Of a DNA stretch of 64,000 nt, positions 1 to 64,000 are shown one piece after another. How positions within the stretch are numbered: position 1 is the first letter of the stretch; the number at the start of each line of letters is the position of its first letter. Source of the DNA: Arthrobacter globiformis. Lineage in GTDB: Bacteria; Actinomycetota; Actinomycetes; Actinomycetales; Micrococcaceae. Made by a program: the position numbers and the translations under genes. The notes under the pieces are model-generated. The model was given only the letters and a program-made list of their open reading frames with translations, was not told the DNA's origin and searched no databases. The stretch lies in assembly GCF_003261175.1 (NCBI RefSeq), contig NZ_QLNP01000098.1:369478-433477 (forward strand). The letters are read 5' to 3'.

Positions 1-234
1 CACGACGGCTACGTTGTGACCGCGCGGGTTGCCGAGCAGGACAACAACCACGGCTTCAACGCCAAGTCAGGCGAGTACGAGGACCTGATCGCGGCGGGCG
101 TCATCGACCCCGTCAAGGTCACCCGTGCCGCTCTTCGCAACGCAGCCTCCATCGCCGCGCTGGTGCTCACCACCGAGACCCTCGTGGCTGAGAAGCCGGC
201 CGAGGAAGACGAGCACGCAGGCCACAGCCACTAG
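1..234 (+). CDS. groL: Chaperonin GroEL, C-terminal end (partial)
   Basis: Only the last 77 codons are in the window; the gene begins upstream of base 1. The reading frame gives the end of the equatorial domain, with the [14 protein letters not shown]-type segment (here [20 protein letters not shown]) and the helix [20 protein letters not shown], both diagnostic of GroEL. The protein folds other proteins in a double-ring ATP-driven complex in the cytoplasm. The tail ends in EDEHAGHSH, a histidine-containing tail instead of the Gly-Met repeat of enterobacterial GroEL; this is common in actinobacterial GroEL copies. A strong terminator follows within 30 bases, so this is the end of its transcription unit. 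Confidence 0.95.
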
Positions 235-261
235 GCTGCAGCCCGCTCTCGCGGCTTCACA

Positions 262-299
262 AGAAGGCCCGTCCAGCAACCGCTGGCCGGGCCTTCTTT
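262..299 (+). terminator. Rho-independent terminator of groL
   Basis: Bases 262-271 (AGAAGGCCCG) pair with 288-297 (CGGGCCTTCT), with a second inner stem CCAGC/GCTGG and a short loop, followed by TTT. It lies 28 bases after the groL stop codon. Confidence 0.85.
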
Positions 300-418
300 G
301 CATTTACGGTGGCGTTTTCCCAGTTGAGACGCGGATCACATCCAGCGCGCTTGATTTGGTCTGAAAAATCACGAAACGGTAACGTGGTTACTTTGTGCTG
401 CCGTTTGAGGGGTTATCT

Positions 419-2479
419 GTGCCAGAAACCAAGGAACACACCCAAGAGCCGCGGGCTGCCCGGCTGAAGGCCAAACCGGGCTACCGCCCCGAGGTCCAGG
501 GCCTTCGTGCCCTCGCGGTGCTCATGGTGGTCACTTACCACGTGTGGCTTGGCCGGGTTTCCGGCGGCGTGGATATTTTCCTCCTCATCTCGGCGTTCCT
601 GCTGACCATGTCCTTCGTCCGCAAGGTGGAAAAGGGCACGCCGCTGCGCCTCGTGAGCCACTGGCTGCACCTCTTCAAGCGGCTGATCCCGGCCGCCGTC
701 GTCGTGATCCTGGGCGTGCTGGCAGGAACCTGGCTGGTGCTGCCGCAGAGCCGCTGGCCCGACGTCCTCAGCGAGGCGTGGGCGTCCCTCCTCTACGGGC
801 AGAACTGGCTGCTGGCCAACACGGCAGTGGATTACTACGCGCAGGACCACTCCGGAGCCAGCCCGCTCCAGCACTTCTGGTCGCTGTCCATCCAGGGCCA
901 GGTCTTCATTCTCTGGCCCCTCATCTTCGCCGGCTCCGCCCTGGTGTGGCAGCTGCTGCGGGCCCGCCGGGATGTCAGCTACCGGACCGTCCTGATGTTT
1001 GCCTTCGGCGGCATCTTCATCGCCTCCCTGGCGTACTCCATCGACCAGACGGCCAGCAACCAGGCCTACGCCTACTTCGATACCCGGACCCGGCTGTGGG
1101 AGTTCGCACTGGGATCGCTGCTGGCACTGGTGCTGCCCCACCTGAAACCGGGCAAGGCGCTGCGCGTTGTGCTCGGCTGGGCCGGGCTCGCCGCCATGAT
1201 CTCCTGCGGCCTGCTGCTCACCGTTGACCGGTCCTTCCCGGGCCTCATCGCGCTGTGGCCCACCCTGGCGGCGGCCGCCATCATCGTGGCAGGGCACAGC
1301 GGCAGCCGGTTCGGCGTGGACAGGCTCCTGACCGTAAAGCCGCTGGTCGCGCTGGGGGACAACTCCTACGCCCTGTACCTCTGGCACTGGCCGGTCCTGG
1401 TCCTGTCACTGGCGGCCACCGGGATCGAAAAGCCCAACCTGATCCAGGGTCTCGCCATTGTGGCCGGTTCCGTGGTGCTGGCCGTGCTCACCACCCGCTT
1501 CGTGGAAAAGCCCCTGCGCGAATGGCACTGGCCGCAACTGCGGGCCTGGCGCACCGCCGTCGTCATTGTTGCCTGCGGCGCCCTGCTGGCCGGGCCGGTC
1601 GCCGTGTGGCAGACCAAGCTGACCGCCGAAGAGGCGGCAGCAGCCGCGCAGCCGCGCGAACTGACCCCCGGTGCCGCCGCGCTGGCACCGGAGAACGCCG
1701 GCAAGGCGACGCCGGAAGCCACCGTGATCCCGGCACCTGCCGCCATGAAAAACGAGTGGGCGGACATCGACGGGCTGTGCACCGACGAAAACGTCCCCAG
1801 TGACCCCCTGCTCAACGGCTGCCTGCAGAACAGCAAGCCGGACAAGATCACCAAGCGGATCGTGGTGCTTGGCGATTCGCACGCGCAGCAGTACATGGCC
1901 GCGCTCGGCCCCATCGCCAGGGACCACGGCTGGGAGGTAGTCACCCTCCTGAAGGGCAACTGCCGGTTCGGTGCCGAATCCCCGGAGCGCGACGCCGACT
2001 GCAACGCCTTCAACAAGGCCAGCGCCGCGTACGTCATGGAACACAAGCCGGACGCGGTGTTCACCGTGGCCTCCCTCACGCACAAGGAGGCGCCCTTTGA
2101 AACGGAGGTGCCCGGCTACCTGGAGGGGATCAAGCCGTTCACCGACGCGGGCATCGGTGTGGTGGGCGTCCGGGACAACCCCCGCTTCGCCATCAACATG
2201 CCCGAATGCGTCCAGAAGTACGGCACCGACGCTCCCGAGTGCAACCCGCCGCTGGGCGAATCCCTCGCCGCCAAGTCGCCGCTGGAGGCGTACCGTGGCA
2301 AGGTGGACGGGCTGCACCTGATGGACATGAGCGATTTCATCTGCGCGGGCGGCATCTGCCCGGCGGTGGTGGGCAACGTCTACGTCTACAAGGACGACAA
2401 CCACCTCACCAAGACCTACGTCCAGTCCATGATTCCGATGTTCGAGAAGCGACTGCTGAAGGCGACCGGCTGGAAATAG
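419..2479 (+). CDS. Acyltransferase-3 / SGNH-hydrolase fusion (OafA-type O-acyltransferase)
   Basis: About 686 residues. The N-terminal half is a multi-pass Acyl_transf_3 domain opening with the family signature around YRPEVQGLRALAVLMVVTYH, whose conserved His is near residue 41; roughly ten hydrophobic segments follow up to about residue 400. The C-terminal half is an extracytoplasmic SGNH domain with GDSHAQQ (nucleophile Ser near 487) and the closing Asp-His pair in KDDNHLT (His about 662). Proteins of this build move acyl groups, usually acetyl, onto cell-surface polysaccharide or peptidoglycan; the acceptor here is unknown. The start GTG at 419 was chosen because GAGGGG lies 6 bases before it; a GTG at 395 in frame has no such site. 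The gene stands alone between groL and guaB. Confidence 0.85.
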   Translation: MPETKEHTQEPRAARLKAKPGYRPEVQGLRALAVLMVVTYHVWLGRVSGGVDIFLLISAFLLTMSFVRKVEKGTPLRLVSHWLHLFKRLIPAAVVVILGVLAGTWLVLPQSRWPDVLSEAWASLLYGQNWLLANTAVDYYAQDHSGASPLQHFWSLSIQGQVFILWPLIFAGSALVWQLLRARRDVSYRTVLMFAFGGIFIASLAYSIDQTASNQAYAYFDTRTRLWEFALGSLLALVLPHLKPGKALRVVLGWAGLAAMISCGLLLTVDRSFPGLIALWPTLAAAAIIVAGHSGSRFGVDRLLTVKPLVALGDNSYALYLWHWPVLVLSLAATGIEKPNLIQGLAIVAGSVVLAVLTTRFVEKPLREWHWPQLRAWRTAVVIVACGALLAGPVAVWQTKLTAEEAAAAAQPRELTPGAAALAPENAGKATPEATVIPAPAAMKNEWADIDGLCTDENVPSDPLLNGCLQNSKPDKITKRIVVLGDSHAQQYMAALGPIARDHGWEVVTLLKGNCRFGAESPERDADCNAFNKASAAYVMEHKPDAVFTVASLTHKEAPFETEVPGYLEGIKPFTDAGIGVVGVRDNPRFAINMPECVQKYGTDAPECNPPLGESLAAKSPLEAYRGKVDGLHLMDMSDFICAGGICPAVVGNVYVYKDDNHLTKTYVQSMIPMFEKRLLKATGWK

Positions 2480-2626
2480 CGCCTCGGCCGTGCCTTTGCT
2501 CACAAAGCCGTCCCGGAATATGGGGATCGCCGTAGAGGTTCTAGAATTTATTCAATACTTCTGCACAGGCCAGTCCCGTAATGACGGGCTGGTCATCGGC
2601 TGCAACCCCTACCCGTGAACCTGTAA

Positions 2627-4159
<1,533 letters not shown>

Positions 4160-4165
4160 CCGGTT

Positions 4166-4215
4166 CCGCTGGTTGGGCCTGTCGAAACCCAGGCTTCGAC
4201 AGGCCCAACCAGCGG
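4166..4215. repeat. REP-like 21-bp perfect palindrome
   Basis: Bases 4166-4186 are the exact reverse complement of 4195-4215, with an 8-base loop (ACCCAGGC). The arm core reads GGTTGGGCCTGTCGAA. It sits 6 bases after the guaB stop and so may end guaB transcription, but there is no T-tract on either side, and the arm resembles intergenic palindromes repeated in actinobacterial genomes. Confidence 0.75.
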
Positions 4216-4227
4216 TTCCCCCGGGAC

Positions 4228-4239
4228 TAGGCTGGAGCC
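4228..4239 (+). promoter_or_regulatory. Leaderless promoter of the ABC exporter gene
   Basis: TAGGCT at 4228-4233 is followed by six bases (GGAGCC) and then ATG 4240, so transcription should begin at or next to the start codon. GGAG is too close to the ATG to be needed as a ribosome site in that case. Confidence 0.55.
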
Positions 4240-6153
4240 ATGTCCCAACCGAGCCATCCCGCCGAACTGAACCCGAAAAGGGAACCCCAGCGGCGGCTGG
4301 CACTGAAGCCCTACGCCCGTGCCGTGGCCCAGGTGCTCCGCGTCAGTTTCCGCGCGTCGCCCGGTGCCGTGCTCATGAAGGTGGCCGGATCGCTGATCTC
4401 GGCGGTGCTGCCGCTGGTCACCACGTACTTCGCCGGCCTGACCACCACCGCGCTGGCCGCAGCCTACAGCGGGGATGCCGCCGCCGGGCAGCAGGCCATC
4501 GTGTACGTCATCATCACTGCCGCGCTCGGCCTATTCTGGGGCGCCTTCGGCAGCGTGGACCGCTACATCCAGCAGCTCATGAGCTTCCGGGTGGGTGCCA
4601 TCGTGGGGGACCTGATGTACGAGAGGTTCCTCGCGCTGGACTTCTGGCGGTACGACGACAAGGAAACGGTGGACCTCTACGACCGCGCCAAGCGGTTTTC
4701 CGATTCCTATGCCAGGGTCCTGGACAGGATCGCGGCCATTTTCACGCAGCTGGTGTCGGTGGTCCTGGCCATCGGCGCGCTCCTGCTGGTGAGCTGGTGG
4801 ATCGCCGTGATCGTGCTCGTCGCGATCGTCCCCAGCGTCTACCTGCAGTTCAAGCTGTCCCGCGAGCAGATCGCCCACTGGAACACCCAGGTGGATTCGC
4901 GCCGTCAGCGGCGGATGATCGAGACCAACCTGCTCCGGCCGCAGCACATTGCCGAGATGCGTCTGTACGGGATCGTCGGGTACCTCATGGGGCTGCGCTC
5001 CCGGCTCCGTGACGCGGACGAGAAGCGCCGGCTGGACTTCCAGAAGCGGTACATCCCCAAGCAGCTGGCGGCCGATGCCCTGCAGTACGCCGCGGAGGTT
5101 GTCTCTCTCATCTGGGTGGTCGGCCAGATCATCGCCCGTGCCCAGCCCGTGGGGCAGTTCCTGTACGTCCAGCAGATCGTCAGCCGGGCGCTGTCCACGG
5201 CGAACAGCCTGGTGTCCTCTCTCAGCTCAATCGATGAGGACCTGGCCAACCTCAAGGACTACGAGCTGTTCATGGCACTGCCGGTGCACTCCAGCCACGC
5301 ACCGCCGCTGCTGGGGCCGCCAAAGACGGTCGAGTTGCGGGACATCCGCTTCACGTACACCGGCAGCGACATCGAAGTGATCCGTGGGATCAGCATGACC
5401 ATCCGCGAGGGCCAGCACATCGCCATCGTGGGGGAGAACGGCGCCGGAAAGTCCACGCTGATCCGCATCCTGGCCGGGCTTTACCGTCCGGATTCCGGCC
5501 AGGTGATGCTCGACGGCGTGGACCTCGCCGCCGTCGACGTCACCTCCTGGCACCGCCACCTGGCGGTGCTGAGCCAGGAATTCCTCAAGTACGAGTTCGC
5601 CACCGCAGCCGAAAACATCCTCTTCGGCGACGTCGACTCGCCCCGGGATGACGAACGGATCAGCCGTGCGGCCGCCGACGCAGAGGCGCTGGACTTCATC
5701 AACAAACTGCCCAACGGCCTGGACAACCACGTCAGCAACTGGATGGAGGATCCGCGGGGCCGGAAGGGGAGCGGACTCAGTGGCGGGCAGTGGCAGCGGC
5801 TGGCCATGGCCCGGAACTTCTACCGGAATGCATCCTTCATGGTCATGGACGAGCCGACGTCAGCCATCGACGCGCTGGCGGAGCACCGCATCTTCACCCG
5901 GCTGTTCGCCGAGCGCAGCAGCACCATCATCGCCATCAGCCACCGGCTCGCCACGATCGAGAAGGCGGACATCGTGTACATGCTGGAGGACGGCCGGATC
6001 GTGGAGCAGGGCACGCACCGCGAACTGGTGGCTCTACGCGGCCGCTACTTCCGGATGTTCGAGTCCCAGCTCAGTGTCCCCACCAGCCCCCTAACCTCGC
6101 ACGCTCGGCCAGGGAACCCTGCTGGCGTGGGCCCAGAGGCCGGGGGGCTCTAG
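4240..6153 (+). CDS. ABC transporter, fused permease and ATPase (exporter type)
   Basis: 637 residues: an N-terminal transmembrane domain (about 30-330, with hydrophobic segments near 47-70, 88-105, 160-195 and 285-300) and a C-terminal nucleotide-binding domain. The ATPase has Walker A GENGAGKST (Lys 404), signature LSGGQ (513-517), Walker B MVMDEPTS (Asp 537, Glu 538) and the switch His in ISHRLAT. All catalytic residues are intact, so it should be active as a homodimer or half-transporter heterodimer; no partner gene is adjacent. Substrate cannot be read from sequence. The start is fixed by the leaderless promoter ending six bases upstream. Confidence 0.85.
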   Translation: MSQPSHPAELNPKREPQRRLALKPYARAVAQVLRVSFRASPGAVLMKVAGSLISAVLPLVTTYFAGLTTTALAAAYSGDAAAGQQAIVYVIITAALGLFWGAFGSVDRYIQQLMSFRVGAIVGDLMYERFLALDFWRYDDKETVDLYDRAKRFSDSYARVLDRIAAIFTQLVSVVLAIGALLLVSWWIAVIVLVAIVPSVYLQFKLSREQIAHWNTQVDSRRQRRMIETNLLRPQHIAEMRLYGIVGYLMGLRSRLRDADEKRRLDFQKRYIPKQLAADALQYAAEVVSLIWVVGQIIARAQPVGQFLYVQQIVSRALSTANSLVSSLSSIDEDLANLKDYELFMALPVHSSHAPPLLGPPKTVELRDIRFTYTGSDIEVIRGISMTIREGQHIAIVGENGAGKSTLIRILAGLYRPDSGQVMLDGVDLAAVDVTSWHRHLAVLSQEFLKYEFATAAENILFGDVDSPRDDERISRAAADAEALDFINKLPNGLDNHVSNWMEDPRGRKGSGLSGGQWQRLAMARNFYRNASFMVMDEPTSAIDALAEHRIFTRLFAERSSTIIAISHRLATIEKADIVYMLEDGRIVEQGTHRELVALRGRYFRMFESQLSVPTSPLTSHARPGNPAGVGPEAGGL

Positions 6154-6284
6154 CTTCCGCACGGTGGTCCTGACCCGGGCGAGGGTGCGGACGGCAAGCG
6201 GGCGGGGCACCGTACGCAGCAGCGAGCCAAGGAGTGTGGCCGTCGAAGACCCAGCGTCCGCCCATTTGGCCACCGTAGCTGGGA

Positions 6285-6296
6285 TAACCTAGAGCA
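6285..6296 (+). promoter_or_regulatory. Leaderless promoter of guaB3
   Basis: TAACCT at 6285-6290, then six bases, then GTG 6297. No ribosome binding site is present before the GTG. Confidence 0.55.
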
Positions 6297-7433
6297 GTGA
6301 CTTACGAGATTGAGATTGGCCGTGGCAAGCGTGGGCGTCGTGCCTACTCCCTGGATGACATTGCGATCGTCCCCAACCGTCGCACCCGTGACCCCAAGGA
6401 CGTCTCCGTCTCGTGGCAGATCGACGCCTACAAGTTCGATATGCCGGTTATCGCGGCTCCGATGGATTCCGCGATGTCCCCGGCAACGGCCATTGCGCTC
6501 GGCAAGCTCGGCGGCCTGGGCGTCCTGGACCTCGAGGGCCTCTGGACCCGGTACGAGGACCCGCAATCCGTGCTCGACGAGATCGGCGCACTTGCTGACG
6601 AGACCAACAGCCCGGCCGTAACGCGCAGGATGCAGGAGCTCTACAAAGCACCCATTCAGCCTGAGCTGATCACCTCGCGCCTGGCCGAAATCCGCGCCGC
6701 AGGCATCACCGTGGCCGGGTCCCTGACGCCGCAGCGCACGCAGGAACACTACAAGACCGTGGTGGCCGCCGGCGTCGACATCTTCGTGATCCGCGGAACC
6801 ACGGTGTCCGCCGAGCACGTCTCGAAGGACCACGAACCGCTGAACCTGAAGCAGTTCATCTACGAACTCGACGTCCCCGTCATCGTGGGCGGCGCCGCGG
6901 GCTACACGCCCGCGCTGCACCTCATGCGCACCGGCGCGGCCGGCGTCCTGGTCGGGTTCGGCGGCGGTGCCACGACCACCACGCGCCGTGCCCTGGGCAT
7001 CCACTCGCCCATGGCCTCCGCCATCTCCGACGTGACCGCCGCCCGCCGCGACTACATGGATGAGTCCGGCGGACGCTACGTCCACGTGATTGCCGACGGC
7101 GGCATGGGCACCTCGGGCGACATCGTCAAGGCCATCGCCATGGGCGCCGACGCCGTCATGCTCGGCACCGCCCTCGCCCGGGCGGAAGAGGCCCCCGGAA
7201 AGGGCTGGCACTGGGGCCAGGAAGCGCACCACCTGGAACTGCCCCGCGGCGACAGGGTCAACATCGGGACTGTCGGTCCGCTGGAAGAGGTGCTCTTCGG
7301 GCCGGGCCACCACACCAATGGAACCTCCAACCTGATCGGCGCGCTCCGCCGCTCCATGGCCACCACCGGCTATTCGGACCTCAAGGAGTTCCAGCGGGTC
7401 GACGTCGTGGTTTCGCCCTACGCCGGAAACTGA
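6297..7433 (+). CDS. guaB3: GuaB3 family IMP dehydrogenase-like protein (no CBS domains, no cysteine)
   Basis: 378 residues with an IMPDH/GMPR barrel but no CBS insert. Barrel landmarks are DDIAIVPNRRTRDPKDV near the N-terminus, the phosphate-binding ADGGMGTSGDIVKAIAMGAD and VMLGTALARAEEAPG. Where GuaB has the catalytic Cys loop, this protein reads GFGGGATTTTRRALG, and in fact the whole protein contains no cysteine. It is therefore not a canonical IMPDH or GMP reductase. Orthologues sit beside guaB in many Actinobacteria (guaB2-guaB3 in Mycobacterium), and their function there is not settled. The start GTG lies six bases after a -10 hexamer. Confidence 0.88.
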   Translation: MTYEIEIGRGKRGRRAYSLDDIAIVPNRRTRDPKDVSVSWQIDAYKFDMPVIAAPMDSAMSPATAIALGKLGGLGVLDLEGLWTRYEDPQSVLDEIGALADETNSPAVTRRMQELYKAPIQPELITSRLAEIRAAGITVAGSLTPQRTQEHYKTVVAAGVDIFVIRGTTVSAEHVSKDHEPLNLKQFIYELDVPVIVGGAAGYTPALHLMRTGAAGVLVGFGGGATTTTRRALGIHSPMASAISDVTAARRDYMDESGGRYVHVIADGGMGTSGDIVKAIAMGADAVMLGTALARAEEAPGKGWHWGQEAHHLELPRGDRVNIGTVGPLEEVLFGPGHHTNGTSNLIGALRRSMATTGYSDLKEFQRVDVVVSPYAGN

Positions 7434-7530
7434 CCTGCGGCTGCCGGCAACACAGTCTGCGCCCTGCCCATCGGCAGGCGTACGAAGTACTCTGGTGAAC
7501 TACAACGTTCGATGAGGATGGAGGCCTGTC

Positions 7531-9282
7531 ATGACCGGTTTCGGTGAACGTCCGGCGGGAACCAGGGGAGCCCTGGGCCCCGAGGCGCGGGAGGCCGCGC
7601 TGGCGGCGCTCAAGGCTTCAACGGAGCCGGGCAAGGAACTGGACATCCTCATCGTCGGCGGCGGCATCGTCGGCACCGGGGTGGCCCTCGACGCCGTCAC
7701 CCGCGGCCTCAGCGTCGGCATCGTGGAAGCCAGCGACTGGGCTGCCGGGACCTCGTCACGGTCCTCCAAGCTCATCCACGGCGGCCTCCGTTACCTGGAA
7801 ATGCTCGACTTCGCCCTGGTAAAGGAGGCGCTGCAGGAGCGGGGGCTGCTGCTTTCCGAGCTGGCTCCGCACCTTGCCCGGCCGGTGCCGTTCCTGTACC
7901 CGCTGACCAAACACTTCGTCGAGCGGCCGTACATCGGCGCAGGCATCGCGCTGTACGACGCCATGTCCATTTCCGGCGGGCACAAGCGGGGCGTCCCGTT
8001 CCACAAGCACCTGTCGCGCCGGGGCACCCTGCGTGCTGCCCCGAGCCTGAAGGACGACGCCTTCGTCGGTTCCATCCGCTACTACGACGGCCAGGTGGAC
8101 GACGCCAAGTACGTGGCCAACCTGGTGCGGACCGCCGCCTACTACGGAGCTCACGCGGTCAACCAGACCGCCGTCGTCGATTTCCTGCGCGAAGGCGAAC
8201 GTGTGGTGGGCGCCAAGGTGGTGAACCGCGAGGACGGCTCCACCTTCAACATCCGCGCCAAGCAGGTCATCAACGCCACCGGGGTCTGGACCGACGAAAC
8301 CCAGGCCATGGTCACCGACCGCGGCCAGCTGAAGGTGCGCGCGTCCAAGGGCATCCACCTGGTGGTTCCGCGGGACCGCTTCCAGTCAACAGTGGGACTG
8401 ATACTGCGGACCGAGAAGTCCGTGCTGTTCGTCATCCCGTGGGGGCGGCACTGGATCATCGGCACCACGGACACCGACTGGCACCTGGACAAGGCCCACC
8501 CCGCGGCGTCCAGCAAGGACATCGACTACATCCTGGAGCACGTCAACAAGGTCCTCAAACGGCCCCTCACCCGGGAGGATGTGGAAGGTGTCTACGCCGG
8601 GCTGCGGCCGCTGCTGGCCGGGGAAAACGACTCCACGGCCAAGCTCTCCCGCGAGCACATCGTTGCCCACCCCGTGCCCGGCCTGGTGGTGGTGGCCGGC
8701 GGCAAATGGACCACCTACCGCGTCATGGCCAAGGACGCCGTGGACGAAGCCGTCCGCAGCATGGACGAGCGCGTGCCCCCGAGCTGCACGGAGACGATCC
8801 CGCTGCTCGGAGCCGGCGGGTTCAGGGCCGCCTGGAACCGCCGCAACCGGACCGCCGAGGAATCAGGGGTTCATGTGGCACGCGTGGAGCACCTGCTGAA
8901 CCGCTACGGATCCATGACGCCTGAGGTGCTGGCCATCATCCAGGACCGGCCCGAACTGGCCGAACCGCTGCCCGGCGCCGACGACTACCTGCAGGCCGAG
9001 GCGGTCTACGCGGCAACCCATGAGGGCGCCCGGCATGTGCATGACGTCCTGACCCGCCGCACGCGCATTTCCATCGAGGCGTGGGACCGCGGTGTGTCTG
9101 CCGTCCCGGTAGTCGCTAAGCTTATGGGAGAAATTCTTGGCTGGAGCGATGCGCAGCGGGAAAGCGAAATCAAGCACTACCTGGCGCGGGTGGAAGCCGA
9201 ACGGCTCAGTCAGCAGCAGCCCGATGATGAATCGGCCGATGCTGCCCGGCTGGGCGCGGAGGACATCGTCCCGCTGCGCTGA
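7531..9282 (+). CDS. glpD: Glycerol-3-phosphate dehydrogenase (FAD-dependent, aerobic)
   Basis: 583 residues. Oxidises sn-glycerol-3-phosphate to dihydroxyacetone phosphate and feeds electrons to the membrane quinone/menaquinone pool. The FAD-binding Rossmann motif GGGIVGTGVALDAVTRGL lies near residues 42-60, followed by the family marker SSKLIHGGLRYLE and, later, IIGTTDTDWH and AGGKWTTYR. The C-terminal 130 residues are the usual DAO_C helical domain. ATG 7531 has GGAGG eight bases upstream. The next gene, a PTS EIIA, starts 50 bases after the stop and may be co-transcribed. Confidence 0.95.
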   Translation: MTGFGERPAGTRGALGPEAREAALAALKASTEPGKELDILIVGGGIVGTGVALDAVTRGLSVGIVEASDWAAGTSSRSSKLIHGGLRYLEMLDFALVKEALQERGLLLSELAPHLARPVPFLYPLTKHFVERPYIGAGIALYDAMSISGGHKRGVPFHKHLSRRGTLRAAPSLKDDAFVGSIRYYDGQVDDAKYVANLVRTAAYYGAHAVNQTAVVDFLREGERVVGAKVVNREDGSTFNIRAKQVINATGVWTDETQAMVTDRGQLKVRASKGIHLVVPRDRFQSTVGLILRTEKSVLFVIPWGRHWIIGTTDTDWHLDKAHPAASSKDIDYILEHVNKVLKRPLTREDVEGVYAGLRPLLAGENDSTAKLSREHIVAHPVPGLVVVAGGKWTTYRVMAKDAVDEAVRSMDERVPPSCTETIPLLGAGGFRAAWNRRNRTAEESGVHVARVEHLLNRYGSMTPEVLAIIQDRPELAEPLPGADDYLQAEAVYAATHEGARHVHDVLTRRTRISIEAWDRGVSAVPVVAKLMGEILGWSDAQRESEIKHYLARVEAERLSQQQPDDESADAARLGAEDIVPLR

Positions 9283-9332
9283 GATCGCAAACCGCCGCCG
9301 GACGGGCCCCGGCCTCACTGAAGGGACACCAC

Positions 9333-9821
9333 TTGGCGGAACCACTGGACCGTTACGATGCCGAGCTCACCACACCGGACATGGTGATCCTCGAAATGGA
9401 CGCCGAGGACAAGGTGGACGCAGCCGGCCAGCTGGCCCGGAAGCTGTTCGACGCCGGCCGCGTCTCAGACCTCGAGGGTTTCCTGGCGCACGTCAACGCC
9501 CGCGAGCACCAGCTGGCCACGGGCCTGCCCGGGGGCGTGGGCCTGCCGCACGCCCGCAGCGAGTTTGTCTCCGAGACCTCGATCGCCGTCGGAATCACCA
9601 AGTACGGCAAGGCCCTCGACTTCGGGGCCGCGGACGGCCCCGCCACTGTGGTCCTGCTCATTGCCACGCCGGCCAGCTCGTTCTCCGATCACCTCGAGGT
9701 CCTCGCCACCCTGGCGCGGTCCCTGTCCAAAGAATCCTTCCGCGAGTCGCTGCGCCGGGCCTACGACGCCGACATCATCGCAGAGCTCATCAACTCAAGC
9801 CTGGTCTTCTTCGACCACTAG
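9333..9821 (+). CDS. PTS sugar transporter EIIA component, fructose/mannitol type
   Basis: 162 residues, a single EIIA-2 domain. The phosphorylated His is His 73 in GVGLPHARSEFV, and the following strand ITKYGKALDFGAADGPATVV matches the family. It accepts phosphate from HPr and passes it to an EIIB that is not encoded nearby, so the partner must be elsewhere or the protein has a regulatory role. The start is TTG 9333, with GAAGGGAC about ten bases upstream; no ATG or GTG in frame gives a better fit. Confidence 0.85.
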   Translation: MAEPLDRYDAELTTPDMVILEMDAEDKVDAAGQLARKLFDAGRVSDLEGFLAHVNAREHQLATGLPGGVGLPHARSEFVSETSIAVGITKYGKALDFGAADGPATVVLLIATPASSFSDHLEVLATLARSLSKESFRESLRRAYDADIIAELINSSLVFFDH

Positions 9822-9879
9822 GCGCGAACGTACAGTGGCGGCCGCTCCCTGCGGTTCGTTGTTCTACACACGGACGAAG

Positions 9880-9891
9880 TAACGTTAAGGG
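9880..9891 (+). promoter_or_regulatory. Leaderless promoter of the SURF1 gene
   Basis: TAACGT at 9880-9885, six bases, then GTG 9892. Confidence 0.5.
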
Positions 9892-10755
9892 GTGTGGAAA
9901 ACAGCCCTCCAGCCCCGGTGGATCGCAGGCCTGGTCTTTGCGATCGCCGTTTCGGGTGTCTTTGTGCTCCTGAGCCAATGGCAGTTCGGCCGTTCCACGC
10001 AGCCAGAAGTGCCCGTCAGCCCCACCACGGAGCAGGTCCAGGCCCTGACGAAAACCCTGCAGCCCGGTGACTTCTTCCGCGGCTCGGTGGCGGACCAGAT
10101 GGTCACGGCATCCGGCGCCTACGATCCGGCCAAGCAGGTCCTGGTTCCGGGCCGCCTCAAGGACGGCAAGACCGGGTACTGGGTGGTCACGGCCTTCGCG
10201 GTGGCAGACGCCCCGGTACTCAAGGGCGCGGCTGCCTCGCCGAAAACCTACATACCGGTGGCCCGCGGCTGGATCGCCGATCCCGCCGACGCCAGCGCCC
10301 CGCCGTCGGGCGTTATCCGGCTGACCGGGCGGCTGCTGCCGTCCGAGGCCCCGGTGCCCAACACTGCCCCTGAGCCCGGCCGGGCGACGGCCGTTTCCGT
10401 GGCCGAGCTCATCAACGCCTGGAACGTCAGCAGCTACCCGGCCTTCGTTTCCGCCACTGCGGAAAAGTCAGGAACGGCCGACGTCGGTGCTGCCGCCGGC
10501 AGCGGCCTGGAGCCGCTCAGCATTGCAGCCCAGCCCCCGGCCGCGAAGGTCAACTGGCTGAACCTGTTCTACTCCGTGGAGTGGATCGTTTTCGCCGGCT
10601 TCGCCCTGTTCATCTGGTGGCGGCTGGTCAAGGACGACTACCGCAGAAGCCTCGAGGACGCCGAGGACTACGCCGGCGGGGACAGCGACGCCGGTGGCAG
10701 CGGCGGACCAGAACCTACCCAACCCAATGAGATCCAACAAAAGGTACAGCCATGA
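9892..10755 (+). CDS. SURF1 family cytochrome oxidase biogenesis protein
   Basis: 287 residues with the SURF1 plan: one membrane helix at the N-terminus (about 10-30, ending LLSQWQFGRS where family members have LGxWQxxR), a large extracytoplasmic domain, and a second helix near 228-247 (LFYSVEWIVFAGFALFIWWR) followed by a charged cytoplasmic tail. SURF1 proteins help assemble the haem a3 site of aa3-type cytochrome c oxidase. The family markers YWVVTAF and VARGWIADPAD are visible. The stop overlaps the start of the next gene by four bases, so the two are translationally coupled. Confidence 0.88.
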   Translation: MWKTALQPRWIAGLVFAIAVSGVFVLLSQWQFGRSTQPEVPVSPTTEQVQALTKTLQPGDFFRGSVADQMVTASGAYDPAKQVLVPGRLKDGKTGYWVVTAFAVADAPVLKGAAASPKTYIPVARGWIADPADASAPPSGVIRLTGRLLPSEAPVPNTAPEPGRATAVSVAELINAWNVSSYPAFVSATAEKSGTADVGAAAGSGLEPLSIAAQPPAAKVNWLNLFYSVEWIVFAGFALFIWWRLVKDDYRRSLEDAEDYAGGDSDAGGSGGPEPTQPNEIQQKVQP

Positions 10756-11252
10756 TCGAACCCAAGCCGGCCATCCAGCCCTCGAACCCTGCCGGGGCGG
10801 CGAAGAAGCGACGCTTTGGCGGCACGGAGGCACAGATCCGCTCCGCCCTGAAGTTCTACAAGGTCATGGCCTACCTTACGGGTGCCATGCTGCTGTTGCT
10901 GTGCGCGGAGCTGGTGGCCCGCTACGGCTTCGGCCAGTACCTCTTCGCCGGCGGAACGGACGCCCTGACCGGCCAGCCGTTCGGCTTCGGCTTCGCCCAG
11001 GCGGAACCGAAGGGCGTCCTCGGGGGATTCAACGTGTCCGTGACCGTGCTGATCGTCCACGGCTGGATGTACGTCGTGTACCTGATGTCCAACTTCCGCC
11101 TGTGGACACTCATGCGGTGGCCGTTCGGCAAGATGATCCTGCTGGCACTCGGCGGCGTGGTCCCGCTGCTGTCCTTCATCGTGGAGAAGAAGTTCCACGC
11201 GGAGGTTGAGGCTGAACTGGCCGCCAACCCGCAGGCCGCCAGCCGCTACTGA
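10752..11252 (+). CDS. DUF3817 domain membrane protein
   Basis: 166 residues. After a charged N-terminus come three hydrophobic segments: about 39-58 (MAYLTGAMLLLLCAELVARY), 97-115 (NVSVTVLIVHGWMYVVYLM) and 130-145 (MILLALGGVVPLLSFIVE). HGWMYVVYL and the closing FIVEKKFHAEVEAE are typical of DUF3817, a family of unknown function frequently adjacent to SURF1 in Actinobacteria. ATG 10752 overlaps the SURF1 stop (ATGA), which supports a linked role in respiratory-chain assembly, but that is inference from position only. Confidence 0.85.
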   Translation: MIEPKPAIQPSNPAGAAKKRRFGGTEAQIRSALKFYKVMAYLTGAMLLLLCAELVARYGFGQYLFAGGTDALTGQPFGFGFAQAEPKGVLGGFNVSVTVLIVHGWMYVVYLMSNFRLWTLMRWPFGKMILLALGGVVPLLSFIVEKKFHAEVEAELAANPQAASRY

Positions 11253-11311
11253 TCCGCGTTCCGTGCGTCACAGCGGGCCCGCTCAAGATGCGTCAGGGCA
11301 AGCGCGCAAAG

Positions 11312-11323
11312 TAGGCTAGTACG
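11312..11323 (+). promoter_or_regulatory. Leaderless promoter of guaA
   Basis: TAGGCT at 11312-11317, six bases, then GTG 11324. Confidence 0.55.
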
Positions 11324-12913
11324 GTGACTACTCCCACTGCATCCCAGACTTCCCAGAAGCCGGTGCTGGTTGTTGACTACGGTGCCCAGTACGCGCAGCT
11401 GATTGCCCGCCGCGTCCGGGAAGCGAATGTGTATTCGGAAGTGGTTCCGCATACCCACAGCACTGAGCAGCTCCTGGCCAAGAACCCTGCCGCCATCATC
11501 CTCTCCGGCGGCCCCGCCAGCGTGTATGCGGACGGCGCCCCGAACGTCGGTGCCGACCTTTTTGAGGCAGGCGTTCCGGTCTTCGGCATCTGCTACGGCT
11601 TCCAGGCCATGGCCAACGCCCTCGGCGGCAAGGTGGACAAGACCGGCCTGCGGGAGTACGGCTCCACCCAGACCACCATCCTCGGCGAAGGCCGTTCCGT
11701 CCTTGAGGGAATGCCCCAGCACCAGAACACCTGGATGAGCCACGGTGACTCCGTCCACGAGGCTCCCGAGGGCTTCGAGGTGCTGGCCACCACGGCGGGC
11801 GCTGAAGTTGCCGCATTCGCCAACGAGGAGAAGTGCCTGTACGGCGTGCAGTGGCACCCCGAGGTGAAGCACTCCGCCTACGGCCAGCAGGTGCTGGAAA
11901 ACTTCCTCTTCAAGGGCGCCAAGCTTGAACCGAACTGGACCACAGGCAACATCCTTGAGGAGCAGGTCGATCGCATCCGCAAGCAGATCGGCGATGCCCG
12001 GGTCATCTGTGGCCTCTCCGGTGGTGTGGACTCGGCCGTTGCCGCAGCCCTCGTCCAGCGTGCCGTCGGCGACCAGCTGACCTGTGTCTTCGTTGACCAC
12101 GGGCTGCTGCGCGAAGGCGAGGCCGAGCAGGTGGAGCGCGACTTCGTTGCCGCCACCGGCGTGAACCTCTACGTGGCCAACGAGCAGGAGCGTTTCCAAT
12201 CGGCGCTGGCAGGCGTCAGCGATCCTGAAACCAAGCGCAAGATCATCGGCCGCGAATTCATCCGGGCCTTCGAAGAGGCCGAACGTGCCATCATCGCCGA
12301 CGCCGCAGCGCACGGCGAAAAGATCAAGTTCCTCGTGCAGGGCACCCTGTACCCGGACGTCGTCGAATCCGGCGGCGGCGAGGGCGCAGCGAACATCAAG
12401 AGCCACCACAACGTGGGCGGCCTGCCGGAGGACCTGCAGTTCGAGCTCGTCGAGCCGCTGCGTGCCCTGTTCAAGGATGAGGTGCGTGCCGTCGGCGCAC
12501 AGCTCGGCCTGCCGCAGGAAATCGTCGGCCGCCAGCCCTTCCCCGGCCCCGGCCTGGGAATCCGCATCGTCGGCGAAGTCACCAAGGAGCGCCTGGACCT
12601 GCTGCGCAAGGCAGACGCCATCGCCCGGGCCGAACTGACCGCTGCCGGACTCGACAACGACGTTTGGCAGATGCCCGTGGTGCTGCTGGCGGACGTCCGC
12701 AGCGTCGGCGTCCAGGGCGACGGCCGCACGTACGGCCACCCGATCGTGCTGCGCCCCGTCTCCTCCGAGGACGCCATGACGGCGGACTGGTCGCGGCTTC
12801 CGTACGACCTGCTGGCCCGGATCTCCAACCGGATCACCAACGAGGTGGACGGCGTCAACCGGGTGGTGCTGGACGTCACCAGCAAGCCGCCGGGAACCAT
12901 CGAGTGGGAATAG
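11324..12913 (+). CDS. guaA: GMP synthase (glutamine-hydrolysing)
   Basis: 529 residues. Converts XMP to GMP using ATP and ammonia from glutamine. The N-terminal class I amidotransferase has its triad in GICYGFQ (Cys 90) and WHPEVKHS (His 178, Glu 180). The ATP-pyrophosphatase P-loop is LSGGVDSAV (Ser 232 to Ser 237), and the C-terminal dimerisation domain closes with [18 protein letters not shown]. All catalytic residues are intact. GTG 11324 lies six bases after a -10 hexamer; there is no ribosome site. A hairpin terminator follows eight bases after the stop. Confidence 0.97.
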
Positions 12914-12920
12914 CGTTGTA

Positions 12921-12956
12921 AAAATGGTCGGCCTCCGTAGGGAGGCCGGCCATTTT
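12921..12956 (+). terminator. Terminator of guaA
   Basis: AAAATGG at the left end pairs with CCATTTT at the right; the stem TGGTCGGCCTCC/GGAGGCCGGCCA has one G-T pair and a GTAG loop. The symmetric A and T tracts would let it work in both directions. Confidence 0.85.
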
Positions 12957-13058
12957 GCTTACCCGGGTACCGCGTCGGGCATGCCGGCAATGGTGCGAAA
13001 TGCGCCGCAACTTGGGCCGTCCCAGTGTTGCGGTCTCTCAACCGCGGCGGTTTCCGGC

Positions 13059-13071
13059 TACGCTCGAAACT
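13059..13071 (+). promoter_or_regulatory. Leaderless promoter of the helicase-like gene
   Basis: TACGCT at 13059-13064, then seven bases, then ATG 13072. This places the start 39 codons inside the longest possible reading frame. Confidence 0.5.
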
Positions 13072-16000
13072 ATGCCCGTATGGTCCAAGGCGTCACGCGC
13101 AAGCACAGAAAAGAAGGCAGCAGTGTCAGTAGGTCAGGTCGACTCCGAGGGTTCGGAGGAGCTCAGAAAGTGGCTGTCCGGGCTCAAGCCCGTCACGGGG
13201 GCAGACACCATGCTGCGCTTTACCAAGACGCCCGAGGGTTCCATCGACCTCACGCACGCGCATCCTTCGGGCCTGGCGCAGCTCATGGCCGGACGCCGCA
13301 CGAGGCTTTCCACGCTGATCCGTGACCAGCAGCAGTACGTTGTGGCTGCGCGGGCCTGCCGGAACCTGCGCTCCAAGATCTTCGAACTGGCCAATGACCG
13401 CGGCATCGAGGCCGGGTACTTCTCGGCCGGCACCGTGGTGTGGACCTCCGCCGTCGGCGGCAAACCGCAGCGTGTCTCGGCACCGGTGATGCTGACCGCC
13501 ATGTCGCTCACCATCCGCCCCGGGGAAGACGACTACGAACTGCAGCTCACGGAACAGGCGCGCATCAACCCCGCCCTGATCCGTCACCTGAAAACCATCC
13601 ACGGGATCGTGTTCGACGTCAACGCGGTGACACGGATGGCGTACAGCACCGCGCGGTTCGACCCCCTGCCGGTACTGGACCGGATCAGCACCCTGGTCAA
13701 GCCGATCCACGGCGCCGAAGTGGAGCACAACCTGCTTGTCTCGACCTTCGCGGACCTTTCCGGGAACCTCGACGATCCGTGGATCAACGGCCAGAACGAA
13801 CTGGTGGCCTCGCTGGCCAAGACCGCGTCGGGTGAGATCGTCGACGTGCCCGCGCTCCAGCCCGGTCGCTTCCCCAGCGTTGACGAGCGGGACCCGGCGG
13901 AAGAGCTGCTGCTCCTCGACGCGGACGCCGACCAGCAGTATGTGATCGACGCCGTCCGCGCCGGGGACTCGCTGGTGGTGAGCAGCCCGCCCGGCACCGG
14001 CCAGACCCAGACGGCCATCAACACGATCGGTGCGCTCGTGGACGAAGGCAAGACCGTCCTGGTCGTGGGGGACCGGCGTGCCAGCCTCAATGAGGTGGCC
14101 GGGCGCCTCGAGGGCCTGGGCCTGGATTCCATCCTTTTCCAGTTGTCCGGAAACGCCACACCGCAGCAGCTCAAGGGCCAGCTGGTGCGCGCCATCGTGC
14201 GCAACGAGAAGGCCCAGGAGCCGCAGCTCGGCGGCCTGCACAAGACCCTCACCGAGCACCGCCATGCGCTTCTGGACCACGTCGCGTCGCTGCACAACGT
14301 CCGGCAGCGGTGGGGCTGCTCGCCCTACCAGGCAATGCAGTCGCTCGCGGAACTCACCTCCATCCAGCCCGCCCCGGCCACCACCGTCCGCCTGAAGCGC
14401 AGCGTCCTGGACAGCATCCGGGACCGCGAGGAGCTCGCCGGACGCCTAAAGCGCGCGGCCGAACTCGGTGCGTTCAGCAGGGCGTCGACCACCAGCCCCT
14501 GGCACGGTGCGCGGCTGGTAACGCGCAAGGAAACCGAGGAAGCGCAGGAGCTGGCACGTGCGGTGGCGAAAAAGCTGCCGCTGCTCCAGGAACGGATGCA
14601 GGACGTGGCCAGCCACGCCGAAATCCGCCTGGGCACCACCTTCGCCGAATGGGGCTCCCAGCTCAAGCTCCTCGTGGCCGTCCGTGAAAGCCTGGACAAG
14701 TTCACCCCCGATATCTTTGACCGGCCCGTGACCGACCTGATTTCCGCCACGGCGTCCTCGTCCTGGCGCAGGGAGCGAGGCATCGAGATGGCCTCGATGC
14801 AGAGATCCCGCCTGCGACGGGTGGCCAAGGAGTACGTCCGGCCAGGAGTGCATATCGCCGATCTGCACAGTTCTCTGGTGCTGGTCCAGGAACAGCGTGC
14901 CCAGTGGGCCGGGTACGCCACCACCCAGCGGCATCCGGCGGTGCCGTCCGGCCTGGCGGAGATCAGCATCATGCACCGCGGCCTGACCCGCGAGATGAAG
15001 ATGCTGGGCGACGCCCTGCGGCATACGGCCGCCGGCGGTTCGCTTGAAAACATTCCGTACCCGGAGCTCATGGAGCGACTGGAGCGGCTGGTCGCGGACA
15101 CGCAGACATTGCAGACTTTGCCCGAGCGCACGCTGCTCATCGAGAACATGCGCGAGCACGGGCTGGGGGAGCTGCTGGCGGACCTCTCCGAACGCGAGGT
15201 CGGGGCCGGGTCCGTCGCTGCCGAACTTGACCTGGCCTGGTGGCAGTCCGCGCTCGAAGCGATGATCAGCGGTGACGACTACCTCGCCATGTCCGACGGC
15301 GACGCGCTGCGGCAGCTTGAGGCGGAGTACCGGCTCGCGGACAACGCGCACATCGCCAGCGGCGCCGGGCGGCTGCGATGGAAGCTGGCCGGGCGCTGGC
15401 GCGCGGCCATCGAGGAGCATGCCCGCCAGGCGGACCTGCTCCGGAGCCTGCTTAAGGACGGCCGCGTCACGCTGGCCGCGCTGACGGCGCAGGCGCCCGG
15501 GCTGGTTCCCATGCTGGTGCCCGTCTGGTCGGTCAGCCCTTACCTCATGACCGGACTCCTCCCGGCCGAGCAGAAGTTTGACGCCGTGGTGATCCTGGAC
15601 GCCGAGGCGACGTCGCTGCAGGCAGTGCTCCCGGCCGTCGCCCGCGCCCGGCAGGTGATCGCCTTCGGCGACGACAGGATCGCCAGCCCCCGCACCTTTA
15701 CGGTCGCGGTGGAGCGTCTCGCCGCCGGCGAACAGTCGCACCAGAGTGTCGAAAGCGCGTTCACCGCGCTTTCGGCGGTGCTGCCGACGGCGCCGCTGCG
15801 CTCTGTCTACCGTGCGGTGGACGAGGACCTGGTGCTGCAACTGAGCAAGAACTTTTACGACGGCGGCCTCCGCCGGCTGCCGGAGGGCCAGTCGGCAACC
15901 GGGCTGGACCGTGCGCTGACGGTGGAGTATCTGCCCGACGGCACCGGCCTGCCCAGCGCGGACCATGAGGGCGTCGAATCGGTGGTGGCCGAGGTCAACC

Positions 16001-17217
16001 GGGTGGTTGAACTCGTGTTCGAACACGCGCGGCTCCGGCCCCGGACCTCGCTGGCTGTGGTGACCGCCAGCCTCCGGCACGCGGCACGCATCGGCGAGTC
16101 CATCCGGCTGCAGCTGCCCAACCATCCCTCGCTGTCCGGATTCTTTACGGCAGGTGAAGAATCCTTCAGGGTTGTGGACCTGGAACGCGCCCAGGGGCTG
16201 GTCCGGGACCGTGTGATCTTCTCGCCGGGCTACGGGCGGACGCCGCACGGCCGGGCCCTGCACAGCTTCGGTCCGCTGTCCGCCGAGGGCGGCCGGGCCA
16301 AGTTCGCCCTGGCCATGACCCGGGCACGGCAGTCGCTGCACGTCCTGACGTGCTTCAAGCCGGAGGACCTTGACCGGACGCGGCTGGCCCACGGCGCCGT
16401 CGACCTCTTCGAACTTCTGGACCGTGAGATCTCCGGCAACACCGATCTGGGGACTCCCGCATCCCGGGCAGCGGCAAGTGAACAGGCGCTGGGGGCTGAT
16501 CCACTGGTTGCTGATCTCGGCGACCGGCTCCGGGCCCGCGGTGCCCGCGTCTGGCACCAGTACGACGGCGCCATCGATGTGGTGGCCGCGGCGGATCCGC
16601 TCAGCACCATGGGCCAGGACGACGCTGACATTCCGCGGCCGGTAGCCATCGAATCGGACGGCACCGAGCAGTACCGGCAGATGACAGTCCGGGAACGCAG
16701 CCGGCTGCGCCCCCAGTTGCTGGAGCGGCTCGGCTGGCGGTACATGCCGCTGTGGACCATCGAGGTCTTCACCGATCCCTCGGCGTGCGCAGACAGGATT
16801 GGCGGATACCTCGGGCTTGAGAAGCCGTCGCCGTCGGTGCGCTCGGTTGGCGCACCGGGATTCTTCCTGGATGACGACGTCAGTACCCTCGCGGTGGACG
16901 ACCTCGAGCCTGAGCCGGGACAGGAGACGGCGTACGAGAACCTGGACGACCGTTTCGGCGACGAGCTGAGCCGTGACGATGCTTACGAGCGGGACGCGGA
17001 CCAGTCGGACGCCCACCAGCCGGAGGCAGAGCTGACAGGCGCTGTTCAAGGCGACGTTGACCAGACCGGCATCGATCAGGCGGACGTTGGCCAGGCGAAC
17101 GGTAACCAGTCGGATCACGACTCCTCTGACTCCGACGCCGCGCGTGCCGGAGTAGGCTTCGGTTCTGAGGCCAGCCTGGACGGGCCGGCCACGGAACGGA
17201 AGGAGGGCCCGCTGTGA
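13072..17217 (+). CDS. SF1 helicase-like protein fused to a restriction-endonuclease-like domain; ATPase motifs degenerate
   Basis: 1381 residues with the build of the AAA_11/AAA_12 (DUF4011-like) family. The Q-motif region DADQQYVIDAVRAGDS leads into the P-loop SSPPGTGQTQT, in which the Walker A Lys is Gln 311. Motif II reads VVILDAEATS (Asp 843, then Ala where Glu is expected). The motif V/VI region is well kept, with HSFGPLSAEGGRAKFAL and AMTRARQSL. A nuclease-like domain of the REase_MTES type follows, with IDVVAA, AIESDGTEQY and RLRPQLLERLGWRYMPLW. The last 90 residues are acidic and rich in DQxD-like repeats. Such proteins are usually linked to nucleic-acid processing or defence; here ATP hydrolysis is doubtful. 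It is coupled to a small downstream gene. Confidence 0.75.
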   Translation: MPVWSKASRASTEKKAAVSVGQVDSEGSEELRKWLSGLKPVTGADTMLRFTKTPEGSIDLTHAHPSGLAQLMAGRRTRLSTLIRDQQQYVVAARACRNLRSKIFELANDRGIEAGYFSAGTVVWTSAVGGKPQRVSAPVMLTAMSLTIRPGEDDYELQLTEQARINPALIRHLKTIHGIVFDVNAVTRMAYSTARFDPLPVLDRISTLVKPIHGAEVEHNLLVSTFADLSGNLDDPWINGQNELVASLAKTASGEIVDVPALQPGRFPSVDERDPAEELLLLDADADQQYVIDAVRAGDSLVVSSPPGTGQTQTAINTIGALVDEGKTVLVVGDRRASLNEVAGRLEGLGLDSILFQLSGNATPQQLKGQLVRAIVRNEKAQEPQLGGLHKTLTEHRHALLDHVASLHNVRQRWGCSPYQAMQSLAELTSIQPAPATTVRLKRSVLDSIRDREELAGRLKRAAELGAFSRASTTSPWHGARLVTRKETEEAQELARAVAKKLPLLQERMQDVASHAEIRLGTTFAEWGSQLKLLVAVRESLDKFTPDIFDRPVTDLISATASSSWRRERGIEMASMQRSRLRRVAKEYVRPGVHIADLHSSLVLVQEQRAQWAGYATTQRHPAVPSGLAEISIMHRGLTREMKMLGDALRHTAAGGSLENIPYPELMERLERLVADTQTLQTLPERTLLIENMREHGLGELLADLSEREVGAGSVAAELDLAWWQSALEAMISGDDYLAMSDGDALRQLEAEYRLADNAHIASGAGRLRWKLAGRWRAAIEEHARQADLLRSLLKDGRVTLAALTAQAPGLVPMLVPVWSVSPYLMTGLLPAEQKFDAVVILDAEATSLQAVLPAVARARQVIAFGDDRIASPRTFTVAVERLAAGEQSHQSVESAFTALSAVLPTAPLRSVYRAVDEDLVLQLSKNFYDGGLRRLPEGQSATGLDRALTVEYLPDGTGLPSADHEGVESVVAEVNRVVELVFEHARLRPRTSLAVVTASLRHAARIGESIRLQLPNHPSLSGFFTAGEESFRVVDLERAQGLVRDRVIFSPGYGRTPHGRALHSFGPLSAEGGRAKFALAMTRARQSLHVLTCFKPEDLDRTRLAHGAVDLFELLDREISGNTDLGTPASRAAASEQALGADPLVADLGDRLRARGARVWHQYDGAIDVVAAADPLSTMGQDDADIPRPVAIESDGTEQYRQMTVRERSRLRPQLLERLGWRYMPLWTIEVFTDPSACADRIGGYLGLEKPSPSVRSVGAPGFFLDDDVSTLAVDDLEPEPGQETAYENLDDRFGDELSRDDAYERDADQSDAHQPEAELTGAVQGDVDQTGIDQADVGQANGNQSDHDSSDSDAARAGVGFGSEASLDGPATERKEGPL

Positions 17218-17447
17218 CATCCGACGGCGGGGCCGAACGCAAAGACCGAACCGGGCGCAAAGATGAGCAGGCCGCGGCCGGGGAGAAGCCCGCAAAGGCG
17301 CGCCGCGCCAAAACCGGCGCCCAGCCGCGGACAGGCGTCGTGCCCAAGAGGGCTGCCGAGGATGATCCGCGCACCTGGGGCGACGCGGAATCCGGCAACG
17401 ACCACGACGCTTGGCTGAAGGAGCAGAAGCCCCCGCACTGGGGCTGA
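17214..17447 (+). CDS. Small basic protein coupled to the helicase-like gene
   Basis: 77 residues. GTG 17214 overlaps the TGA of the helicase-like gene (GTGA), so translation is almost certainly coupled. The N-terminal two thirds are Lys/Arg/Ala-rich and look disordered; the C-terminal segment DDPRTWGDAESGNDHDAWLKEQKPPHWG-like (here residues 49-77, ending KPPHWG) is Trp-rich and looks like a short conserved recognition tail. I do not recognise a named family. A partner or DNA-binding accessory role is inferred only from coupling and charge. Confidence 0.65.
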   Translation: MTSDGGAERKDRTGRKDEQAAAGEKPAKARRAKTGAQPRTGVVPKRAAEDDPRTWGDAESGNDHDAWLKEQKPPHWG

Positions 17448-17537
17448 GCAACCGGACAGACAAGTTGCGGTTTTGCATGGACCGGAGGATTTTCGAGGAG
17501 CCAAGGTACCTGGGGCCGAGGATGTGCACGGGCGGGT

Positions 17538-18287
17538 TCACCGGGCGGCGCCGGATCCCACCAGAACGAAAAACAGCTTTCCCTGGGTTGACGCCCCTGC
17601 CAGGGCGCCGGCCTGGGCAGGGGTGGCGGCCACGACCAGCAGCCCGTCCGAATCCCCAGCAGCAAGCCACTGACCGCTCCGGCCTTCCTGACCGGAGGTC
17701 CACAGGACGGGCACTGACTTGGCCAGTACCTTAGACGCTGATGCCTGCTCGTAGCCGTTGCCGCTTGTCAGGACCACGTTCACGAGCTGTCCGGGAGACA
17801 CCAGCTGGATGGATGACGGGTCTGCCATTCGCAGCGGCACCGCAGCGGACCCGGGCGGTGCTCCCGTCAGCAGGCCGGGACCCACCAGTTGAGCATCGGT
17901 GAGGAGCTGGCCCTTGCGGAGCGGGGCTGCCAGCTGCTTGCCGTCCACTCGGGAGCTATCTGCGAAGGTCCCGTCCGGCATCATCGCCGGCGGAACGCTG
18001 ACGGTGTTGACATCGCTGCCGTTCAGGTTCGCCCCGGCCGGAAGGTCACGGGCGGCGGCCAGCACGCCCACGGTCCGCGCAGGGGCTGGCGTCAGCTGGT
18101 GAACTGCGATCCCCGCGGCTGCGCAGAGGAGGAGTGCCACGGCAAGGCGCCGGTTACGGTTCAGCCATCCCGCAAAGCGCCGACTGCGCGGACGCGGGCG
18201 GGCGGCCGAACCGGGCAGTGCGTTGCGGCGCCCGGGGCGGGTGGCCGGGCGGGCTGCCCTTGCGGGGAAAATTCCGGTAGCTGGCAT
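17538..18287 (-). CDS. CpaB/RcpC-like SAF domain protein
   Basis: 249 residues. A basic N-terminus (about 1-45) precedes one membrane helix (RRLAVALLLCAAAGIAVHQL, about 46-65) and a SAF domain starting VGVLAAARDLPAGANLNGSDV and continuing through GKQLAAPLRKGQLLTDAQLV. CpaB proteins hold the outer part of Flp/Tad pili, but no other tad or cpa gene is in the window, so this is a solo copy. It converges with the helicase-partner gene upstream on the map and is downstream of FmdB on the same strand, separated by a terminator. Confidence 0.75.
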   Translation of the reverse strand: MPATGIFPARAARPATRPGRRNALPGSAARPRPRSRRFAGWLNRNRRLAVALLLCAAAGIAVHQLTPAPARTVGVLAAARDLPAGANLNGSDVNTVSVPPAMMPDGTFADSSRVDGKQLAAPLRKGQLLTDAQLVGPGLLTGAPPGSAAVPLRMADPSSIQLVSPGQLVNVVLTSGNGYEQASASKVLAKSVPVLWTSGQEGRSGQWLAAGDSDGLLVVAATPAQAGALAGASTQGKLFFVLVGSGAAR

Positions 18288-18427
18288 GCCGCCACGCTAC
18301 CGGCACCCCGCTGGCCGCCGACAGGCACCCGCCGTCGTATGTGGATAAGCCGCTCCCTAAACGCAATCAAAGGACTTCTTTGCAAGCGCGAACGGACATT
18401 TGGGGCGCCGGAACCCGCTCAAATCGA

Positions 18428-18459
18428 AGAGTCCGGCCGGGTAAACCCGGCCGGACTCT
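18428..18459 (-). terminator. Terminator of the FmdB-family gene
   Basis: A perfect 14-bp stem (18428-18441 with 18446-18459) and 4-base loop; reading on the minus strand it is followed by TTCGATTT. Confidence 0.75.
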
Positions 18460-18495
18460 CGTGGCTTGAAGGCGGTACGCGCCGCGGGAACTCGT

Positions 18496-18783
18496 CTAGC
18501 TCGCGGCTGCGGCTGCCGGGGCAGCGGATGATGCAGACGACGAGGTGGCGGCGGGGGCAGCCGGTGCTGACGCAGCGGGGGAGGGTGAGACCGTGCTTCC
18601 CTTGGAATCGCGCGAATCAGTCCGGTAGAAGCCGGAGCCCTTGAAGACCACGCCGACGCTGTTGAACTTCTTACGAAGCGTCCCCTGGCATTCGGGGCAG
18701 GACGTCAGAGTGCTGTCGGTGAAAGACTGCACGATGTCGAAGGCATGGCTGCAATCTTTGCAGGCATAGGCATACGTGGGCAC
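18496..18783 (-). CDS. FmdB family zinc-ribbon protein
   Basis: 95 residues. The N-terminal zinc ribbon has Cys pairs in YACKDC and SCPECQ, followed by the usual KKFNSVGVVFKGSGFYRTD. The C-terminal 40 residues are Ser/Ala/Pro-rich and low complexity. Members of this family are putative regulatory proteins of unknown molecular function. The GTG start was chosen because AGAGGAGG lies about eight bases upstream on the minus strand and the protein then begins VPTYAYACKDC, the usual family start; a longer frame from 18834 is not supported. Confidence 0.85.
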   Translation of the reverse strand: MPTYAYACKDCSHAFDIVQSFTDSTLTSCPECQGTLRKKFNSVGVVFKGSGFYRTDSRDSKGSTVSPSPAASAPAAPAATSSSASSAAPAAAAAS

Positions 18784-18930
18784 TGTAGATCCTCCTCTTG
18801 GACAAACGACAGGTCCCGTGCTGCCTGGCTTCATTAGCCGGATTCTCCTTGACGGATCACCGCGGCGAAAATGACTCCATTAGCAGTCGCAGGGCCTGAG
18901 TGCCAATTCTATCACCCCGCCCCGGCGAGG

Positions 18931-19542
18931 TCACGCGAAGGCTACCAGCCCGGACGGCGTGAGCACTGCCTCGACGGGGCGGTCGAAGTCTTCCGCCGGA
19001 ATGGTCTGTGCGGGCAGGAGCTCGGAGTCGTAGATGATGGCGGCCTTCGGAAGGTGCAGGCCGCCGGCGTTGGCCGCAGCCAGGAACTTGTCGTAGTAGC
19101 CGCCGCCCTGCCCGATCCTGTTGCCGCTGCGGTCCACGGCCGTCGCCGGCATGAACATGCCGGCCGCAGTCCGCACCGTGTCCAGGCCGTGGCGCTCACC
19201 GGCCGGTTCCTGGATGGGCGCATACCGGCTGCGGACGAACTCGCTGTCCGGCGTCCAGAAGACCCAGCTGAGCTCGCGGTCAGGCTCGCAGACCGGGAGC
19301 AGGATGCTGTGGCCGGCCTCATGCAGGGCGTGCAGCAGCGGAAGGGTTGGCGGTTCGAAATCGACGCCGAGGTAGGCGGTGAACGTGGCCGGGTTGCCCG
19401 CGGCGACAGCCTCGGCCCAGGGCAGGCCGTGGGAGGCGATGCCGTCGCCGGCGTTTGCGAGGTCCGCCGCCGTCATCGTCGCCCGTACTTGCCGGTGCCG
19501 GGAGCGGATAACGTCCTTCGAAGGCATGGTCCCTGTTGGCAT
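18931..19542 (-). CDS. 5-formyltetrahydrofolate cyclo-ligase
   Basis: 203 residues. Converts 5-formyl-THF to 5,10-methenyl-THF with ATP, in one-carbon metabolism. Visible family features are the N-terminal basic segment SRHRQVRAT, the phosphate/substrate loop RIGQGGGYYDKFLA, and the close IYDSELLPAQTIPAEDFDRP. ATG 19542 is preceded on the minus strand by AAAGGAAG at a suitable distance; a much longer frame reading into galU is spurious. The gene is divergent from galU, with 88 bases between the start codons. Confidence 0.9.
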   Translation of the reverse strand: MPTGTMPSKDVIRSRHRQVRATMTAADLANAGDGIASHGLPWAEAVAAGNPATFTAYLGVDFEPPTLPLLHALHEAGHSILLPVCEPDRELSWVFWTPDSEFVRSRYAPIQEPAGERHGLDTVRTAAGMFMPATAVDRSGNRIGQGGGYYDKFLAAANAGGLHLPKAAIIYDSELLPAQTIPAEDFDRPVEAVLTPSGLVAFA

Positions 19543-19618
19543 GGGTGTCTTCCTTTGTCGCAGCGGCAGGCGGGCGGGCCGCTGCCGGAAGCATTTACCG
19601 TATGAATGTTCCCTCGGA

Positions 19619-19630
19619 TAGATTAGACCA
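19619..19630 (+). promoter_or_regulatory. Leaderless promoter of galU
   Basis: TAGATT at 19619-19624, six bases, then GTG 19631. A TTTACC at 19594 could serve as a weak -35. Confidence 0.55.
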
Positions 19631-20536
19631 GTGACTTCCACTAATTGTTCAGTCCGCAAGGCCGTAATCCCCGCTGCTGGGCTCGGCACCAGGTTCCTCC
19701 CAGCCACCAAGGCCATGCCCAAGGAGATGCTGCCGGTGGTTGACAAGCCGGCCATCCAGTACGTCGTCGAGGAGGCCGTCAAGGTCGGCCTGAGCGACGT
19801 CCTGATGATCACCGGCCGCAACAAGCGCGCGCTCGAGGATCACTTTGACCGCGTCCCGACCCTGGAAGCGACGCTGGAGGCCAAGGGCGACACCGCCAAG
19901 CTGGAGTCGATCCAGGCCGCGAGCAACCTGGGCGACATCCACTACGTCCGCCAGGGTGACCCCAAGGGCCTTGGCCACGCTGTGCTGCGTGCACGCCAGC
20001 ACGTGGGCCATGAGCCGTTTGCCGTTCTGCTCGGCGACGACCTCATCGATGCCCGCGACGATCTCCTCAGCATCATGATCGACGTGCAGGCGAAGACCGG
20101 CGGTTCGGTCGTGGCCCTCATCGAGGTGGAACCGTCCCAGATCAGTGCCTACGGGTGTGCGGACATCTCCGAGATCGACGGCGAAGGCTTTGTGAGGATC
20201 AACAAGCTGGTGGAGAAGCCGGACGTCGACGACGCGCCCTCCAACCTGGCCGTCATCGGCCGCTACGTGCTCCACCCCGATGTCTTCGATGTGCTGGAAA
20301 AGACCGAACCCGGCCGCGGCGGCGAAATCCAGCTGACGGACGCCCTGCAGGAACTGGCCAGCAGGGACGGAGAAGGCGGCGGCGTGTACGGCGTGGTCTT
20401 CCGTGGCCGCCGTTACGACACCGGGGACAAGCTCAGCTACCTCAAGGCCTGCGTGGAACTCGCCATCGACAGCGACGACCTCGGACCTGGTCTGCGTGCC
20501 TGGCTTCCGCAGGTTGCCGCCCGTTTGTCCGAGTAA
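19631..20536 (+). CDS. galU: UTP-glucose-1-phosphate uridylyltransferase
   Basis: 301 residues. Makes UDP-glucose from UTP and glucose-1-phosphate for cell-wall polysaccharides and trehalose. The nucleotide-binding signature GLGTRFLPATKAMPKEMLPV lies near the N-terminus, followed by DKPAIQYVVEEA, and later FAVLLGDDLI, VEKPD and RGGEIQLTDAL. Length and motifs match the bacterial family. The gene starts with a leaderless GTG. An acetyltransferase gene follows after 6 bases and is probably in the same operon. Confidence 0.95.
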   Translation: MTSTNCSVRKAVIPAAGLGTRFLPATKAMPKEMLPVVDKPAIQYVVEEAVKVGLSDVLMITGRNKRALEDHFDRVPTLEATLEAKGDTAKLESIQAASNLGDIHYVRQGDPKGLGHAVLRARQHVGHEPFAVLLGDDLIDARDDLLSIMIDVQAKTGGSVVALIEVEPSQISAYGCADISEIDGEGFVRINKLVEKPDVDDAPSNLAVIGRYVLHPDVFDVLEKTEPGRGGEIQLTDALQELASRDGEGGGVYGVVFRGRRYDTGDKLSYLKACVELAIDSDDLGPGLRAWLPQVAARLSE

Positions 20537-20542
20537 CCTTTC

Positions 20543-21163
20543 GTGAGGGTCAGCCACATCTGGCCGGTCACGCTGGAGTGCGGGGACATTGTCCTGCGGC
20601 CCATCAGGTACCGTGACCGGAAGGAATGGACCGAGGTCCGCTCGCGCAACAGCGACTGGCTGGCACCCTGGGAGGCCTCCAATCCCATTCCCGGCGGGGC
20701 TCTGCCCGATTACCGGCAGATGGTCAGGTCCCTGAACACGCAAGCGGCCCAGGCCACGGCACTGCCGTTTGTGATCGCTGAGTGGACACCCGGATTCCGT
20801 GACCCGGTCATCGTGGGGCAGCTGACTGTCTCCTCCATTGTGTGGGGATCCGCCCTGATGGCGACCCTCGGCTACTGGGTGGACCAGGCCCGGGCCGGGC
20901 ATGGGATCGCTCCGACAGCCGTGGCAATGGCAACCGACCATTGTTTCCGGACCCTTGGCCTGCACCGCATGGAAATCAACATTCGTCCGGAAAACGGCCC
21001 AAGCCTGCGCGTCGTGGAAAAGCTCGGCTTCAGGGACGAGGGCTACCGCCCTCGTTACCTGCACATCAACGGGGAATGGGCCGACCACCGCTCGTTCGCA
21101 CTGACGTCGGAGGAAATTCCCGAAGGACTGCTCAGCCGCTGGCTGCGGGTCAGGCCCGCCTGA
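20543..21163 (+). CDS. RimJ/RimL-like GNAT N-acetyltransferase
   Basis: 206 residues. A GNAT fold with the acetyl-CoA region GYWVDQARAGHGIAPTAV and the RimJ hallmark HRMEINIRPENGPSLRVVEKLGF. The N-terminal LECGDIVLRPIRYRDRKEW is the usual beta strand and turn. Such enzymes acetylate protein N-termini or small amines; the substrate here is unknown. GTG 20543 begins six bases after the galU stop, with no clear ribosome site of its own, which suggests coupling to galU translation. Confidence 0.85.
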   Translation: MRVSHIWPVTLECGDIVLRPIRYRDRKEWTEVRSRNSDWLAPWEASNPIPGGALPDYRQMVRSLNTQAAQATALPFVIAEWTPGFRDPVIVGQLTVSSIVWGSALMATLGYWVDQARAGHGIAPTAVAMATDHCFRTLGLHRMEINIRPENGPSLRVVEKLGFRDEGYRPRYLHINGEWADHRSFALTSEEIPEGLLSRWLRVRPA

Positions 21164-21277
21164 CCCGCAGGCCGGCAGAGCCGCTGGTCAAAGCCGGGTT
21201 CCGCGCATAAGTCCATTGATTTGAAGCTCGGCCGCGACACACCGAGACGAATGCCACAAGAGCCCCAACATTCCTCA

Positions 21278-21290
21278 TACGGTTTTGTGT
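21278..21290 (+). promoter_or_regulatory. Probable leaderless promoter
   Basis: TACGGT at 21278-21283, seven bases, then GTG 21291. Confidence 0.4.
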
Positions 21291-22280
21291 GTGGACTTCC
21301 CCCTTAGCAGCTCAGTCATCCTTGTGGCTGCTGTTGCGCTCTGGATCGTTTGGGTCGCCCCTTACGTGCTCCGCAACGGCCGGCACCAGTTCCAGACTGC
21401 CGGTGACCTGACGCTGGAGAGCGTCGACGCCGAAACTGCAAACCCGCAAGCCGGGACGGTTGTGTATATGGCCGCCCAGCAGGAGAAACGCATGGACACC
21501 AGGAAGAGCAGCGAACCCGCAAGAGGCCTTACCCCGGCTCCGGCCGGTAGCAGGCCTGCCGCCGAGGGGACCGGTGCCTTCCGGATCCGGTACGGGCGGA
21601 CGGCCATCGCGTTCGTTGGGCTGCTGTCCTTTTTGACGGCGATCATTGCCGGTCTCTTGCGTCTCTTCGCGATCGGAAACCCCTGGATTCCTGTTGTGGC
21701 GCTCCTGACCGGTGTTGCCGCCGTCGTGGTTTTGCGTCGGCTTGCCGTCCGTGACCGGCGCAGGAAAGTCAGCGCTGCCTTTAGGGCAGCCATGAGCTCG
21801 CCCTCCGACCGGACCAACGGCCGGGCGCCAGTCGCTGAGCGACTTCCCGGGGCGGCACCCGCTTCGGAGCCCGAGAAGCCCCGAGAAAGTGCACTCTTCG
21901 ATGCCGAGGCGGAAGCTCCGAAGCCCAAGCCCCTCACCGCGATCGAACTTCGCGAGGCCGCACTGGCAGTTGCCCTTGCGGCCGGCGATGAAAGCGCCGC
22001 CGCCCCGGTGCAGGGCCCAGCGGCCCCACCCGCATCCAGCTGGGAGCCAGTGGAAGTTCCCAAGCCGACATACGTCGAGGCGCCCAAAGCCGAGCGTCCG
22101 GCACCCGAACCGCTGTCGTTGCCCGAGGCTCCAAAGTCCGTGGGCAAGCCTTCACTCAAGCAGGGTCCGGCCGCCGCTCCTCCTGTAGCATCCCCGAATG
22201 CGACACCCGCCAAGCCGCTGACGAAGGCCCAGAGCGCGCTCAGCAACCTTGACGACGTCCTGCAGCGCCGGCGCGCGTAG
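21291..22280 (+). CDS. Three-TM membrane protein with Pro/Ala-rich tail
   Basis: About 329 residues, no family recognised. One hydrophobic segment lies at the N-terminus (SVILVAAVALWIVWVAPYVL) and is followed by a short loop with RNGRHQFQ. Two more helices are near 105-150 (AIAFVGLLSFLTAIIAGLLR and PWIPVVALLTGVAAVVVLRR). The C-terminal 160 residues are rich in Pro, Ala, Lys and Glu, look disordered and end in SNLDDVLQRRRA. The GTG at 21291 follows a -10 hexamer by seven bases; a TTG two codons earlier is the alternative. Likely a cytoplasmic-membrane anchor with a long soluble tail. Confidence 0.7.
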   Translation: MDFPLSSSVILVAAVALWIVWVAPYVLRNGRHQFQTAGDLTLESVDAETANPQAGTVVYMAAQQEKRMDTRKSSEPARGLTPAPAGSRPAAEGTGAFRIRYGRTAIAFVGLLSFLTAIIAGLLRLFAIGNPWIPVVALLTGVAAVVVLRRLAVRDRRRKVSAAFRAAMSSPSDRTNGRAPVAERLPGAAPASEPEKPRESALFDAEAEAPKPKPLTAIELREAALAVALAAGDESAAAPVQGPAAPPASSWEPVEVPKPTYVEAPKAERPAPEPLSLPEAPKSVGKPSLKQGPAAAPPVASPNATPAKPLTKAQSALSNLDDVLQRRRA

Positions 22281-22313
22281 CCGGGCGTCCGTGCAGCATC
22301 AGGCGTCGCAGTA

Positions 22314-23114
22314 GTGGTCCGCATCTGCGTTGCCGGCGGCACGGGCGAGGCCGGCCGTGAAGTGGTGCGCCAGGCACTTGGCCTGGGGCACACCGTTGCC
22401 GTACTGACCCGAAACCCGCCGCTAGCGGGTACCCGGGAGTATTACGACGGCGCCTCCTACTTCCGTGCGGACGTCACCACCGGAGAAGGGTTGCCGGAAG
22501 CGCTGGCGGGTGCCGACGTCGTCGTCGATTGCCTCGAAGCCCGGACCGGCAAGGCACTCAGGCACTATGCGGCCGGCGGCGCCCTGCTGCTGGGCGAAGC
22601 AGCCGCTGCGGGCGTGGCCCGGGCCGTGCAGCTTTCCATCGTCAACTGCGATCAGAGCACCCTCGCGTATTACCGGTCCAAGGCGGACAAGGAGCGTGTG
22701 TATGCGAGATCGCCGCTCGATACCCGCACCGTGCGGGCAACGCAGTTCCACAGCCTGCTGGCGGGGATTTTCGGTGCCGGTTCCCGGCTTGGCCTGGTGC
22801 CGGTGATCAAAGGTGCCCGGTTCCAGACGATCTCGCCGGCCGACGTGGGGTCGGCGCTACTGGAAGCCGCACTGGGGCCGCCGTCGGGTGATTCCCACAC
22901 GGTGCAGACGGTCGGTGGCCCGGAGGTGCTGGGCATGGGGTCGCTGGCCGGCGCCTGGAAGCGGGTAACCGGAGCAAGGGGCCTCGTGACCGAACTGCCG
23001 CTGCCCGGCTCGACTGGCAGATTCCTGCGCGAAGGAAAGAACCTGGCGCCCGAACAGCGTTACGGACACGCGACATTTGAGTCCTGGTTGGCAAACCGGC
23101 AGGAAAATTTGTAG
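22314..23114 (+). CDS. NAD(P)-binding NmrA/SDR-like protein
   Basis: 266 residues. The Rossmann motif RICVAGGTGEAGREVVRQAL opens the protein, and the strand-turn HTVAVLTRNPP fits an atypical short-chain dehydrogenase of the NmrA type. There is no YxxxK catalytic pair in the classical position, although YYRSKADKERV is near. Members act as redox sensors or epimerase/dehydratase-like enzymes, so the function here is not assigned. GTG 22314 was kept because it lies directly before the first beta strand. It precedes the tRNA-Ala gene by 43 bases. Confidence 0.75.
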   Translation: MVRICVAGGTGEAGREVVRQALGLGHTVAVLTRNPPLAGTREYYDGASYFRADVTTGEGLPEALAGADVVVDCLEARTGKALRHYAAGGALLLGEAAAAGVARAVQLSIVNCDQSTLAYYRSKADKERVYARSPLDTRTVRATQFHSLLAGIFGAGSRLGLVPVIKGARFQTISPADVGSALLEAALGPPSGDSHTVQTVGGPEVLGMGSLAGAWKRVTGARGLVTELPLPGSTGRFLREGKNLAPEQRYGHATFESWLANRQENL

Positions 23115-23157
23115 CCTAGGGAAGCTGGCGTTGAATTCCTCAGGAAAACGGCGCCAT

Positions 23158-23230
23158 GGGGTTATAGCTCAGTTGGTAGAGCGCTTCGTTCGCATCGAAG
23201 AGGTCAGGGGTTCGAATCCCCTTAACTCCA
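23158..23230 (+). tRNA. tRNA-Ala, anticodon CGC
   Basis: A full 73-nt cloverleaf. The acceptor GGGGTTA (23158-23164) pairs with TAACTCC (23223-23229, one G-T pair), discriminator A at 23230, no encoded CCA. The D stem is GCTC/GAGC. The anticodon stem CTTCG/CGAAG encloses loop TTCGCAT with anticodon CGC, and the T stem AGGGG/CCCCT encloses TTCGAAT. It reads the GCG codon. It marks the left boundary of a decayed accessory region. Confidence 0.95.
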
Positions 23231-23234
23231 CGTA

Positions 23235-23835
23235 ATGCAGGGGTTCTGCATCTTCGGAGCCATCGCACAGTTCCTCATCGCTTCCCTGGCCGTCATGCAG
23301 ATTTGCTCCGAATACGGCACCCGGATGATCAGCACCACTCTCACAGTCGTCCCGCGCCGCCTCACGGCCCTGTTGGCCAACACGCTGGTCATCGCCGCAG
23401 TCCCGTTCATCGTAGGTACCACCGCGGCGCTCGTCTCGGACGTACGGTCCAGCCCATGCTTGAACCGAAGGGGCTGGCCTATGCGATCACCGCCGGTGGT
23501 GTGATCCCGAGCATCCTCAGGCGGACGCCTACCTGGCTCTGATTGCCGTCCTCGGCCTGGCCATCGGAACGATGCTGCGCAACAGCCCCGTGCGAGCCGG
23601 TGCGACCCTCGGGCTGCTTCTGGTCGTGCCGATGGTACTCGCGATCCTTTCCGGGCACAGTGAGCTCTTCATGCACGTCCGCCGCTACCTGCCATCTTCA
23701 CTCGGCATGGACTTCGTTGCCATCAGGACCCTTCCGGAGCATCCGAACCAGGTCCAAGCCGGCCTCCCGATGCTGGCATGGTCCCCGGCCGCCCTGGCCG
23801 GCGCACCCGTAACCGTGAAGCGCCGGGACGCCTAG
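23235..23835 (+). pseudogene. Truncated and frameshifted ABC-2 type permease
   Basis: Three reading frames together resemble the C-terminal part of an ABC-2 permease. Segment 1 (23235 to about 23440) reads [20 protein letters not shown] and TVVPRRLTALLANTLV, with the EYGTRMI...TTL..VPRR pattern of these permeases. Segment 2 (about 23440-23520) reads EPKGLAYAITAGGVIPSIL. Segment 3 (about 23520-23835) reads AYLALIAVLGLAIGTMLRNS and ends with an intact stop. At least two frameshifts separate them, and the N-terminal third is missing. It starts five bases after the tRNA-Ala gene, as integrated-element remains often do. Confidence 0.7.
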
Positions 23836-23947
23836 GACGGATGGGCCCGGTGAGACAATGACCGGTCGGCCCCTAAATGCCGCTGACACTAGAATTGATC
23901 TGGGCAGCCAAGGGCATGGTCGCCGACTGGATGTCATGGGGGGGCAG

Positions 23948-24355
23948 ATGCCAAGTACTGATGATCAGGTCCGCAGCGAGCATGAGCAGGCGCTGGCGCG
24001 GGGAGAGAAGCGCGTCCTGAGCCGCACCGTGGACGGTAGCCTGCACAGCTACGCCAAGGACGAGATCGGTATCGTCCCCGCCAGCTCCCAGCCGCAGGTG
24101 CGTTCAGCTGCCGGTTTCATTGTGATGGCTGTCGTCTTCGCAGCCGTTGCGGTGGGTTCGATCCTGTTGGTGTTCGCCCCGACAGGTCAGGGCCAGGACC
24201 CGCTCTGGGGGGCCAGTGTTCTGTCGGCCGCATCTGCCGGAGGCGTGGTGTACGCCGCCCGGCTGGCCTTAACCGCGGCGAGGGCAAAGCGCCTCCGTGA
24301 CGAGCGCGGCGTGCCCGAACCGACAGCTAAGCAACTGGACTGGCCCACTTCCTGA
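23948..24355 (+). CDS. Two-TM hypothetical protein
   Basis: 135 residues if translation starts at ATG 23948; ATG 23936 in frame is equally possible. A run of G before 23948 is the only ribosome-like site. Two hydrophobic segments are clear, AGFIVMAVVFAAVAVGSILL (about 60-80) and WGASVLSAASAGGVVYAARL (about 95-115), with a basic cytoplasmic end RAKRLRDERG. A TAGAAT at 23890 could be the -10, giving a leader of about 45 bases. No family recognised. It looks intact, unlike most of its neighbours. Confidence 0.6.
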   Translation: MPSTDDQVRSEHEQALARGEKRVLSRTVDGSLHSYAKDEIGIVPASSQPQVRSAAGFIVMAVVFAAVAVGSILLVFAPTGQGQDPLWGASVLSAASAGGVVYAARLALTAARAKRLRDERGVPEPTAKQLDWPTS

Positions 24356-24620
24356 GGCCAGGCGTTCTGGCAGGCGGTGTGAAGCGCGAGGACACCTAAC
24401 CAGCCGCACACGAACTAGGCATGGAGATGGCTGGTGGGACGACACGATCTGCGTGCCAACTACTTCTTCGAGGTGTCGGAGGAACACCGCCGGAGGGGCT
24501 AGGGGACACAGGGCCGAGCCGGACTTCTCCCGTCCAATGTACGTCAGCCAGCCTTAGGCATGCCGTTCCCGGAGGCAAGCTCCGATAGTCTTTCCATATC
24601 TGCTCAACACTGGGGAACCG

Positions 24621-25247
24621 ATGAAGCGCTTCGCCGCCCTGCTCCTTGCCGTACCGCTGCTACTGACCGGGTGCGTCGTGCCCTTGGGCGGGGCCACTCC
24701 GACGGAAACAGCCGCCCCGCCAGCAGGCGCCAAGATCTTTTCGAATCTGGATGCTCCCGGCATCGAGCAGATCAAGGCCTCAAAGATCGCCCGCCTGGAT
24801 ATGAGGGCCGGACGGCTGACAAAGGGAGGCGTCGGTCTGGAAGACGGGATCAGCCAGGCGCCGGAAGTCCACATCCCCGACGGGCTCATGGACGTGCTCA
24901 TCGAATCCCCGCACGGAGTCCTCACCGCCCGAACTGACCGGCTTCGGCTCAACGGCATGAACAACCGCTCAGACTTCAGCGAGGTCACGTACTTCCTCAC
25001 GGCCGACTCGCTCGATGAATATGTGGCACTGATCCGGGACGCCGTGGAGCGCTACGGCGTCCCCGCCGACTCCGCTGAGCGCTGGATTGAATCCACCTCC
25101 CGGCGGCCGGAGGAGAAGAGCGACTTCGCCCTGCAGCCGGGAACGTCCACTGGTCTTGAGGTCACCTACGACCTCCGCTACGACGGCTCCCAGGACGTCC
25201 AGGTCATCATTGTGCACGTCCGATCTCTTCCGCGGACGACCAACTGA
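24621..25247 (+). CDS. Lipoprotein of unknown function
   Basis: 208 residues. The signal peptide MKRFAALLLAVPLLLTGC ends in a lipobox with the lipidated Cys at 18, so the protein is anchored on the outer face of the membrane. The mature part is soluble, with no cysteines beyond the lipidated one that I can see and no recognised domain. ATG 24621 is preceded by GGGGAA at a normal distance. It is flanked by relics but is itself unbroken. Confidence 0.8.
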   Translation: MKRFAALLLAVPLLLTGCVVPLGGATPTETAAPPAGAKIFSNLDAPGIEQIKASKIARLDMRAGRLTKGGVGLEDGISQAPEVHIPDGLMDVLIESPHGVLTARTDRLRLNGMNNRSDFSEVTYFLTADSLDEYVALIRDAVERYGVPADSAERWIESTSRRPEEKSDFALQPGTSTGLEVTYDLRYDGSQDVQVIIVHVRSLPRTTN

Positions 25248-25753
25248 TGGACATCCACCAGTAACCGGCCCGGCGCGCCCGGTAGATTGCCTCCAGCAGG
25301 GTCGGTGAACGACGTGGGGGAGCAGTGCCGAAGAAAGTGACTAAGCAAAGGCCGGCGCCAAAGCGAGGCCCGAACACCCCATCGGATCATTACTGCCGGG
25401 CAGCAGCTTGACGTCCTAGTTCGAAAAGACGACGCGCGCGCTCGATCCCTCGCCTTTGAGAAGATCCATACCCAGAGTCAGGGCACTGAACAGAACCCGG
25501 CCATAGCCGACCGGGCTCCCTCCGTGGACTGGATGGCTTGATTCCACCGAGTGGTTACCCCGACGAAGGAACATGCCGCAGCCAGGAGGAAACATGCAAC
25601 GGCCTCCAGATAAGCGTTGGATCCCATGCTGCCTGCCGCCCCCATCCAGCCCCGGTTCGTCCTTGACTTGACCTGAGCATCCAGTCACCAGCCGTCGCTG
25701 TCCATGCCCTGCCTGAGGTCAATTTACGGATCAGGCACATGCACTGAGAGACT
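25248..25753. other. 506-bp stretch without an intact gene; coding-like remnant
   Basis: No intact gene found. A coding-like frame ending at TGA 25539-25541 reads RIITAGQQLDVLVRKDDARA and continues to SVDWMA, but it lacks a start. A different frame from GTG 25325, preceded by GGGGGAG, begins VPKKVTKQRPAPKRGPNTPS and stops at 25411. The two may be parts of one small gene split by a frameshift. The rest to 25753 shows nothing I can interpret. Confidence 0.4.
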
Positions 25754-26215
25754 ATGCATGCTGGCTGCGACATGGGGGACGCTTTGAAAATCGTGCTGTA
25801 CATCATCTGGACGCTGTTCGCCGCGGCCGCCGCGGCCGCCTGCATCCTTTCGTTGCGAAAGACGAAGGCCCAGGAGCGGCGGATCGATGGCTGGCCGAAG
25901 GTTCAGGTGACCGTCACCGGCGGTCGGGAAGGCTGGACCTCAGGTGTCGGCAACACGAACCGAAACCGCCGCTACTGGCCGACCTACCAATTCACCGGGC
26001 CGCAGGGTGTCCTCTACCTCGGGGAATCGGAGGTCTCCCTGGTGGAGCGGCCTGTTCCCGGCTCAGTCCTGGAAGTGGCCTACAACGCGGAGAATCCCGA
26101 GGAATCATTCGAGGTCGCCCACCCGTCCAAGCTGCTGCTCGGCTGCCTGGCTCCGTTCTTCGGGCTCTTCGCGCTGGCCTCATTCTGGTTCATCGGGGTC
26201 TTCCCCCTCGGCTAA
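25754..26215 (+). CDS. DUF3592 domain membrane protein
   Basis: 153 residues. The N-terminal helix VLYIIWTLFAAAAAAACILS is followed by the DUF3592 soluble domain. That domain contains GWPKVQVTVTG, YWPTYQFTGPQG and PGSVLEVAYNAENPEE, the usual pattern of inner strands. A second helix CLAPFFGLFALASFWFIGVF closes the protein. DUF3592 proteins are small membrane proteins of unknown function. The start could also be ATG 25772 (six codons later); neither has a good ribosome site. Confidence 0.75.
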   Translation: MHAGCDMGDALKIVLYIIWTLFAAAAAAACILSLRKTKAQERRIDGWPKVQVTVTGGREGWTSGVGNTNRNRRYWPTYQFTGPQGVLYLGESEVSLVERPVPGSVLEVAYNAENPEESFEVAHPSKLLLGCLAPFFGLFALASFWFIGVFPLG

Positions 26216-26232
26216 TCGGAACTGCCCCGTGG

Positions 26233-26244
26233 CACACTGGTCGC
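26233..26244 (+). promoter_or_regulatory. Possible leaderless promoter
   Basis: CACACT at 26233-26238, six bases, then ATG 26245. The first base departs from TANNNT, so the call is weak. Confidence 0.3.
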
Positions 26245-26466
26245 ATGGAGGAGATCATCACTTATCCTGAGCCGCCCGACCTTCCGGCGCAAAAGATCCG
26301 GGAGCTGATCGACTATGCGGACCGGATGGCCACGTCTATGGAGGCGGAAATGGACATGATTCGCCGGCTGGGCAAGGCATCCCCAGAACATGATCTGGGC
26401 GAGATCATTGCAGGATGGAAGTTCACTGCTTTGGCCATTAGGGAAAGCTATGACGGACGCTTCTGA
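26245..26466 (+). CDS. Small hypothetical protein, 73 residues
   Basis: 73 residues, acidic and mostly helical by composition, with EIITYPEPPDLPAQKIRELI at the start and DLGEIIAGWKFTALAIRESY near the end. No family recognised. It is supported by good amino-acid composition, a possible leaderless promoter six bases ahead, and its place directly after the DUF3592 gene (29 bases). Not broken. Confidence 0.5.
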   Translation: MEEIITYPEPPDLPAQKIRELIDYADRMATSMEAEMDMIRRLGKASPEHDLGEIIAGWKFTALAIRESYDGRF

Positions 26467-26585
26467 CCGCCAAACGATGCTCTGTGGAGCCCGGGAACAC
26501 GCGGCCGCGCGCGTCCGCAATCCTGCCGCACCTCGGGAGGACCATGGAACCGTAGGCGGCGGGGAGATTCATAGGGGGCTTCGGC

Positions 26586-26926
26586 TTACCCCGATTCCGA
26601 TCGTTTGGGGGAGGCCCGATGCTCCTCTGCCCAGGCCACGACAATTGTCGGCATGTCCATAAATTCGCGGGCGTCAGCGACGACCGCCGACCATTCCGGG
26701 GACTGTCTTCCCGCAGCTGCAGCCTCACGGGTCTCGAACCAGACCTCACCCAAGCCCGCATATGGACGGTTGCCCCATCGGGTGCTGGAACACAGCGGTT
26801 CTGAACGTAAGCCCGCACCCCTGGAACGGCCAGAACCAAGGGAACATGGCGGGTCAGCCACCGTTCAACAGCCACCTCAGGGTCCAGTCCCGCCTGTACC
26901 CTCCAGGTAGTAAGTCTCTTGATCAT
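26586..26926 (-). pseudogene. EthD-domain protein with a single-base frameshift
   Basis: Two minus-strand frames join into one EthD-family protein of about 113 residues. The first, from ATG 26926, reads MIKRLTTWRVQAGLDPEVAV and VERWLTRHVPLVLAVPGVRA up to the sequence near VPAPDGA. The second, reaching the stop at 26586, reads NRPYAGLGEVWFETREAAAA and SPEWSAVVADAREFMDMPTI. The switch falls near 26785, in the run read as GGGGCA on the minus strand. Loss of one base there would explain it. EthD proteins are small ferredoxin-fold proteins often linked to ether or polyketide metabolism. It is either a pseudogene or a sequencing error. Confidence 0.7.
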
Positions 26927-27194
26927 GGACGCCTCGCATTGCCTCGGACAGGAGCGGAGCCTCAAGTTATCAGTTGACCATGAAGAGATCCCCAGGCTCC
27001 GTCTTCGCGATCAGCAACTCCCTCGCGCTCCGTTGCTACGAGCTGGTGACCCAGAGCTCCAAGGCCGCGCTCAACCCGCCCCGCACGGAAGGAACCTGGA
27101 ATCTTCACCTGGCTGTCATCTGCCACTGGTGGGGTCCGGTCATGGACGAAGTGCTCCTAGCTCCGACCGCTACCGTTGGGGACCTTGCCGACCC

Positions 27195-27500
27195 GGAAGG
27201 GGTTTCGACGAGGACTTCCTGGGAACGCATGTGCCCCTGCCGGGGCTGGCCGGCACGGAGCAGGCCTGCTGCCCTACACGCATTTCTCCGCGCACGTGCG
27301 CCTGGTCAAGGGCCTCGCCGCCGTCACCGGGCTCGGGATCGACGGCAGCAAGCTGATGGACCTGACCGGGGCGGGATCAACTGGCGCCTGGGTCCCCGGG
27401 CGCAGGAAGACCAGCAGACAGGGGAGTGGGTCTACGCCCGGAACGACATCGGCCGCGGTTCACCTGGTCCGCCGGGCCCCGGCCGTCTGGGGTGACCCAG
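27195..27500 (+). pseudogene. Relic of a DNA/RNA non-specific endonuclease
   Basis: Pieces in different frames follow the order of the NUC1-type family. They read GFDEDFLGTHVPLPGLAG, then LPYTHFSAHVRLVKGLAAVT and GLGIDGSKLMDL, then GINWRLGPRAQEDQQTGEWV and YARNDIGRG, then HLVRRAPAVWGDP. The family motif D-R-G-H survives as DIGRG followed, one frame on, by HLVRR. At least three frameshifts and loss of the downstream half make it non-functional. In intact relatives this enzyme is usually secreted or cytoplasmic and cuts both DNA and RNA. Confidence 0.65.
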
Positions 27501-27540
27501 CTGGCTTTGACGCAGGCTTACGTCCCGCCTTTGGACCGAC

Positions 27541-27945
27541 CTCGCCGTCCAGCTGCCCGGCCAGCTCATCGGCCACCAGGACCACTCCTCCTACCACTCC
27601 GGGGGTGGCTGGTGAGCAGCGAACCGCCGGCGTCCTGCTGGTGAGTGCCAACCTTAATGGGGCTGGGAAGATTGGCAATGAGGCTGGGAAGATCGGCATG
27701 ATGGTCTCCATCGCGGACGGCATCCCGGCCGCGACTGGGAGCTCACGTACTCCTCGAACCCGAAACACGACATTGGCTGCATCCCGTTCGACCAGTCCTG
27801 CCACGTTTTGTACCGGACGTGGCGGACGGCGGAGCCGGTGTATGTTGACGAGTTGGCCGCCTTGAGGGATATGACCTGGAGGTTGGGAAGACTTGCCGGC
27901 CGGACTGCGCTCAGGGTTGGGTTGACGGGGTGAGCACCGGGCTGT
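27541..27945 (+). other. Coding remnants of unknown genes
   Basis: Two readable fragments remain. LAVQLPGQLIGHQDHSSYHS (about 27541-27610) ends in a stop. A second piece of about 65 codons (about 27730-27932) includes ELTYSSNPKHDIGCIPFDQS, YRTWRTAEPVYVDELAALRD and WRLGRLAG. Neither has a start codon or continuous frame, and I do not recognise either family. Base composition and codon choice look coding, so this is decayed sequence and not spacer. Confidence 0.4.
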
Positions 27946-28020
27946 GCCTCGACGGGGCGGACGTCGAGCTCGCCATGCGCGGCTGAGGGGTCGGCACTTG
28001 AAGCCGGCTGCAACCCAGAA

Positions 28021-28100
28021 GTGTCACCCATGTCCCGACTCACCGGTGAAGCGTCACCTGTTCACGATGTCCCGACTCATATGTCAACTATGTCGTGAAC
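28021..28100. repeat. Imperfect direct repeats, possible insertion-sequence end
   Basis: Three imperfect copies of a GTCA...ATGTCccGACTCA pattern lie head to tail: 28021-28042, 28051-28080 and 28081-28100 (the last with TATGTCGTGAAC). Ends of this style occur in IS481-like elements, but no transposase remains beside it, so the assignment is tentative. Confidence 0.35.
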
Positions 28101-28123
28101 TACACGCCTCCTGCCCCACAGCT

Positions 28124-28159
28124 ACACCCCGGTCGTCGGACCCGGGTGTTGTTGTTTTT
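28124..28159 (+). terminator. Rho-independent terminator in decayed region
   Basis: ACACCCCGG (28124-28132, one bulged C) pairs with CCGGGTGT (28142-28149), followed by TTGTTGTTTTT. It suggests that a plus-strand gene once ended here. Confidence 0.6.
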
Positions 28160-28193
28160 CCCCCGTGGTCACCGGCTAATCCGCGGCTACAGC

Positions 28194-28595
28194 TCATAAG
28201 CCGGAAGGACCTTGTCCTTTGGGCGGGAGGTGGCCGCGCCGGGACGATTCACGGACCACCTGGCGGATGTTCGCGAACAGCACGGCCTTCACCGCTGTCA
28301 TGTCAGGGGTATGGCCCTGCTTCAGTGCGCTCTCGAGACTGCCGCAGTAGGATTCAAGGCGCCGCGCGCCGGCCATCCCGGAGCTGACCCTCAGGCTGAT
28401 GATAGCCTCCAAAGTCGTCTCGGTATCGCCACGGGTGAGGCCCTTGAAGATCCTGGCCGCCCGCACGGGGAGCATCACCAGATACTCCTCCATGAACTTC
28501 CGCGCCGCATCCTCGCCGGCTTCGTCGCTGAGGTCCTGCAATGCACCGTCATCCAGGACCGGAAGGTCCTGGCCCGCGTCCGGGTCCTCCGTCAT
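28194..28595 (-). CDS. Hpt-like four-helix protein lacking the phosphorylatable His
   Basis: 133 residues. The helix pattern matches a histidine-phosphotransfer domain, with LDDGALQDLSDEAGEDAARK and FMEEYLVMLPVRAARIFKGL before, and SGMAGARRLESYCGSLESAL after, the active-site helix. Where Hpt proteins read AHxLKxSS, this one reads IISLRVSS, so the active His is Ile and it cannot carry phosphate. It may bind a receiver or kinase without transfer. ATG 28595 has GAGGTGG upstream on the minus strand. No kinase or response regulator is adjacent. Confidence 0.65.
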   Translation of the reverse strand: MTEDPDAGQDLPVLDDGALQDLSDEAGEDAARKFMEEYLVMLPVRAARIFKGLTRGDTETTLEAIISLRVSSGMAGARRLESYCGSLESALKQGHTPDMTAVKAVLFANIRQVVRESSRRGHLPPKGQGPSGL

Positions 28596-28937
28596 GCAGC
28601 CACCTCATCCATTTGTCCACGCCGTTCTGTGATTCTGAATCAAATGCTCCCGGACGCAGCTCAAGAACCTGCCACCGTCGTCGCAGGTTCGGATCAAGAG
28701 TTTGCCAGTATCAATCCAGGGAGCTGCAGACGGCCCGCAGGCAGGGAGCTCCGGCGGCCCCTGGCCGCCGCATGTAATTGTCCGCCGGGTCCGGGTACAT
28801 CGGGGGGAATGCGATCCGGACCCGGCATTCTGAAGCATCGGTTCGCGGCTACCTTCTGCTTCAGGGACAGGAACAGTCTGCAGCCTGAACATTGTGAAAT
28901 GCGGGTGCTACCTGATAGCAGGGCTTCGTTTTTACCC
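28596..28937. other. Intergenic stretch, no gene seen
   Basis: About 340 bases with no open frame of convincing composition on either strand. It separates the Hpt-like gene from a terminator and the next relic. Confidence 0.5.
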
Positions 28938-28975
28938 CCTGGGCGCGGGGTTAGATCCCGCACTCCCCAGGTTTT
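28938..28975 (+). terminator. Rho-independent terminator
   Basis: CCTGGG and GCGGG pair with CCCGC and CCCAGG around a 7-base loop, followed by TTTT at 28972-28975. No intact plus-strand gene precedes it. Confidence 0.55.
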
Positions 28976-29001
28976 CCCAAGCTTCGCCTAGCATCGCTCT
29001 C

Positions 29002-29420
29002 ATGAAAAGCTGGGCCGAAGAGACCGCTTCCGGGTAGCCGTCATGGCTGTGCTGGTTGGATGGGGCGCCGTGGTGGCCGTGGACATGATCCGTGGGCGGG
29101 CCCCCGGAGGATGCCCTTTTCAACGCGTCATTCTGGATGTTGGCCGCCGCCATAGCCGGGTATTTCACCTGGAAGCGCAGCAGGAAGACGGCGGACAGAC
29201 TCTCGGAGCACGGGCAGGTACTGATTTACCTCCGCTACCCGGACGCCCGCCCCGGCGCCTTGAATGGAATCTGGACATGGGCGTTGCCACGCTGGAGCAG
29301 GGAAGGATCAGCCGGCAGGACGCAAAGTATGTGAGGCACCGCCTGTTCCAGGTAACGACCTTTGCGTCGGACGGCGGCCGCATTGAAATCGCTGCCAGCC
29401 CTGGCGCGAAAACGGCCACG
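29002..29420 (+). pseudogene. Two-TM protein relic with at least three frameshifts
   Basis: ATG 29002 follows TAGCAT (28989-28994) by seven bases, a leaderless promoter like those of intact genes. The protein can be followed through four segments: MKSWAEET; FRVAVMAVLVGWGAVVAVDM (first helix); PPEDALFNASFWMLAAAIAG and YFTWKRSRKTADRLSEHGQV up to about 29270 (second helix); and MGVATLEQGRISRQDAKYVR onward. Each junction needs a one-base change (near 29030, 29099 and 29268). The promoter is still readable, so decay is recent. No function can be given; intact relatives with the RYPDARPG...W(N)MGVAT pattern are uncharacterised. Confidence 0.6.
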
Positions 29421-29470
29421 GGGAGGGGGAATTCCCTGCCCGTGGCCGCCAGACGTGCAAGAGGTGCGGG

Positions 29471-29812
29471 TTACTGGCCGCCGCAGAACCTGCTGTAGGT
29501 GCTGCCGGCCTGCTCGTAGCCGGTCTTCAGCTCGGTGAGTTTCGCCTCGTCCGGGGTTTCTTTCGCGGACTCATCCGTGTATGCCAGGATGGCCTGCAGC
29601 GCGGGCCGCAGCTCGTCCGAGGACACTGCCTCGATGGGGCGGATCTGGTTGGCCAGGCGGGTCATGCCGGTCTTGCCGACGGAGTTCGCGGGGTTCGAGA
29701 CAACCGTCCGGATCCGGTCGCACGTCTGTGCGGTGGTGAGCTGCGGCGCGGCGCAGGCGGAAGCGGAGAGGACGAACCCGGCGGCAAGCAGGGCGGTGGT
29801 GAGTTTCTTCAT
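29471..29812 (-). CDS. Small lipoprotein
   Basis: 113 residues. The signal peptide MKKLTTALLAAGFVLSASAC ends in a lipobox with Cys 20. Two further cysteines (TCDRIR near the start and RFCGGQ at the end) could form a disulfide in the mature protein. The rest is helical with no recognised domain. ATG 29812 has GAGGG at a suitable distance upstream on the minus strand; a longer frame from 29836 lacks this. Confidence 0.75.
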   Translation of the reverse strand: MKKLTTALLAAGFVLSASACAAPQLTTAQTCDRIRTVVSNPANSVGKTGMTRLANQIRPIEAVSSDELRPALQAILAYTDESAKETPDEAKLTELKTGYEQAGSTYSRFCGGQ

Positions 29813-29887
29813 GTTTCCCTCAGTAGTTGATGTCAATCGATTGTAAGCAGACGCAACCAGCTAAGGACGGACGGGTTACGGCTGTTG

Positions 29888-30394
29888 CTAGCAGCCGCGG
29901 GACTGCTCATCCGCCAACTGTTCGTCCGACTCGAGCCGGCGAAGCGCGGAGAGCCGCTGGTCTATCCGTGACAGGACGGCGGCCAGTTCCACGGGGACGC
30001 TGCCCGCCGGCGCACCAAGGGGATCGCCAAGCGGGGCCGGGGCGATGAGGAACGGAGTGATGTCCCGCTCGTGGAGGACGTCCAGCAAGGCCAGGAACCG
30101 CTGCCAGTCGGCTGTGCCGGCTGCGGACTCCGCTGAGGGTAAAGGGATGGCGTCCACCACCCACGCGGGGAACCTTCCCGCCAGCAACACATAGTCCGCA
30201 GCCGCCCGGGCCCCGCCGCACAGCTCGGCGAAGCTGGCCCACAGGATGTCCGGGTCGGCACCCTTAACTGGCAGCGGACCGGTGGGCAGCGCCAGGACGT
30301 CCCGCTGGGAAGGCGAGGGCCGGAACAGCCCGTAGGCGCCCAGCTGTCGTTCCGTGCCGGGCGTGATGACCAGGCCCTGATCGAAACCGGCCAC
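29888..30394 (-). CDS. ZapE/AFG1-like C-terminal domain protein without the ATPase core
   Basis: 168 residues. It aligns by eye with the C-terminal part of the ZapE/AFG1 ATPase. ILWASFAELCGGARAAADYV matches the LWxDFAxLCxGxRxxxDY block, and AGRFPAWVVDAIPL and WQRFLALLDVLHERDI match the following helices. The N-terminal AAA+ portion with Walker A and B is missing. The GTG start at 30394 overlaps the corA stop (TAGTG), so the shortened form is how the gene is expressed. Full-length ZapE acts at the division site or with mitochondrial-type membrane proteins; what the lone domain does is unknown. Confidence 0.6.
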   Translation of the reverse strand: MAGFDQGLVITPGTERQLGAYGLFRPSPSQRDVLALPTGPLPVKGADPDILWASFAELCGGARAAADYVLLAGRFPAWVVDAIPLPSAESAAGTADWQRFLALLDVLHERDITPFLIAPAPLGDPLGAPAGSVPVELAAVLSRIDQRLSALRRLESDEQLADEQSRGC

Positions 30395-31389
30395 TAGAGC
30401 CAGCCCTTCCGCTTGAAGATGACATACATCAGCGCGGCGGTGGCGGCCATCAGCAGCATCGCCATGGGATAGCCGTAGGCCCAGTGCAGCTCCGGCATAT
30501 GGTCAAAGTTCATGCCGTACACGCCGGCCACAAAGGACGGGGCGAAGAAGATGGCCGCCCAGGAAGAGATCTTCTTTACCTGCTCGTTCTGCTGCGCGCT
30601 GGCCTCGTTCTGCCGGTTGGCCGTCAGCGTGCCGTCCAGGGTCAGCGCGTTCTGCAGGAGGTCACGGAAGGAATCAGCCCGCGAAATCACCCGCTCCACG
30701 TGGTCCTCGACGTCCCGAAGGTTGTGCTGGAGCTCGGCGTCGGCAGCGAAGTCGTCGAATCCATCGTTGAGCTGCTGCATGATGACTGGCAGCGGATGGA
30801 TGGCCCGCTGGAACTGGATGACCTCGCGGGCGAGTTCATAGATGCGGCGGGACACCGCGGAGTCGCCGGAGAAAAGCTGGTCCTCGATTTCGTCGATGTC
30901 GTTCTCCAGCCCGGCCACCACGGGGGCGTAATCGTCCACCACCTGGTCCAGCAGCCCGTACAGTACTGCCGGCGGTCCGTGGCGGAGGAGATCCGGCCTG
31001 GACTCCAGCCGGCGGCGCACCTGTCCGACGCCGGACATCTCCGCGTGCCGGACGGTCACCACGAAGTTCCTGCCAACGAAAATATGGAGCTCGCCGAATT
31101 CCACGGTTTCGGTGTCGTCGCGGTACCGGGCCGGCCGCAGAACAGTGAAGAGGTTGTCACCGTAGCGCTCCAGCTTTGGCCGTTGGTGGGCCGAGATGGC
31201 GTCCTCGACGGCCAGATCGTGCAGCCCAAACTCCTCGGCTACGGCGGCCATTTCGGCTTTCGAAGGACGGTACAGGCCTATCCAGGCCATTCCGCCATGG
31301 CTGTCAAGCGTCTCAAACGTCTGCTCCAGGTTTTCGGGCTCCGCTGTGCGGACCCCGTCGACGTACACGGCGTTGTCAATGATGGTCAC
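30394..31389 (-). CDS. corA: CorA family magnesium/cobalt transporter
   Basis: 331 residues. A long cytoplasmic domain precedes two C-terminal membrane helices, the first ending in the signature GMN at 292-294 (VYGMNFDHMPELHWAYGYPM), the second MAMLLMAATAALMYVIFKRK. CorA forms a pentameric Mg2+ channel. The protein length and the GMN motif are complete. The ZapE-like gene overlaps its stop and is probably co-transcribed. Confidence 0.93.
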   Translation of the reverse strand: MTIIDNAVYVDGVRTAEPENLEQTFETLDSHGGMAWIGLYRPSKAEMAAVAEEFGLHDLAVEDAISAHQRPKLERYGDNLFTVLRPARYRDDTETVEFGELHIFVGRNFVVTVRHAEMSGVGQVRRRLESRPDLLRHGPPAVLYGLLDQVVDDYAPVVAGLENDIDEIEDQLFSGDSAVSRRIYELAREVIQFQRAIHPLPVIMQQLNDGFDDFAADAELQHNLRDVEDHVERVISRADSFRDLLQNALTLDGTLTANRQNEASAQQNEQVKKISSWAAIFFAPSFVAGVYGMNFDHMPELHWAYGYPMAMLLMAATAALMYVIFKRKGWL

Positions 31390-31414
31390 AGTCTGCAGGT
31401 CTCCGTCTGTTGAG

Positions 31415-31840
31415 TCAGGACATCGCGCCGATGATCACTCCCGCTGCGGTCACAGCGAGGACATCATGGCCGGAGTCGATGAGCGTCACTGCAACAGGAC
31501 GTCCGGCGAAACCGTTGTGGATTACGTGGCCTCCCACCCGGAACACCACTGCCAGCACAAAAGCGAACCATCCGCCGGCCAGCGCGCTGTCGAGTCCAAG
31601 CTTGTTGATCAGCACTGCGAGGAGGATGACTGTCAGGGCTGCCGCCGCCATCATGGGAACCCAGACCGCGGCGCCGCCCTCCGAGTTCCTGAGGTCCTCT
31701 TCCGTCTTGCGCACGGCCTCCATCCAGCGATTGCCGAGCACGGCGGGCAAATACCAAACGAAGCCGATGGCCATGCTCGCGATGAAGGCAAGAAGTACCG
31801 CAAGCCAGTTGACCTGTAAGAAGTAAGAGAGCCAGTCCAT
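31415..31840 (-). CDS. DUF1761 domain membrane protein
   Basis: 141 residues, four predicted helices: NWLAVLLAFIASMAIGFVWY, VWVPMMAAAALTVILLAVLI, AGGWFAFVLAVVFRVGGHVI and a C-terminal DVLAVTAAGVIIGAMS. The IGFVWYLPAVLGNRWM motif is typical of DUF1761, a family of unknown function. It sits 10 bases from the Lrp regulator on the same strand and may be its co-transcribed target. Confidence 0.8.
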   Translation of the reverse strand: MDWLSYFLQVNWLAVLLAFIASMAIGFVWYLPAVLGNRWMEAVRKTEEDLRNSEGGAAVWVPMMAAAALTVILLAVLINKLGLDSALAGGWFAFVLAVVFRVGGHVIHNGFAGRPVAVTLIDSGHDVLAVTAAGVIIGAMS

Positions 31841-31849
31841 CCTCGAATC

Positions 31850-32356
31850 CTATTCCGACTGGGCGCCGGCAGACTGCACGAGGCGGCTGATCAGGGGCTC
31901 GGTCCGGTACGGGATGTGCGTGTGGAGGGCCAGCACGGTTTCGGTGCGGATCACACCCTTGATACGCAGGATCGAGCGCAGCGCGGCCTGGAGATTCTGC
32001 GTGTCCGTGGCCACCACCCGACACCAGACGTCGCCCCGGCCGGAGATCTCGTGCACTTCGAGGACCTGGGGAATCAGCCGCAAGGCGGCGATCACTCCGT
32101 CGAGTTCCCGGTGGGTCACCTCAATCGTCACGAAGGCGACGACGTCGAATCCCACCGCCTCGAGGTCGATCTCACGGCCGCCGTCGTGCAGGATGCCAGA
32201 GCGCAGCATCCGGCGCACGCGGGATTGGGCAGTGTTCCTCGCAATGCCGAGTTTTTCGCTCAGCTCGCCGATCTGGACGCGGGGGTCGCGGATCAGCTCG
32301 AGCAGGATCTTCAGATCCGTAGGGTCCAATGTGTTCAAATCGTCACTCCGGTTCAT
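31850..32356 (-). CDS. Lrp/AsnC family transcriptional regulator
   Basis: 168 residues. The winged helix-turn-helix is LDPTDLKILLELIRDPRVQI followed by GIARNTAQSRVRRMLRSGIL, and the C-terminal RAM domain runs through VLEVHEISGRGDVWCRVVAT. RAM domains bind amino acids. ATG 32356 gives the usual short N-terminus; a longer frame to 32431 is not needed. It is divergent from an MFS transporter that it may control. Confidence 0.88.
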   Translation of the reverse strand: MNRSDDLNTLDPTDLKILLELIRDPRVQIGELSEKLGIARNTAQSRVRRMLRSGILHDGGREIDLEAVGFDVVAFVTIEVTHRELDGVIAALRLIPQVLEVHEISGRGDVWCRVVATDTQNLQAALRSILRIKGVIRTETVLALHTHIPYRTEPLISRLVQSAGAQSE

Positions 32357-32512
32357 GAATCCGGCCAAAGATTGATGGTTTTGCTCAATATTCCCACAGA
32401 ATGACGCACTCGGTACGCACTCCTGCCGCATTCTTTAGGTACCAGGATTCCATCCGTGCGAGCAGCCCCCACAAGGGGCAGGTTCGCCGGGCACACAGGC
32501 AAGGGCACGGGC

Positions 32513-33748
32513 ATGACCGTCTTTAGCGAACTTCGAATGCGTCCGGCTTCAGCTACCCGCTGGGGCTGGGATGCGTCCACCACCTCACGGCTTGCCATGG
32601 CCGGCGTCGTCATTTTCACTCTCCTGGTGGGAGCAAACCTGGCGACCCCGCTGTACCCGCTGCTGCAGGCCCGGCTCGGCATCAGTTCCCTGGGCATCAC
32701 CGTCGCGTTCGCCGCTTATGTCCTGGCCCTCGTGGCTACGCTCATGCTCGCGGGGCACTGGTCCGACCACATCGGGCGCCGTGCGGCCCTCCTCCTTGCC
32801 GTGCTGACGGGCCTCGCGGGCGGCCTGCTCTTTGCGAACGCGGACAGTCTTGCCGGGCTCTGCGGCGGCCGGGCGCTGCAGGGCGTTGCCGTGGCACTGG
32901 CTACGGGGGCGAGCTCCGCAGCGCTGCGCGAGCTGCTGCCGAAGCGCCCGGAGTGGGCCTCCCGTTTCACGCTGCTGGCATCGGCAGGGGGAGTGGCGGC
33001 AGGCCCCGCGATCGGCGGGATCCTTTCCCTCCTGCCGGGTGCCACCACCACGCCGTACCTCATCCATTCGCTCGTCCTGGCCGCCCTGCTGGTCCCGCTG
33101 TACCTGTTGCGCGCCCGTCCCACCATCAAACCTGCTGCCGGTCCCCGCCCGCTGAAGGTCCTGGCGCCGCGCCGTCCGACGGTGTCCCGGGAGGCCCGTG
33201 GTGCATTCTGGCTGGCAGCAGCCGTCGGCTTCCTCAGCTTTGCCGTTTTCGGCTTCTGCCTGTCCCTCGCGCCAAGTTACTTCGCGAAGATTCTCGTCAC
33301 CGATTCGCGGCCACTGATCGGCCTGCTGGCCGGGCTCACCCTGGGCGCTTCGGCCCTGAGCCAGCTGATCGCCGTCCGCAGCAGGTTCGCAGTGCCCGCG
33401 GGGCTGGCAGTGCTGGGCGGCGGGGTGGCGCTCCTCGCGGCGGCGGCTGCCGCGGGCAACCCGTGGCTGCTGGTTGCGGCGAGCCTGGCCGCAGGCGCCG
33501 GGCAGGGCGTAGCCTTCCGGACCGTCTTCAACGACGTGGCGGGCAAGGTGGAGGCGTCCCGGCATGCACAGATCGTCAGCACGGTTTATATGATCACCTA
33601 CCTCGGAAGTGCCGTGCCGGTGGTGGGGCTCGGGTTAGCAACGGCGGCGTACGGCCTGGAGACGGCCGTCGCCGGATTCGTGACTGCGTCCGCCTGCGCG
33701 GCGGGGCTGCTGGCCGTGATCACCTGGCGCCGCAGTATCCGCCGGTAG
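32513..33748 (+). CDS. MFS transporter
   Basis: About 411 residues from ATG 32513, twelve hydrophobic segments, with the MFS loop GHWSDHIGRRAALLLAVLTG between helices 2 and 3. The first helix region is VVIFTLLVGANLATPLYPLL. Homologues are proton-coupled drug or metabolite exporters; the substrate is not readable. AAGGGCACGGG lies before ATG 32513, while GTG 32456 is an alternative start. It is divergent from an Lrp regulator and followed by an ArsR-type regulator, either of which could control it. Confidence 0.85.
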   Translation: MTVFSELRMRPASATRWGWDASTTSRLAMAGVVIFTLLVGANLATPLYPLLQARLGISSLGITVAFAAYVLALVATLMLAGHWSDHIGRRAALLLAVLTGLAGGLLFANADSLAGLCGGRALQGVAVALATGASSAALRELLPKRPEWASRFTLLASAGGVAAGPAIGGILSLLPGATTTPYLIHSLVLAALLVPLYLLRARPTIKPAAGPRPLKVLAPRRPTVSREARGAFWLAAAVGFLSFAVFGFCLSLAPSYFAKILVTDSRPLIGLLAGLTLGASALSQLIAVRSRFAVPAGLAVLGGGVALLAAAAAAGNPWLLVAASLAAGAGQGVAFRTVFNDVAGKVEASRHAQIVSTVYMITYLGSAVPVVGLGLATAAYGLETAVAGFVTASACAAGLLAVITWRRSIRR

Positions 33749-33810
33749 CAGCGCCGGGAGGCACCCGCAGCAGCGGCGGGAGGCACCGCCGTCGTCGTCA
33801 AAACACCGAT

Positions 33811-33884
33811 TTGCAAAGAAACACTTGCAAAGAAGTGGTTGCAAAATAACCGTTGCAAAGAAATCTTTGCAAGAGTAGGCTTGC
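33811..33884. repeat. Five tandem 14-bp direct repeats (operator or iteron-like array)
   Basis: TTGCAA begins at 33811, 33825, 33839, 33853 and 33867, exactly 14 bases apart each time. The core is TTGCAAAGAA, and TTGC recurs once more at 33881. The array ends seven bases before the ArsR-type gene's ATG. The unit at 33853-33858 lies 17 bases before the -10 hexamer at 33876, so TTGCAA can also act as the -35. The last unit overlaps the -10. Confidence 0.9.
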
Positions 33885-33887
33885 CGT
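33876..33887 (+). promoter_or_regulatory. Leaderless promoter of the ArsR-type regulator inside the repeat array
   Basis: TAGGCT at 33876-33881, six bases, then ATG 33888, with TTGCAA at 33853-33858 at a 17-base spacing. Confidence 0.65.
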
Positions 33888-34643
33888 ATGGCCGCTAAGC
33901 CGAACATCGAAACCCCCGACGTGCAGGATCTGCCGTACCCCGTACGAAAGATGGACCCGGCCTCCCTCAAAGCCCTGGCACATCCGCTGCGCGTCCAGAT
34001 CCTGGAGATGCTGTCCCGGTACGGGGCGCAGACGGCGTGCAGCCTCGGCGACCTGCTGGGGGAGTCCAGCGGTTCCACGAGCTATCACCTGCGCCAGCTG
34101 GCCAAGCACGACTTCGTGCGGGAAGTGGAGGGAAAAGGCACGGCACGTGAGCGGTGGTGGGAGCGGCCGCGCGGCGCCATTGAGGTTTCGTCACCTGAGC
34201 TCGCAAGTTCGCCCGCCACCCAGGAAGCGTCACGGCTGGTCAACCGGGAGTTCGAACACCGCCGCCAGGCCGTGCTGGCCGATTTTATGGCGCACGGGGC
34301 GGACACCCTCGACCGCGAGTGGCTGGAAGCGGCCATCGTCAGCACCGCCAACGTGCGAATGAACGAAGAACAGCTGGCCGCGTATACACGGGCGATGGAC
34401 GCCTACTCCTACCGACTCCTGGAGGGGATCCGGGGTGAGGACGAGCAGGAAGGCGCCCGTCCCGTCCAGATCCACTTCAACGCCTTCCCCATCCTTGGCG
34501 TCCCCGCGTCCGCCGGCAGCCGCGGCCAGCGTAAAGCGCAGCCCGCGGAGCACGCCGCGGAGCACACCGCGGAGCACAATGCAGCCCAGGCGAAATACAG
34601 CAGCACAAAAGAGTCAACGAGCCCCGAAAGGAAAGAGCCATGA
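33888..34643 (+). CDS. ArsR-type helix-turn-helix regulator
   Basis: 251 residues. The winged helix-turn-helix lies near residues 24-90. It has SLKALAHPLRVQILEMLSRY, then SLGDLLGESSGSTSYHLRQL (recognition helix) and the wing FVREVEGKGTARERWWERPR. The middle is a helical domain with a predicted oligomer or ligand role, and the last 50 residues are low-complexity with AEH repeats (AEHAAEHTAEHNAAQ). It probably binds the 14-bp array that overlaps its own promoter. ATG 34640 of the next gene overlaps its stop. Confidence 0.85.
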   Translation: MAAKPNIETPDVQDLPYPVRKMDPASLKALAHPLRVQILEMLSRYGAQTACSLGDLLGESSGSTSYHLRQLAKHDFVREVEGKGTARERWWERPRGAIEVSSPELASSPATQEASRLVNREFEHRRQAVLADFMAHGADTLDREWLEAAIVSTANVRMNEEQLAAYTRAMDAYSYRLLEGIRGEDEQEGARPVQIHFNAFPILGVPASAGSRGQRKAQPAEHAAEHTAEHNAAQAKYSSTKESTSPERKEP

Positions 34644-34876
34644 GTGCTCTATCGGTCAACCAGTCCGTCACCGGCTACCGCCGTGCCTCCGTGCTGGAAG
34701 CCGTGGCCGTCCATATCGGCGCCGGCCTGGTGGGATGGGCGGAGCGGCGCCGGGTTGTTCCCGAGGAAACCGTCCGGTTGCAGCGGGACGCCGCTCGGCG
34801 CCGAGATGAACTGAACCTTCTCCGCGGAGACATTATCGGCGCAGCCCACTCCGGCCTGCTGCTTTCGCGCCGCTAG
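34640..34876 (+). CDS. Small protein coupled to the ArsR-type regulator
   Basis: 78 residues. ATGA overlap with the regulator stop shows coupled translation. An N-terminal stretch VTGYRRASVLEAVAVHIGAG LVGWAERRRV-like (residues 10-38) is amphipathic, followed by a basic helix with RLQRDAARRRDELNLLRGDI. No family recognised. It may be an anti-regulator or a small membrane-associated partner; there is no further evidence. Confidence 0.6.
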   Translation: MSALSVNQSVTGYRRASVLEAVAVHIGAGLVGWAERRRVVPEETVRLQRDAARRRDELNLLRGDIIGAAHSGLLLSRR

Positions 34877-34924
34877 GCAGCATCGGGCGGGTTGTCCCGG
34901 TGCAGGCTCAGTCCCGGTGCGGGC

Positions 34925-35434
34925 TCAGTCCTGATCCGGCAGCGGCCCGTGGTTGCCTGGCATGTGCTCGAACACCAGCGTGGTTTCGGTGTGGCCCACC
35001 ACGGGGTCCGTGGCGAGGTTGTCCAGAACCCAGTCCCGCAGGTCCTCGGTGGTGGCAACGGCGATGTGCAGCAGGTAGTCGACCGAGCCCGACGTGTGGA
35101 AGGTTGACAGGACGGCAGGCAGCTTGGGGACCCGGGAGGTGAACCGGTCGATCTGCTCCCGGTCGTGGGCGCGGAGCCGGACGGCGATGAGGGCCTGCAC
35201 TGACCGGCCAATCGCGGAAAGGCTCAGTTTCGCCTCAAACCCCTGGATGATGCCCCGGTCCGAGAGCGCGCGCGTGCGCATGAGGGCGGTCGAGGGGGCG
35301 ATGCCCACCAGTTCAGCCAGCTGCTTGTTGGATATCCGGGCGTCGTCCACAAGTGCCGCCAGCAGCCGCTCGTCGATGGCGTCGAGGGGTTCGTGCCCCG
35401 CCGCCGGGCGAATATTCTTCGCGTTGCTGCTCAC
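34925..35434 (-). CDS. Lrp/AsnC family transcriptional regulator
   Basis: 169 residues. The helix-turn-helix DERLLAALVDDARISNKQLA and GIAPSTALMRTRALSDRGII is followed by the RAM domain with VLSTFHTSGSVDYLLHIAVA. It belongs to a different subgroup from the copy at 31850 (they differ at most positions). ATG 35434 follows GGAGGATCCGTGAGC-like sequence on the minus strand. Its target is not evident; the MFS gene upstream is separated by 118 bases. Confidence 0.88.
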   Translation of the reverse strand: MSSNAKNIRPAAGHEPLDAIDERLLAALVDDARISNKQLAELVGIAPSTALMRTRALSDRGIIQGFEAKLSLSAIGRSVQALIAVRLRAHDREQIDRFTSRVPKLPAVLSTFHTSGSVDYLLHIAVATTEDLRDWVLDNLATDPVVGHTETTLVFEHMPGNHGPLPDQD

Positions 35435-35552
35435 GGATCCTCCTGAAGTGTTCTCCGTTCATCTTAGCGGCGTGAAAGTCGCCGAGACATTCACCTGTGG
35501 GCGGCACTCCCGAACATCTGCAGGTTTCCTCCTTCGTTGGGCGGCGGATTAT

Positions 35553-36815
35553 TCAGGGATGCTGCAGGCTCGCCTCGTCCTGCCGCCGCTGCCGCCCGGA
35601 GGCGGGGTGCACGACGGCGGTGATCACCGCCGTCGTGCACCCCAGGATGATGACGGCAGTAGCCAGCGCCTGCCAGCCGAGGGACTGGAACACCAGTCCT
35701 CCTGCCCAGCCCAGGATGCTGGAGCCGAGGTAGTACGCGAGGTTGTACAGCGATGCCGCCTGTGCCCGGCCGGTCTGGGCAATGGCTCCGGTCCAGCCTG
35801 CGCCGATGCTGTGCGCAGCGAAGAAGCCGCCGGTGAAGATGACGAGCCCGGCCAGTATTAGCGCCAGTACCTGGGTGAGGGTGAGGGCCAGGCCCGCCGC
35901 CATGACGGCAATGCCGGCCAGCAGCACGGTGCGCCGGCCGAAGCGCTGCGTCAGGGCGCCGGCCCAGCGCGAGGTCGCGGTGCCCGACAGATAGGCCAGG
36001 AAGATGAGGCTGATGAGCGTGGCGGGAAGGCTAAACGGCTCGCCGGAGAGCCGGAACCCGAGATAGTTGTAGACGGCCACAAAGCCGCCCATCAGCAGGA
36101 AGGCCTGCACGTAAAGTGCCAGCAGCCTCGGGTTGGCCAGATGGCCGGACAGCGTCCTGGCCGCACCGCGGAGGCCTCGGCCCCGGGCCGGGCTGAAGCC
36201 GCGGGCCTTGGGGATCAGGACCAGGAAGAGCACGGCGGCCACGGTGGCCAGAATGGAGACCGAGAGCGCGGCGGCGCGCCATCCCCATAATTCCCCGGCC
36301 GGTCCGGCGACGAGCCTTCCCGCCAGGCCGCCCAGTGTGGTGCCCGCGACGTAGCTGCCCGCGGCCACGGCGGCGTGCGCCCGGTCGATTTCCTCGTTGA
36401 GGTAGGCGATGGCGATGGCAGGAATGCCGCCCAGGGCCATGCCCTCCAGCATCCGGAGGCCGAGCAGGACGGGGAAGGACGTGGCCAGGGGCACCAACAG
36501 GCCCAGTGCCGTGGCCAGGCAGATTCCCCAGGTCATGGCCTTCACCCTCCCGATCCGGTCTGCGAGGAACGACCAGGGAATGACGGTGACGGCGAGGCCG
36601 ACGGTGGCCAGCGAAATGGTCAGCGCGGCTTCGGCCGCTGTAACCCGAAGCTCGGCGGCCATCACGGGGAGCACGGCCTGGGTGGAATAGAGCTGCGCGA
36701 AGGTGGCCACGCCGGCGAACGCGAGGCCGGCCAGGATCCTGCCGTAGGCCTGTGAACCCTTCCGGTGCCCGTTCCACTCCAGGTTTCCGGGGGCGTGCTT
36801 GTGGGGCGTTGGCAT
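35553..36815 (-). CDS. MFS transporter, YnfM-like
   Basis: 420 residues with twelve helices. The first helices read AGLAFAGVATFAQLYSTQAV and TISLATVGLAVTVIPWSFLA followed by DRIGRVKAM; YSTQAVLP and the DR.GR loop are typical of the arabinose/drug-efflux subgroup. Divergent from a LysR regulator, the classical arrangement for a regulator with its target exporter. ATG 36815 follows TACGCT and six bases on the minus strand. Confidence 0.88.
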   Translation of the reverse strand: MPTPHKHAPGNLEWNGHRKGSQAYGRILAGLAFAGVATFAQLYSTQAVLPVMAAELRVTAAEAALTISLATVGLAVTVIPWSFLADRIGRVKAMTWGICLATALGLLVPLATSFPVLLGLRMLEGMALGGIPAIAIAYLNEEIDRAHAAVAAGSYVAGTTLGGLAGRLVAGPAGELWGWRAAALSVSILATVAAVLFLVLIPKARGFSPARGRGLRGAARTLSGHLANPRLLALYVQAFLLMGGFVAVYNYLGFRLSGEPFSLPATLISLIFLAYLSGTATSRWAGALTQRFGRRTVLLAGIAVMAAGLALTLTQVLALILAGLVIFTGGFFAAHSIGAGWTGAIAQTGRAQAASLYNLAYYLGSSILGWAGGLVFQSLGWQALATAVIILGCTTAVITAVVHPASGRQRRQDEASLQHP

Positions 36816-36827
36816 GCCTTCAGCGTA
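36816..36827 (-). promoter_or_regulatory. Leaderless promoter of the YnfM-like MFS gene
   Basis: On the minus strand TACGCT (36827-36822), six bases (GAAGGC), then ATG 36815. Confidence 0.5.
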
Positions 36828-36852
36828 GATCTATGCTGACCTAGTATCCAAT

Positions 36853-36876
36853 GCATGATTCGTCAGTGATTCATGC
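36853..36876. promoter_or_regulatory. Candidate LysR binding site
   Basis: GCATGA (36853-36858) and TCATGC (36871-36876) form an inverted repeat with 12 bases between, in the middle of the MFS/LysR divergent region. Confidence 0.45.
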
Positions 36877-36905
36877 TGGAACGGATTGAATGACGGAGGG
36901 AAACA

Positions 36906-37892
36906 GTGGATATCGAGCACAGGCAGCTGGTGCAGCTGCTTCCGATTCTGCCGTTGCTGGCGGAGCTTGGGCGGACGCAGCACATCACCGAAACCGCCGA
37001 GCTGCTCGGCGTTCCGCAGTCGACGGTCAGCCGTGCGCTGGCGCGCGCCAGCGCCGTGGTGGGGACCGAGCTGCTGGTCAGGGACGGCAGGGGAGTCCGG
37101 CTGACACCTGCCGCCACTGCGCTGCTGCCCTATGTGGAATCGGCGCTCGCCGAGTTCCGTGCCGGCCTGGACCTCGTCCGGCACGAATCGGAGGTGGTGC
37201 GTGGCCGGGTGGCCGTGACCTTCCAGCACACGTTCGGCGAGGCGACGCTGCCCCTGCTCATCAGCGCATTCCGGGGCCGCTATCCGCAGACGGAGTTCGA
37301 TCTCCGCCAAGGCTCCCGCGACAGCTGCCTGGCGGAACTCTCCTCCGGCGCCGCCGATCTCGCGCTGACTGCGCCAGTGGCGCCAGCCAGCAGGGCCATC
37401 GGCTCCGCCGCGCTGTACCGGGAACCGCTGCGGCTCGTGGTGCACCACCGGCACCCGCTGGCGGACCGGAAGTCCGTGGCCATGGCCGAGATCCGGAAAG
37501 ATCCGTTCGTTGCGCTCGGATCCGGCTACGGGCTGCGCTCCCTGGCGGAGGCCCTGTTCCGGGAGGCCGGATTCAGACCGCGGATCGCCTTCGAAAGCCA
37601 GGATTCACACACCGCGCGTGGTCTGGTGTCCGCCGGGTTGGGCGTCAGCATCCTCCCCCCGGAGGGAGGCAGCGGACCGGGCCGCGGCGTCACGGCGGAC
37701 ACCGGCGACCTGGGCTGGGTCGAAATTGCGCTGGAATCGGAACTGGCGTACCGCGAGATCGGCCTGGCGTGGCGGGAGCGCCGCAGCGGGCGGGAGAGCG
37801 AACCTGACGCCGTCAGGCTCTTCCGGGAGTTGGTGCTGGAGGAGGGGCCAGGGCTGCTGGCGGGGCTGGTCCGGTCCCGCTCAGGCGCCTGA
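36906..37892 (+). CDS. LysR family transcriptional regulator
   Basis: 328 residues. The N-terminal helix-turn-helix is HITETAELLGVPQSTVSRAL, then ARASAVVGTELLVRDGRGVR. The C-terminal effector domain is the periplasmic-binding-like fold of the family (GRVAVTFQHTFGEATLPLLI and VSAGLGVSILP). It is divergent from the YnfM-like exporter, which it likely activates in response to a small molecule. GTG 36906 is preceded by GGAGGG at seven bases. Confidence 0.9.
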   Translation: MDIEHRQLVQLLPILPLLAELGRTQHITETAELLGVPQSTVSRALARASAVVGTELLVRDGRGVRLTPAATALLPYVESALAEFRAGLDLVRHESEVVRGRVAVTFQHTFGEATLPLLISAFRGRYPQTEFDLRQGSRDSCLAELSSGAADLALTAPVAPASRAIGSAALYREPLRLVVHHRHPLADRKSVAMAEIRKDPFVALGSGYGLRSLAEALFREAGFRPRIAFESQDSHTARGLVSAGLGVSILPPEGGSGPGRGVTADTGDLGWVEIALESELAYREIGLAWRERRSGRESEPDAVRLFRELVLEEGPGLLAGLVRSRSGA

Positions 37893-37930
37893 CGGGCCGC
37901 TGGCGCCGGGGCTCAAACCGGCGCCGGGCG

Positions 37931-38962
37931 CTAAACGTCCAGGAGAGCGCCCACGGCCTCGGCCACGGGTCCCGTCCTGGCCGAGCGCCAGCCCTTCCCC
38001 GCCCAAAGGTTCAGCCGTTCCTGGTCACCTGCAGCGGCAGCTGCCGCTCGGATTGGAGCCGTCAGATGGTGGATGGCGGGGTAGCCCTCGGGGGCATCCC
38101 CGTGGTCGCGGACAAAGTCATTGACCAGCGCGCGTGCGTAACGGCCAGTAAACGCGCGGGTGGGTGTTGTTTCGGTGAAGCGGTCATCGCCCAGGGCGTC
38201 CTTGTGCAGCTGCCGCGCGCCGCTTTCGTCCGTCCGCAGCAGCGCCGTTCCCACCTGCGCGGCCACCGCCCCTGCGGCAATGGCCGACCGAACAGCGGCG
38301 GCGTCGGACACCGCGCCGGCGGCGATCAGCGGCAGGTCGACGGCGGCCGCCACCTCCCGGATCAGGTCCGCCGTCGACGGCGGCATCCCTCCAGTTTTCG
38401 TCACAGCCAGGAACGCGCCGGAGTGGGCACCGGCGCTGCTGTGCTGGACGACGAGGGCGTCGACTCCGCGGTCCGCTGCCAGCCCGGCCTCGGCCCGGCT
38501 GGTGACCGTGGCGATGACCGTGGACCCCGCCTTCCGAAGCGCCTCGACAACTGCGGAATCGGGCAATCCGAACGCGAAGCTGACCAGTTCCACGGGGTGC
38601 TGCAGCAGGAGGTCGATCTTCGCCTGCCAGGCGTCGTCGTCGTCAAGCAGCAGGGGCGGCACGGCCACGCCATAGCGCCCTGCGTCGTGGCTGAGGCTGC
38701 TCCGGTACTCCTCGAGCCTTGCCACAGCGTCGGGCGAGGGGTTCAGCTGTGCATGGTCCGGCACAAAAACGTTGACCCCGAACCGGACACCGGCGTCCCG
38801 GCAGGCGCGGATCTCCGCACTGACCGCCTCCGCACTCTTGTACCCCGCGGCGAGAAAGCCAAGGCCTCCGGCGCGGTGGACGGCCCGGACGAAGTCCGGC
38901 GTGGACGTCCCGCCTGCCATGGGCGCTGCAATGATGCGGGAATCAATCTCGGCGTGGGGCAT
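37931..38962 (-). CDS. Nitronate monooxygenase (NMO family)
   Basis: 343 residues, a TIM-barrel flavoprotein opening with IIAAPMAGGTSTPDFVRAVH and AGGLGFLAAGYKSAEAV. The flavin-phosphate site is near LIAAGAVSDAAAVRSAIAAG and VAAQVGTALLRTDES. These FMN enzymes oxidise alkyl nitronates, including the toxin propionate-3-nitronate, or act on related compounds. ATG 38962 has AAGGAG six bases upstream on the minus strand. It diverges from the BadF-type kinase at 38999. Confidence 0.88.
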   Translation of the reverse strand: MPHAEIDSRIIAAPMAGGTSTPDFVRAVHRAGGLGFLAAGYKSAEAVSAEIRACRDAGVRFGVNVFVPDHAQLNPSPDAVARLEEYRSSLSHDAGRYGVAVPPLLLDDDDAWQAKIDLLLQHPVELVSFAFGLPDSAVVEALRKAGSTVIATVTSRAEAGLAADRGVDALVVQHSSAGAHSGAFLAVTKTGGMPPSTADLIREVAAAVDLPLIAAGAVSDAAAVRSAIAAGAVAAQVGTALLRTDESGARQLHKDALGDDRFTETTPTRAFTGRYARALVNDFVRDHGDAPEGYPAIHHLTAPIRAAAAAAGDQERLNLWAGKGWRSARTGPVAEAVGALLDV

Positions 38963-38986
38963 GGCCGGCTCCTTGGGGCTAATCAG

Positions 38987-38998
38987 TAATCTGTTCAG
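38987..38998 (+). promoter_or_regulatory. Leaderless promoter of the BadF-type kinase
   Basis: TAATCT at 38987-38992, six bases, then GTG 38999. Confidence 0.55.
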
Positions 38999-40000
38999 GT
39001 GACTAACTCTGACAACCTATCCGGTGTGGCCCCTGCTTCGTCCAACGCAGCCGCGTCCGATGCTGTTTCGCCCAGCACAGTCCCGGCCGGCGCCGCCGGT
39101 TCCAGCACGGGCGGCGCCAACGACGTCGTGATCGGCCTCGACATCGGAGGCACCAAGACGAGGGGCGTCCGGTTCGAGCACGGGGAACCGGTGGCCGACC
39201 AGAGCGTGGGCAGCGCCAACGTCCAGAACGTCAGCCGTGCGGAAGCAGCGGCGCACCTTGCGGAGCTTTTCGCCAAAATCGGCCGGGGGGCGGTGGCACA
39301 GGTCTATGCCGGCGCCGGCGGGATCGACACCGATGAGGACGCCGCCGCCCTGGCCGCCCTCATCGAGCCGCACGCCCCGGGGGCCCGGATCACCGTGGTC
39401 CACGACTCCCGGCTTCTGCTCGCGGCCGGCGGCGCCAGCACCGGCGTCGCTGTCATCGCGGGCACCGGCTCGGCGGCCTGGGGCGCGAACGGGGACGGCG
39501 GCGAGGCGCGGGCGGGCGGCTGGGGTTACCTCCTGGGCGACGAAGGCAGCGGTTACTGGCTGGGCCGCGAGGCGGTCCGCCACAGCCTGCGGCGTATGAA
39601 CCAGGGGCAGGAACCGGACGAGCTGACACGGGCACTCCTGGAGTCCTGCAACACCGATGACCCGAACAAGCTGATCGCGCTGTTCCACTCCCCGGACACC
39701 GGGCGGCGCTTCTGGGCGCAGCAGGCCCGGCTGGTGGTGGAGGCGGCCGATGCCGGCCATCGCGTCAGCCGGGACCTGATCGACCAGGCGGGCAAGGACC
39801 TGGCGGAGATGGCCGCCCAGGTCCTCCGGCAGTTGGGGCTGGACGGTCCGGTCATCCTGGGCAGCGGCCTGGGCATGAACGTTGTCCGGCTGCAGGATTC
39901 ATTCCGGAAGCACCTGGCGGCAGCCGGAGTCAGCGACGTGCGGATCCTGGCGCAGGACCCCGTTTTCGGTGTCCCGCTGCTGGTCCGCGGCCAGCCCTGA
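38999..40000 (+). CDS. BadF/BadG/BcrA/BcrD-type ATPase, N-acetylglucosamine kinase-like
   Basis: 333 residues. A Ser/Ala/Gly-rich N-terminal 40 residues precedes the ASKHA fold: phosphate-1 motif VVIGLDIGGTKTRGVRFEHG, AGAGGIDTDED, the adenosine-binding GVAVIAGTGSAAWGA, and the late GPVILGSGLGMNVVRL. This arrangement is shared by N-acetylglucosamine kinases and 2-hydroxyacyl-CoA dehydratase activators; with no dehydratase nearby, a sugar kinase role is more likely. It starts at a leaderless GTG. Confidence 0.8.
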   Translation: MTNSDNLSGVAPASSNAAASDAVSPSTVPAGAAGSSTGGANDVVIGLDIGGTKTRGVRFEHGEPVADQSVGSANVQNVSRAEAAAHLAELFAKIGRGAVAQVYAGAGGIDTDEDAAALAALIEPHAPGARITVVHDSRLLLAAGGASTGVAVIAGTGSAAWGANGDGGEARAGGWGYLLGDEGSGYWLGREAVRHSLRRMNQGQEPDELTRALLESCNTDDPNKLIALFHSPDTGRRFWAQQARLVVEAADAGHRVSRDLIDQAGKDLAEMAAQVLRQLGLDGPVILGSGLGMNVVRLQDSFRKHLAAAGVSDVRILAQDPVFGVPLLVRGQP

Positions 40001-40035
40001 CGCCGGGCCCTGACAGCGGGCCCTAGGACCGCGCC

Positions 40036-41082
40036 CTAGAACCGGGTCCGCGGCCTGAGCTTCACTCCGGGCAAGGGCGGCGCGGGGATCCTGCCTGCCT
40101 CGCGGCCCGCATCCGGCCCGTGGCCGCGGACCAGTCCGAAGCGCGCACCTTCCGCGGCCGGATCCGGCAGTTCGGCCTGGGCCTCCCAGTCCGCCCGCGC
40201 CTGGGCCACCTCCTCATGGGTCCTGCCCACGAAGTTCCACCACATCAGCAGCTCCTCCTGGAGCGGCTCGCCGCCGATCAGCACGAAGCGGGTCTCCGGC
40301 AGGGCGTCCACGGCCAAGACTTCGCGCCCGGCACCCAGGTAGCCCAGCGGCCCCGGGCCGATCTCCTGCCCGTCCACCGTCAGGCCGCCGTCGAGCACCA
40401 GGACGGCGTGCTCGAACGCCGGGTCGAGCGGGAAGGCGGCCGCCGCGCCGCAGCTGATGTCCGCGCCGACGATCGGCGTGTACATCGAGGCCCGCGAGGA
40501 AGCGCCGGCGAAGGTTCCCACCATCACCGTGGCGGTGAAGCCCGGGCCATGAACCGTGGGCAGGTCGCGGTGCTGCTCGAAGGCGGGAGGCCTGTCCCGC
40601 TCCCCGTCCGGCAACGCGACCCACAGCTGCAGCCCGCGCTGCAGCGGAAGCCCTGCACCGCCGTCGTCCATGCCACCGCCGTCGTCCGTGGCCGGCAGCA
40701 CGGCAAACTCGGAGTGCGAGACGCCGTGGCCCGCGGTCATGATGTTCAGCTCGCCGGGGCGGACAATGACGTCGCTGCCAACGCTGTCCCGGTGCCTGAT
40801 CTGCCCGGCCAGCGGCCACGTCACGGTCTGCAGCCCGGTGTGCGGGTGCGGCAGCACGGACATCGCCGTCCGGTCGGGGCCGAAGCTGTCCAGGAAGCAC
40901 CAGGCACCCACCGTCGGCAGGCCGCGCTGGGGCAGGGTGCGGAGTACCGACATGGCGCGGACCCCGCCGAGCGGCACTTCGCGTGCCGGCCACAGCTGCA
41001 GGCAGGGCCCGCCTCCCGTCCCTGTGTCCGGGCCGGCGGGCGGGCAGGTTTCCTCCTGCGGGAGGAGCTCCAGATTCGTCAC
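40036..41082 (-). CDS. Pirin family protein
   Basis: 348 residues. Two cupin domains; the metal site in the first is HPHTGLQTVTWPLAGQIRHR with the His pair, followed by GHGVSHSEFA. Pirins bind iron, and some are quercetin dioxygenases or regulators of metabolism. GTG 41082 is preceded on the minus strand by TAGAGT and six bases (leaderless). It diverges from a Nudix hydrolase, whose promoter faces away 44 bases on. Confidence 0.88.
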   Translation of the reverse strand: MTNLELLPQEETCPPAGPDTGTGGGPCLQLWPAREVPLGGVRAMSVLRTLPQRGLPTVGAWCFLDSFGPDRTAMSVLPHPHTGLQTVTWPLAGQIRHRDSVGSDVIVRPGELNIMTAGHGVSHSEFAVLPATDDGGGMDDGGAGLPLQRGLQLWVALPDGERDRPPAFEQHRDLPTVHGPGFTATVMVGTFAGASSRASMYTPIVGADISCGAAAAFPLDPAFEHAVLVLDGGLTVDGQEIGPGPLGYLGAGREVLAVDALPETRFVLIGGEPLQEELLMWWNFVGRTHEEVAQARADWEAQAELPDPAAEGARFGLVRGHGPDAGREAGRIPAPPLPGVKLRPRTRF

Positions 41083-41094
41083 AGTCCCACTCTA
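41083..41094 (-). promoter_or_regulatory. Leaderless promoter of the pirin gene
   Basis: On the minus strand TAGAGT (41094-41089), six bases, then GTG 41082. Confidence 0.5.
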
Positions 41095-41126
41095 GGACGG
41101 CTGCCTGCAGGCGGATAGCGCGGGGC

Positions 41127-41138
41127 TACGCTGGAGCC
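41127..41138 (+). promoter_or_regulatory. Leaderless promoter of the Nudix gene
   Basis: TACGCT at 41127-41132, six bases (GGAGCC), then ATG 41139. The same GGAGCC spacer occurs before the ABC exporter at 4240. Confidence 0.55.
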
Positions 41139-41600
41139 ATGAGCGTTCTCTTTGACACCCGCCCCGCCGCCTACGCGGTCATCATCCGCGACGGCGCCAT
41201 CCTTCTGGCGTACTGGAAGCAGGACGGCAAGGAAGGCTGGACACTGCCCGGCGGCGGGTTGGACCTGGCCGAGCACCCCGTGGACGGCTGCATCCGTGAG
41301 GTCTTCGAGGAGACGGGGTATCACGCCGAAATCGGCGAGATGCTTGGGATCGACGTCGGTCACTGGCCGGCGGATTCGCGGCTGGACGGGGCAGACCGCG
41401 ACTTCCAGGCGCTCCGCCTGGTCTATGAGGCGAGGGTGACTGGCGGGGAGCTCACCCACGAAACGAACGGCACCACCACGCATGCCGCGTGGATTCCGCT
41501 GCAGGACGTCAGTTCGCTGAACAGGGTGTCCCTGGTTGACGCGGCGCTTCGGCTGTTCTCGGAGCGGCCAGTTAACGGCAAGCTGGATTCACTGGACTGA
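41139..41600 (+). CDS. Nudix hydrolase
   Basis: 153 residues. The Nudix box is complete: GGLDLAEHPVDGCIREVFEE followed by TGY, with the metal-binding REVFEE glutamates. The enzyme hydrolyses a nucleoside diphosphate linked to another group, using Mg2+; the substrate cannot be told. The start was set at ATG 41139 by the leaderless promoter, 52 codons inside a longer frame that overlaps the pirin gene. Confidence 0.88.
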   Translation: MSVLFDTRPAAYAVIIRDGAILLAYWKQDGKEGWTLPGGGLDLAEHPVDGCIREVFEETGYHAEIGEMLGIDVGHWPADSRLDGADRDFQALRLVYEARVTGGELTHETNGTTTHAAWIPLQDVSSLNRVSLVDAALRLFSERPVNGKLDSLD

Positions 41601-41890
41601 TTTCCCTGCAGCCCCCCGGTTGCCCTAGCCAGCCGGCGCCCTGCTGGCTATTCTGGGGGAGTCCCCGGACCTTCTTGTCCGGCGGCGGCCAGTCCGGCAT
41701 GAACTTCGTACGGGGGAGGTGGACCTGATGATTGCAGATTTTGTGCGCGCTCCGCGCCTTCTCGAAAACACCTTCATTACTCCTGCCCCCGCTGCTGCCC
41801 ACTCGTAGCCAGCCCAGCGCGCACAGCGCAACTGTCCGCAGCGCAGCGCGTGCCGGCCGGCGGCATTTCGGGGCCAACCCGAGGTTCACA

Positions 41891-43048
41891 GTGAAAAATT
41901 CTTCCGGCACTCGTGCCAACCAGCTTCAAAACCAAACCCCTAACCCAACCCCTTTTCTAAACACTGATTTCATAAACATTGAGCCCCTGCCCGGCCCAAG
42001 CCAGTACGGTTTCACGGAGGCCAAGGCGCAGCACTTCGCGGCGCATCCGGCCGGCGGCGCCGAGGCTGCCGCGCGCGTCGTCCGGGTGGACCGGAACCGG
42101 ATCGTCGCGGCCACGGCCGTCGGACTGGTGCACCTGCCGTATCCGCCCGGTGCCGTGCCGGCCACCGGCGACTGGGTCTGGCTCGGCCGCAACAGGGCCG
42201 CGGAACCGGCCGTCGTCGGCGTTCTTCCGCGCACGTCGGAGCTGAGCCGTAAACGTGCCTTCGACCCGTCCACCCAGGCGCAGGTCCTCGCAGCGAACAT
42301 CGACATGGTGGGCGTGGTTGTTCCCGTCGACCGTCCGCTGAGCCACAACAGGCTCGAACGGACCCTGGTGGCCGTCTGGGATTCCGGCGCCACCCCGCTG
42401 GTGATCATCACGAAGGCGGACCTGGCGGACATCGCCGACGACGTCGTCGGGAAGGTGATCCTGCAAGCTGCCGGGGTGGATGTGGTGACCACCTCGGCGG
42501 AGCAGGGGGACGGCATCGACGAACTGCTCTCCAAGGTGCAGCCGGGGTGGACGCTCGCCCTGCTGGGCCCTTCAGGCGCCGGGAAGTCCACCCTCATCAA
42601 CGCGCTGGTGGGGCACCACGTCCGGTCCACCGGGGACGTGCGGGCCACTGACGGCAGGGGGCGGCACACCACGACGTCGCGGGAGCTGGTGCCGCTGCCC
42701 AATGGCGCCGTGCTGATGGACACTCCCGGTGTCCGCGGTTTCGGCCTGTTCGACGCCGAGGACGGCATGGAGGAGATGTTCGGCGATCTGCACGTGCTCT
42801 TCGAGCAGTGCCGCTTCTCCGACTGCGCCCATGACCGGGAACCCGGGTGCGCCGTCCGCGCGGCGCTCGACGACGGGTCCCTTGAGGAGAGGCGGTGGGC
42901 CAGTTACGTCAAGCTCCAGCGCGAACTCGCGGCCCTGGATCGGCGCCACGACGCTGCGGCGCGAAGGGCGTACCAGCGGGAATGGCACCAGAAGGTGGTG
43001 GTGGCCGGGCGGAGCCAGCGGGCCGCGGAACGCTACCGACATTCCTAG
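41891..43048 (+). CDS. rsgA: Ribosome small-subunit-dependent GTPase A
   Basis: 385 residues. A circularly permuted GTPase that helps mature the 30S subunit. Order of motifs: an OB-fold domain (about 45-150), G4 as ITKADLAD, then G1 as GPSGAGKST (Lys 232), G3 as DTPGVRGF, and the zinc-binding tail CRFSDCAHDREPGC. The start was taken at GTG 41891, where GAGG lies seven bases upstream. The first 35 codons are AT-rich and Asn/Thr/Pro-rich, unlike the rest of the gene. A large hairpin follows the stop. Confidence 0.9.
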   Translation: MKNSSGTRANQLQNQTPNPTPFLNTDFINIEPLPGPSQYGFTEAKAQHFAAHPAGGAEAAARVVRVDRNRIVAATAVGLVHLPYPPGAVPATGDWVWLGRNRAAEPAVVGVLPRTSELSRKRAFDPSTQAQVLAANIDMVGVVVPVDRPLSHNRLERTLVAVWDSGATPLVIITKADLADIADDVVGKVILQAAGVDVVTTSAEQGDGIDELLSKVQPGWTLALLGPSGAGKSTLINALVGHHVRSTGDVRATDGRGRHTTTSRELVPLPNGAVLMDTPGVRGFGLFDAEDGMEEMFGDLHVLFEQCRFSDCAHDREPGCAVRAALDDGSLEERRWASYVKLQRELAALDRRHDAAARRAYQREWHQKVVVAGRSQRAAERYRHS

Positions 43049-43053
43049 ACTGG

Positions 43054-43114
43054 AGTTTTTGTCCAGATAATGGCTCCAAGAGCCCTCGGAGCGCCCATTA
43101 TCGGGACAAAAACT
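43054..43114. repeat. Long interrupted palindrome downstream of rsgA
   Basis: AGTTTTTGTCC-A-GATAATGG (43054-43073) pairs with CCATTATC-G-GGACAAAAACT (43095-43114), and the loop contains an inner CTCC/GGAG stem. It begins six bases after the rsgA stop. It may act as the rsgA terminator, but its A/T-rich symmetric ends and size resemble the intergenic palindrome at 46908. Confidence 0.75.
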
Positions 43115-43315
43115 ACTCCACCCATCCGGGTGGGGGAGGACGCCGAATCAATCGTGTTTGTCTCCGAATGATTACGGTATCCGTGCCTGCGGCGGTTTTG
43201 CTTCTGGCACTGGTTACGCTGTGTCAAGGCGCGCTTTACAGCCAAAAAACAGCGTGCTTATGATCAATTCGCTTTACCGTCCGATGTTGCCGCCCAACAG
43301 TTAGGTAAGCCGGGT

Positions 43316-44404
43316 GTGGCCGAAGCCATGATCGAGTTCCAGAGCGTCACCAAGCAGTACCAGAGCGGGCAACCGGCGGTGGACCAGCTGAGCATGTCCA
43401 TCGACCGCGGCTCCATCACGGTGTTCGTAGGACCATCAGGCTGCGGCAAGACCACCTCCCTGCGCATGATCAACCGGATGGTGGAGCCCACTTCCGGGAC
43501 CATCACGGTCGGCGGCCGCGACGTCACCTCCGTGCCTGCAGCTGAACTCCGGCGCTCCATGGGCTACGTCATGCAGTCCTCCGGGCTGATGCCGCACCGC
43601 TCCGTGGTGGACAACATCGCCACCGTGCCCCGGCTCAACGGCGTCTCGAAAGCCGACGCCCGCAAGCGCGCGGAGGAACTGCTCGACGTCGTGGGGCTGG
43701 CCCCCTCGCTGGGCAAGCGGTATCCGTCGCAGCTCTCGGGCGGCCAGCAGCAGCGCGTTGGCGTTGCCCGGGCGCTCGCCGCCGATCCGCCGGTCCTGCT
43801 GATGGACGAGCCCTTCAGCGCCGTGGATCCCGTGGTCCGCGACGAACTCCAGCAGGAACTCCTGCGCCTGCAGCGGGACCTGGCCAAGACCATCGTCTTT
43901 GTCACGCACGACATCGACGAGGCCACCGTGCTGGGGGACAAGGTGGCGGTCTTCGCCGTCGGCGGCAAGCTGGCGCAGTACGCCACGCCCGAGGAGATCC
44001 TCCGGGCACCGGCCAACGAGTTCGTGGCTTCCTTTGTGGGCCGGGACCGCGGGTTCCGGCACCTCGCGTTCACCACGGCCGACGGCGTCGCGGTCCACCC
44101 CGTGGACACGGTCGCCCGGGGCGGGGACGCCAGGGCCAACGCCGGCGACTGGCGCCTGGTGGTGGATGACCAGCAGCGCCCGCTCGGTTGGGAGGGGCCC
44201 GGCCTCGACTCCCAACTCATCCCCGGCGGCTCCCTGTTCCGGCCGGGCGACACCCTGCGGCGCGCCCTCGATGCCGCGCTGTCCTCGCCATCGGGGCTCG
44301 GCGTTGCGGTGGACGGCGACGGCAAGGTTGCCGGCGTCGTCAAGGGGCCGGAGGTTCTCGCTGTCATCGAATCCGCACGCCAGGTCCGGCAGGGCGCCCT
44401 CTGA
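43316..44404 (+). CDS. Quaternary amine ABC transporter, ATP-binding subunit (OpuCA-like)
   Basis: 362 residues. ATPase motifs: GPSGCGKTT (Walker A), LSGGQQQRVGVARALAADP, LLMDEPFSAVDP and the switch H in FVTHDIDEA. After about residue 240 is a CBS-like segment (PSGLGVAVDGDGKVAGVVKG), as in OpuCA subunits that sense ionic strength. It drives import of glycine betaine, choline or a similar osmoprotectant. GTG 43316 or ATG 43328 could be the start; no clear ribosome site is present. Its last base is shared with the next start. Confidence 0.88.
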   Translation: MAEAMIEFQSVTKQYQSGQPAVDQLSMSIDRGSITVFVGPSGCGKTTSLRMINRMVEPTSGTITVGGRDVTSVPAAELRRSMGYVMQSSGLMPHRSVVDNIATVPRLNGVSKADARKRAEELLDVVGLAPSLGKRYPSQLSGGQQQRVGVARALAADPPVLLMDEPFSAVDPVVRDELQQELLRLQRDLAKTIVFVTHDIDEATVLGDKVAVFAVGGKLAQYATPEEILRAPANEFVASFVGRDRGFRHLAFTTADGVAVHPVDTVARGGDARANAGDWRLVVDDQQRPLGWEGPGLDSQLIPGGSLFRPGDTLRRALDAALSSPSGLGVAVDGDGKVAGVVKGPEVLAVIESARQVRQGAL

Positions 44405-45117
44405 TGGAGTGGCTCCTGGCGAACAGCCCCATGGTCTTTGAACGGGCCGGCCAGCACCTGGTGCTGGCCCTGGTTCCGATGGTCCTGGGCCTGGTGATCT
44501 CCATCCCGCTGGCACAGTTCTCGCGGCGGCACAGCGTACTCCGCCAGCTCGTGTCTACCGTGAGCTCGCTGCTCTACACCATCCCGTCACTCGCGCTGTT
44601 CATCATTCTTCCGCCGCTGCTGGGAACGCGGATCCTCGACCCGCTCAACGTCATCGTCGCCCTGACCATCTACGCCGTGGCGCTGATGGTGCGGGCCGCC
44701 ATGGACGCCTTCGACTCCGTGGATGACGACCTCCGGCAGGCGGCCGTCGCCATGGGCTACAAGCCTGCGGCCCGGTTCCTGCAGATCGACCTGCCGCTGT
44801 CCCTGCCCGTGATGTTCGCCGGCCTCCGTGTGGTGTCCGTGAGTAACATTTCGTTGGTGAGCGTCGCCGCCCTGCTGGGCGTGGGAAATCTCGGGATGCT
44901 CTTCACGGACGGGCTCCAGCGGAACTTCGTCACGGAAGTGGTGGTGGGGATTATCGCCATCCTGCTGCTGGCAGTGGTGATGGACGCGCTGCTGGTGATC
45001 CTGGAACGGGTCCTCACCCCCTGGACCAGGGCCGGCTCAATAAAGACAGACGCGCACGCCCGGTCCGGCGCCGAGTTCATCGCGGACGCCAAAGTCCACA
45101 CGGGGGCGGGCTCATGA
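44404..45117 (+). CDS. Quaternary amine ABC transporter permease (OpuCB/OpuCD-like)
   Basis: 237 residues, about six helices, with the EAA-type loop QAAVAMGYKPAARFLQIDLP that contacts the ATPase. It shares one base with the preceding stop (TGATG), so the two are translationally coupled; a longer frame starting at 44188 is excluded by that overlap. Together with the next permease it should form the membrane channel of the importer. Confidence 0.88.
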   Translation: MEWLLANSPMVFERAGQHLVLALVPMVLGLVISIPLAQFSRRHSVLRQLVSTVSSLLYTIPSLALFIILPPLLGTRILDPLNVIVALTIYAVALMVRAAMDAFDSVDDDLRQAAVAMGYKPAARFLQIDLPLSLPVMFAGLRVVSVSNISLVSVAALLGVGNLGMLFTDGLQRNFVTEVVVGIIAILLLAVVMDALLVILERVLTPWTRAGSIKTDAHARSGAEFIADAKVHTGAGS

Positions 45118-45857
45118 ACATCTTCACCGAAACCTTCGCGTGGCTCGCCGATCCCTTGCACTGGTCCGGTCCGGGCGGCATCCCCGTCCGCCTGCTCGAG
45201 CACCTGCAGTACAGCTTCCTGGTCCTCATCATCGCCGCCGCCATCGCTGTCCCGGTCGGCCTGTACATCGGGCACACCGGCAGGGGCCGCGTGGTGGCCG
45301 TGGCCGTGGCGGGCGCCCTCCGCGCCCTTCCCACGCTCGGACTCCTGGTGCTGTTCGCGCTCGTGGCCGGAAGCGGCCTCATGCCGCCGGTGTGGGCGCT
45401 GGTCATCCTTACGGTGCCGCCGCTGCTGGCCGGCACCTACGCCGGCATTTCCAGCGTGGATTCAAACGTGGTGGACGCCGCCCGGGCCATGGGCATGAAA
45501 GAGCTGCAGGTCCTTTTCGGCGTGGAGGTTCCCAACGGACTCCTCGTGATGTTCGGCGGTATCCGCACCGCCGTGCTGCAGGTGATCGCCACCGTGTCGG
45601 TGGTGGCCTACCTTCCGCTCGGCGGCCTGGGGCGCTACCTGTTCGACGGGCTGGTGCTTCAGGACTTCCCGCGGATGCTGGCCGGTTCGCTGCTCATCGC
45701 GGCGCTGGCGATCGTCGTCGACCTCGTCCTGGCGGCCGTGCAGCGGCTGGTCGTTTCACCGGGACTTTCCGCACGTTCCAAGGGCGGCCGCAAGGCCGCC
45801 ACCGATCTCTCGGCTGCCGCACCCGCGGCGGCCGCTGTTCAAGGAGGCACCGCATGA
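45114..45857 (+). CDS. Quaternary amine ABC transporter permease, second subunit
   Basis: 247 residues, six helices, with the permease loop DAARAMGMKELQVLFGVEVP. ATG 45114 overlaps the previous stop (ATGA). Two different permeases plus one ATPase and one binding protein is the OpuC layout. The C-terminal 25 residues are Ala-rich. Confidence 0.88.
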   Translation: MNIFTETFAWLADPLHWSGPGGIPVRLLEHLQYSFLVLIIAAAIAVPVGLYIGHTGRGRVVAVAVAGALRALPTLGLLVLFALVAGSGLMPPVWALVILTVPPLLAGTYAGISSVDSNVVDAARAMGMKELQVLFGVEVPNGLLVMFGGIRTAVLQVIATVSVVAYLPLGGLGRYLFDGLVLQDFPRMLAGSLLIAALAIVVDLVLAAVQRLVVSPGLSARSKGGRKAATDLSAAAPAAAAVQGGTA

Positions 45858-46813
45858 AGTACCCCGTCCGCACGACTCTTACCCGCCGTGGCCTGGGCGG
45901 CCTCGCCGCCGGTGTCGGCGTCGCCCTTGCCCTGTCCGCCTGCAGCAGCGGCAGTCCGCTGTCGTCCCCCTCCACGAGTGCAGCCGGCGGTGCCACCTCC
46001 GGCGGTTCCCTCGTGGTCGGCTCCGCGGATTTCCCGGAAAGCCAGATCATCGCCGAGATCTACGCCGGCGCCCTGAACGCTGCCGGTGTCACCGCCACCA
46101 CCAAGCCCAACATCGGCTCGCGGGAGATCTACTTCAAGGCGGTGCAGGACGGGTCGGTGGACGTTGTTCCGGACTACTCCGGCAACCTCCTGTCCCACGT
46201 TGACCCGCAGGCTGCCGAGGTCACGCCGGAGGACATCGTCAAGGCACTGCCGGGCAAGCTGCCGCAGGGTCTCGCCGTGCTGGACCCATCCAAGGCCGAG
46301 GACAAGGACGCCATGGTGGTAACCAAGGCCACCGCGGAGAAGTACCAGCTGAAGTCGATCGAGGACCTGGCCAAGGTCTGCAAAGACCTGACCATGGCCG
46401 CGCCGGCAACGTTTGAAACCCGGTCCTACGGGTTCCCGGGGCTGAAGAAGAATTACAACTGCGAACTCAAGGGACTCAAGCCGTTCAGCGACGGCGGCGG
46501 CAACCTGACGCTGCAGGCGCTCCTGAGCGACGAGGTGCAGGTGGCCGACATCTTCACCACCACGCCGTCCATAGCCGACAACGACCTGGTTGTGCTGGAG
46601 GATCCGAAAAACAACTTCAAGGCCCAGCAGGTGCTCCCGCTATACAACACCGCGAAGGTGACGGACAAGGCCAAGGAGGCGCTCAACAACGTCTCCAAGA
46701 CCCTCACCACCGAGGATCTGATCAACCTCAACCGTGCGGTGAGCGGAAGCCAGAAGCAGAACGCCAAGGATGCGGCCGCTGCGTGGCTCAAGGACAAGGG
46801 CATCGTCAAGTAG
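45854..46813 (+). CDS. Quaternary amine ABC transporter substrate-binding lipoprotein (OpuCC-like)
   Basis: 319 residues. The signal ends at the lipobox LALSACSSG (Cys 30). The mature part is OpuAC-like: GSADFPESQIIAEIYAGALN, DVVPDYSGNLLSHVDP and the C-terminal DLINLNRAVSG. It binds glycine betaine, choline or similar amines outside the cell. ATG 45854 overlaps the permease stop and has AAGGAGG eight bases upstream. A perfect 17-bp hairpin follows the operon. Confidence 0.9.
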   Translation: MKYPVRTTLTRRGLGGLAAGVGVALALSACSSGSPLSSPSTSAAGGATSGGSLVVGSADFPESQIIAEIYAGALNAAGVTATTKPNIGSREIYFKAVQDGSVDVVPDYSGNLLSHVDPQAAEVTPEDIVKALPGKLPQGLAVLDPSKAEDKDAMVVTKATAEKYQLKSIEDLAKVCKDLTMAAPATFETRSYGFPGLKKNYNCELKGLKPFSDGGGNLTLQALLSDEVQVADIFTTTPSIADNDLVVLEDPKNNFKAQQVLPLYNTAKVTDKAKEALNNVSKTLTTEDLINLNRAVSGSQKQNAKDAAAAWLKDKGIVK

Positions 46814-46836
46814 GCCCTCTGGCTCACTAGGAAGTA

Positions 46837-46879
46837 CGACGGCGGCTGCCGGTTCCGCGGGGACCGGCAGCCGCCGTCG
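46837..46879 (+). terminator. Hairpin terminator of the OpuC-type operon
   Basis: Perfect 17-bp stem (46837-46853 with 46863-46879), 9-base loop, 23 bases after the operon. There is no T-tract, so it may act as a stabilising 3' hairpin instead of a simple terminator. Confidence 0.65.
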
Positions 46880-46907
46880 GCGTTAAGTGGGGGACGGACC
46901 CAACTCA

Positions 46908-46955
46908 CTCGCAGTTGTTGTCGTTTTGAACCCTCAAAACGACAACAACTGCGAG
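46908..46955. repeat. Perfect 22-bp palindrome, REP-like
   Basis: Bases 46908-46929 are the exact reverse complement of 46934-46955, with a 4-base loop ACCC. The arms (CTCGCAGTTGTTGTCGTTTT and one more A/T step) are richer in A+T than the surrounding region. Confidence 0.8.
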
Positions 46956-47045
46956 CTACTTGGGCGAGGGCAGCCGTTGACTGGCCCGGCGGGTCCGTGT
47001 CATCTGTGTGAGGCACGTCTCCCCGGAAGTACATCCCGCTTGTGG

Positions 47046-47057
47046 CATATTTGATGA
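47046..47057 (+). promoter_or_regulatory. Possible leaderless promoter of the aminotransferase
   Basis: CATATT at 47046-47051, six bases, then ATG 47058. The first base differs from TANNNT. Confidence 0.35.
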
Positions 47058-48278
47058 ATGGCAGAATTCAAGCAGTCCACCAAGCTTCATAATGTCCTTT
47101 ACGACATCCGTGGACCGATTCTTCAGGCCGCCCAGCAGATGGAGGCAGAGGGTCACCGCATCCTCAAACTGAACATCGGCAACCCCGCACCCTTCGGGTT
47201 TGAAGCGCCGGACGCGATCCTGGTGGACATGATCCGCCACCTGCCCCACGCCCAGGGATACAGCGATTCCCGCGGCATCTTCTCCGCCCGCACCGCCGTC
47301 TCGCAGTACTACCAGACGCGCGGCATCCAGAGCATCCACGTGGACGACATCTACCTCGGCAACGGCGTCAGCGAACTCATCACGATGTCGCTGATGGCCC
47401 TGCTCGAAGAGGGCGACGAGATCCTGATCCCCACCCCGGACTATCCGCTGTGGACCGCCTCAGTGGCGCTGGCGGGCGGCCGTCCGGTGCACTACCTCTG
47501 CGACGAGGAGTCCGGCTGGCAGCCGGACCTGGAGGACCTCGAGGCCAAGATTACGCCCCGGACCAAGGGCATCGTGGTCATAAACCCGAACAACCCCACC
47601 GGCGCGGTGTACCCGGAAAGTACGCTGCGCAAGATCGTTGCCCTGGCGGAAAAACACGGGCTGGTCATTTTTGCCGATGAGATCTACGAAAAGATCCTCT
47701 ACGAAGATGCCGTGCACGTGAACATGGCCGGGCTCACGGGCGACGACGTGCTGTGCCTGACCTTCAGCGGGCTGTCCAAGGCCTACCGCGTCTGCGGTTA
47801 CCGGGCGGGATGGATGGCCATCTCCGGGCCCAAGAAGGAGGCCGCTGACTACCTCGAGGGCATCAACCTGCTGGCCAACATGCGGCTCTGCGCCAACGTT
47901 CCGGCCCAGCACGCCATCCAGACTGCCCTGGGCGGGTACCAGAGCATCAACGACCTCATCCTGCCCGGCGGGAGGTTGCTGGAACAGCGGAACAAGGCAT
48001 ACGACATGCTCAACGCGATCCCCGGGGTCAGCACGCAGCAGGCGAGGGGAGCGCTCTACTTGTTCCCGAAGCTTGACCCAGAGGTCTACAGCATCCGGGA
48101 CGACGAAAAGTTTGTGCTGGACCTGCTCAAGGAACAGAAGATCCTGGTTTCCCACGGCCGGGCGTTCAACTGGGTCCGGCCCGACCACTTCCGGATGGTC
48201 ACTCTGCCCAACGTCAAGGATATCGAGGAAGCAATTGGCCGGATGGGAGACTTCCTCAGCAGGTATCAGGGGAACTAG
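47058..48278 (+). CDS. PLP-dependent aminotransferase (AlaA-like)
   Basis: 406 residues, class I/II aminotransferase. The PLP-binding lysine is in GLSKAYRVCGYRAGW, the phosphate-contacting Asp in IFADEIYEKILY, and NPNNPTGAVYPE precedes it. The N-terminal KLNIGNPAPFGFEAPD is characteristic of the alanine aminotransferase AlaA subgroup. It most likely moves amino groups between alanine and 2-oxoglutarate/pyruvate. PPK2 follows after 35 bases on the same strand. Confidence 0.9.
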   Translation: MAEFKQSTKLHNVLYDIRGPILQAAQQMEAEGHRILKLNIGNPAPFGFEAPDAILVDMIRHLPHAQGYSDSRGIFSARTAVSQYYQTRGIQSIHVDDIYLGNGVSELITMSLMALLEEGDEILIPTPDYPLWTASVALAGGRPVHYLCDEESGWQPDLEDLEAKITPRTKGIVVINPNNPTGAVYPESTLRKIVALAEKHGLVIFADEIYEKILYEDAVHVNMAGLTGDDVLCLTFSGLSKAYRVCGYRAGWMAISGPKKEAADYLEGINLLANMRLCANVPAQHAIQTALGGYQSINDLILPGGRLLEQRNKAYDMLNAIPGVSTQQARGALYLFPKLDPEVYSIRDDEKFVLDLLKEQKILVSHGRAFNWVRPDHFRMVTLPNVKDIEEAIGRMGDFLSRYQGN

Positions 48279-48313
48279 CCTTTACCCACAGACAACAGTG
48301 GAAAGAGGTCCCC

Positions 48314-49168
48314 ATGGCCAGCCTTGCGGAATTTACGGAGTTGCCCTCCAAATCACTGAAAGTCGGTAAAGGATTCAAGCTGGCAGATGTGGACCCGGAT
48401 GCCACCCCCGGTTACCCCGGAAACAAGGCGGACGGCGAAACGCTCCTTGAGGAACTCGATGACAAACTCGCGGACCTTCAGGAACGGCTGTTTGCCGAGT
48501 CCAAGTTCGGCGGCACCAAGCGGGTCCTGCTGATCCTGCAGGGAATGGACACCGCCGGCAAGGGCGGAATTGTGAAGCACGTGCTGGGGGCCATGGATCC
48601 GCAGGGCGTGAAGTTCAAGTCCTTCAAGGCTCCCACACCGGAAGAACAGGCTTACGACTTCCTCTGGCGCATCGAAAAGGAAGTGCCGGCCGCCGGGATG
48701 CTGGGGGTCTTTGACCGATCCCACTACGAGGACGTTCTGATCCACAAGGTCCACCGCTGGGCGGACCCGAAGGAGCTTGAGCGGCGCTATCGCGCCATTA
48801 ACGAGTTCGAGGCCCGACAGGTGTCAGTGGGCACGAGGGTGATCAAGGTCATGCTGCACATCAGCAACGAGGAGCAGAAGGAGCGGCTGCTGGCCAGGCT
48901 GGACAATCCGGCCAAGCACTGGAAGTACAACACCGGGGACCTGAAAGAGCGCGCTTTCTGGGACGACTACATGGAGGCGTACCAGGCGGCGTTCGACGCG
49001 ACCAACTCCGATCACGCCCCGTGGTACGCCGTGCCCGCCAACAAAAAGTGGTACGCGCGGATTGCGGTCCAGCAACTGCTGCTGGAGGCGCTCCAAGAGC
49101 TTGAACTGGAGTGGCCCAAGGCCGAGTTCGATGTTGAGGCTGAGCGCCGCCTCGTCGAGCGGTCCTGA
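48314..49168 (+). CDS. Polyphosphate kinase 2 family nucleotide phosphotransferase
   Basis: 284 residues. Walker A is GMDTAGKGG and the lid/Walker B region FDRSHYEDVLIHKVHRW; LKERAFWDDYMEAYQAAF is a PPK2 marker. PPK2 enzymes transfer phosphate between polyphosphate and nucleoside mono- or diphosphates, in the direction of ATP/GTP or polyP depending on class. The class cannot be fixed by eye. ATG 48314 has AGAGG upstream. Confidence 0.88.
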   Translation: MASLAEFTELPSKSLKVGKGFKLADVDPDATPGYPGNKADGETLLEELDDKLADLQERLFAESKFGGTKRVLLILQGMDTAGKGGIVKHVLGAMDPQGVKFKSFKAPTPEEQAYDFLWRIEKEVPAAGMLGVFDRSHYEDVLIHKVHRWADPKELERRYRAINEFEARQVSVGTRVIKVMLHISNEEQKERLLARLDNPAKHWKYNTGDLKERAFWDDYMEAYQAAFDATNSDHAPWYAVPANKKWYARIAVQQLLLEALQELELEWPKAEFDVEAERRLVERS

Positions 49169-49220
49169 CCAGGCCGGGCGGTCCTCAGCCGGGCCTCACC
49201 CCGGCTGGATCCCGCTGGCT

Positions 49221-49496
49221 TCAGCTGTCCTTGCGGGCAGCCGCGAGCCTCTTCCGGGCGCCCTCCAGCCAGTCTTCGCAGCGCCGTGCCAAGGCCTCGC
49301 CCCGCTCCCACAGAGCCAGGGAATCCTCAAGGCTGGTCCCGCCGGCCTCAAGCTTCGAAACCACAGCGACCAGCTGTTCCCGTGCTTCCTCATAGCTGAG
49401 GGCATCGATGTCCGGAGGAAGCGCGGGGCCGGGCTGGGCCGAGGTGTTTTGTTCCGGGCTGTGCTGCTGATCTGTATGGATGGTTGGATCTGTCAT
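49221..49496 (-). CDS. xseB: Exodeoxyribonuclease VII small subunit
   Basis: 91 residues. The family core SYEEAREQLVAVVSKLEAGG followed by TSLEDSLALWERGEALARRC is complete, after a Gln/Ala/Pro-rich N-terminal 30 residues that looks disordered. It binds XseA to make the ssDNA exonuclease. It lies 82 bases downstream of xseA on the same strand. Confidence 0.93.
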   Translation of the reverse strand: MTDPTIHTDQQHSPEQNTSAQPGPALPPDIDALSYEEAREQLVAVVSKLEAGGTSLEDSLALWERGEALARRCEDWLEGARKRLAAARKDS

Positions 49497-49578
49497 GGTT
49501 ACTGGCCTGTCGTGTCGGAGGTGCTGTCATTCGGTGCTGGCGTCATTTGAGGTGCCGGTCATGGGCCACCCGGCTTAC

Positions 49579-50862
49579 TTATGGGGCGCCGGTGGATTCC
49601 GCGCCGAACCGTCCGCCGGCCACCCTGACCGCGAGCGGTGTTCCGGCAGGGGCCTGGGTCGGTTGGCGGACAACCGCCCCGGCGGAGCCGGAAAGCTGCA
49701 CCACGGCGTAGCCGCGGTCCAGGGTCTGCTGCGGTGACAATGCCCGGACCTGCGCCTGGAGGTGGACCAGCTGGTCGGAAGCCCTCGTCACGGCTGCACT
49801 GATGGCCGCCGTGGACCGGCGGGTCAGCCGTTCCACGTCATCCGCGCGCGCCGTGATCATGCTCTCCGGGGCCGCGAGGACCGGGCGGGACCGGATCGCG
49901 GCCAGACGGTCCGTTTCCCGGGCCACCATCATAGTGACGGAGCGCCGCAGCTGGGCTTCAGCCTGCCGGACCCGGGCAAGTTCCTCCGAAACTTCCGGCA
50001 CGATCCGCTTGGCTGCGTCCGTGGGCGTGGAGGCCCGGAGGTCGGCGACGTCGTCCAGGATGGGCCGGTCCGCCTCATGCCCGATTGCACTGACCACCGG
50101 GGTCACCGTGGCCGCCACGGCGCGGATGAGTTCCTCGCTGCTAAACGGCAGCAGGTCCTCCAGCGCGCCGCCTCCGCGGGCGATCACGATCACGTCCACC
50201 TCGGGACGGGCATCGAGTTCGCGCAGCGCCTTGACCATCTGGGATACGGCGGTGTTGCCCTGCACCGCGACCTCGCGGATCTCGAATTCGACTGCCGGCC
50301 AGCGCAGGGCAGCGTTGCGCAGGACGTCTTTCTTGGCATCGGAGTCGCGGCCGGTGATGAGCCCGATCCGGTGGGGGAGCAGGGGCAGACGCTTTTTCCG
50401 CGATTCCGCGAACAGTCCTTCAGCGGCCAGGGCATGGCGGAGCCGTTCGATCCGCGCGAGGAGATCGCCCAGTCCCACAGGGCGGATGTCCTTCACGGAC
50501 ATGTTCAGGCGCCCGGTCTTCAGCCAGAACTCGGGCTTGAGCAGGGCCACCACCCGGCTTCCGCGCTCCAGCGGCGTTTCCTGCCGGTCGAGCAGTTTGG
50601 ACCAGATGGAGGCGGGCAGGGAGATCTCGGCGTCCACATCCCGGAGCGTAAGGAACGCACTGCCGCCGCGCCGGTTAAGTTCGATGACCTGCCCTTCAAC
50701 CCAGGCTGCCGGAGCCCGCTCGATGTGGGTCTTGAGCTTCTGGGAGAGCAACTGCAGCGGCCAGGGGTTGTCCGGGCTTGTCTCGGCCGCGGTGGCAGGC
50801 ACCGTGCTGGTGCCGACAGCAGGGGCCGTGCCGGGTACAGGGACAGTGGCGTTTTCAGCCAT
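49579..50862 (-). CDS. xseA: Exodeoxyribonuclease VII large subunit
   Basis: 427 residues. An N-terminal OB-fold (about 50-130) is followed by the catalytic domain with IGLITGRDSDAKKDVLRNAA, VDVIVIARGGGALEDLLPFS and VVSAIGHEADRPILDDVADL, all family hallmarks. With XseB it degrades single-stranded DNA and is used in mismatch and repair pathways. The divergent gene at 51166 is separated by about 300 bases. Confidence 0.95.
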   Translation of the reverse strand: MAENATVPVPGTAPAVGTSTVPATAAETSPDNPWPLQLLSQKLKTHIERAPAAWVEGQVIELNRRGGSAFLTLRDVDAEISLPASIWSKLLDRQETPLERGSRVVALLKPEFWLKTGRLNMSVKDIRPVGLGDLLARIERLRHALAAEGLFAESRKKRLPLLPHRIGLITGRDSDAKKDVLRNAALRWPAVEFEIREVAVQGNTAVSQMVKALRELDARPEVDVIVIARGGGALEDLLPFSSEELIRAVAATVTPVVSAIGHEADRPILDDVADLRASTPTDAAKRIVPEVSEELARVRQAEAQLRRSVTMMVARETDRLAAIRSRPVLAAPESMITARADDVERLTRRSTAAISAAVTRASDQLVHLQAQVRALSPQQTLDRGYAVVQLSGSAGAVVRQPTQAPAGTPLAVRVAGGRFGAESTGAP

Positions 50863-51165
50863 GTGCAGCCCCGTTGGCGGCGAATGCCAGTTGCATGGTC
50901 GCGGTCCTTTGCCTGTGGATGGTGCGTGCGCGGTGGGTTAATCAACTCTATCCATAGCTGTATCACCGGGCTGCGACATTGTTGATAACGCGGCATTTGC
51001 AGCGACTGCTAATAACCCGGCAAACTGGGTGGTCCGGCATTTTGATCGCTGGCATCTTTGATCGCCCTACTTTTCCGATAGTGGGACGGCGCGCCTAGGA
51101 TTGCAGTGTCCTGCTGACCAGCCAGGCACCCGACCAGCCGAGAAACCCGACCAGCTAGGAATCCC
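50863..51165. other. 303-bp divergent intergenic region
   Basis: No gene. Between xseA and the 51166 gene. TAGGAT at 51096-51101 is a candidate -10 for the plus strand. Otherwise I see only AT-richer spacer around 50935-51010. Confidence 0.5.
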
Positions 51166-52014
51166 TTGCGCTCATTTCTTGCGGCCTTGGCCGTCATCCT
51201 TGGTCTCCTCCTCTCCGCCGCCGCCGTTCCGGCCATCTGGGTGGACCGCAACATCGTGCAGGAAGATGGTTTCGTAGCCCTGGCGGCACCGCTGGGCAAG
51301 GATCCGGACTTCCAGAAGCGCCTGGCGACCGCCGCCGTCAACAGCATTGATACCGGCGGCACCATCCCGGTGCAGGCGGCCGAACTGGTCCGGCCGGTGC
51401 TGGAGAAGGCGGCAACCTCCCTCACCGGCTTGCCCGAGTACCCGGCTGCCTGGGAAGAGACGCTTCGAAAGAGCCACCGGCTCAACTTCGCCGATCCGGC
51501 ATCCCTTCCCCCCGAAGCTGATTCGAGCACCTCGCTGACCTTGGACGTGGCCCCGCTCGTCGCTCTCGCAGCCAAGCAGATTTCCAGCCAGGTTGGTGTT
51601 CCGCTGGAAGCCCCGGGCCAGACCTTGGTGAGCATCGGCCAGACGAACCAGCGCCAGCTCGTTGAACGGGTTTCGGCCTACTCTCCGCTCGGATACAGCC
51701 TTGCCGTCGGTGCCGGGGTGGCGTTCCTCCTGGCGCTCGTGACTGCCCGCCGGCGGTGGAAAGTCCTGGCCGGCATAGGAGTGGGCGCACTGGCTCTTTC
51801 CGGACTGTGGACGCTGGCGTCCCGCTGGGCCGCCGACGCCGTGATGGGCACCGCGAGCGGAAACGAGATGGCAGACCTGTTCAAGCGGGAGTTTGTTGCC
51901 GCTTCCGCTGCCGGGTTTGCGTCCTGGACGCTGGCGGCGGCGATCGTCGGTGTGGTCCTGGTGGCGGCAGGCCTGCTGCTCAGGCTGGTCGGCGGTCCTG
52001 CCCGCGGACGATGA
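51166..52014 (+). CDS. Secreted or membrane hypothetical protein with three helices
   Basis: 282 residues, no family recognised. An N-terminal helix or signal LAALAVILGLLLSAAAVPAI is followed by an extracytoplasmic domain of about 140 residues. Three more helices follow, including AVGAGVAFLLALVTARRRWK and AAAIVGVVLVAAGLLLRLVG. The start is TTG 51166 with AGGAA eleven bases upstream. It runs toward ispH and may share its regulation, although ispH has its own -10. Confidence 0.7.
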   Translation: MRSFLAALAVILGLLLSAAAVPAIWVDRNIVQEDGFVALAAPLGKDPDFQKRLATAAVNSIDTGGTIPVQAAELVRPVLEKAATSLTGLPEYPAAWEETLRKSHRLNFADPASLPPEADSSTSLTLDVAPLVALAAKQISSQVGVPLEAPGQTLVSIGQTNQRQLVERVSAYSPLGYSLAVGAGVAFLLALVTARRRWKVLAGIGVGALALSGLWTLASRWAADAVMGTASGNEMADLFKREFVAASAAGFASWTLAAAIVGVVLVAAGLLLRLVGGPARGR

Positions 52015-52042
52015 GCTGCCAGGATGCCTGCGGCCCAGCCGG

Positions 52043-52054
52043 TAGCATGGAACA
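52043..52054 (+). promoter_or_regulatory. Leaderless promoter of ispH
   Basis: TAGCAT at 52043-52048, six bases, then ATG 52055. Confidence 0.55.
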
Positions 52055-53131
52055 ATGACTTCCTCTGCAGTTTCCCTTTCGATGCCAACCGTCCCGCGCC
52101 GGCGGCGTTCGCCGGAGGAAGTGCTCGCGGCGGCACCGGTCCCGGGCCCGAAGAGGGTTCTGCTGGCGGCTCCCCGCGGATACTGCGCGGGCGTTGACCG
52201 CGCGGTCATCGCCGTCGAGAAGGCCCTGCAGCACTATGGACCGCCGGTTTATGTCCGGAAACAGATTGTCCATAACGTGCACGTGGTCAGCTCCCTTGAG
52301 GAGCAGGGCGCCATCTTCGTGGACGAAACTGATGAAGTGCCCGAGGGCGCCCTGGTCATCTTCTCGGCCCACGGCGTGTCCCCGGCTGTGGTCCAGTCCG
52401 CCGAGGACCGCGGACTGCGCACCATTGATGCCACCTGCCCGCTCGTGACCAAGGTCCACAAGGAAGCCGTCCGCTTCGCCAAGGACGACTTCGACATCCT
52501 CCTGATCGGCCACGACGGCCACGAAGAGGTTGAAGGAACGGCCGGCGAAGCTCCCCAACACATCCAGATCATCAACGGCCCCCATGAGGTGGACAAGGTG
52601 ACGGTACGGGATCCCGAAAAGGTCATCTGGCTTTCGCAGACCACGCTCAGCGTGGACGAGACCATGGAGACCGTCCGGCTGCTCAAGGACCGGTTCCCCA
52701 CGCTCCAGGATCCGCCCAGCGACGACATCTGCTACGCCACAACCAACCGTCAGGTGGCCATCAAGAAGATCGCGCCCCAGGCCGATCTGGTGATCGTGGT
52801 CGGTTCGGCCAACTCCTCCAACTCCGTCCGCCTCGTCGAGGTGGCGCTCGAGTACGGCGCCAAGGCGTCGTACCGGGTCGACTTCGCCAACGAGGTGGAC
52901 GAGTCCTGGTTCGAGGGTGTTGCCACGGTGGGCGTTACCTCGGGCGCGTCCGTTCCGGAGGTCCTGGTCAAGGATGTGCTCCGGCTCCTGGCCGACTACG
53001 GATACGACGCTGTTGAGGAAATTGTGACTGCGGAGGAGGACCTGCTCTTCTCCCTGCCGAAGGAGCTCCGTGCCACGCTCAAGGAGGCAGGGGACGTATC
53101 CCGCGCCCTCGGCGGCCGCCGCTCGCGCTAG
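52055..53131 (+). CDS. ispH: 4-hydroxy-3-methylbut-2-enyl diphosphate reductase
   Basis: 358 residues. Last step of the MEP isoprenoid pathway, an oxygen-sensitive [4Fe-4S] enzyme. The three cluster cysteines are in [28 protein letters not shown] and [12 protein letters not shown], and the substrate-binding [11 protein letters not shown] is present. The first 28 residues are an extra basic segment common in actinobacterial orthologues. ATG 52055 sits six bases after a -10. A strong bidirectional terminator follows 11 bases after the stop. Confidence 0.96.
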
Positions 53132-53142
53132 CAGCCGCGGAT

Positions 53143-53187
53143 AACGCACGACGCCGGAACTCACGTTGAGTTCCGGCGTCGTGCGTT
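53143..53187. terminator. Bidirectional terminator between ispH and rmuC
   Basis: Perfect 21-bp stem (53143-53163 with 53167-53187) and 3-base loop. It lies between two converging genes and can end both transcripts. Confidence 0.85.
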
Positions 53188-53195
53188 TCGGCGCT

Positions 53196-54446
53196 TTAAG
53201 CGGCGTCCTCTTCCTCCACGGCCGCCCGCAGCTCGGCGGGTCCCGGTTCCGTGCCCTGCAGTTCCGGGGCTGCGACGGAACGCGGCGTGACCTGCACAGC
53301 CGGCGGCGTGACCAGTCCGCTGGTGTCCAGCGCGTTCAGTTTCCGCGCGGTGGGAAGCACCCGTGCCTCCAGCGTGCCGACCATCGCGTTGTAGCGGTCC
53401 ACCGAGCTCTTCAGCGCGGACCCCAACTTGCCGACGTTGTCCCCGAGCGTGCCCATGCGCTCGTACAGCTGCCGGGCAAGTTCGAAGAGCTCCCGTGCAC
53501 TGTCCGTGAGAACGTCCTGGCGCCACGTGAACGCCACCGATTTGAGCACCGCGAGCAGTGTGCCGGGGGACGCAAGCACCACATTCCTGGACAAGGCGTG
53601 ATCCAGGAGCGCGGGATCGGCGGAGAGAGCGGCGGCGAGGATGGACTCGGCCGGGACGAAACAGATCACCAGCTCCGGCGAGTTCCCCGAAATGTCCCAG
53701 TACTTCTTGGTGCTGAGGGCGTCCACGTGGGACTTCAGCGCCTTGGCGTGTGCCGCCATGAGGTTTTGCAATGCCGCCTGGCTGAGCCCGGGCTTGTCGC
53801 CGGCCGACTGCCCCAGCTCCTGAGCCTCAAGGTAGGCGGACAGGGGGACCTTGGCGTCGACAACGAGCTGCTTGTCACCCGGCAGCTGGACCACAAGGTC
53901 CGGGCGGACGGCGGCCTCGGCGCCTGACGTGCCGTGCTGCTGCTCATGGAAATCGACATGCCGCATCATGCCGGCCGCCTCCACAACACGGCGCAGCTGC
54001 ACTTCGCCCCACTGGCCGCGTGCGCTGTTCGACCGGAGCGCCGACTCAAGGGCATGCGTGGAGCGCATCAGCTGCTCGTCCGTGAGTCGGGCTTCCTGCA
54101 GTTGCTGGGCCAGCTGCCCGTACTGTTCGAGCCGGTCCCGTTCCAGCAGGGATACCTGCTGCTGCACCGCCGTCAGCTTCTCAGCCACCGGCGCCAGGGC
54201 CCGAAGTACGCTTCCATCCTGCTCACGCGACATGCCCAGCTCCCGGTTCTGGGCCGACAGGAGCCTCCGCTCGGCGTCCGCGGCAGCAAACTGGGCGCTG
54301 ACTTCCGAAAGCCGCTGCGAAACGCCGTCGAAATCCGCTTCCAAGGCGGCGCTCCGCCGGCGCAACACCACGTATACCGCGGCGGCGCCCGACACGGCGC
54401 CCAGCAACAGCATCAAAAGGGCCAGAATGACTGCAAAAGGTTCCAT
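53196..54446 (-). CDS. rmuC: DNA recombination protein RmuC
   Basis: 416 residues. An N-terminal membrane helix (AVILALLMLLLGAVSGAAAV) and a long coiled coil (about 35-130) precede the RmuC domain, with ARGQWGEVQLRRVVEAAGMM, PDLVVQLPGDKQLVVDAKVP and ELVICFVPAESILAAAL. RmuC limits recombination at inverted repeats; the domain is a nuclease-like fold. ATG 54446 is preceded on the minus strand by CACAGT and six bases. It ends opposite ispH. Confidence 0.93.
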   Translation of the reverse strand: MEPFAVILALLMLLLGAVSGAAAVYVVLRRRSAALEADFDGVSQRLSEVSAQFAAADAERRLLSAQNRELGMSREQDGSVLRALAPVAEKLTAVQQQVSLLERDRLEQYGQLAQQLQEARLTDEQLMRSTHALESALRSNSARGQWGEVQLRRVVEAAGMMRHVDFHEQQHGTSGAEAAVRPDLVVQLPGDKQLVVDAKVPLSAYLEAQELGQSAGDKPGLSQAALQNLMAAHAKALKSHVDALSTKKYWDISGNSPELVICFVPAESILAAALSADPALLDHALSRNVVLASPGTLLAVLKSVAFTWRQDVLTDSARELFELARQLYERMGTLGDNVGKLGSALKSSVDRYNAMVGTLEARVLPTARKLNALDTSGLVTPPAVQVTPRSVAAPELQGTEPGPAELRAAVEEEDAA

Positions 54447-54458
54447 GCCTTCACTGTG
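54447..54458 (-). promoter_or_regulatory. Possible leaderless promoter of rmuC
   Basis: On the minus strand CACAGT (54458-54453), six bases (GAAGGC), then ATG 54446. The spacer is identical to that of the MFS gene at 36815. Confidence 0.35.
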
Positions 54459-54522
54459 GCACGGGGCTGTGACATTTATTGGAAAGGCAACAGCCCGGCA
54501 CGGGATGCGGGGGCCGAACAGG

Positions 54523-54536
54523 TAGAATCAATGTCC
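54523..54536 (+). promoter_or_regulatory. Leaderless promoter of ychF
   Basis: TAGAAT at 54523-54528, eight bases, then GTG 54537. An ATG at 54531 is too close to the hexamer to be transcribed with a leader. Confidence 0.5.
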
Positions 54537-55622
54537 GTGGCTCTTACTATTGGCATCGTCGGACTGCCCAACGTCGGCAAATCAACTCTTTTCAACGCAC
54601 TGACCCGCAACCAGGTCCTGGCCGCGAACTATCCGTTCGCCACCATCGAACCCAATGTCGGTGTCGTGAACCTGCCCGACCCCAGGCTCCAGCAGCTCGC
54701 CGGAATCTTCGGCTCGCAGCGCGTACTGCCCGCGGCTGTCTCCTTCGTCGACATCGCCGGCATCGTCAAGGGCGCCTCCGAAGGGGAAGGCCTGGGCAAC
54801 CAGTTCCTCGCCAACATCCGTGAAGCGGAAGCCATCGCCGAGGTGGTGCGCGTCTTCGACGACCCCGACGTCATCCACGTCGACGGCAAGGTCGACCCCC
54901 GCTCGGACATGGAAACCATCAACACCGAGCTGATCCTCGCCGATCTGCAGACCATCGAGAAGGCCATTCCCCGGATCGAAAAAGAGGTCAAGATCAAGAA
55001 GCGCGAGGCCGCGGAACTCGCTGCCATCAAGGCCGCGCAGGCCGTGCTGGAGCGCGGTGACACCATTTACTCCTCCGTCACGAGCGACAAGCTGGAGATG
55101 GAGCACCTTAAGGAGCTCAGCCTTCTGACGGCCAAGCCCTTCATCTACGTGTTCAACGCGGACGAAGGAATTCTCGGCAGCGAGGAGAAGCAGGCCGAGC
55201 TGCGCGCGATGGTTGCGCCGGCCGACTGCATCTTCCTGGACGCCAAGCTCGAGTCGGACCTCGTGGAACTGGACGAGGCCGAGGCGCGTGAAATGCTCGA
55301 AATGAACGGGCAGGACGAATCCGGGCTGGACCAGCTAGCCCGCGTCGGGTTCCACACGCTGGGGCTGCAGACCTACCTCACGGCCGGGCCCAAGGAGGCG
55401 CGGGCGTGGACCATCCACCAGGGGGACACCGCCCCGCAGGCAGCCGGCGTCATCCACTCGGATTTCCAGCGCGGCTTCATCAAGGCGGAGGTCGTCTCCT
55501 TCGAGGACCTCATCGACGCCGGTTCCATGGCGGAGGCCAAATCGCGGGGCAAGGTCCGCATTGAGGGCAAGGAATACGTCATGTCCGACGGCGATGTGGT
55601 GGAGTTCCGCTTCAACGTGTGA
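54537..55622 (+). CDS. ychF: Redox-regulated ATPase YchF (OBG family)
   Basis: 361 residues. A universally conserved P-loop protein that binds ATP and 50S subunits. G1 is [12 protein letters not shown], the switch [13 protein letters not shown]-like segment reads [17 protein letters not shown], then [20 protein letters not shown]; the TGS domain lies at the C-terminus. G4 reads NADEG, as in YchF proteins that use ATP. The start was set at GTG 54537 by the promoter; ATG 54531 would add two residues (MSVAL instead of MAL). A terminator follows. Confidence 0.95.
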
Positions 55623-55660
55623 GTTTGCGCTGAGCTACTCAGTGATTGAGTATTAACGGC

Positions 55661-55693
55661 AAAAAGCCCCGGTCCTGTGGATCGGGGCTTTTT
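55661..55693 (+). terminator. Rho-independent terminator of ychF
   Basis: AAAAAGCCCCG (55661-55671) pairs with CGGGGCTTTTT (55683-55693); A and T tracts allow both directions. Confidence 0.9.
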
Positions 55694-55948
55694 CTGTGAT
55701 TGGTTCCTCTACCCTTCGTGCAACATGGCGTCAAGGAAAAAGGGGGCGGACTTTTCACACGGCAACAGCTTGGTTGCATCTCGATAACAACCTTTACTGA
55801 GGGACAACTTTCGGACCGCGGGTGGCGGGTTCGGGTCTAGGCTACTTGTCATGTGAGACTCGCCACATCTCACTGGGGGGATGTGGCGGGTCTGGCCGGC
55901 GCCCACAGCGAAGGTCCTTTCCACACTCACAGAAACATAGGAGGCGGA

Positions 55949-57727
55949 ATGCGAGTCAGTCGTATTTCCAAAGCAGTAGGCGTTGCAGCCGCGGCTGCAT
56001 TGGCGCTCAGCGCCTGCGCGAGCACCAATGGCGGGACAACCCCGTCCAGTAATGCGGCCGGCAAGCAGGGGGGAACAGCCACTGTAGTTGAGGTCAACGC
56101 GTTCAACACCTTCAACCCCAACACGGCCGATGGCAACACTGACATCAACTCGAAGGTCAGCTACGCCACGCACTCCGGGTTCTACTACATCGACAACCAG
56201 CTGAACATTGTCCACAACGACAAGTTCGGCAAGATGGAAAAGACGTCCGACGATCCGCTGACCGTCAAGTACACCATCAACGAAGGCGTGAAGTGGTCGG
56301 ACGGCACGCCCGTCACCGCAGCTGACCTGCTCCTGCAGTGGGCAGCCTTCTCCGGGTACTACAACGACGCCGACGCCGAGGGCAAGGCGGGAACGTCCTA
56401 CTTCTCCTACGCCGGCGACCCCACTGGTCTGGCGCTCACCGATTTCCCCGAAATCGGCGACAACAACCGCTCCATGACCATCAAGTACTCCAAGCCGTTC
56501 GCTGACTGGGAGATCGCACTGGGCGGACCGGGCATTGACATCCCTGCCCACGTCCTGGCCAAGAAGGCCGGGCTGGCCGACACGCAGGCCTTCATCGACC
56601 ACCTCAAGAGCATGCCGCGCGGCGACGCCAAGGCGCCCAAGGCCGCTGACGCCAAGCTCAAGGCCATGTCCGACATGTGGAACACCGGCTTCGACTCCAA
56701 GACCCTGCCGAGCGATCCGAGCCTATTCCTCTCCAACGGCCCGTTCGTTGTCCAGAGCATCAACCAGGACCAGTCCCTGACCATGGTCCGCAACAAGGAC
56801 TACAACTGGGGCCCCGAGGCAAAGCTGGACGAGATCACCGTCCGCTACATCGGTTCCTCCCCGGCCCAGGTCCAGGCGCTGAAGAATGGCGAAGCCGACA
56901 TTATCGCCCCGCAGGCTTCGGCTGACACCCTCGATCAGCTCAAGGCGCTCGAGAGCCAGGGTGTCACGGTCGAGCAGGGCAACCAGCTCTCCTACGACCA
57001 CATCGACCTGAACTACTCGGGACCGTTCGCCGAGAAGAATGTCCGTGAGGCATTCATGAAGACGGTTCCGCGCAAGGACATCGTTGACAAGATCATCAAG
57101 AAGCTCGACCCCGAGGCAAAGCCCCTGGATTCGCAGCTGTTCGTTCCCGCGCAGCCGGCCTACGACGCCTCCGTCCAGGCCAACGGTTCCTCGTCCTACG
57201 CCGATGCAGATGTTGACGGCGCCAAGAAGCTCCTGAACGGTGCGACCCCCGAGGTCCGCATCATGTACAACAAGGACAACCCGAACCGTGTGGACGCGTT
57301 CTCGCTCATCCGCGAGTCCGCAACCAAGGCTGGCTTCAAGATTGTCGACGGCGGACTTGGCGCCTCTGACTGGGGGAAGGCCCTCGGCAAGGGCGGCTAC
57401 GACGCCACCATCTTCGGCTGGATCAACCCTGGCGTCGGAGTTTCCGGCGTGCCGCAGATCTTCCGCACCGGCAACGGTTCCAACTTCAACAAGTTCAGCG
57501 ATCCTGAAGCCGACAAGCTCATGGACGAGCTCATTGTGACGACTGACCGCAGCAAGCAGGATGAACTGATCAAGCAGATCGACAAGAAGATCTGGGACTC
57601 GGCCTACGGCCTCCCGCTGTTCCAGTCCGTTGGTGTTGACGCCTACAGCGACCGCATCACCGGCGTGAAGTTCATGCCGAACCAGACGGGCGTCTGGTGG
57701 AACTTCTGGGAGTGGGCCGAGAAGTAA
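55949..57727 (+). CDS. Peptide/solute ABC transporter substrate-binding lipoprotein (family 5)
   Basis: 592 residues. The signal ends at LALSACAST (Cys 23). The mature part is a long SBP_bac_5 protein: KYTINEGVKWSDGTPVTAAD and DHIDLNYSGPFAEKNVREAF are family marks. It binds oligopeptides or related solutes for a Dpp-type importer. AGGAGG lies five bases before ATG 55949. A hairpin after the gene likely lowers transcription into the permeases. Confidence 0.9.
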   Translation: MRVSRISKAVGVAAAAALALSACASTNGGTTPSSNAAGKQGGTATVVEVNAFNTFNPNTADGNTDINSKVSYATHSGFYYIDNQLNIVHNDKFGKMEKTSDDPLTVKYTINEGVKWSDGTPVTAADLLLQWAAFSGYYNDADAEGKAGTSYFSYAGDPTGLALTDFPEIGDNNRSMTIKYSKPFADWEIALGGPGIDIPAHVLAKKAGLADTQAFIDHLKSMPRGDAKAPKAADAKLKAMSDMWNTGFDSKTLPSDPSLFLSNGPFVVQSINQDQSLTMVRNKDYNWGPEAKLDEITVRYIGSSPAQVQALKNGEADIIAPQASADTLDQLKALESQGVTVEQGNQLSYDHIDLNYSGPFAEKNVREAFMKTVPRKDIVDKIIKKLDPEAKPLDSQLFVPAQPAYDASVQANGSSSYADADVDGAKKLLNGATPEVRIMYNKDNPNRVDAFSLIRESATKAGFKIVDGGLGASDWGKALGKGGYDATIFGWINPGVGVSGVPQIFRTGNGSNFNKFSDPEADKLMDELIVTTDRSKQDELIKQIDKKIWDSAYGLPLFQSVGVDAYSDRITGVKFMPNQTGVWWNFWEWAEK

Positions 57728-57758
57728 GCCCGTGCCACGAAGTTCAACCAGCTAGGTG

Positions 57759-57793
57759 AGGCGCCGGGACCATGCACCACGGTCCCGGCGCCT
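57759..57793 (+). terminator. Hairpin between substrate-binding and permease genes
   Basis: Perfect 13-bp stem AGGCGCCGGGACC with its complement and a 9-base loop, 31 bases after the stop. No T-tract; probably a partial terminator or 3' stabiliser, giving more binding protein than permease. Confidence 0.6.
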
Positions 57794-57905
57794 TGCAGCG
57801 CCATCTCTCGGCAGTGCCTGTGTTGGCAGCACAAGCAGTAAGGCGCCGCCAAACCTGCGACCGGTCCGGGCGATCCCCGGGCCCGAATCCTGAGGTTCTA
57901 TCACA

Positions 57906-59447
57906 ATGGTGACCTACATAGTCCGGCGGCTTGTCACCGCCGCACTCATCCTTTTGGGCGCGTCCTTCCTGGTGTATCTGCTGACCGCAGCATCAGGCGA
58001 CCCGCTCGCAGAGTTCCGTGCCAGCAGCGCGCCGAACAAGCAGCAGCTCATGGACTCGAGGTCCGCGCTGCTGGACCTCGATACGCCGGCGCCCGTGCGG
58101 TACTTCAAATGGCTCGGCGGTGCGGCCCAGTGCCTAGTGCCGTTCACCGGGTCCTGCAATCTCGGCAAGAACATCGCCGGCCAGCCCATTACGGACGCCC
58201 TCGGCCATGCACTTATTCAGACCCTGACGCTGGTCACCGGGGCCGCCGTCCTGGCCATCCTCGTGGGCATCACATTGGGCATCATCACCGCCCTGCGGCA
58301 GTACAGCACACTGGATTACGGCGTGACCTTCATGGCCTTCCTGTTCTTCTCCCTGCCGATCTTCTGGGTCGCCGTCCTGCTCAAGGAATTCGGCGCCATC
58401 GGCTTCAACAACTTCCTCCGCAACCCGGAGATTCCGCTGCCGGTCTGTCTCGGCATCGGCGCCGTCCTGGGTGCCGTGGCCCTGATCGTGGCTGGCGGCG
58501 ATGCCAGACGCAAGGTGATGACCGGCGGCATCGTCTTCGCCGCCGTCGCCGCGGTCCTCATCTACTTCTCCGTGACCCAGTGGTTCAAGACGCCGGGCCT
58601 GGGCCCGGTGGTCATCGCCATCGCCGGGGTAGGCATCGCCTTTGCCGTGACCCTGCTGACCGCAGGGCTCCGGAACCGCAAGGCGCTGCAGTCCGCCCTG
58701 ATCGCCGTGGGCGTGGGGCTGGTCCTCTATTTCGTGGTCCAGCCGCTGCTGAACCAGGCCACATTCCTGATGGTCGTGCTACTGGCGGTTGTCGCGGTCC
58801 TCATCGGCATGGCCATTGGCTACTTCATGGGCGGCTACGACCGCGGCCAGTCCATGCGCGCGGCGGCCATCACCTCCTTCCTGGTGGGCTTCCTCATCGT
58901 GCTCGACCGTTTCATGCAGGCCTGGCCCGCGTACTTCAACAACAGCAGGGTCCGGGGACGGCCGATTGCCACCATCGGCGCCGGCACGCCGAACATCGAA
59001 GGCGACTTCTGGATCCTCGGCCTGGATTCCTTCACGCACCTGATCCTCCCCACCACCGCGCTCATCCTCATCTCCCTCGCCGGCTACACCAGGTTCACCC
59101 GGGCCTCCATGCTGGAGATCATGAACATGGACTACATCCGGACGGCGCGGGCCAAAGGCCTGTCGGAACGGACTGTCGTCATGCGCCACGCTTTCCGCAA
59201 CGCCCTGATCCCGGTGGCTACCATCGTCGCCTTTGACATCGGCGGCCTGATCGGCGGGGCGGTGATCACCGAGACGGTCTTCTCCGTCCGGGGCATGGGG
59301 TTCCTGTTCCTGGACGGCATCCTGCACGTTGACCCCAACCCCGTCATGGGCGTCTTCATTTGCGTCGCCATCACGGCCATGGCGTTCAACCTCATCGCGG
59401 ACCTCGCCTACTCCGCACTGGATCCACGAGTAAGGGTGAAAGCATGA
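57906..59447 (+). CDS. DppB-type ABC permease with a large membrane insert
   Basis: 513 residues, against about 310-340 for normal DppB/OppB. The N-terminal part has the DppB start (MVTYIVRRLVTAALILLGAS, FLVYLLTAAS) and three helices to about residue 165. Residues about 176-345 contain several added helices, including CLGIGAVLGAVALIVAG, ALIAVGVGLVLYFVVQPLLN and MVVLLAVVAVLIGMAIGYFM. The normal C-terminal core then resumes with LPTTALILISLAGYTRFTRA and the EAA loop DYIRTARAKGLSERTVVMRH. ATG 57906 follows a GAGG. Function as channel subunit is secure; the role of the insert is unknown. Confidence 0.85.
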   Translation: MVTYIVRRLVTAALILLGASFLVYLLTAASGDPLAEFRASSAPNKQQLMDSRSALLDLDTPAPVRYFKWLGGAAQCLVPFTGSCNLGKNIAGQPITDALGHALIQTLTLVTGAAVLAILVGITLGIITALRQYSTLDYGVTFMAFLFFSLPIFWVAVLLKEFGAIGFNNFLRNPEIPLPVCLGIGAVLGAVALIVAGGDARRKVMTGGIVFAAVAAVLIYFSVTQWFKTPGLGPVVIAIAGVGIAFAVTLLTAGLRNRKALQSALIAVGVGLVLYFVVQPLLNQATFLMVVLLAVVAVLIGMAIGYFMGGYDRGQSMRAAAITSFLVGFLIVLDRFMQAWPAYFNNSRVRGRPIATIGAGTPNIEGDFWILGLDSFTHLILPTTALILISLAGYTRFTRASMLEIMNMDYIRTARAKGLSERTVVMRHAFRNALIPVATIVAFDIGGLIGGAVITETVFSVRGMGFLFLDGILHVDPNPVMGVFICVAITAMAFNLIADLAYSALDPRVRVKA

Positions 59448-60577
59448 GCCAGCCCAGCCAGCAGGACGAAATCATGGCGGAGGAGGCCGCCCTGCGGCAG
59501 GAAGCTGCCGGGATCGAGCCTGTCTCCGAAGCCCGGGGCCTGAGCCAGGGCCAGATCGTCCGCAAAAGGCTTCTTGGCCATTCCGGGGCGATCGTCGGCC
59601 TTGTGGTCTTCGCAATCATCTTCGTCATGGCCTTCACGTCCGTGGGGTACGCCGGGATCCCGGGCTGGTGGAAGTACACCCATGAGGCCGTCTCGCCGCT
59701 GGTCAACGACGGCACGCCCACGGCGTCGCTGTGGCCGCTGGCCTGGGGGGAGCATCCCTTCGGTCAGGACCGGATCGGGCGCGACCTCTTCGCCATGACC
59801 ATGCGCGGTGCCCAGCAGTCCATCACCATCATGGTGGTCATCGGCCTCATCGCCGGCCTGGTCGGTGTGGTGGTCGGGGCGCTGTCCGGCTACTTCCGGG
59901 GCTGGATGGAAGCCGTCCTGATGAGGCTCACCGACGTCATCATCATTGTTCCGGCGCTGCTCCTCGCCGCCGTCATGGCGCAGCTGGCAGGACGCCGGGA
60001 TGAAGGCAGCTGGTTTGCGTCCTTCGCCAGCAGCAACGGTGTCCTCGCGCTCGGCATCTTCCTGGGGCTGATCAGCTGGGTGGGCCTGGCGAGGCTCATG
60101 CGCGGCGAGTTCCTCACCCTGCGTGAGCGCGAGTTCGTCGATGCGGCGCGGATTTCCGGGGCCAGCAACGCCCGGATCATCTTCAAGCACATCCTGCCCA
60201 ATGCAGTGGGCGTGCTGATCGTCAACGTCACCCTCACCATGTCAGCGGCGATCCTTACCGAAACGGCCCTCAGCTACCTCGGCGTCGGCGTCAAGTCCCC
60301 GGACACCTCGCTGGGCCTGCTCATCTCGCAGAACCAGGAAGCCTTCGCCACCCGACCGTGGCTTTTCTGGTTCCCCGGGCTGTTCATCGTCCTCATCTGC
60401 CTCAGCATCAACTTCATTGGCGACGGCCTGCGGGACGCCTTCGACCCGAGGCAAAAGAAGTTTAACGCCAAGAAGGCCAAGGACGCCGACGCTGCCGTTC
60501 CCGAGAAGACGCCCGTGGCGGCCCTGGAGAGCAGGGCTGATGACGGCCGGACCGCCGGCGGGGACAGGGGAGCCTGA
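59444..60577 (+). CDS. DppC-type ABC permease
   Basis: 377 residues. An N-terminal soluble segment of about 45 residues precedes six helices, with GEHPFGQDRIGRDLFAMTMR (typical DppC), and the EAA loop REFVDAARISGASNARIIFK. Charged, Lys- and Ala-rich tail. ATG 59444 overlaps the DppB stop (ATGA), so a longer frame from 59360 is rejected. It pairs with the neighbouring DppB in the channel. Confidence 0.9.
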   Translation: MSQPSQQDEIMAEEAALRQEAAGIEPVSEARGLSQGQIVRKRLLGHSGAIVGLVVFAIIFVMAFTSVGYAGIPGWWKYTHEAVSPLVNDGTPTASLWPLAWGEHPFGQDRIGRDLFAMTMRGAQQSITIMVVIGLIAGLVGVVVGALSGYFRGWMEAVLMRLTDVIIIVPALLLAAVMAQLAGRRDEGSWFASFASSNGVLALGIFLGLISWVGLARLMRGEFLTLREREFVDAARISGASNARIIFKHILPNAVGVLIVNVTLTMSAAILTETALSYLGVGVKSPDTSLGLLISQNQEAFATRPWLFWFPGLFIVLICLSINFIGDGLRDAFDPRQKKFNAKKAKDADAAVPEKTPVAALESRADDGRTAGGDRGA

Positions 60578-60620
60578 CGTGCTGGTGGGATGCCGTGGGC
60601 GGGTGCAGCGGGCTGCCGGC

Positions 60621-61250
60621 CTACAGGGCGGCCACGCTCCAGTAGCTGAGCCCGAGAAGGATCAGGGTCGCGGCAGCTTCGCGCCAGCGGAACTTCACGC
60701 TGACCGGCGTGGCCTCGGCTGCTCCGGCATCAAGGAGCCCCGATTCGACCAGCTGCTGCCAGCGTCCGCGGACCAGCTGCGCGGCCTGCCCGGAGTCAGT
60801 GCTCTTGAGGTCGCCGGGGCGGACGGAGTTCCCAGGCCCGTACGTGCTGTCCGGCAGTCCCCTGAGGTCCTCCGGGCGGGCGTTGCGTCCGCCCCAGATG
60901 CCGGGTGCGGGAGCCGCCCAGGCCCCGTAGCTTCGGCCGGGCGTGACGAGGGTCAGCGCGTACCGGGTGTCCACCTGCACGAGCGCCGCCCACGGCACCG
61001 TGATGGCGCGGAACGGATTTTCTATGGTGACGCCGGCGTCGTGGACAACCACCGCCGGACGCCAGAACAGCAGCCAGCCCAGGTAGGCGATGAGCAGCAG
61101 CGGCGCGGCACCGGCCAGGGCGGGGAGCCCACCCGCCACCACCAGGCCGGCCAGCCCCGTGGCCGCCACACACCACGAGAAACCGGCAAACCATTTGTTG
61201 GTGCGCGCCTTGAAGATTGCGGCGTTTCCGGCATGCGGCACTGTGCTCAT
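60621..61250 (-). CDS. PH-domain membrane protein, antisense inside the Dpp operon
   Basis: 209 residues. Two hydrophobic segments near the N-terminus (GFSWCVAATGLAGLVVAGGL and LPALAGAAPLLLIAYLGWLL) precede a bacterial PH-like domain, with VVVHDAGVTIENPFRAITVP and WAALVQVDTRYALTLVTPGR. A C-terminal helix closes it. It is encoded against the transport operon, between dppC and the ATPase gene, and could be transcribed through the operon. Function unknown. Confidence 0.7.
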   Translation of the reverse strand: MSTVPHAGNAAIFKARTNKWFAGFSWCVAATGLAGLVVAGGLPALAGAAPLLLIAYLGWLLFWRPAVVVHDAGVTIENPFRAITVPWAALVQVDTRYALTLVTPGRSYGAWAAPAPGIWGGRNARPEDLRGLPDSTYGPGNSVRPGDLKSTDSGQAAQLVRGRWQQLVESGLLDAGAAEATPVSVKFRWREAAATLILLGLSYWSVAAL

Positions 61251-61329
61251 GCCCCCAATAATTCAGTATTCCCGGCCGCAGCACTAATCTCAGCTGCTCC
61301 GCTGGCCCGGGTGGAAGGAAAACCCCAAC

Positions 61330-63204
61330 ATGTCTGACTACATCAGCCCTGACCGCCCCTCGACGGACCCGCTGGAGCCGGACTCCATTGAGCCCGGCGC
61401 CGGACGGCGAAGGGCAGACGGGAAGGGGTCCGTCGTCCTCGAAGTGCGCGACCTCAGCGTCGACTTCGGCGTGGAAAAGAAGTGGGTGCCGGCCGCCGTC
61501 GGACTTAACTATGAGGTCCGCGCCGGCGAGGTCCTGGCCATTGTGGGGGAGTCGGGCTCGGGCAAGAGCGCCAGTTCCATGGCGCTGCTCGGCCTGCTGC
61601 CCAGCAACAGCAGGGTGTCCGGAAGCGTCAGGCTCTCCGGCCGGGAGCTGCTGGGCGCGGATGCGGCCAACCTCCGCAGTGTCCGCGGCAAGGACGTGGC
61701 CGTCATCTTCCAGGAGCCCATGACCGCGCTGAACCCGGTCTACACGGTGGGTGCGCAGATCGTCGAGACGGTGCGGCTTCACAATGAAGTCTCTCCGGAC
61801 CAGGCCAAGGAGCGCGCGCTGCGGATGCTGGAGCTGGTGGAGCTGCCGGACCCGGTGAAGGCGTTCAAGTCGTACCCGCACCAGCTTTCCGGCGGCCAGC
61901 GGCAGCGTGCCATGATCGCCCAGTCGCTGTCCTGCGATCCCAAGCTGCTGATCGCCGACGAGCCCACCACGGCCCTGGACGTCACGGTGCAGGCGGAGAT
62001 TCTGGACCTGATGCGGAACCTGCGCAACAAGCTGGACAGCGCCATCGTCCTGATCACCCATGACATGGGTGTCGTGGCGGACCTGGCGGACCGGATCGCC
62101 GTCATGCGCAGGGGCCTGATCGTGGAGACCGGCACCGCGGAGCAGATCTTCCACAACCCCCAGCATCCCTACACGCAGGCGCTGCTTGCGGCCGTGCCGC
62201 ACCTCGGGCAGGGCGGGGCGGACACCGCGCCGGACGTTGACGTGACAGCTGCGCTGGCAGCGGCCACCCATGCCGAGCTTGACTCCGTTGACCACGACGA
62301 ACTGGTCCGGCGCGAGCGGGAGAACGCGGCGGCCCTGGCAGCCGCCGAATCCCGGGGACCCGTGGGGGAACCGGTCCTGGAGCTGACCGACGTCGCCATC
62401 GAGTATCCGAAGCAGGGACGCGTGCCGGCCTTCCGCGCCGTCGAGGGGGCCAACCTGACCATCCATCCGGGGCAGGTGGTGGGCCTCGTGGGGGAGTCGG
62501 GATCGGGCAAGACCACCATCGGGCGTGCCGCCGTCGGACTGCTGCCGGTGGCTGCCGGAACGATGCGTGTTGTGGGGGAGGACATCTCCGCTGCCAAGAA
62601 GAACGGCAAGCAGCTGCACCAGGTGCGGCGCCACATCGGCATGGTGTTCCAGGACCCGTCCTCGTCGCTGAACCCACGCCTGCCCATCGGCGAAAGCATC
62701 GGCGAGCCGATGTACCTTGCCGGGGTGGCGAAGGGCGCCGACCTGCAGAAGCGCATCGAGGCGCTGCTGGACCAGGTGGAGCTGCCCCGGAACTACCGGA
62801 ACAGGTACCCGCACGAGCTGTCCGGCGGGCAGAAGCAGCGCGTCGGCATCGCCCGGGCACTCTCGCTCAAGCCGAAGCTCATGGTGGCGGACGAGCCGAC
62901 GTCTGCGCTTGACGTGTCCGTGCAGGCCAAGGTCCTGGAGCTGTTCCAGAACCTCCAGCGTGAGCTCGGGTTCGCCTGCCTGTTCGTCACCCACGACCTC
63001 GCCGTCGTGGACGTGCTGGCAGACCGCATCTGCGTCATGCAGCGCGGCCGCATCGTGGAGCAGGGCTCCCGCGACCAGATCCTGCGGAACCCGCAGGAGG
63101 CCTACACGCAGCGGCTGCTTGCCGCCGTGCCGCTGCCGGACCCGGAAAAGCAGCGCGAGCGCCGGGAACTGCGGGCACAGCTGCTGGCCACCGGACCGGA
63201 GTAG
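61330..63204 (+). CDS. Peptide ABC transporter, fused DppD-DppF ATPases
   Basis: 624 residues with two ATPase domains. Domain 1: GESGSGKSA (Lys 79), QLSGGQRQRAMIAQSLSCDP and IADEPTTALDVTVQAEIL. Domain 2: GESGSGKTT (Lys 394), ELSGGQKQRVGIARALSLKP and VADEPTSALDVSVQAKVL. Both are complete, so each protein supplies both ATP sites of the importer. It is separated from dppC by the antisense PH-domain gene and 80 bases of spacer with no clear promoter. Confidence 0.92.
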   Translation: MSDYISPDRPSTDPLEPDSIEPGAGRRRADGKGSVVLEVRDLSVDFGVEKKWVPAAVGLNYEVRAGEVLAIVGESGSGKSASSMALLGLLPSNSRVSGSVRLSGRELLGADAANLRSVRGKDVAVIFQEPMTALNPVYTVGAQIVETVRLHNEVSPDQAKERALRMLELVELPDPVKAFKSYPHQLSGGQRQRAMIAQSLSCDPKLLIADEPTTALDVTVQAEILDLMRNLRNKLDSAIVLITHDMGVVADLADRIAVMRRGLIVETGTAEQIFHNPQHPYTQALLAAVPHLGQGGADTAPDVDVTAALAAATHAELDSVDHDELVRRERENAAALAAAESRGPVGEPVLELTDVAIEYPKQGRVPAFRAVEGANLTIHPGQVVGLVGESGSGKTTIGRAAVGLLPVAAGTMRVVGEDISAAKKNGKQLHQVRRHIGMVFQDPSSSLNPRLPIGESIGEPMYLAGVAKGADLQKRIEALLDQVELPRNYRNRYPHELSGGQKQRVGIARALSLKPKLMVADEPTSALDVSVQAKVLELFQNLQRELGFACLFVTHDLAVVDVLADRICVMQRGRIVEQGSRDQILRNPQEAYTQRLLAAVPLPDPEKQRERRELRAQLLATGPE

Positions 63205-63214
63205 CCGGGACAAC

Positions 63215-63259
63215 AAAAAACAGGAGCCGGTATCCACTCAACGTGGATACCGGCTCCTG
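63215..63259. terminator. Bidirectional terminator between the Dpp ATPase and the SGNH hydrolase
   Basis: A 17-bp stem (63221-63237 with 63243-63259) and 5-base loop. Read on the minus strand it is followed by TTTTTT (63220-63215), the best form for the SGNH gene. Confidence 0.85.
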
Positions 63260-63280
63260 TCTAAGTGATAGGTGCCGGCC

Positions 63281-64000
63281 CTAGGACAGGGCCAGCCCCA
63301 GCTTCGCGAGCCTGTCGCCCAGCAGCGCACCCAGGGCGCGGTGACCGTCGCTGTTCATGTGGACGCTGTCCTTGAGCTGCGCCTCCAGTCCGTAGCGGGT
63401 GAGCCAGTCCCCGACACTGACGAACGGAATGTCGTGGTCCCCGGCGACGGTCCCCAGCAGCGCGTCCACCTCGGCGCGCCGGGCGCCGCCGTGGTCCGCT
63501 CCCTTGCCCAGGGTTCCCACCATGGCAAGCTTCGCGCCCGGGTACCGCTGCTTGATCGTCGTAATCAGCCGGTCCGCGTTGGCCGAGATCTGCTCGTCGC
63601 TCGCCCCCTGCTTCGCGTCGTTTCCGCCACCTTCGATGACCACCAGCGGGGGGAAACCGTAGGGGAGGTGCCAGTCGCCGCGCTGCAGGGCATCGACGTA
63701 ATTGCCGGTGGTGCCGTTGGAGGCGACATAGCCGGTGCCGCCCTTGCCGCAGAAGAAGACGTCGTAGCCCAGCCCCGCCAGGGCCCGGCGCGGCCAGCTG
63801 GCCTGCGGCTCGGACTGCGAGTCGCCGATCAGCAGGGCGGTGCGGGCGATGTTGCCCACGATTACCTCGTCCCGCCCGTTGGCCGGATTGCGGTACAGCG
63901 CTCCGGCGGGAAGGCTGGCGGGGTCGACGGCGGCCCCCAGGTCGGTCACGACGGCCGAGCCGGCGGCCACGGCCTCACCGGGGGCGGCCACCGGGGCGGC
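63281..64000 (-). CDS. SGNH/GDSL-type hydrolase (partial at right edge)
   Basis: 240 codons in the window, open to base 64000; the true start lies outside or near the edge (GTG 63991 is only one possibility). The catalytic Ser is in ALLIGDSQSEPQ, the Asn block in VVIEGGGNDAKQG, and the Asp-His pair in KDSVHMNSDGHRALG. Enzymes of this fold act on esters of sugars or lipids; substrate unknown. Its N-terminal part looks Ala-rich, as in secreted proteins. Confidence 0.8.
   Translation of the reverse strand, partial: AAPVAAPGEAVAAGSAVVTDLGAAVDPASLPAGALYRNPANGRDEVIVGNIARTALLIGDSQSEPQASWPRRALAGLGYDVFFCGKGGTGYVASNGTTGNYVDALQRGDWHLPYGFPPLVVIEGGGNDAKQGASDEQISANADRLITTIKQRYPGAKLAMVGTLGKGADHGGARRAEVDALLGTVAGDHDIPFVSVGDWLTRYGLEAQLKDSVHMNSDGHRALGALLGDRLAKLGLALS

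Follow-up and report, generated by a model that had tools for sequence, protein, structure and literature searches.

A 14-bp phased array of putative half-operators at the promoter of an ArsR-type regulator gene in Arthrobacter globiformis

In the ArsR/SmtB family, CmtR of Mycobacterium tuberculosis is reportedly a cadmium sensor that acts cooperatively on multiple operator sites, as the title of a 2009 study has it. Rv2034 of M. tuberculosis is an ArsR-like autorepressor that forms dimers in vitro. Its site in its own promoter consists of two inverted repeats of 8 bp, 4 bp apart, and is protected from -30 to +3 on the coding strand; according to the part of the report available to us, a single half-site suffices for binding and both together bind better (PMC3338718). 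The operators of SmtB/ArsR proteins such as AzuR are described, in the accessible part of the source, as 12-2-12 repeats of 26 bp, with one or two per promoter (PMC8790569). Finally, the winged-helix protein TubR binds several direct repeats, tubC, upstream of its own operon, represses this operon and forms a filament around the DNA, as far as the available text of that report describes it (PMC5016525).

The locus considered here lies in a stretch of 64,000 nucleotides from the A. globiformis contig NZ_QLNP01000098.1, referred to below as the window. Re-reading of the window bore out the original prediction that the hexamer TTGCAA starts at positions 33811, 33825, 33839, 33853 and 33867, with a period of exactly 14 bp. 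The hexamer as such was not enriched in the window (7 found versus a mean of 8.0 expected), and it is the spacing alone that is remarkable. The arrangement TTGCAA-N8-TTGCAA occurred four times in the whole 4,880,416-bp genome (each occurrence also being read on the other strand), always within the array, and its reversed control gave 0 matches in the same genome. No evenly spaced chain of more than two copies arose when the window was shuffled 20 times and positions 33701-34000 were shuffled 2000 times. When all 4096 hexamers were searched in the window for chains of at least four at spacings of 7-59, only TTGCAA (five copies) and TGCAAA (four copies) were recovered. A repeat finder also marked further short tandem repeats at 41930-41982 and 51036-51161 of the window.

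The repeats had been predicted to be five equal units; instead, copies 1 to 4 proved to be directional half-sites, and the fifth is the inverted form CTTTGCAA. The flanking bases reveal the orientation, with TTGCAAAG at copies 1, 2 and 4, TTGCAAAA at copy 3 and, since CT precedes it, CTTTGCAA at the fifth. The inversion of the fifth unit was hidden because TTGCAA is its own reverse complement. We therefore read the hexamers as the junctions between four abutting 14-bp putative operators with the core CAAAG-N4-CTTTG (a 5-4-5 layout); when four such cores stand end to end, each TTG|CAA junction shows as TTGCAA. Three of the operators, on the plus strand, were assigned from their sequence and the phase rule as presumed binding sites: putative operator 1 at 33814-33827 (CAAAG-AAAC-ACTTG, with a strong left arm and a degenerate right arm), putative operator 2 at 33828-33841 (CAAAG-AAGT-GGTTG) and putative operator 3 at 33842-33855 (CAAAA-TAAC-CGTTG). 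The core of putative operator 4, at 33856-33869, lies within the perfect palindrome TTGCAAAG-AAAT-CTTTGCAA (33853-33872, no strand), our proposed nucleation site. This is the sole perfect palindrome among the units of the array and the sole one of its form without a mismatch in the genome. A genomic search for a second target yielded nothing above background (3 matches beyond the array, each with 3 mismatches, versus 6 at up to 3 mismatches for the control), which argues for a local regulator.

The array lies on the promoter of the gene downstream. As the original prediction held, copy 4 (33853-33858, plus strand) fits a -35 box; it shares bases with the left end of the palindrome and is separated by a 17-bp spacer from TAGGCT (33876-33881, plus strand), a -10 box of the form TAnnnT assigned by consensus only. 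The ATG of the regulator gene stands at 33888, 6 nt after TAGGCT, and the promoter is apparently leaderless, as had been predicted, judged by spacing only. The fifth copy was thought to overlap the -10, but its hexamer (33867-33872) stops 3 bp short of it. Thus, an inverted repeat overlaps the regulator's own promoter, covering the consensus -35, reaching up to 3 bp before the consensus -10 and occupying most of the stretch between them, and four operator-like sites abut at this one promoter. Autorepression is suggested by where the palindrome sits, on the core promoter. An array of alternative -35 boxes, which had also been put forward, finds some encouragement in the resemblance of TTGCAA to a -35, but it was rejected because a TAnnnT follows at 16-18 bp for copy 4 only and is lacking at this distance from copies 1-3.

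The adjacent gene (33888-34643, plus strand) encodes a DNA-binding protein of 251 aa, as expected for a regulator, with an ArsR/HTH_20 winged helix. Curated models placed it in this class, with PF12840 scoring 35.8 bits (cut-off 27; E 8e-9) and PF01022 scoring 30.1 bits (cut-off 22; E 4.5e-7), and its profile matches to 3cuo and 6j05 span the DNA-binding part only. The ArsR/SmtB metalloregulator model NF033788 scored 40.2 bits against a cut-off of 55, and the protein was therefore not filed as a metalloregulator. Within the gene, at 34543-34578, three copies of the 12-bp repeat CCGCGGAGCACA encode an Ala-Glu-His-rich stretch of the C-terminal tail.

We consider it likely that the repeats constitute an autoregulatory operator array for this ArsR/HTH_20 regulator. 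The proposal starts from the positions, phase and symmetry of the units, the promoter spacing, the association with the regulator and the conservation of the arrangement, and it would entail binding, repression, cooperativity and an inducer. Each regulator dimer would recognise a 14-bp core, CAAAG-N4-CTTTG, and a dimer on the palindrome would exclude RNA polymerase, since the palindrome covers the -35 of the apparently leaderless promoter and ends shortly before its -10. The upstream operators combine one strong arm (CAAAG) with one weak arm (TTG). This suggests an assembly of dimers that begins on the palindrome and proceeds outwards, each added dimer being held by one good arm and by its neighbor. 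Each would be turned by ~120 degrees (a 14-bp step, with 10.5 bp to the turn), so that three sites would take up 42 bp, or four turns; the predicted step of about a third of a turn thus stands, and it is conserved in relatives. It counts against the proposal that ArsR/SmtB operators are 12-2-12 repeats of 26 bp in the accessible part of their description (PMC8790569), so that steps of 14 bp would need overlapping footprints on different faces of the DNA. With the array, both the regulator and a coupled 78-aa partner protein would be repressed more steeply or more tightly.

An arrangement in which regulator bound upstream aids RNA polymerase, and occupation of the palindrome at high concentration switches the promoter off, seems improbable to us. 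The upstream hexamers start at -77, -63 and -49 from the start codon, and the TTGCAA of the -35 is a weak match to TTGACA, as might suit such an activator platform. However, activators follow face-of-helix rules, which a step of a third of a turn is unlike, and the best site covers the core promoter. In the parts of the reports available, Rv2034 is said to activate another gene, dosR (PMC3338718), whereas at their own or target promoters both Rv2034 and AzuR figure as repressors (PMC3338718, PMC8790569).

To relate the array to its regulator, we surveyed 297 genomes of the same order for a pattern of three half-sites, with up to 2 mismatches, and for a homologue of the regulator at E ≤ 1e-20. 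The pattern was found in 58 of the 297 genomes and the homologue in 72, with both present in 51 (Fisher p 1.4e-32, relatedness ignored); the reversed control of the pattern gave one match, in genome G276. In all 51 genomes with both, the array preceded the part of the homologue that matched by 24-516 bp, and none of the 58 had an array elsewhere while a homologue was present. Of these 51 genomes with an array next to a regulator, 13 were fetched and read. The 7 other arrays adjoin a more distant homologue of the regulator (tblastn E 8e-11 to 3e-19, fetched loci only). From the genomes with a regulator and no pattern, 20 of 21 loci were fetched (G189 was left out); a lag of 14 gave the strongest mean upstream signal among these 20 and was the best single lag in 7. 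A second survey covered 246 genomes of the class, members of the order included; a homologue at E ≤ 1e-15 was present in 110, from which we fetched the 30 best loci. Among these, 19 lay outside the order, and 18 of the 19 had a pair of motifs 14 bp apart, the next commonest distances being 28 bp (13 loci) and 42 bp (4 loci), with a motif list that was compiled after these loci had been viewed. The 19 loci are far from independent, since 16 come from two genera (11 from one, 5 from another); the other 3 belong to three families, and one of them, L152, lacks the pair. By its motifs and phase, the array recurs with the regulator within and beyond the order.

We next consider the relatives of the window's locus, ranked by protein similarity, using the best 80 of 210 loci. 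In a region from 400 bp upstream of the protein match to 30 bp into it, at least two TTGCAA hexamers stood exactly 14 bp apart in 65 relatives; there was one hexamer in 9, two at 28 bp in 1 and none in 5. The five without TTGCAA (L045, L050, L072, L079 and L082) have a palindrome of 14/16 or 15/16 together with phased units ~450-575 bp upstream, so that a palindrome of at least 13/16 was present upstream in all 80 relatives, far upstream in these 5. The frame of the regulator is closed between array and match in 4 of the 5 far-array loci, and the leaderless layout is therefore not universal. The far arrays have a -10 of their own, and the distance to the regulator would accommodate a leader or an unrecognised first gene.

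For alignment, 20 loci fetched from genomes found by the pattern were added to 81 loci (the window included), and 95 of these 101 were kept. In the 6 that were dropped, the 330 bp preceding the profile contained no 14/16 palindrome; these loci were L038 (13/16) and the five with far arrays. When the 95 loci were aligned on the palindrome, a strong half-site appeared at -14 and weaker ones at -28 and -42, with TAnnnT at +23 to +28. Allowing up to 1 mismatch, the number of upstream half-sites was 0 in 7 loci, 1 in 28, 2 in 34, 3 in 23 and 4 in 3. All 112 exact copies of TGCAAAG in the 150 bp upstream were in the 14-bp phase. Comparison of near relatives, in four pairs, gave 0-1 differences at the 38 positions of the half-site cores and 4-8 at the 24 spacer positions. 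A further CTTTGCA (up to 1 mismatch) lies downstream in 23 of the 95 loci. The flanking operators thus have strong outer arms, upstream in the window and in these 23 loci also downstream, as would fit nucleation on the palindrome and outward addition. The TTG of the -35 is kept in 83 loci, and TAnnnT occupies the expected offset in 68 and is missing there in 27, in 4 of which the -10 is found one unit earlier, inside the palindrome.

These data bear on a simpler reading, that regulation is entirely the work of a single dimer on the palindrome and the upstream half-sites are relics or weak titrating decoys that take no part in cooperative assembly. It could draw on the last unit being the only perfect palindrome, on the 7 of 95 loci that have a palindrome and no phased upstream half-site, by which the row of half-sites is not indispensable, and on the half-site binding documented for Rv2034 in the available part of that report (PMC3338718). 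We nevertheless regard it as unlikely, because 88 of the 95 loci have at least one phased extra half-site, all the exact ones are in phase, and the cores are conserved while the spacers drift; decoys, moreover, would not need a phase.

The number of repeats is labile. A quick tree, with weak support for 51 of its 117 inner branches, requires by parsimony no fewer than 35 changes in copy number. The original prediction, which was to fall if repeat number and spacing were not kept in close relatives, therefore holds for the spacing and fails for the number. Lability would suit repeats left behind by replication slippage and devoid of regulatory meaning, and the -10 one unit earlier in 4 of 95 loci would suit a chain of alternative -35 boxes. 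Both explanations are very hard to credit, the chain for lack of -10 partners and slippage because it fails to explain why the phase is kept in other families whose spacers have drifted, or why changed motifs keep the same phase.

Such changed motifs were found in several of the loci fetched from genomes with a regulator and no pattern. TGCAGAG units occupy the same 14-bp frame in L109, L111, L113, L121 and L127; L123 has ACAAG-N4-CTTGT next to ACAAC-N4-CTTGT, and L110 has CTTTC|GAAAG, again in the 14-bp frame. Some loci with the regulator only had no clear array in the 260 bp upstream that were viewed. Three loci, L123, L110 and L126, encode regulator homologues with an altered recognition helix, and the array of L126 looks similar and less regular. 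Gln at residue 63 of the recognition helix went with TGCAGAG/CTCTGCA arrays, which were present in 12 of 13 Gln loci versus 9 of 102 Ser/Ala loci. Covariation of Gln63 with the G-containing motif was rejected, since the tree places it as a single event; as one evolutionary event, the link is no independent proof of contact.

The operon comprises the regulator and a 78-aa protein gene (34640-34876, plus strand), a conserved partner whose start codon overlaps the regulator stop by 4 bases (ATGA), and is followed by a convergent Lrp-type regulator gene. Between the convergent ends of the latter two genes, a 17-bp tandem repeat occupies 34894-34931 of the window. An iterated profile search, with one match weaker than 1e-5, placed relatives of the 78-aa protein after the regulator in 66 of 81 loci, the window included. 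The 4-base overlap recurs in 58 of these 66 (55 ATGA, 3 GTGA). The family comprises proteins of 60-100 aa with a common core of roughly G-x-A-L-V-x-W-A-x-R-R; among 24 members scanned no Pfam family emerged, four families matching one member each at E 0.019 or weaker. Among the 15 loci without the small protein, the three from Microbacterium that were put to Pfam (L058, L071 and L077) have a downstream MFS_1/MFS_3 transporter. MFS fragments also occur downstream in L090, L091 and L095. At L101 a gene diverges from the regulator across the array, and its fragment matches MFS models just above the cut-off; the array between them could therefore serve two promoters. In the window, the upstream neighbor on the same strand is an MFS transporter gene (32456-33748 as the longest frame, start uncertain; PF07690 E 1.3e-26 for the searched 32546-33745), for which control by the array is only conceivable.

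A more general model can be offered tentatively, as something we would not yet bet on. An ArsR-type repressor would nucleate on one palindrome at a leaderless promoter and polymerise along half-operators in 14-bp steps, with three dimers for every four turns. The length of the array would be a freely evolving dial of repression, the small coupled protein a co-regulator or effector, and the mode common across Actinomycetes. The loci form a natural series in which the number of sites varies freely while their phase is fixed, and in which the frame is constant across changing motifs. The packing and cooperation of repressor dimers on DNA can therefore be tested directly, since the series supplies dozens of ready-made variants. 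A two-gene unit common to many relatives in the order is indicated as well, made up of an ArsR regulator and a 60-100 aa protein without a Pfam family.

By analogy, the array may work like the Rv2034, CmtR, SmtB/ArsR and TubR systems, but the membership established here is that of the ArsR/HTH_20 domain only. Multiple operator sites liken it to CmtR, by the title of that study alone. Among the literature matches listed, none described this array and nothing on the motif was tied to this regulator, subscription papers being mostly outside the scope of the search. As for TubR, both systems have a winged-helix protein and repeats upstream of its own operon, but the available account of tubC concerns a plasmid centromere with TubZ (PMC5016525), whereas the present contig is of chromosomal type and the operon is different, with no TubZ gene in the part read here, unlike a TubRZC partition system. 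With AzuR-type operators, the array shares an inverted repeat over the predicted -35, and one repeat in the accessible part of that source can, in our own reading, be written TGAAC-N4-GTTCA, the 5-4-5 layout seen here; unlike it, those operators are described as 12-2-12 and not as a row in 14-bp phase, and AzuR acts on a distant gene (PMC8790569). Rv2034 is likewise an ArsR-type regulator, and the palindrome in its promoter is laid out as here. In contrast to the present locus, the available part of the report gives it one palindrome, describes no phased array and has it act on other genes, on dosR positively, whereas here no second genomic site stood out (PMC3338718). Autorepression by ArsR proteins is thus known; what is new is the variant in which putative half-operators stand in a phased row and a small partner protein goes with them.
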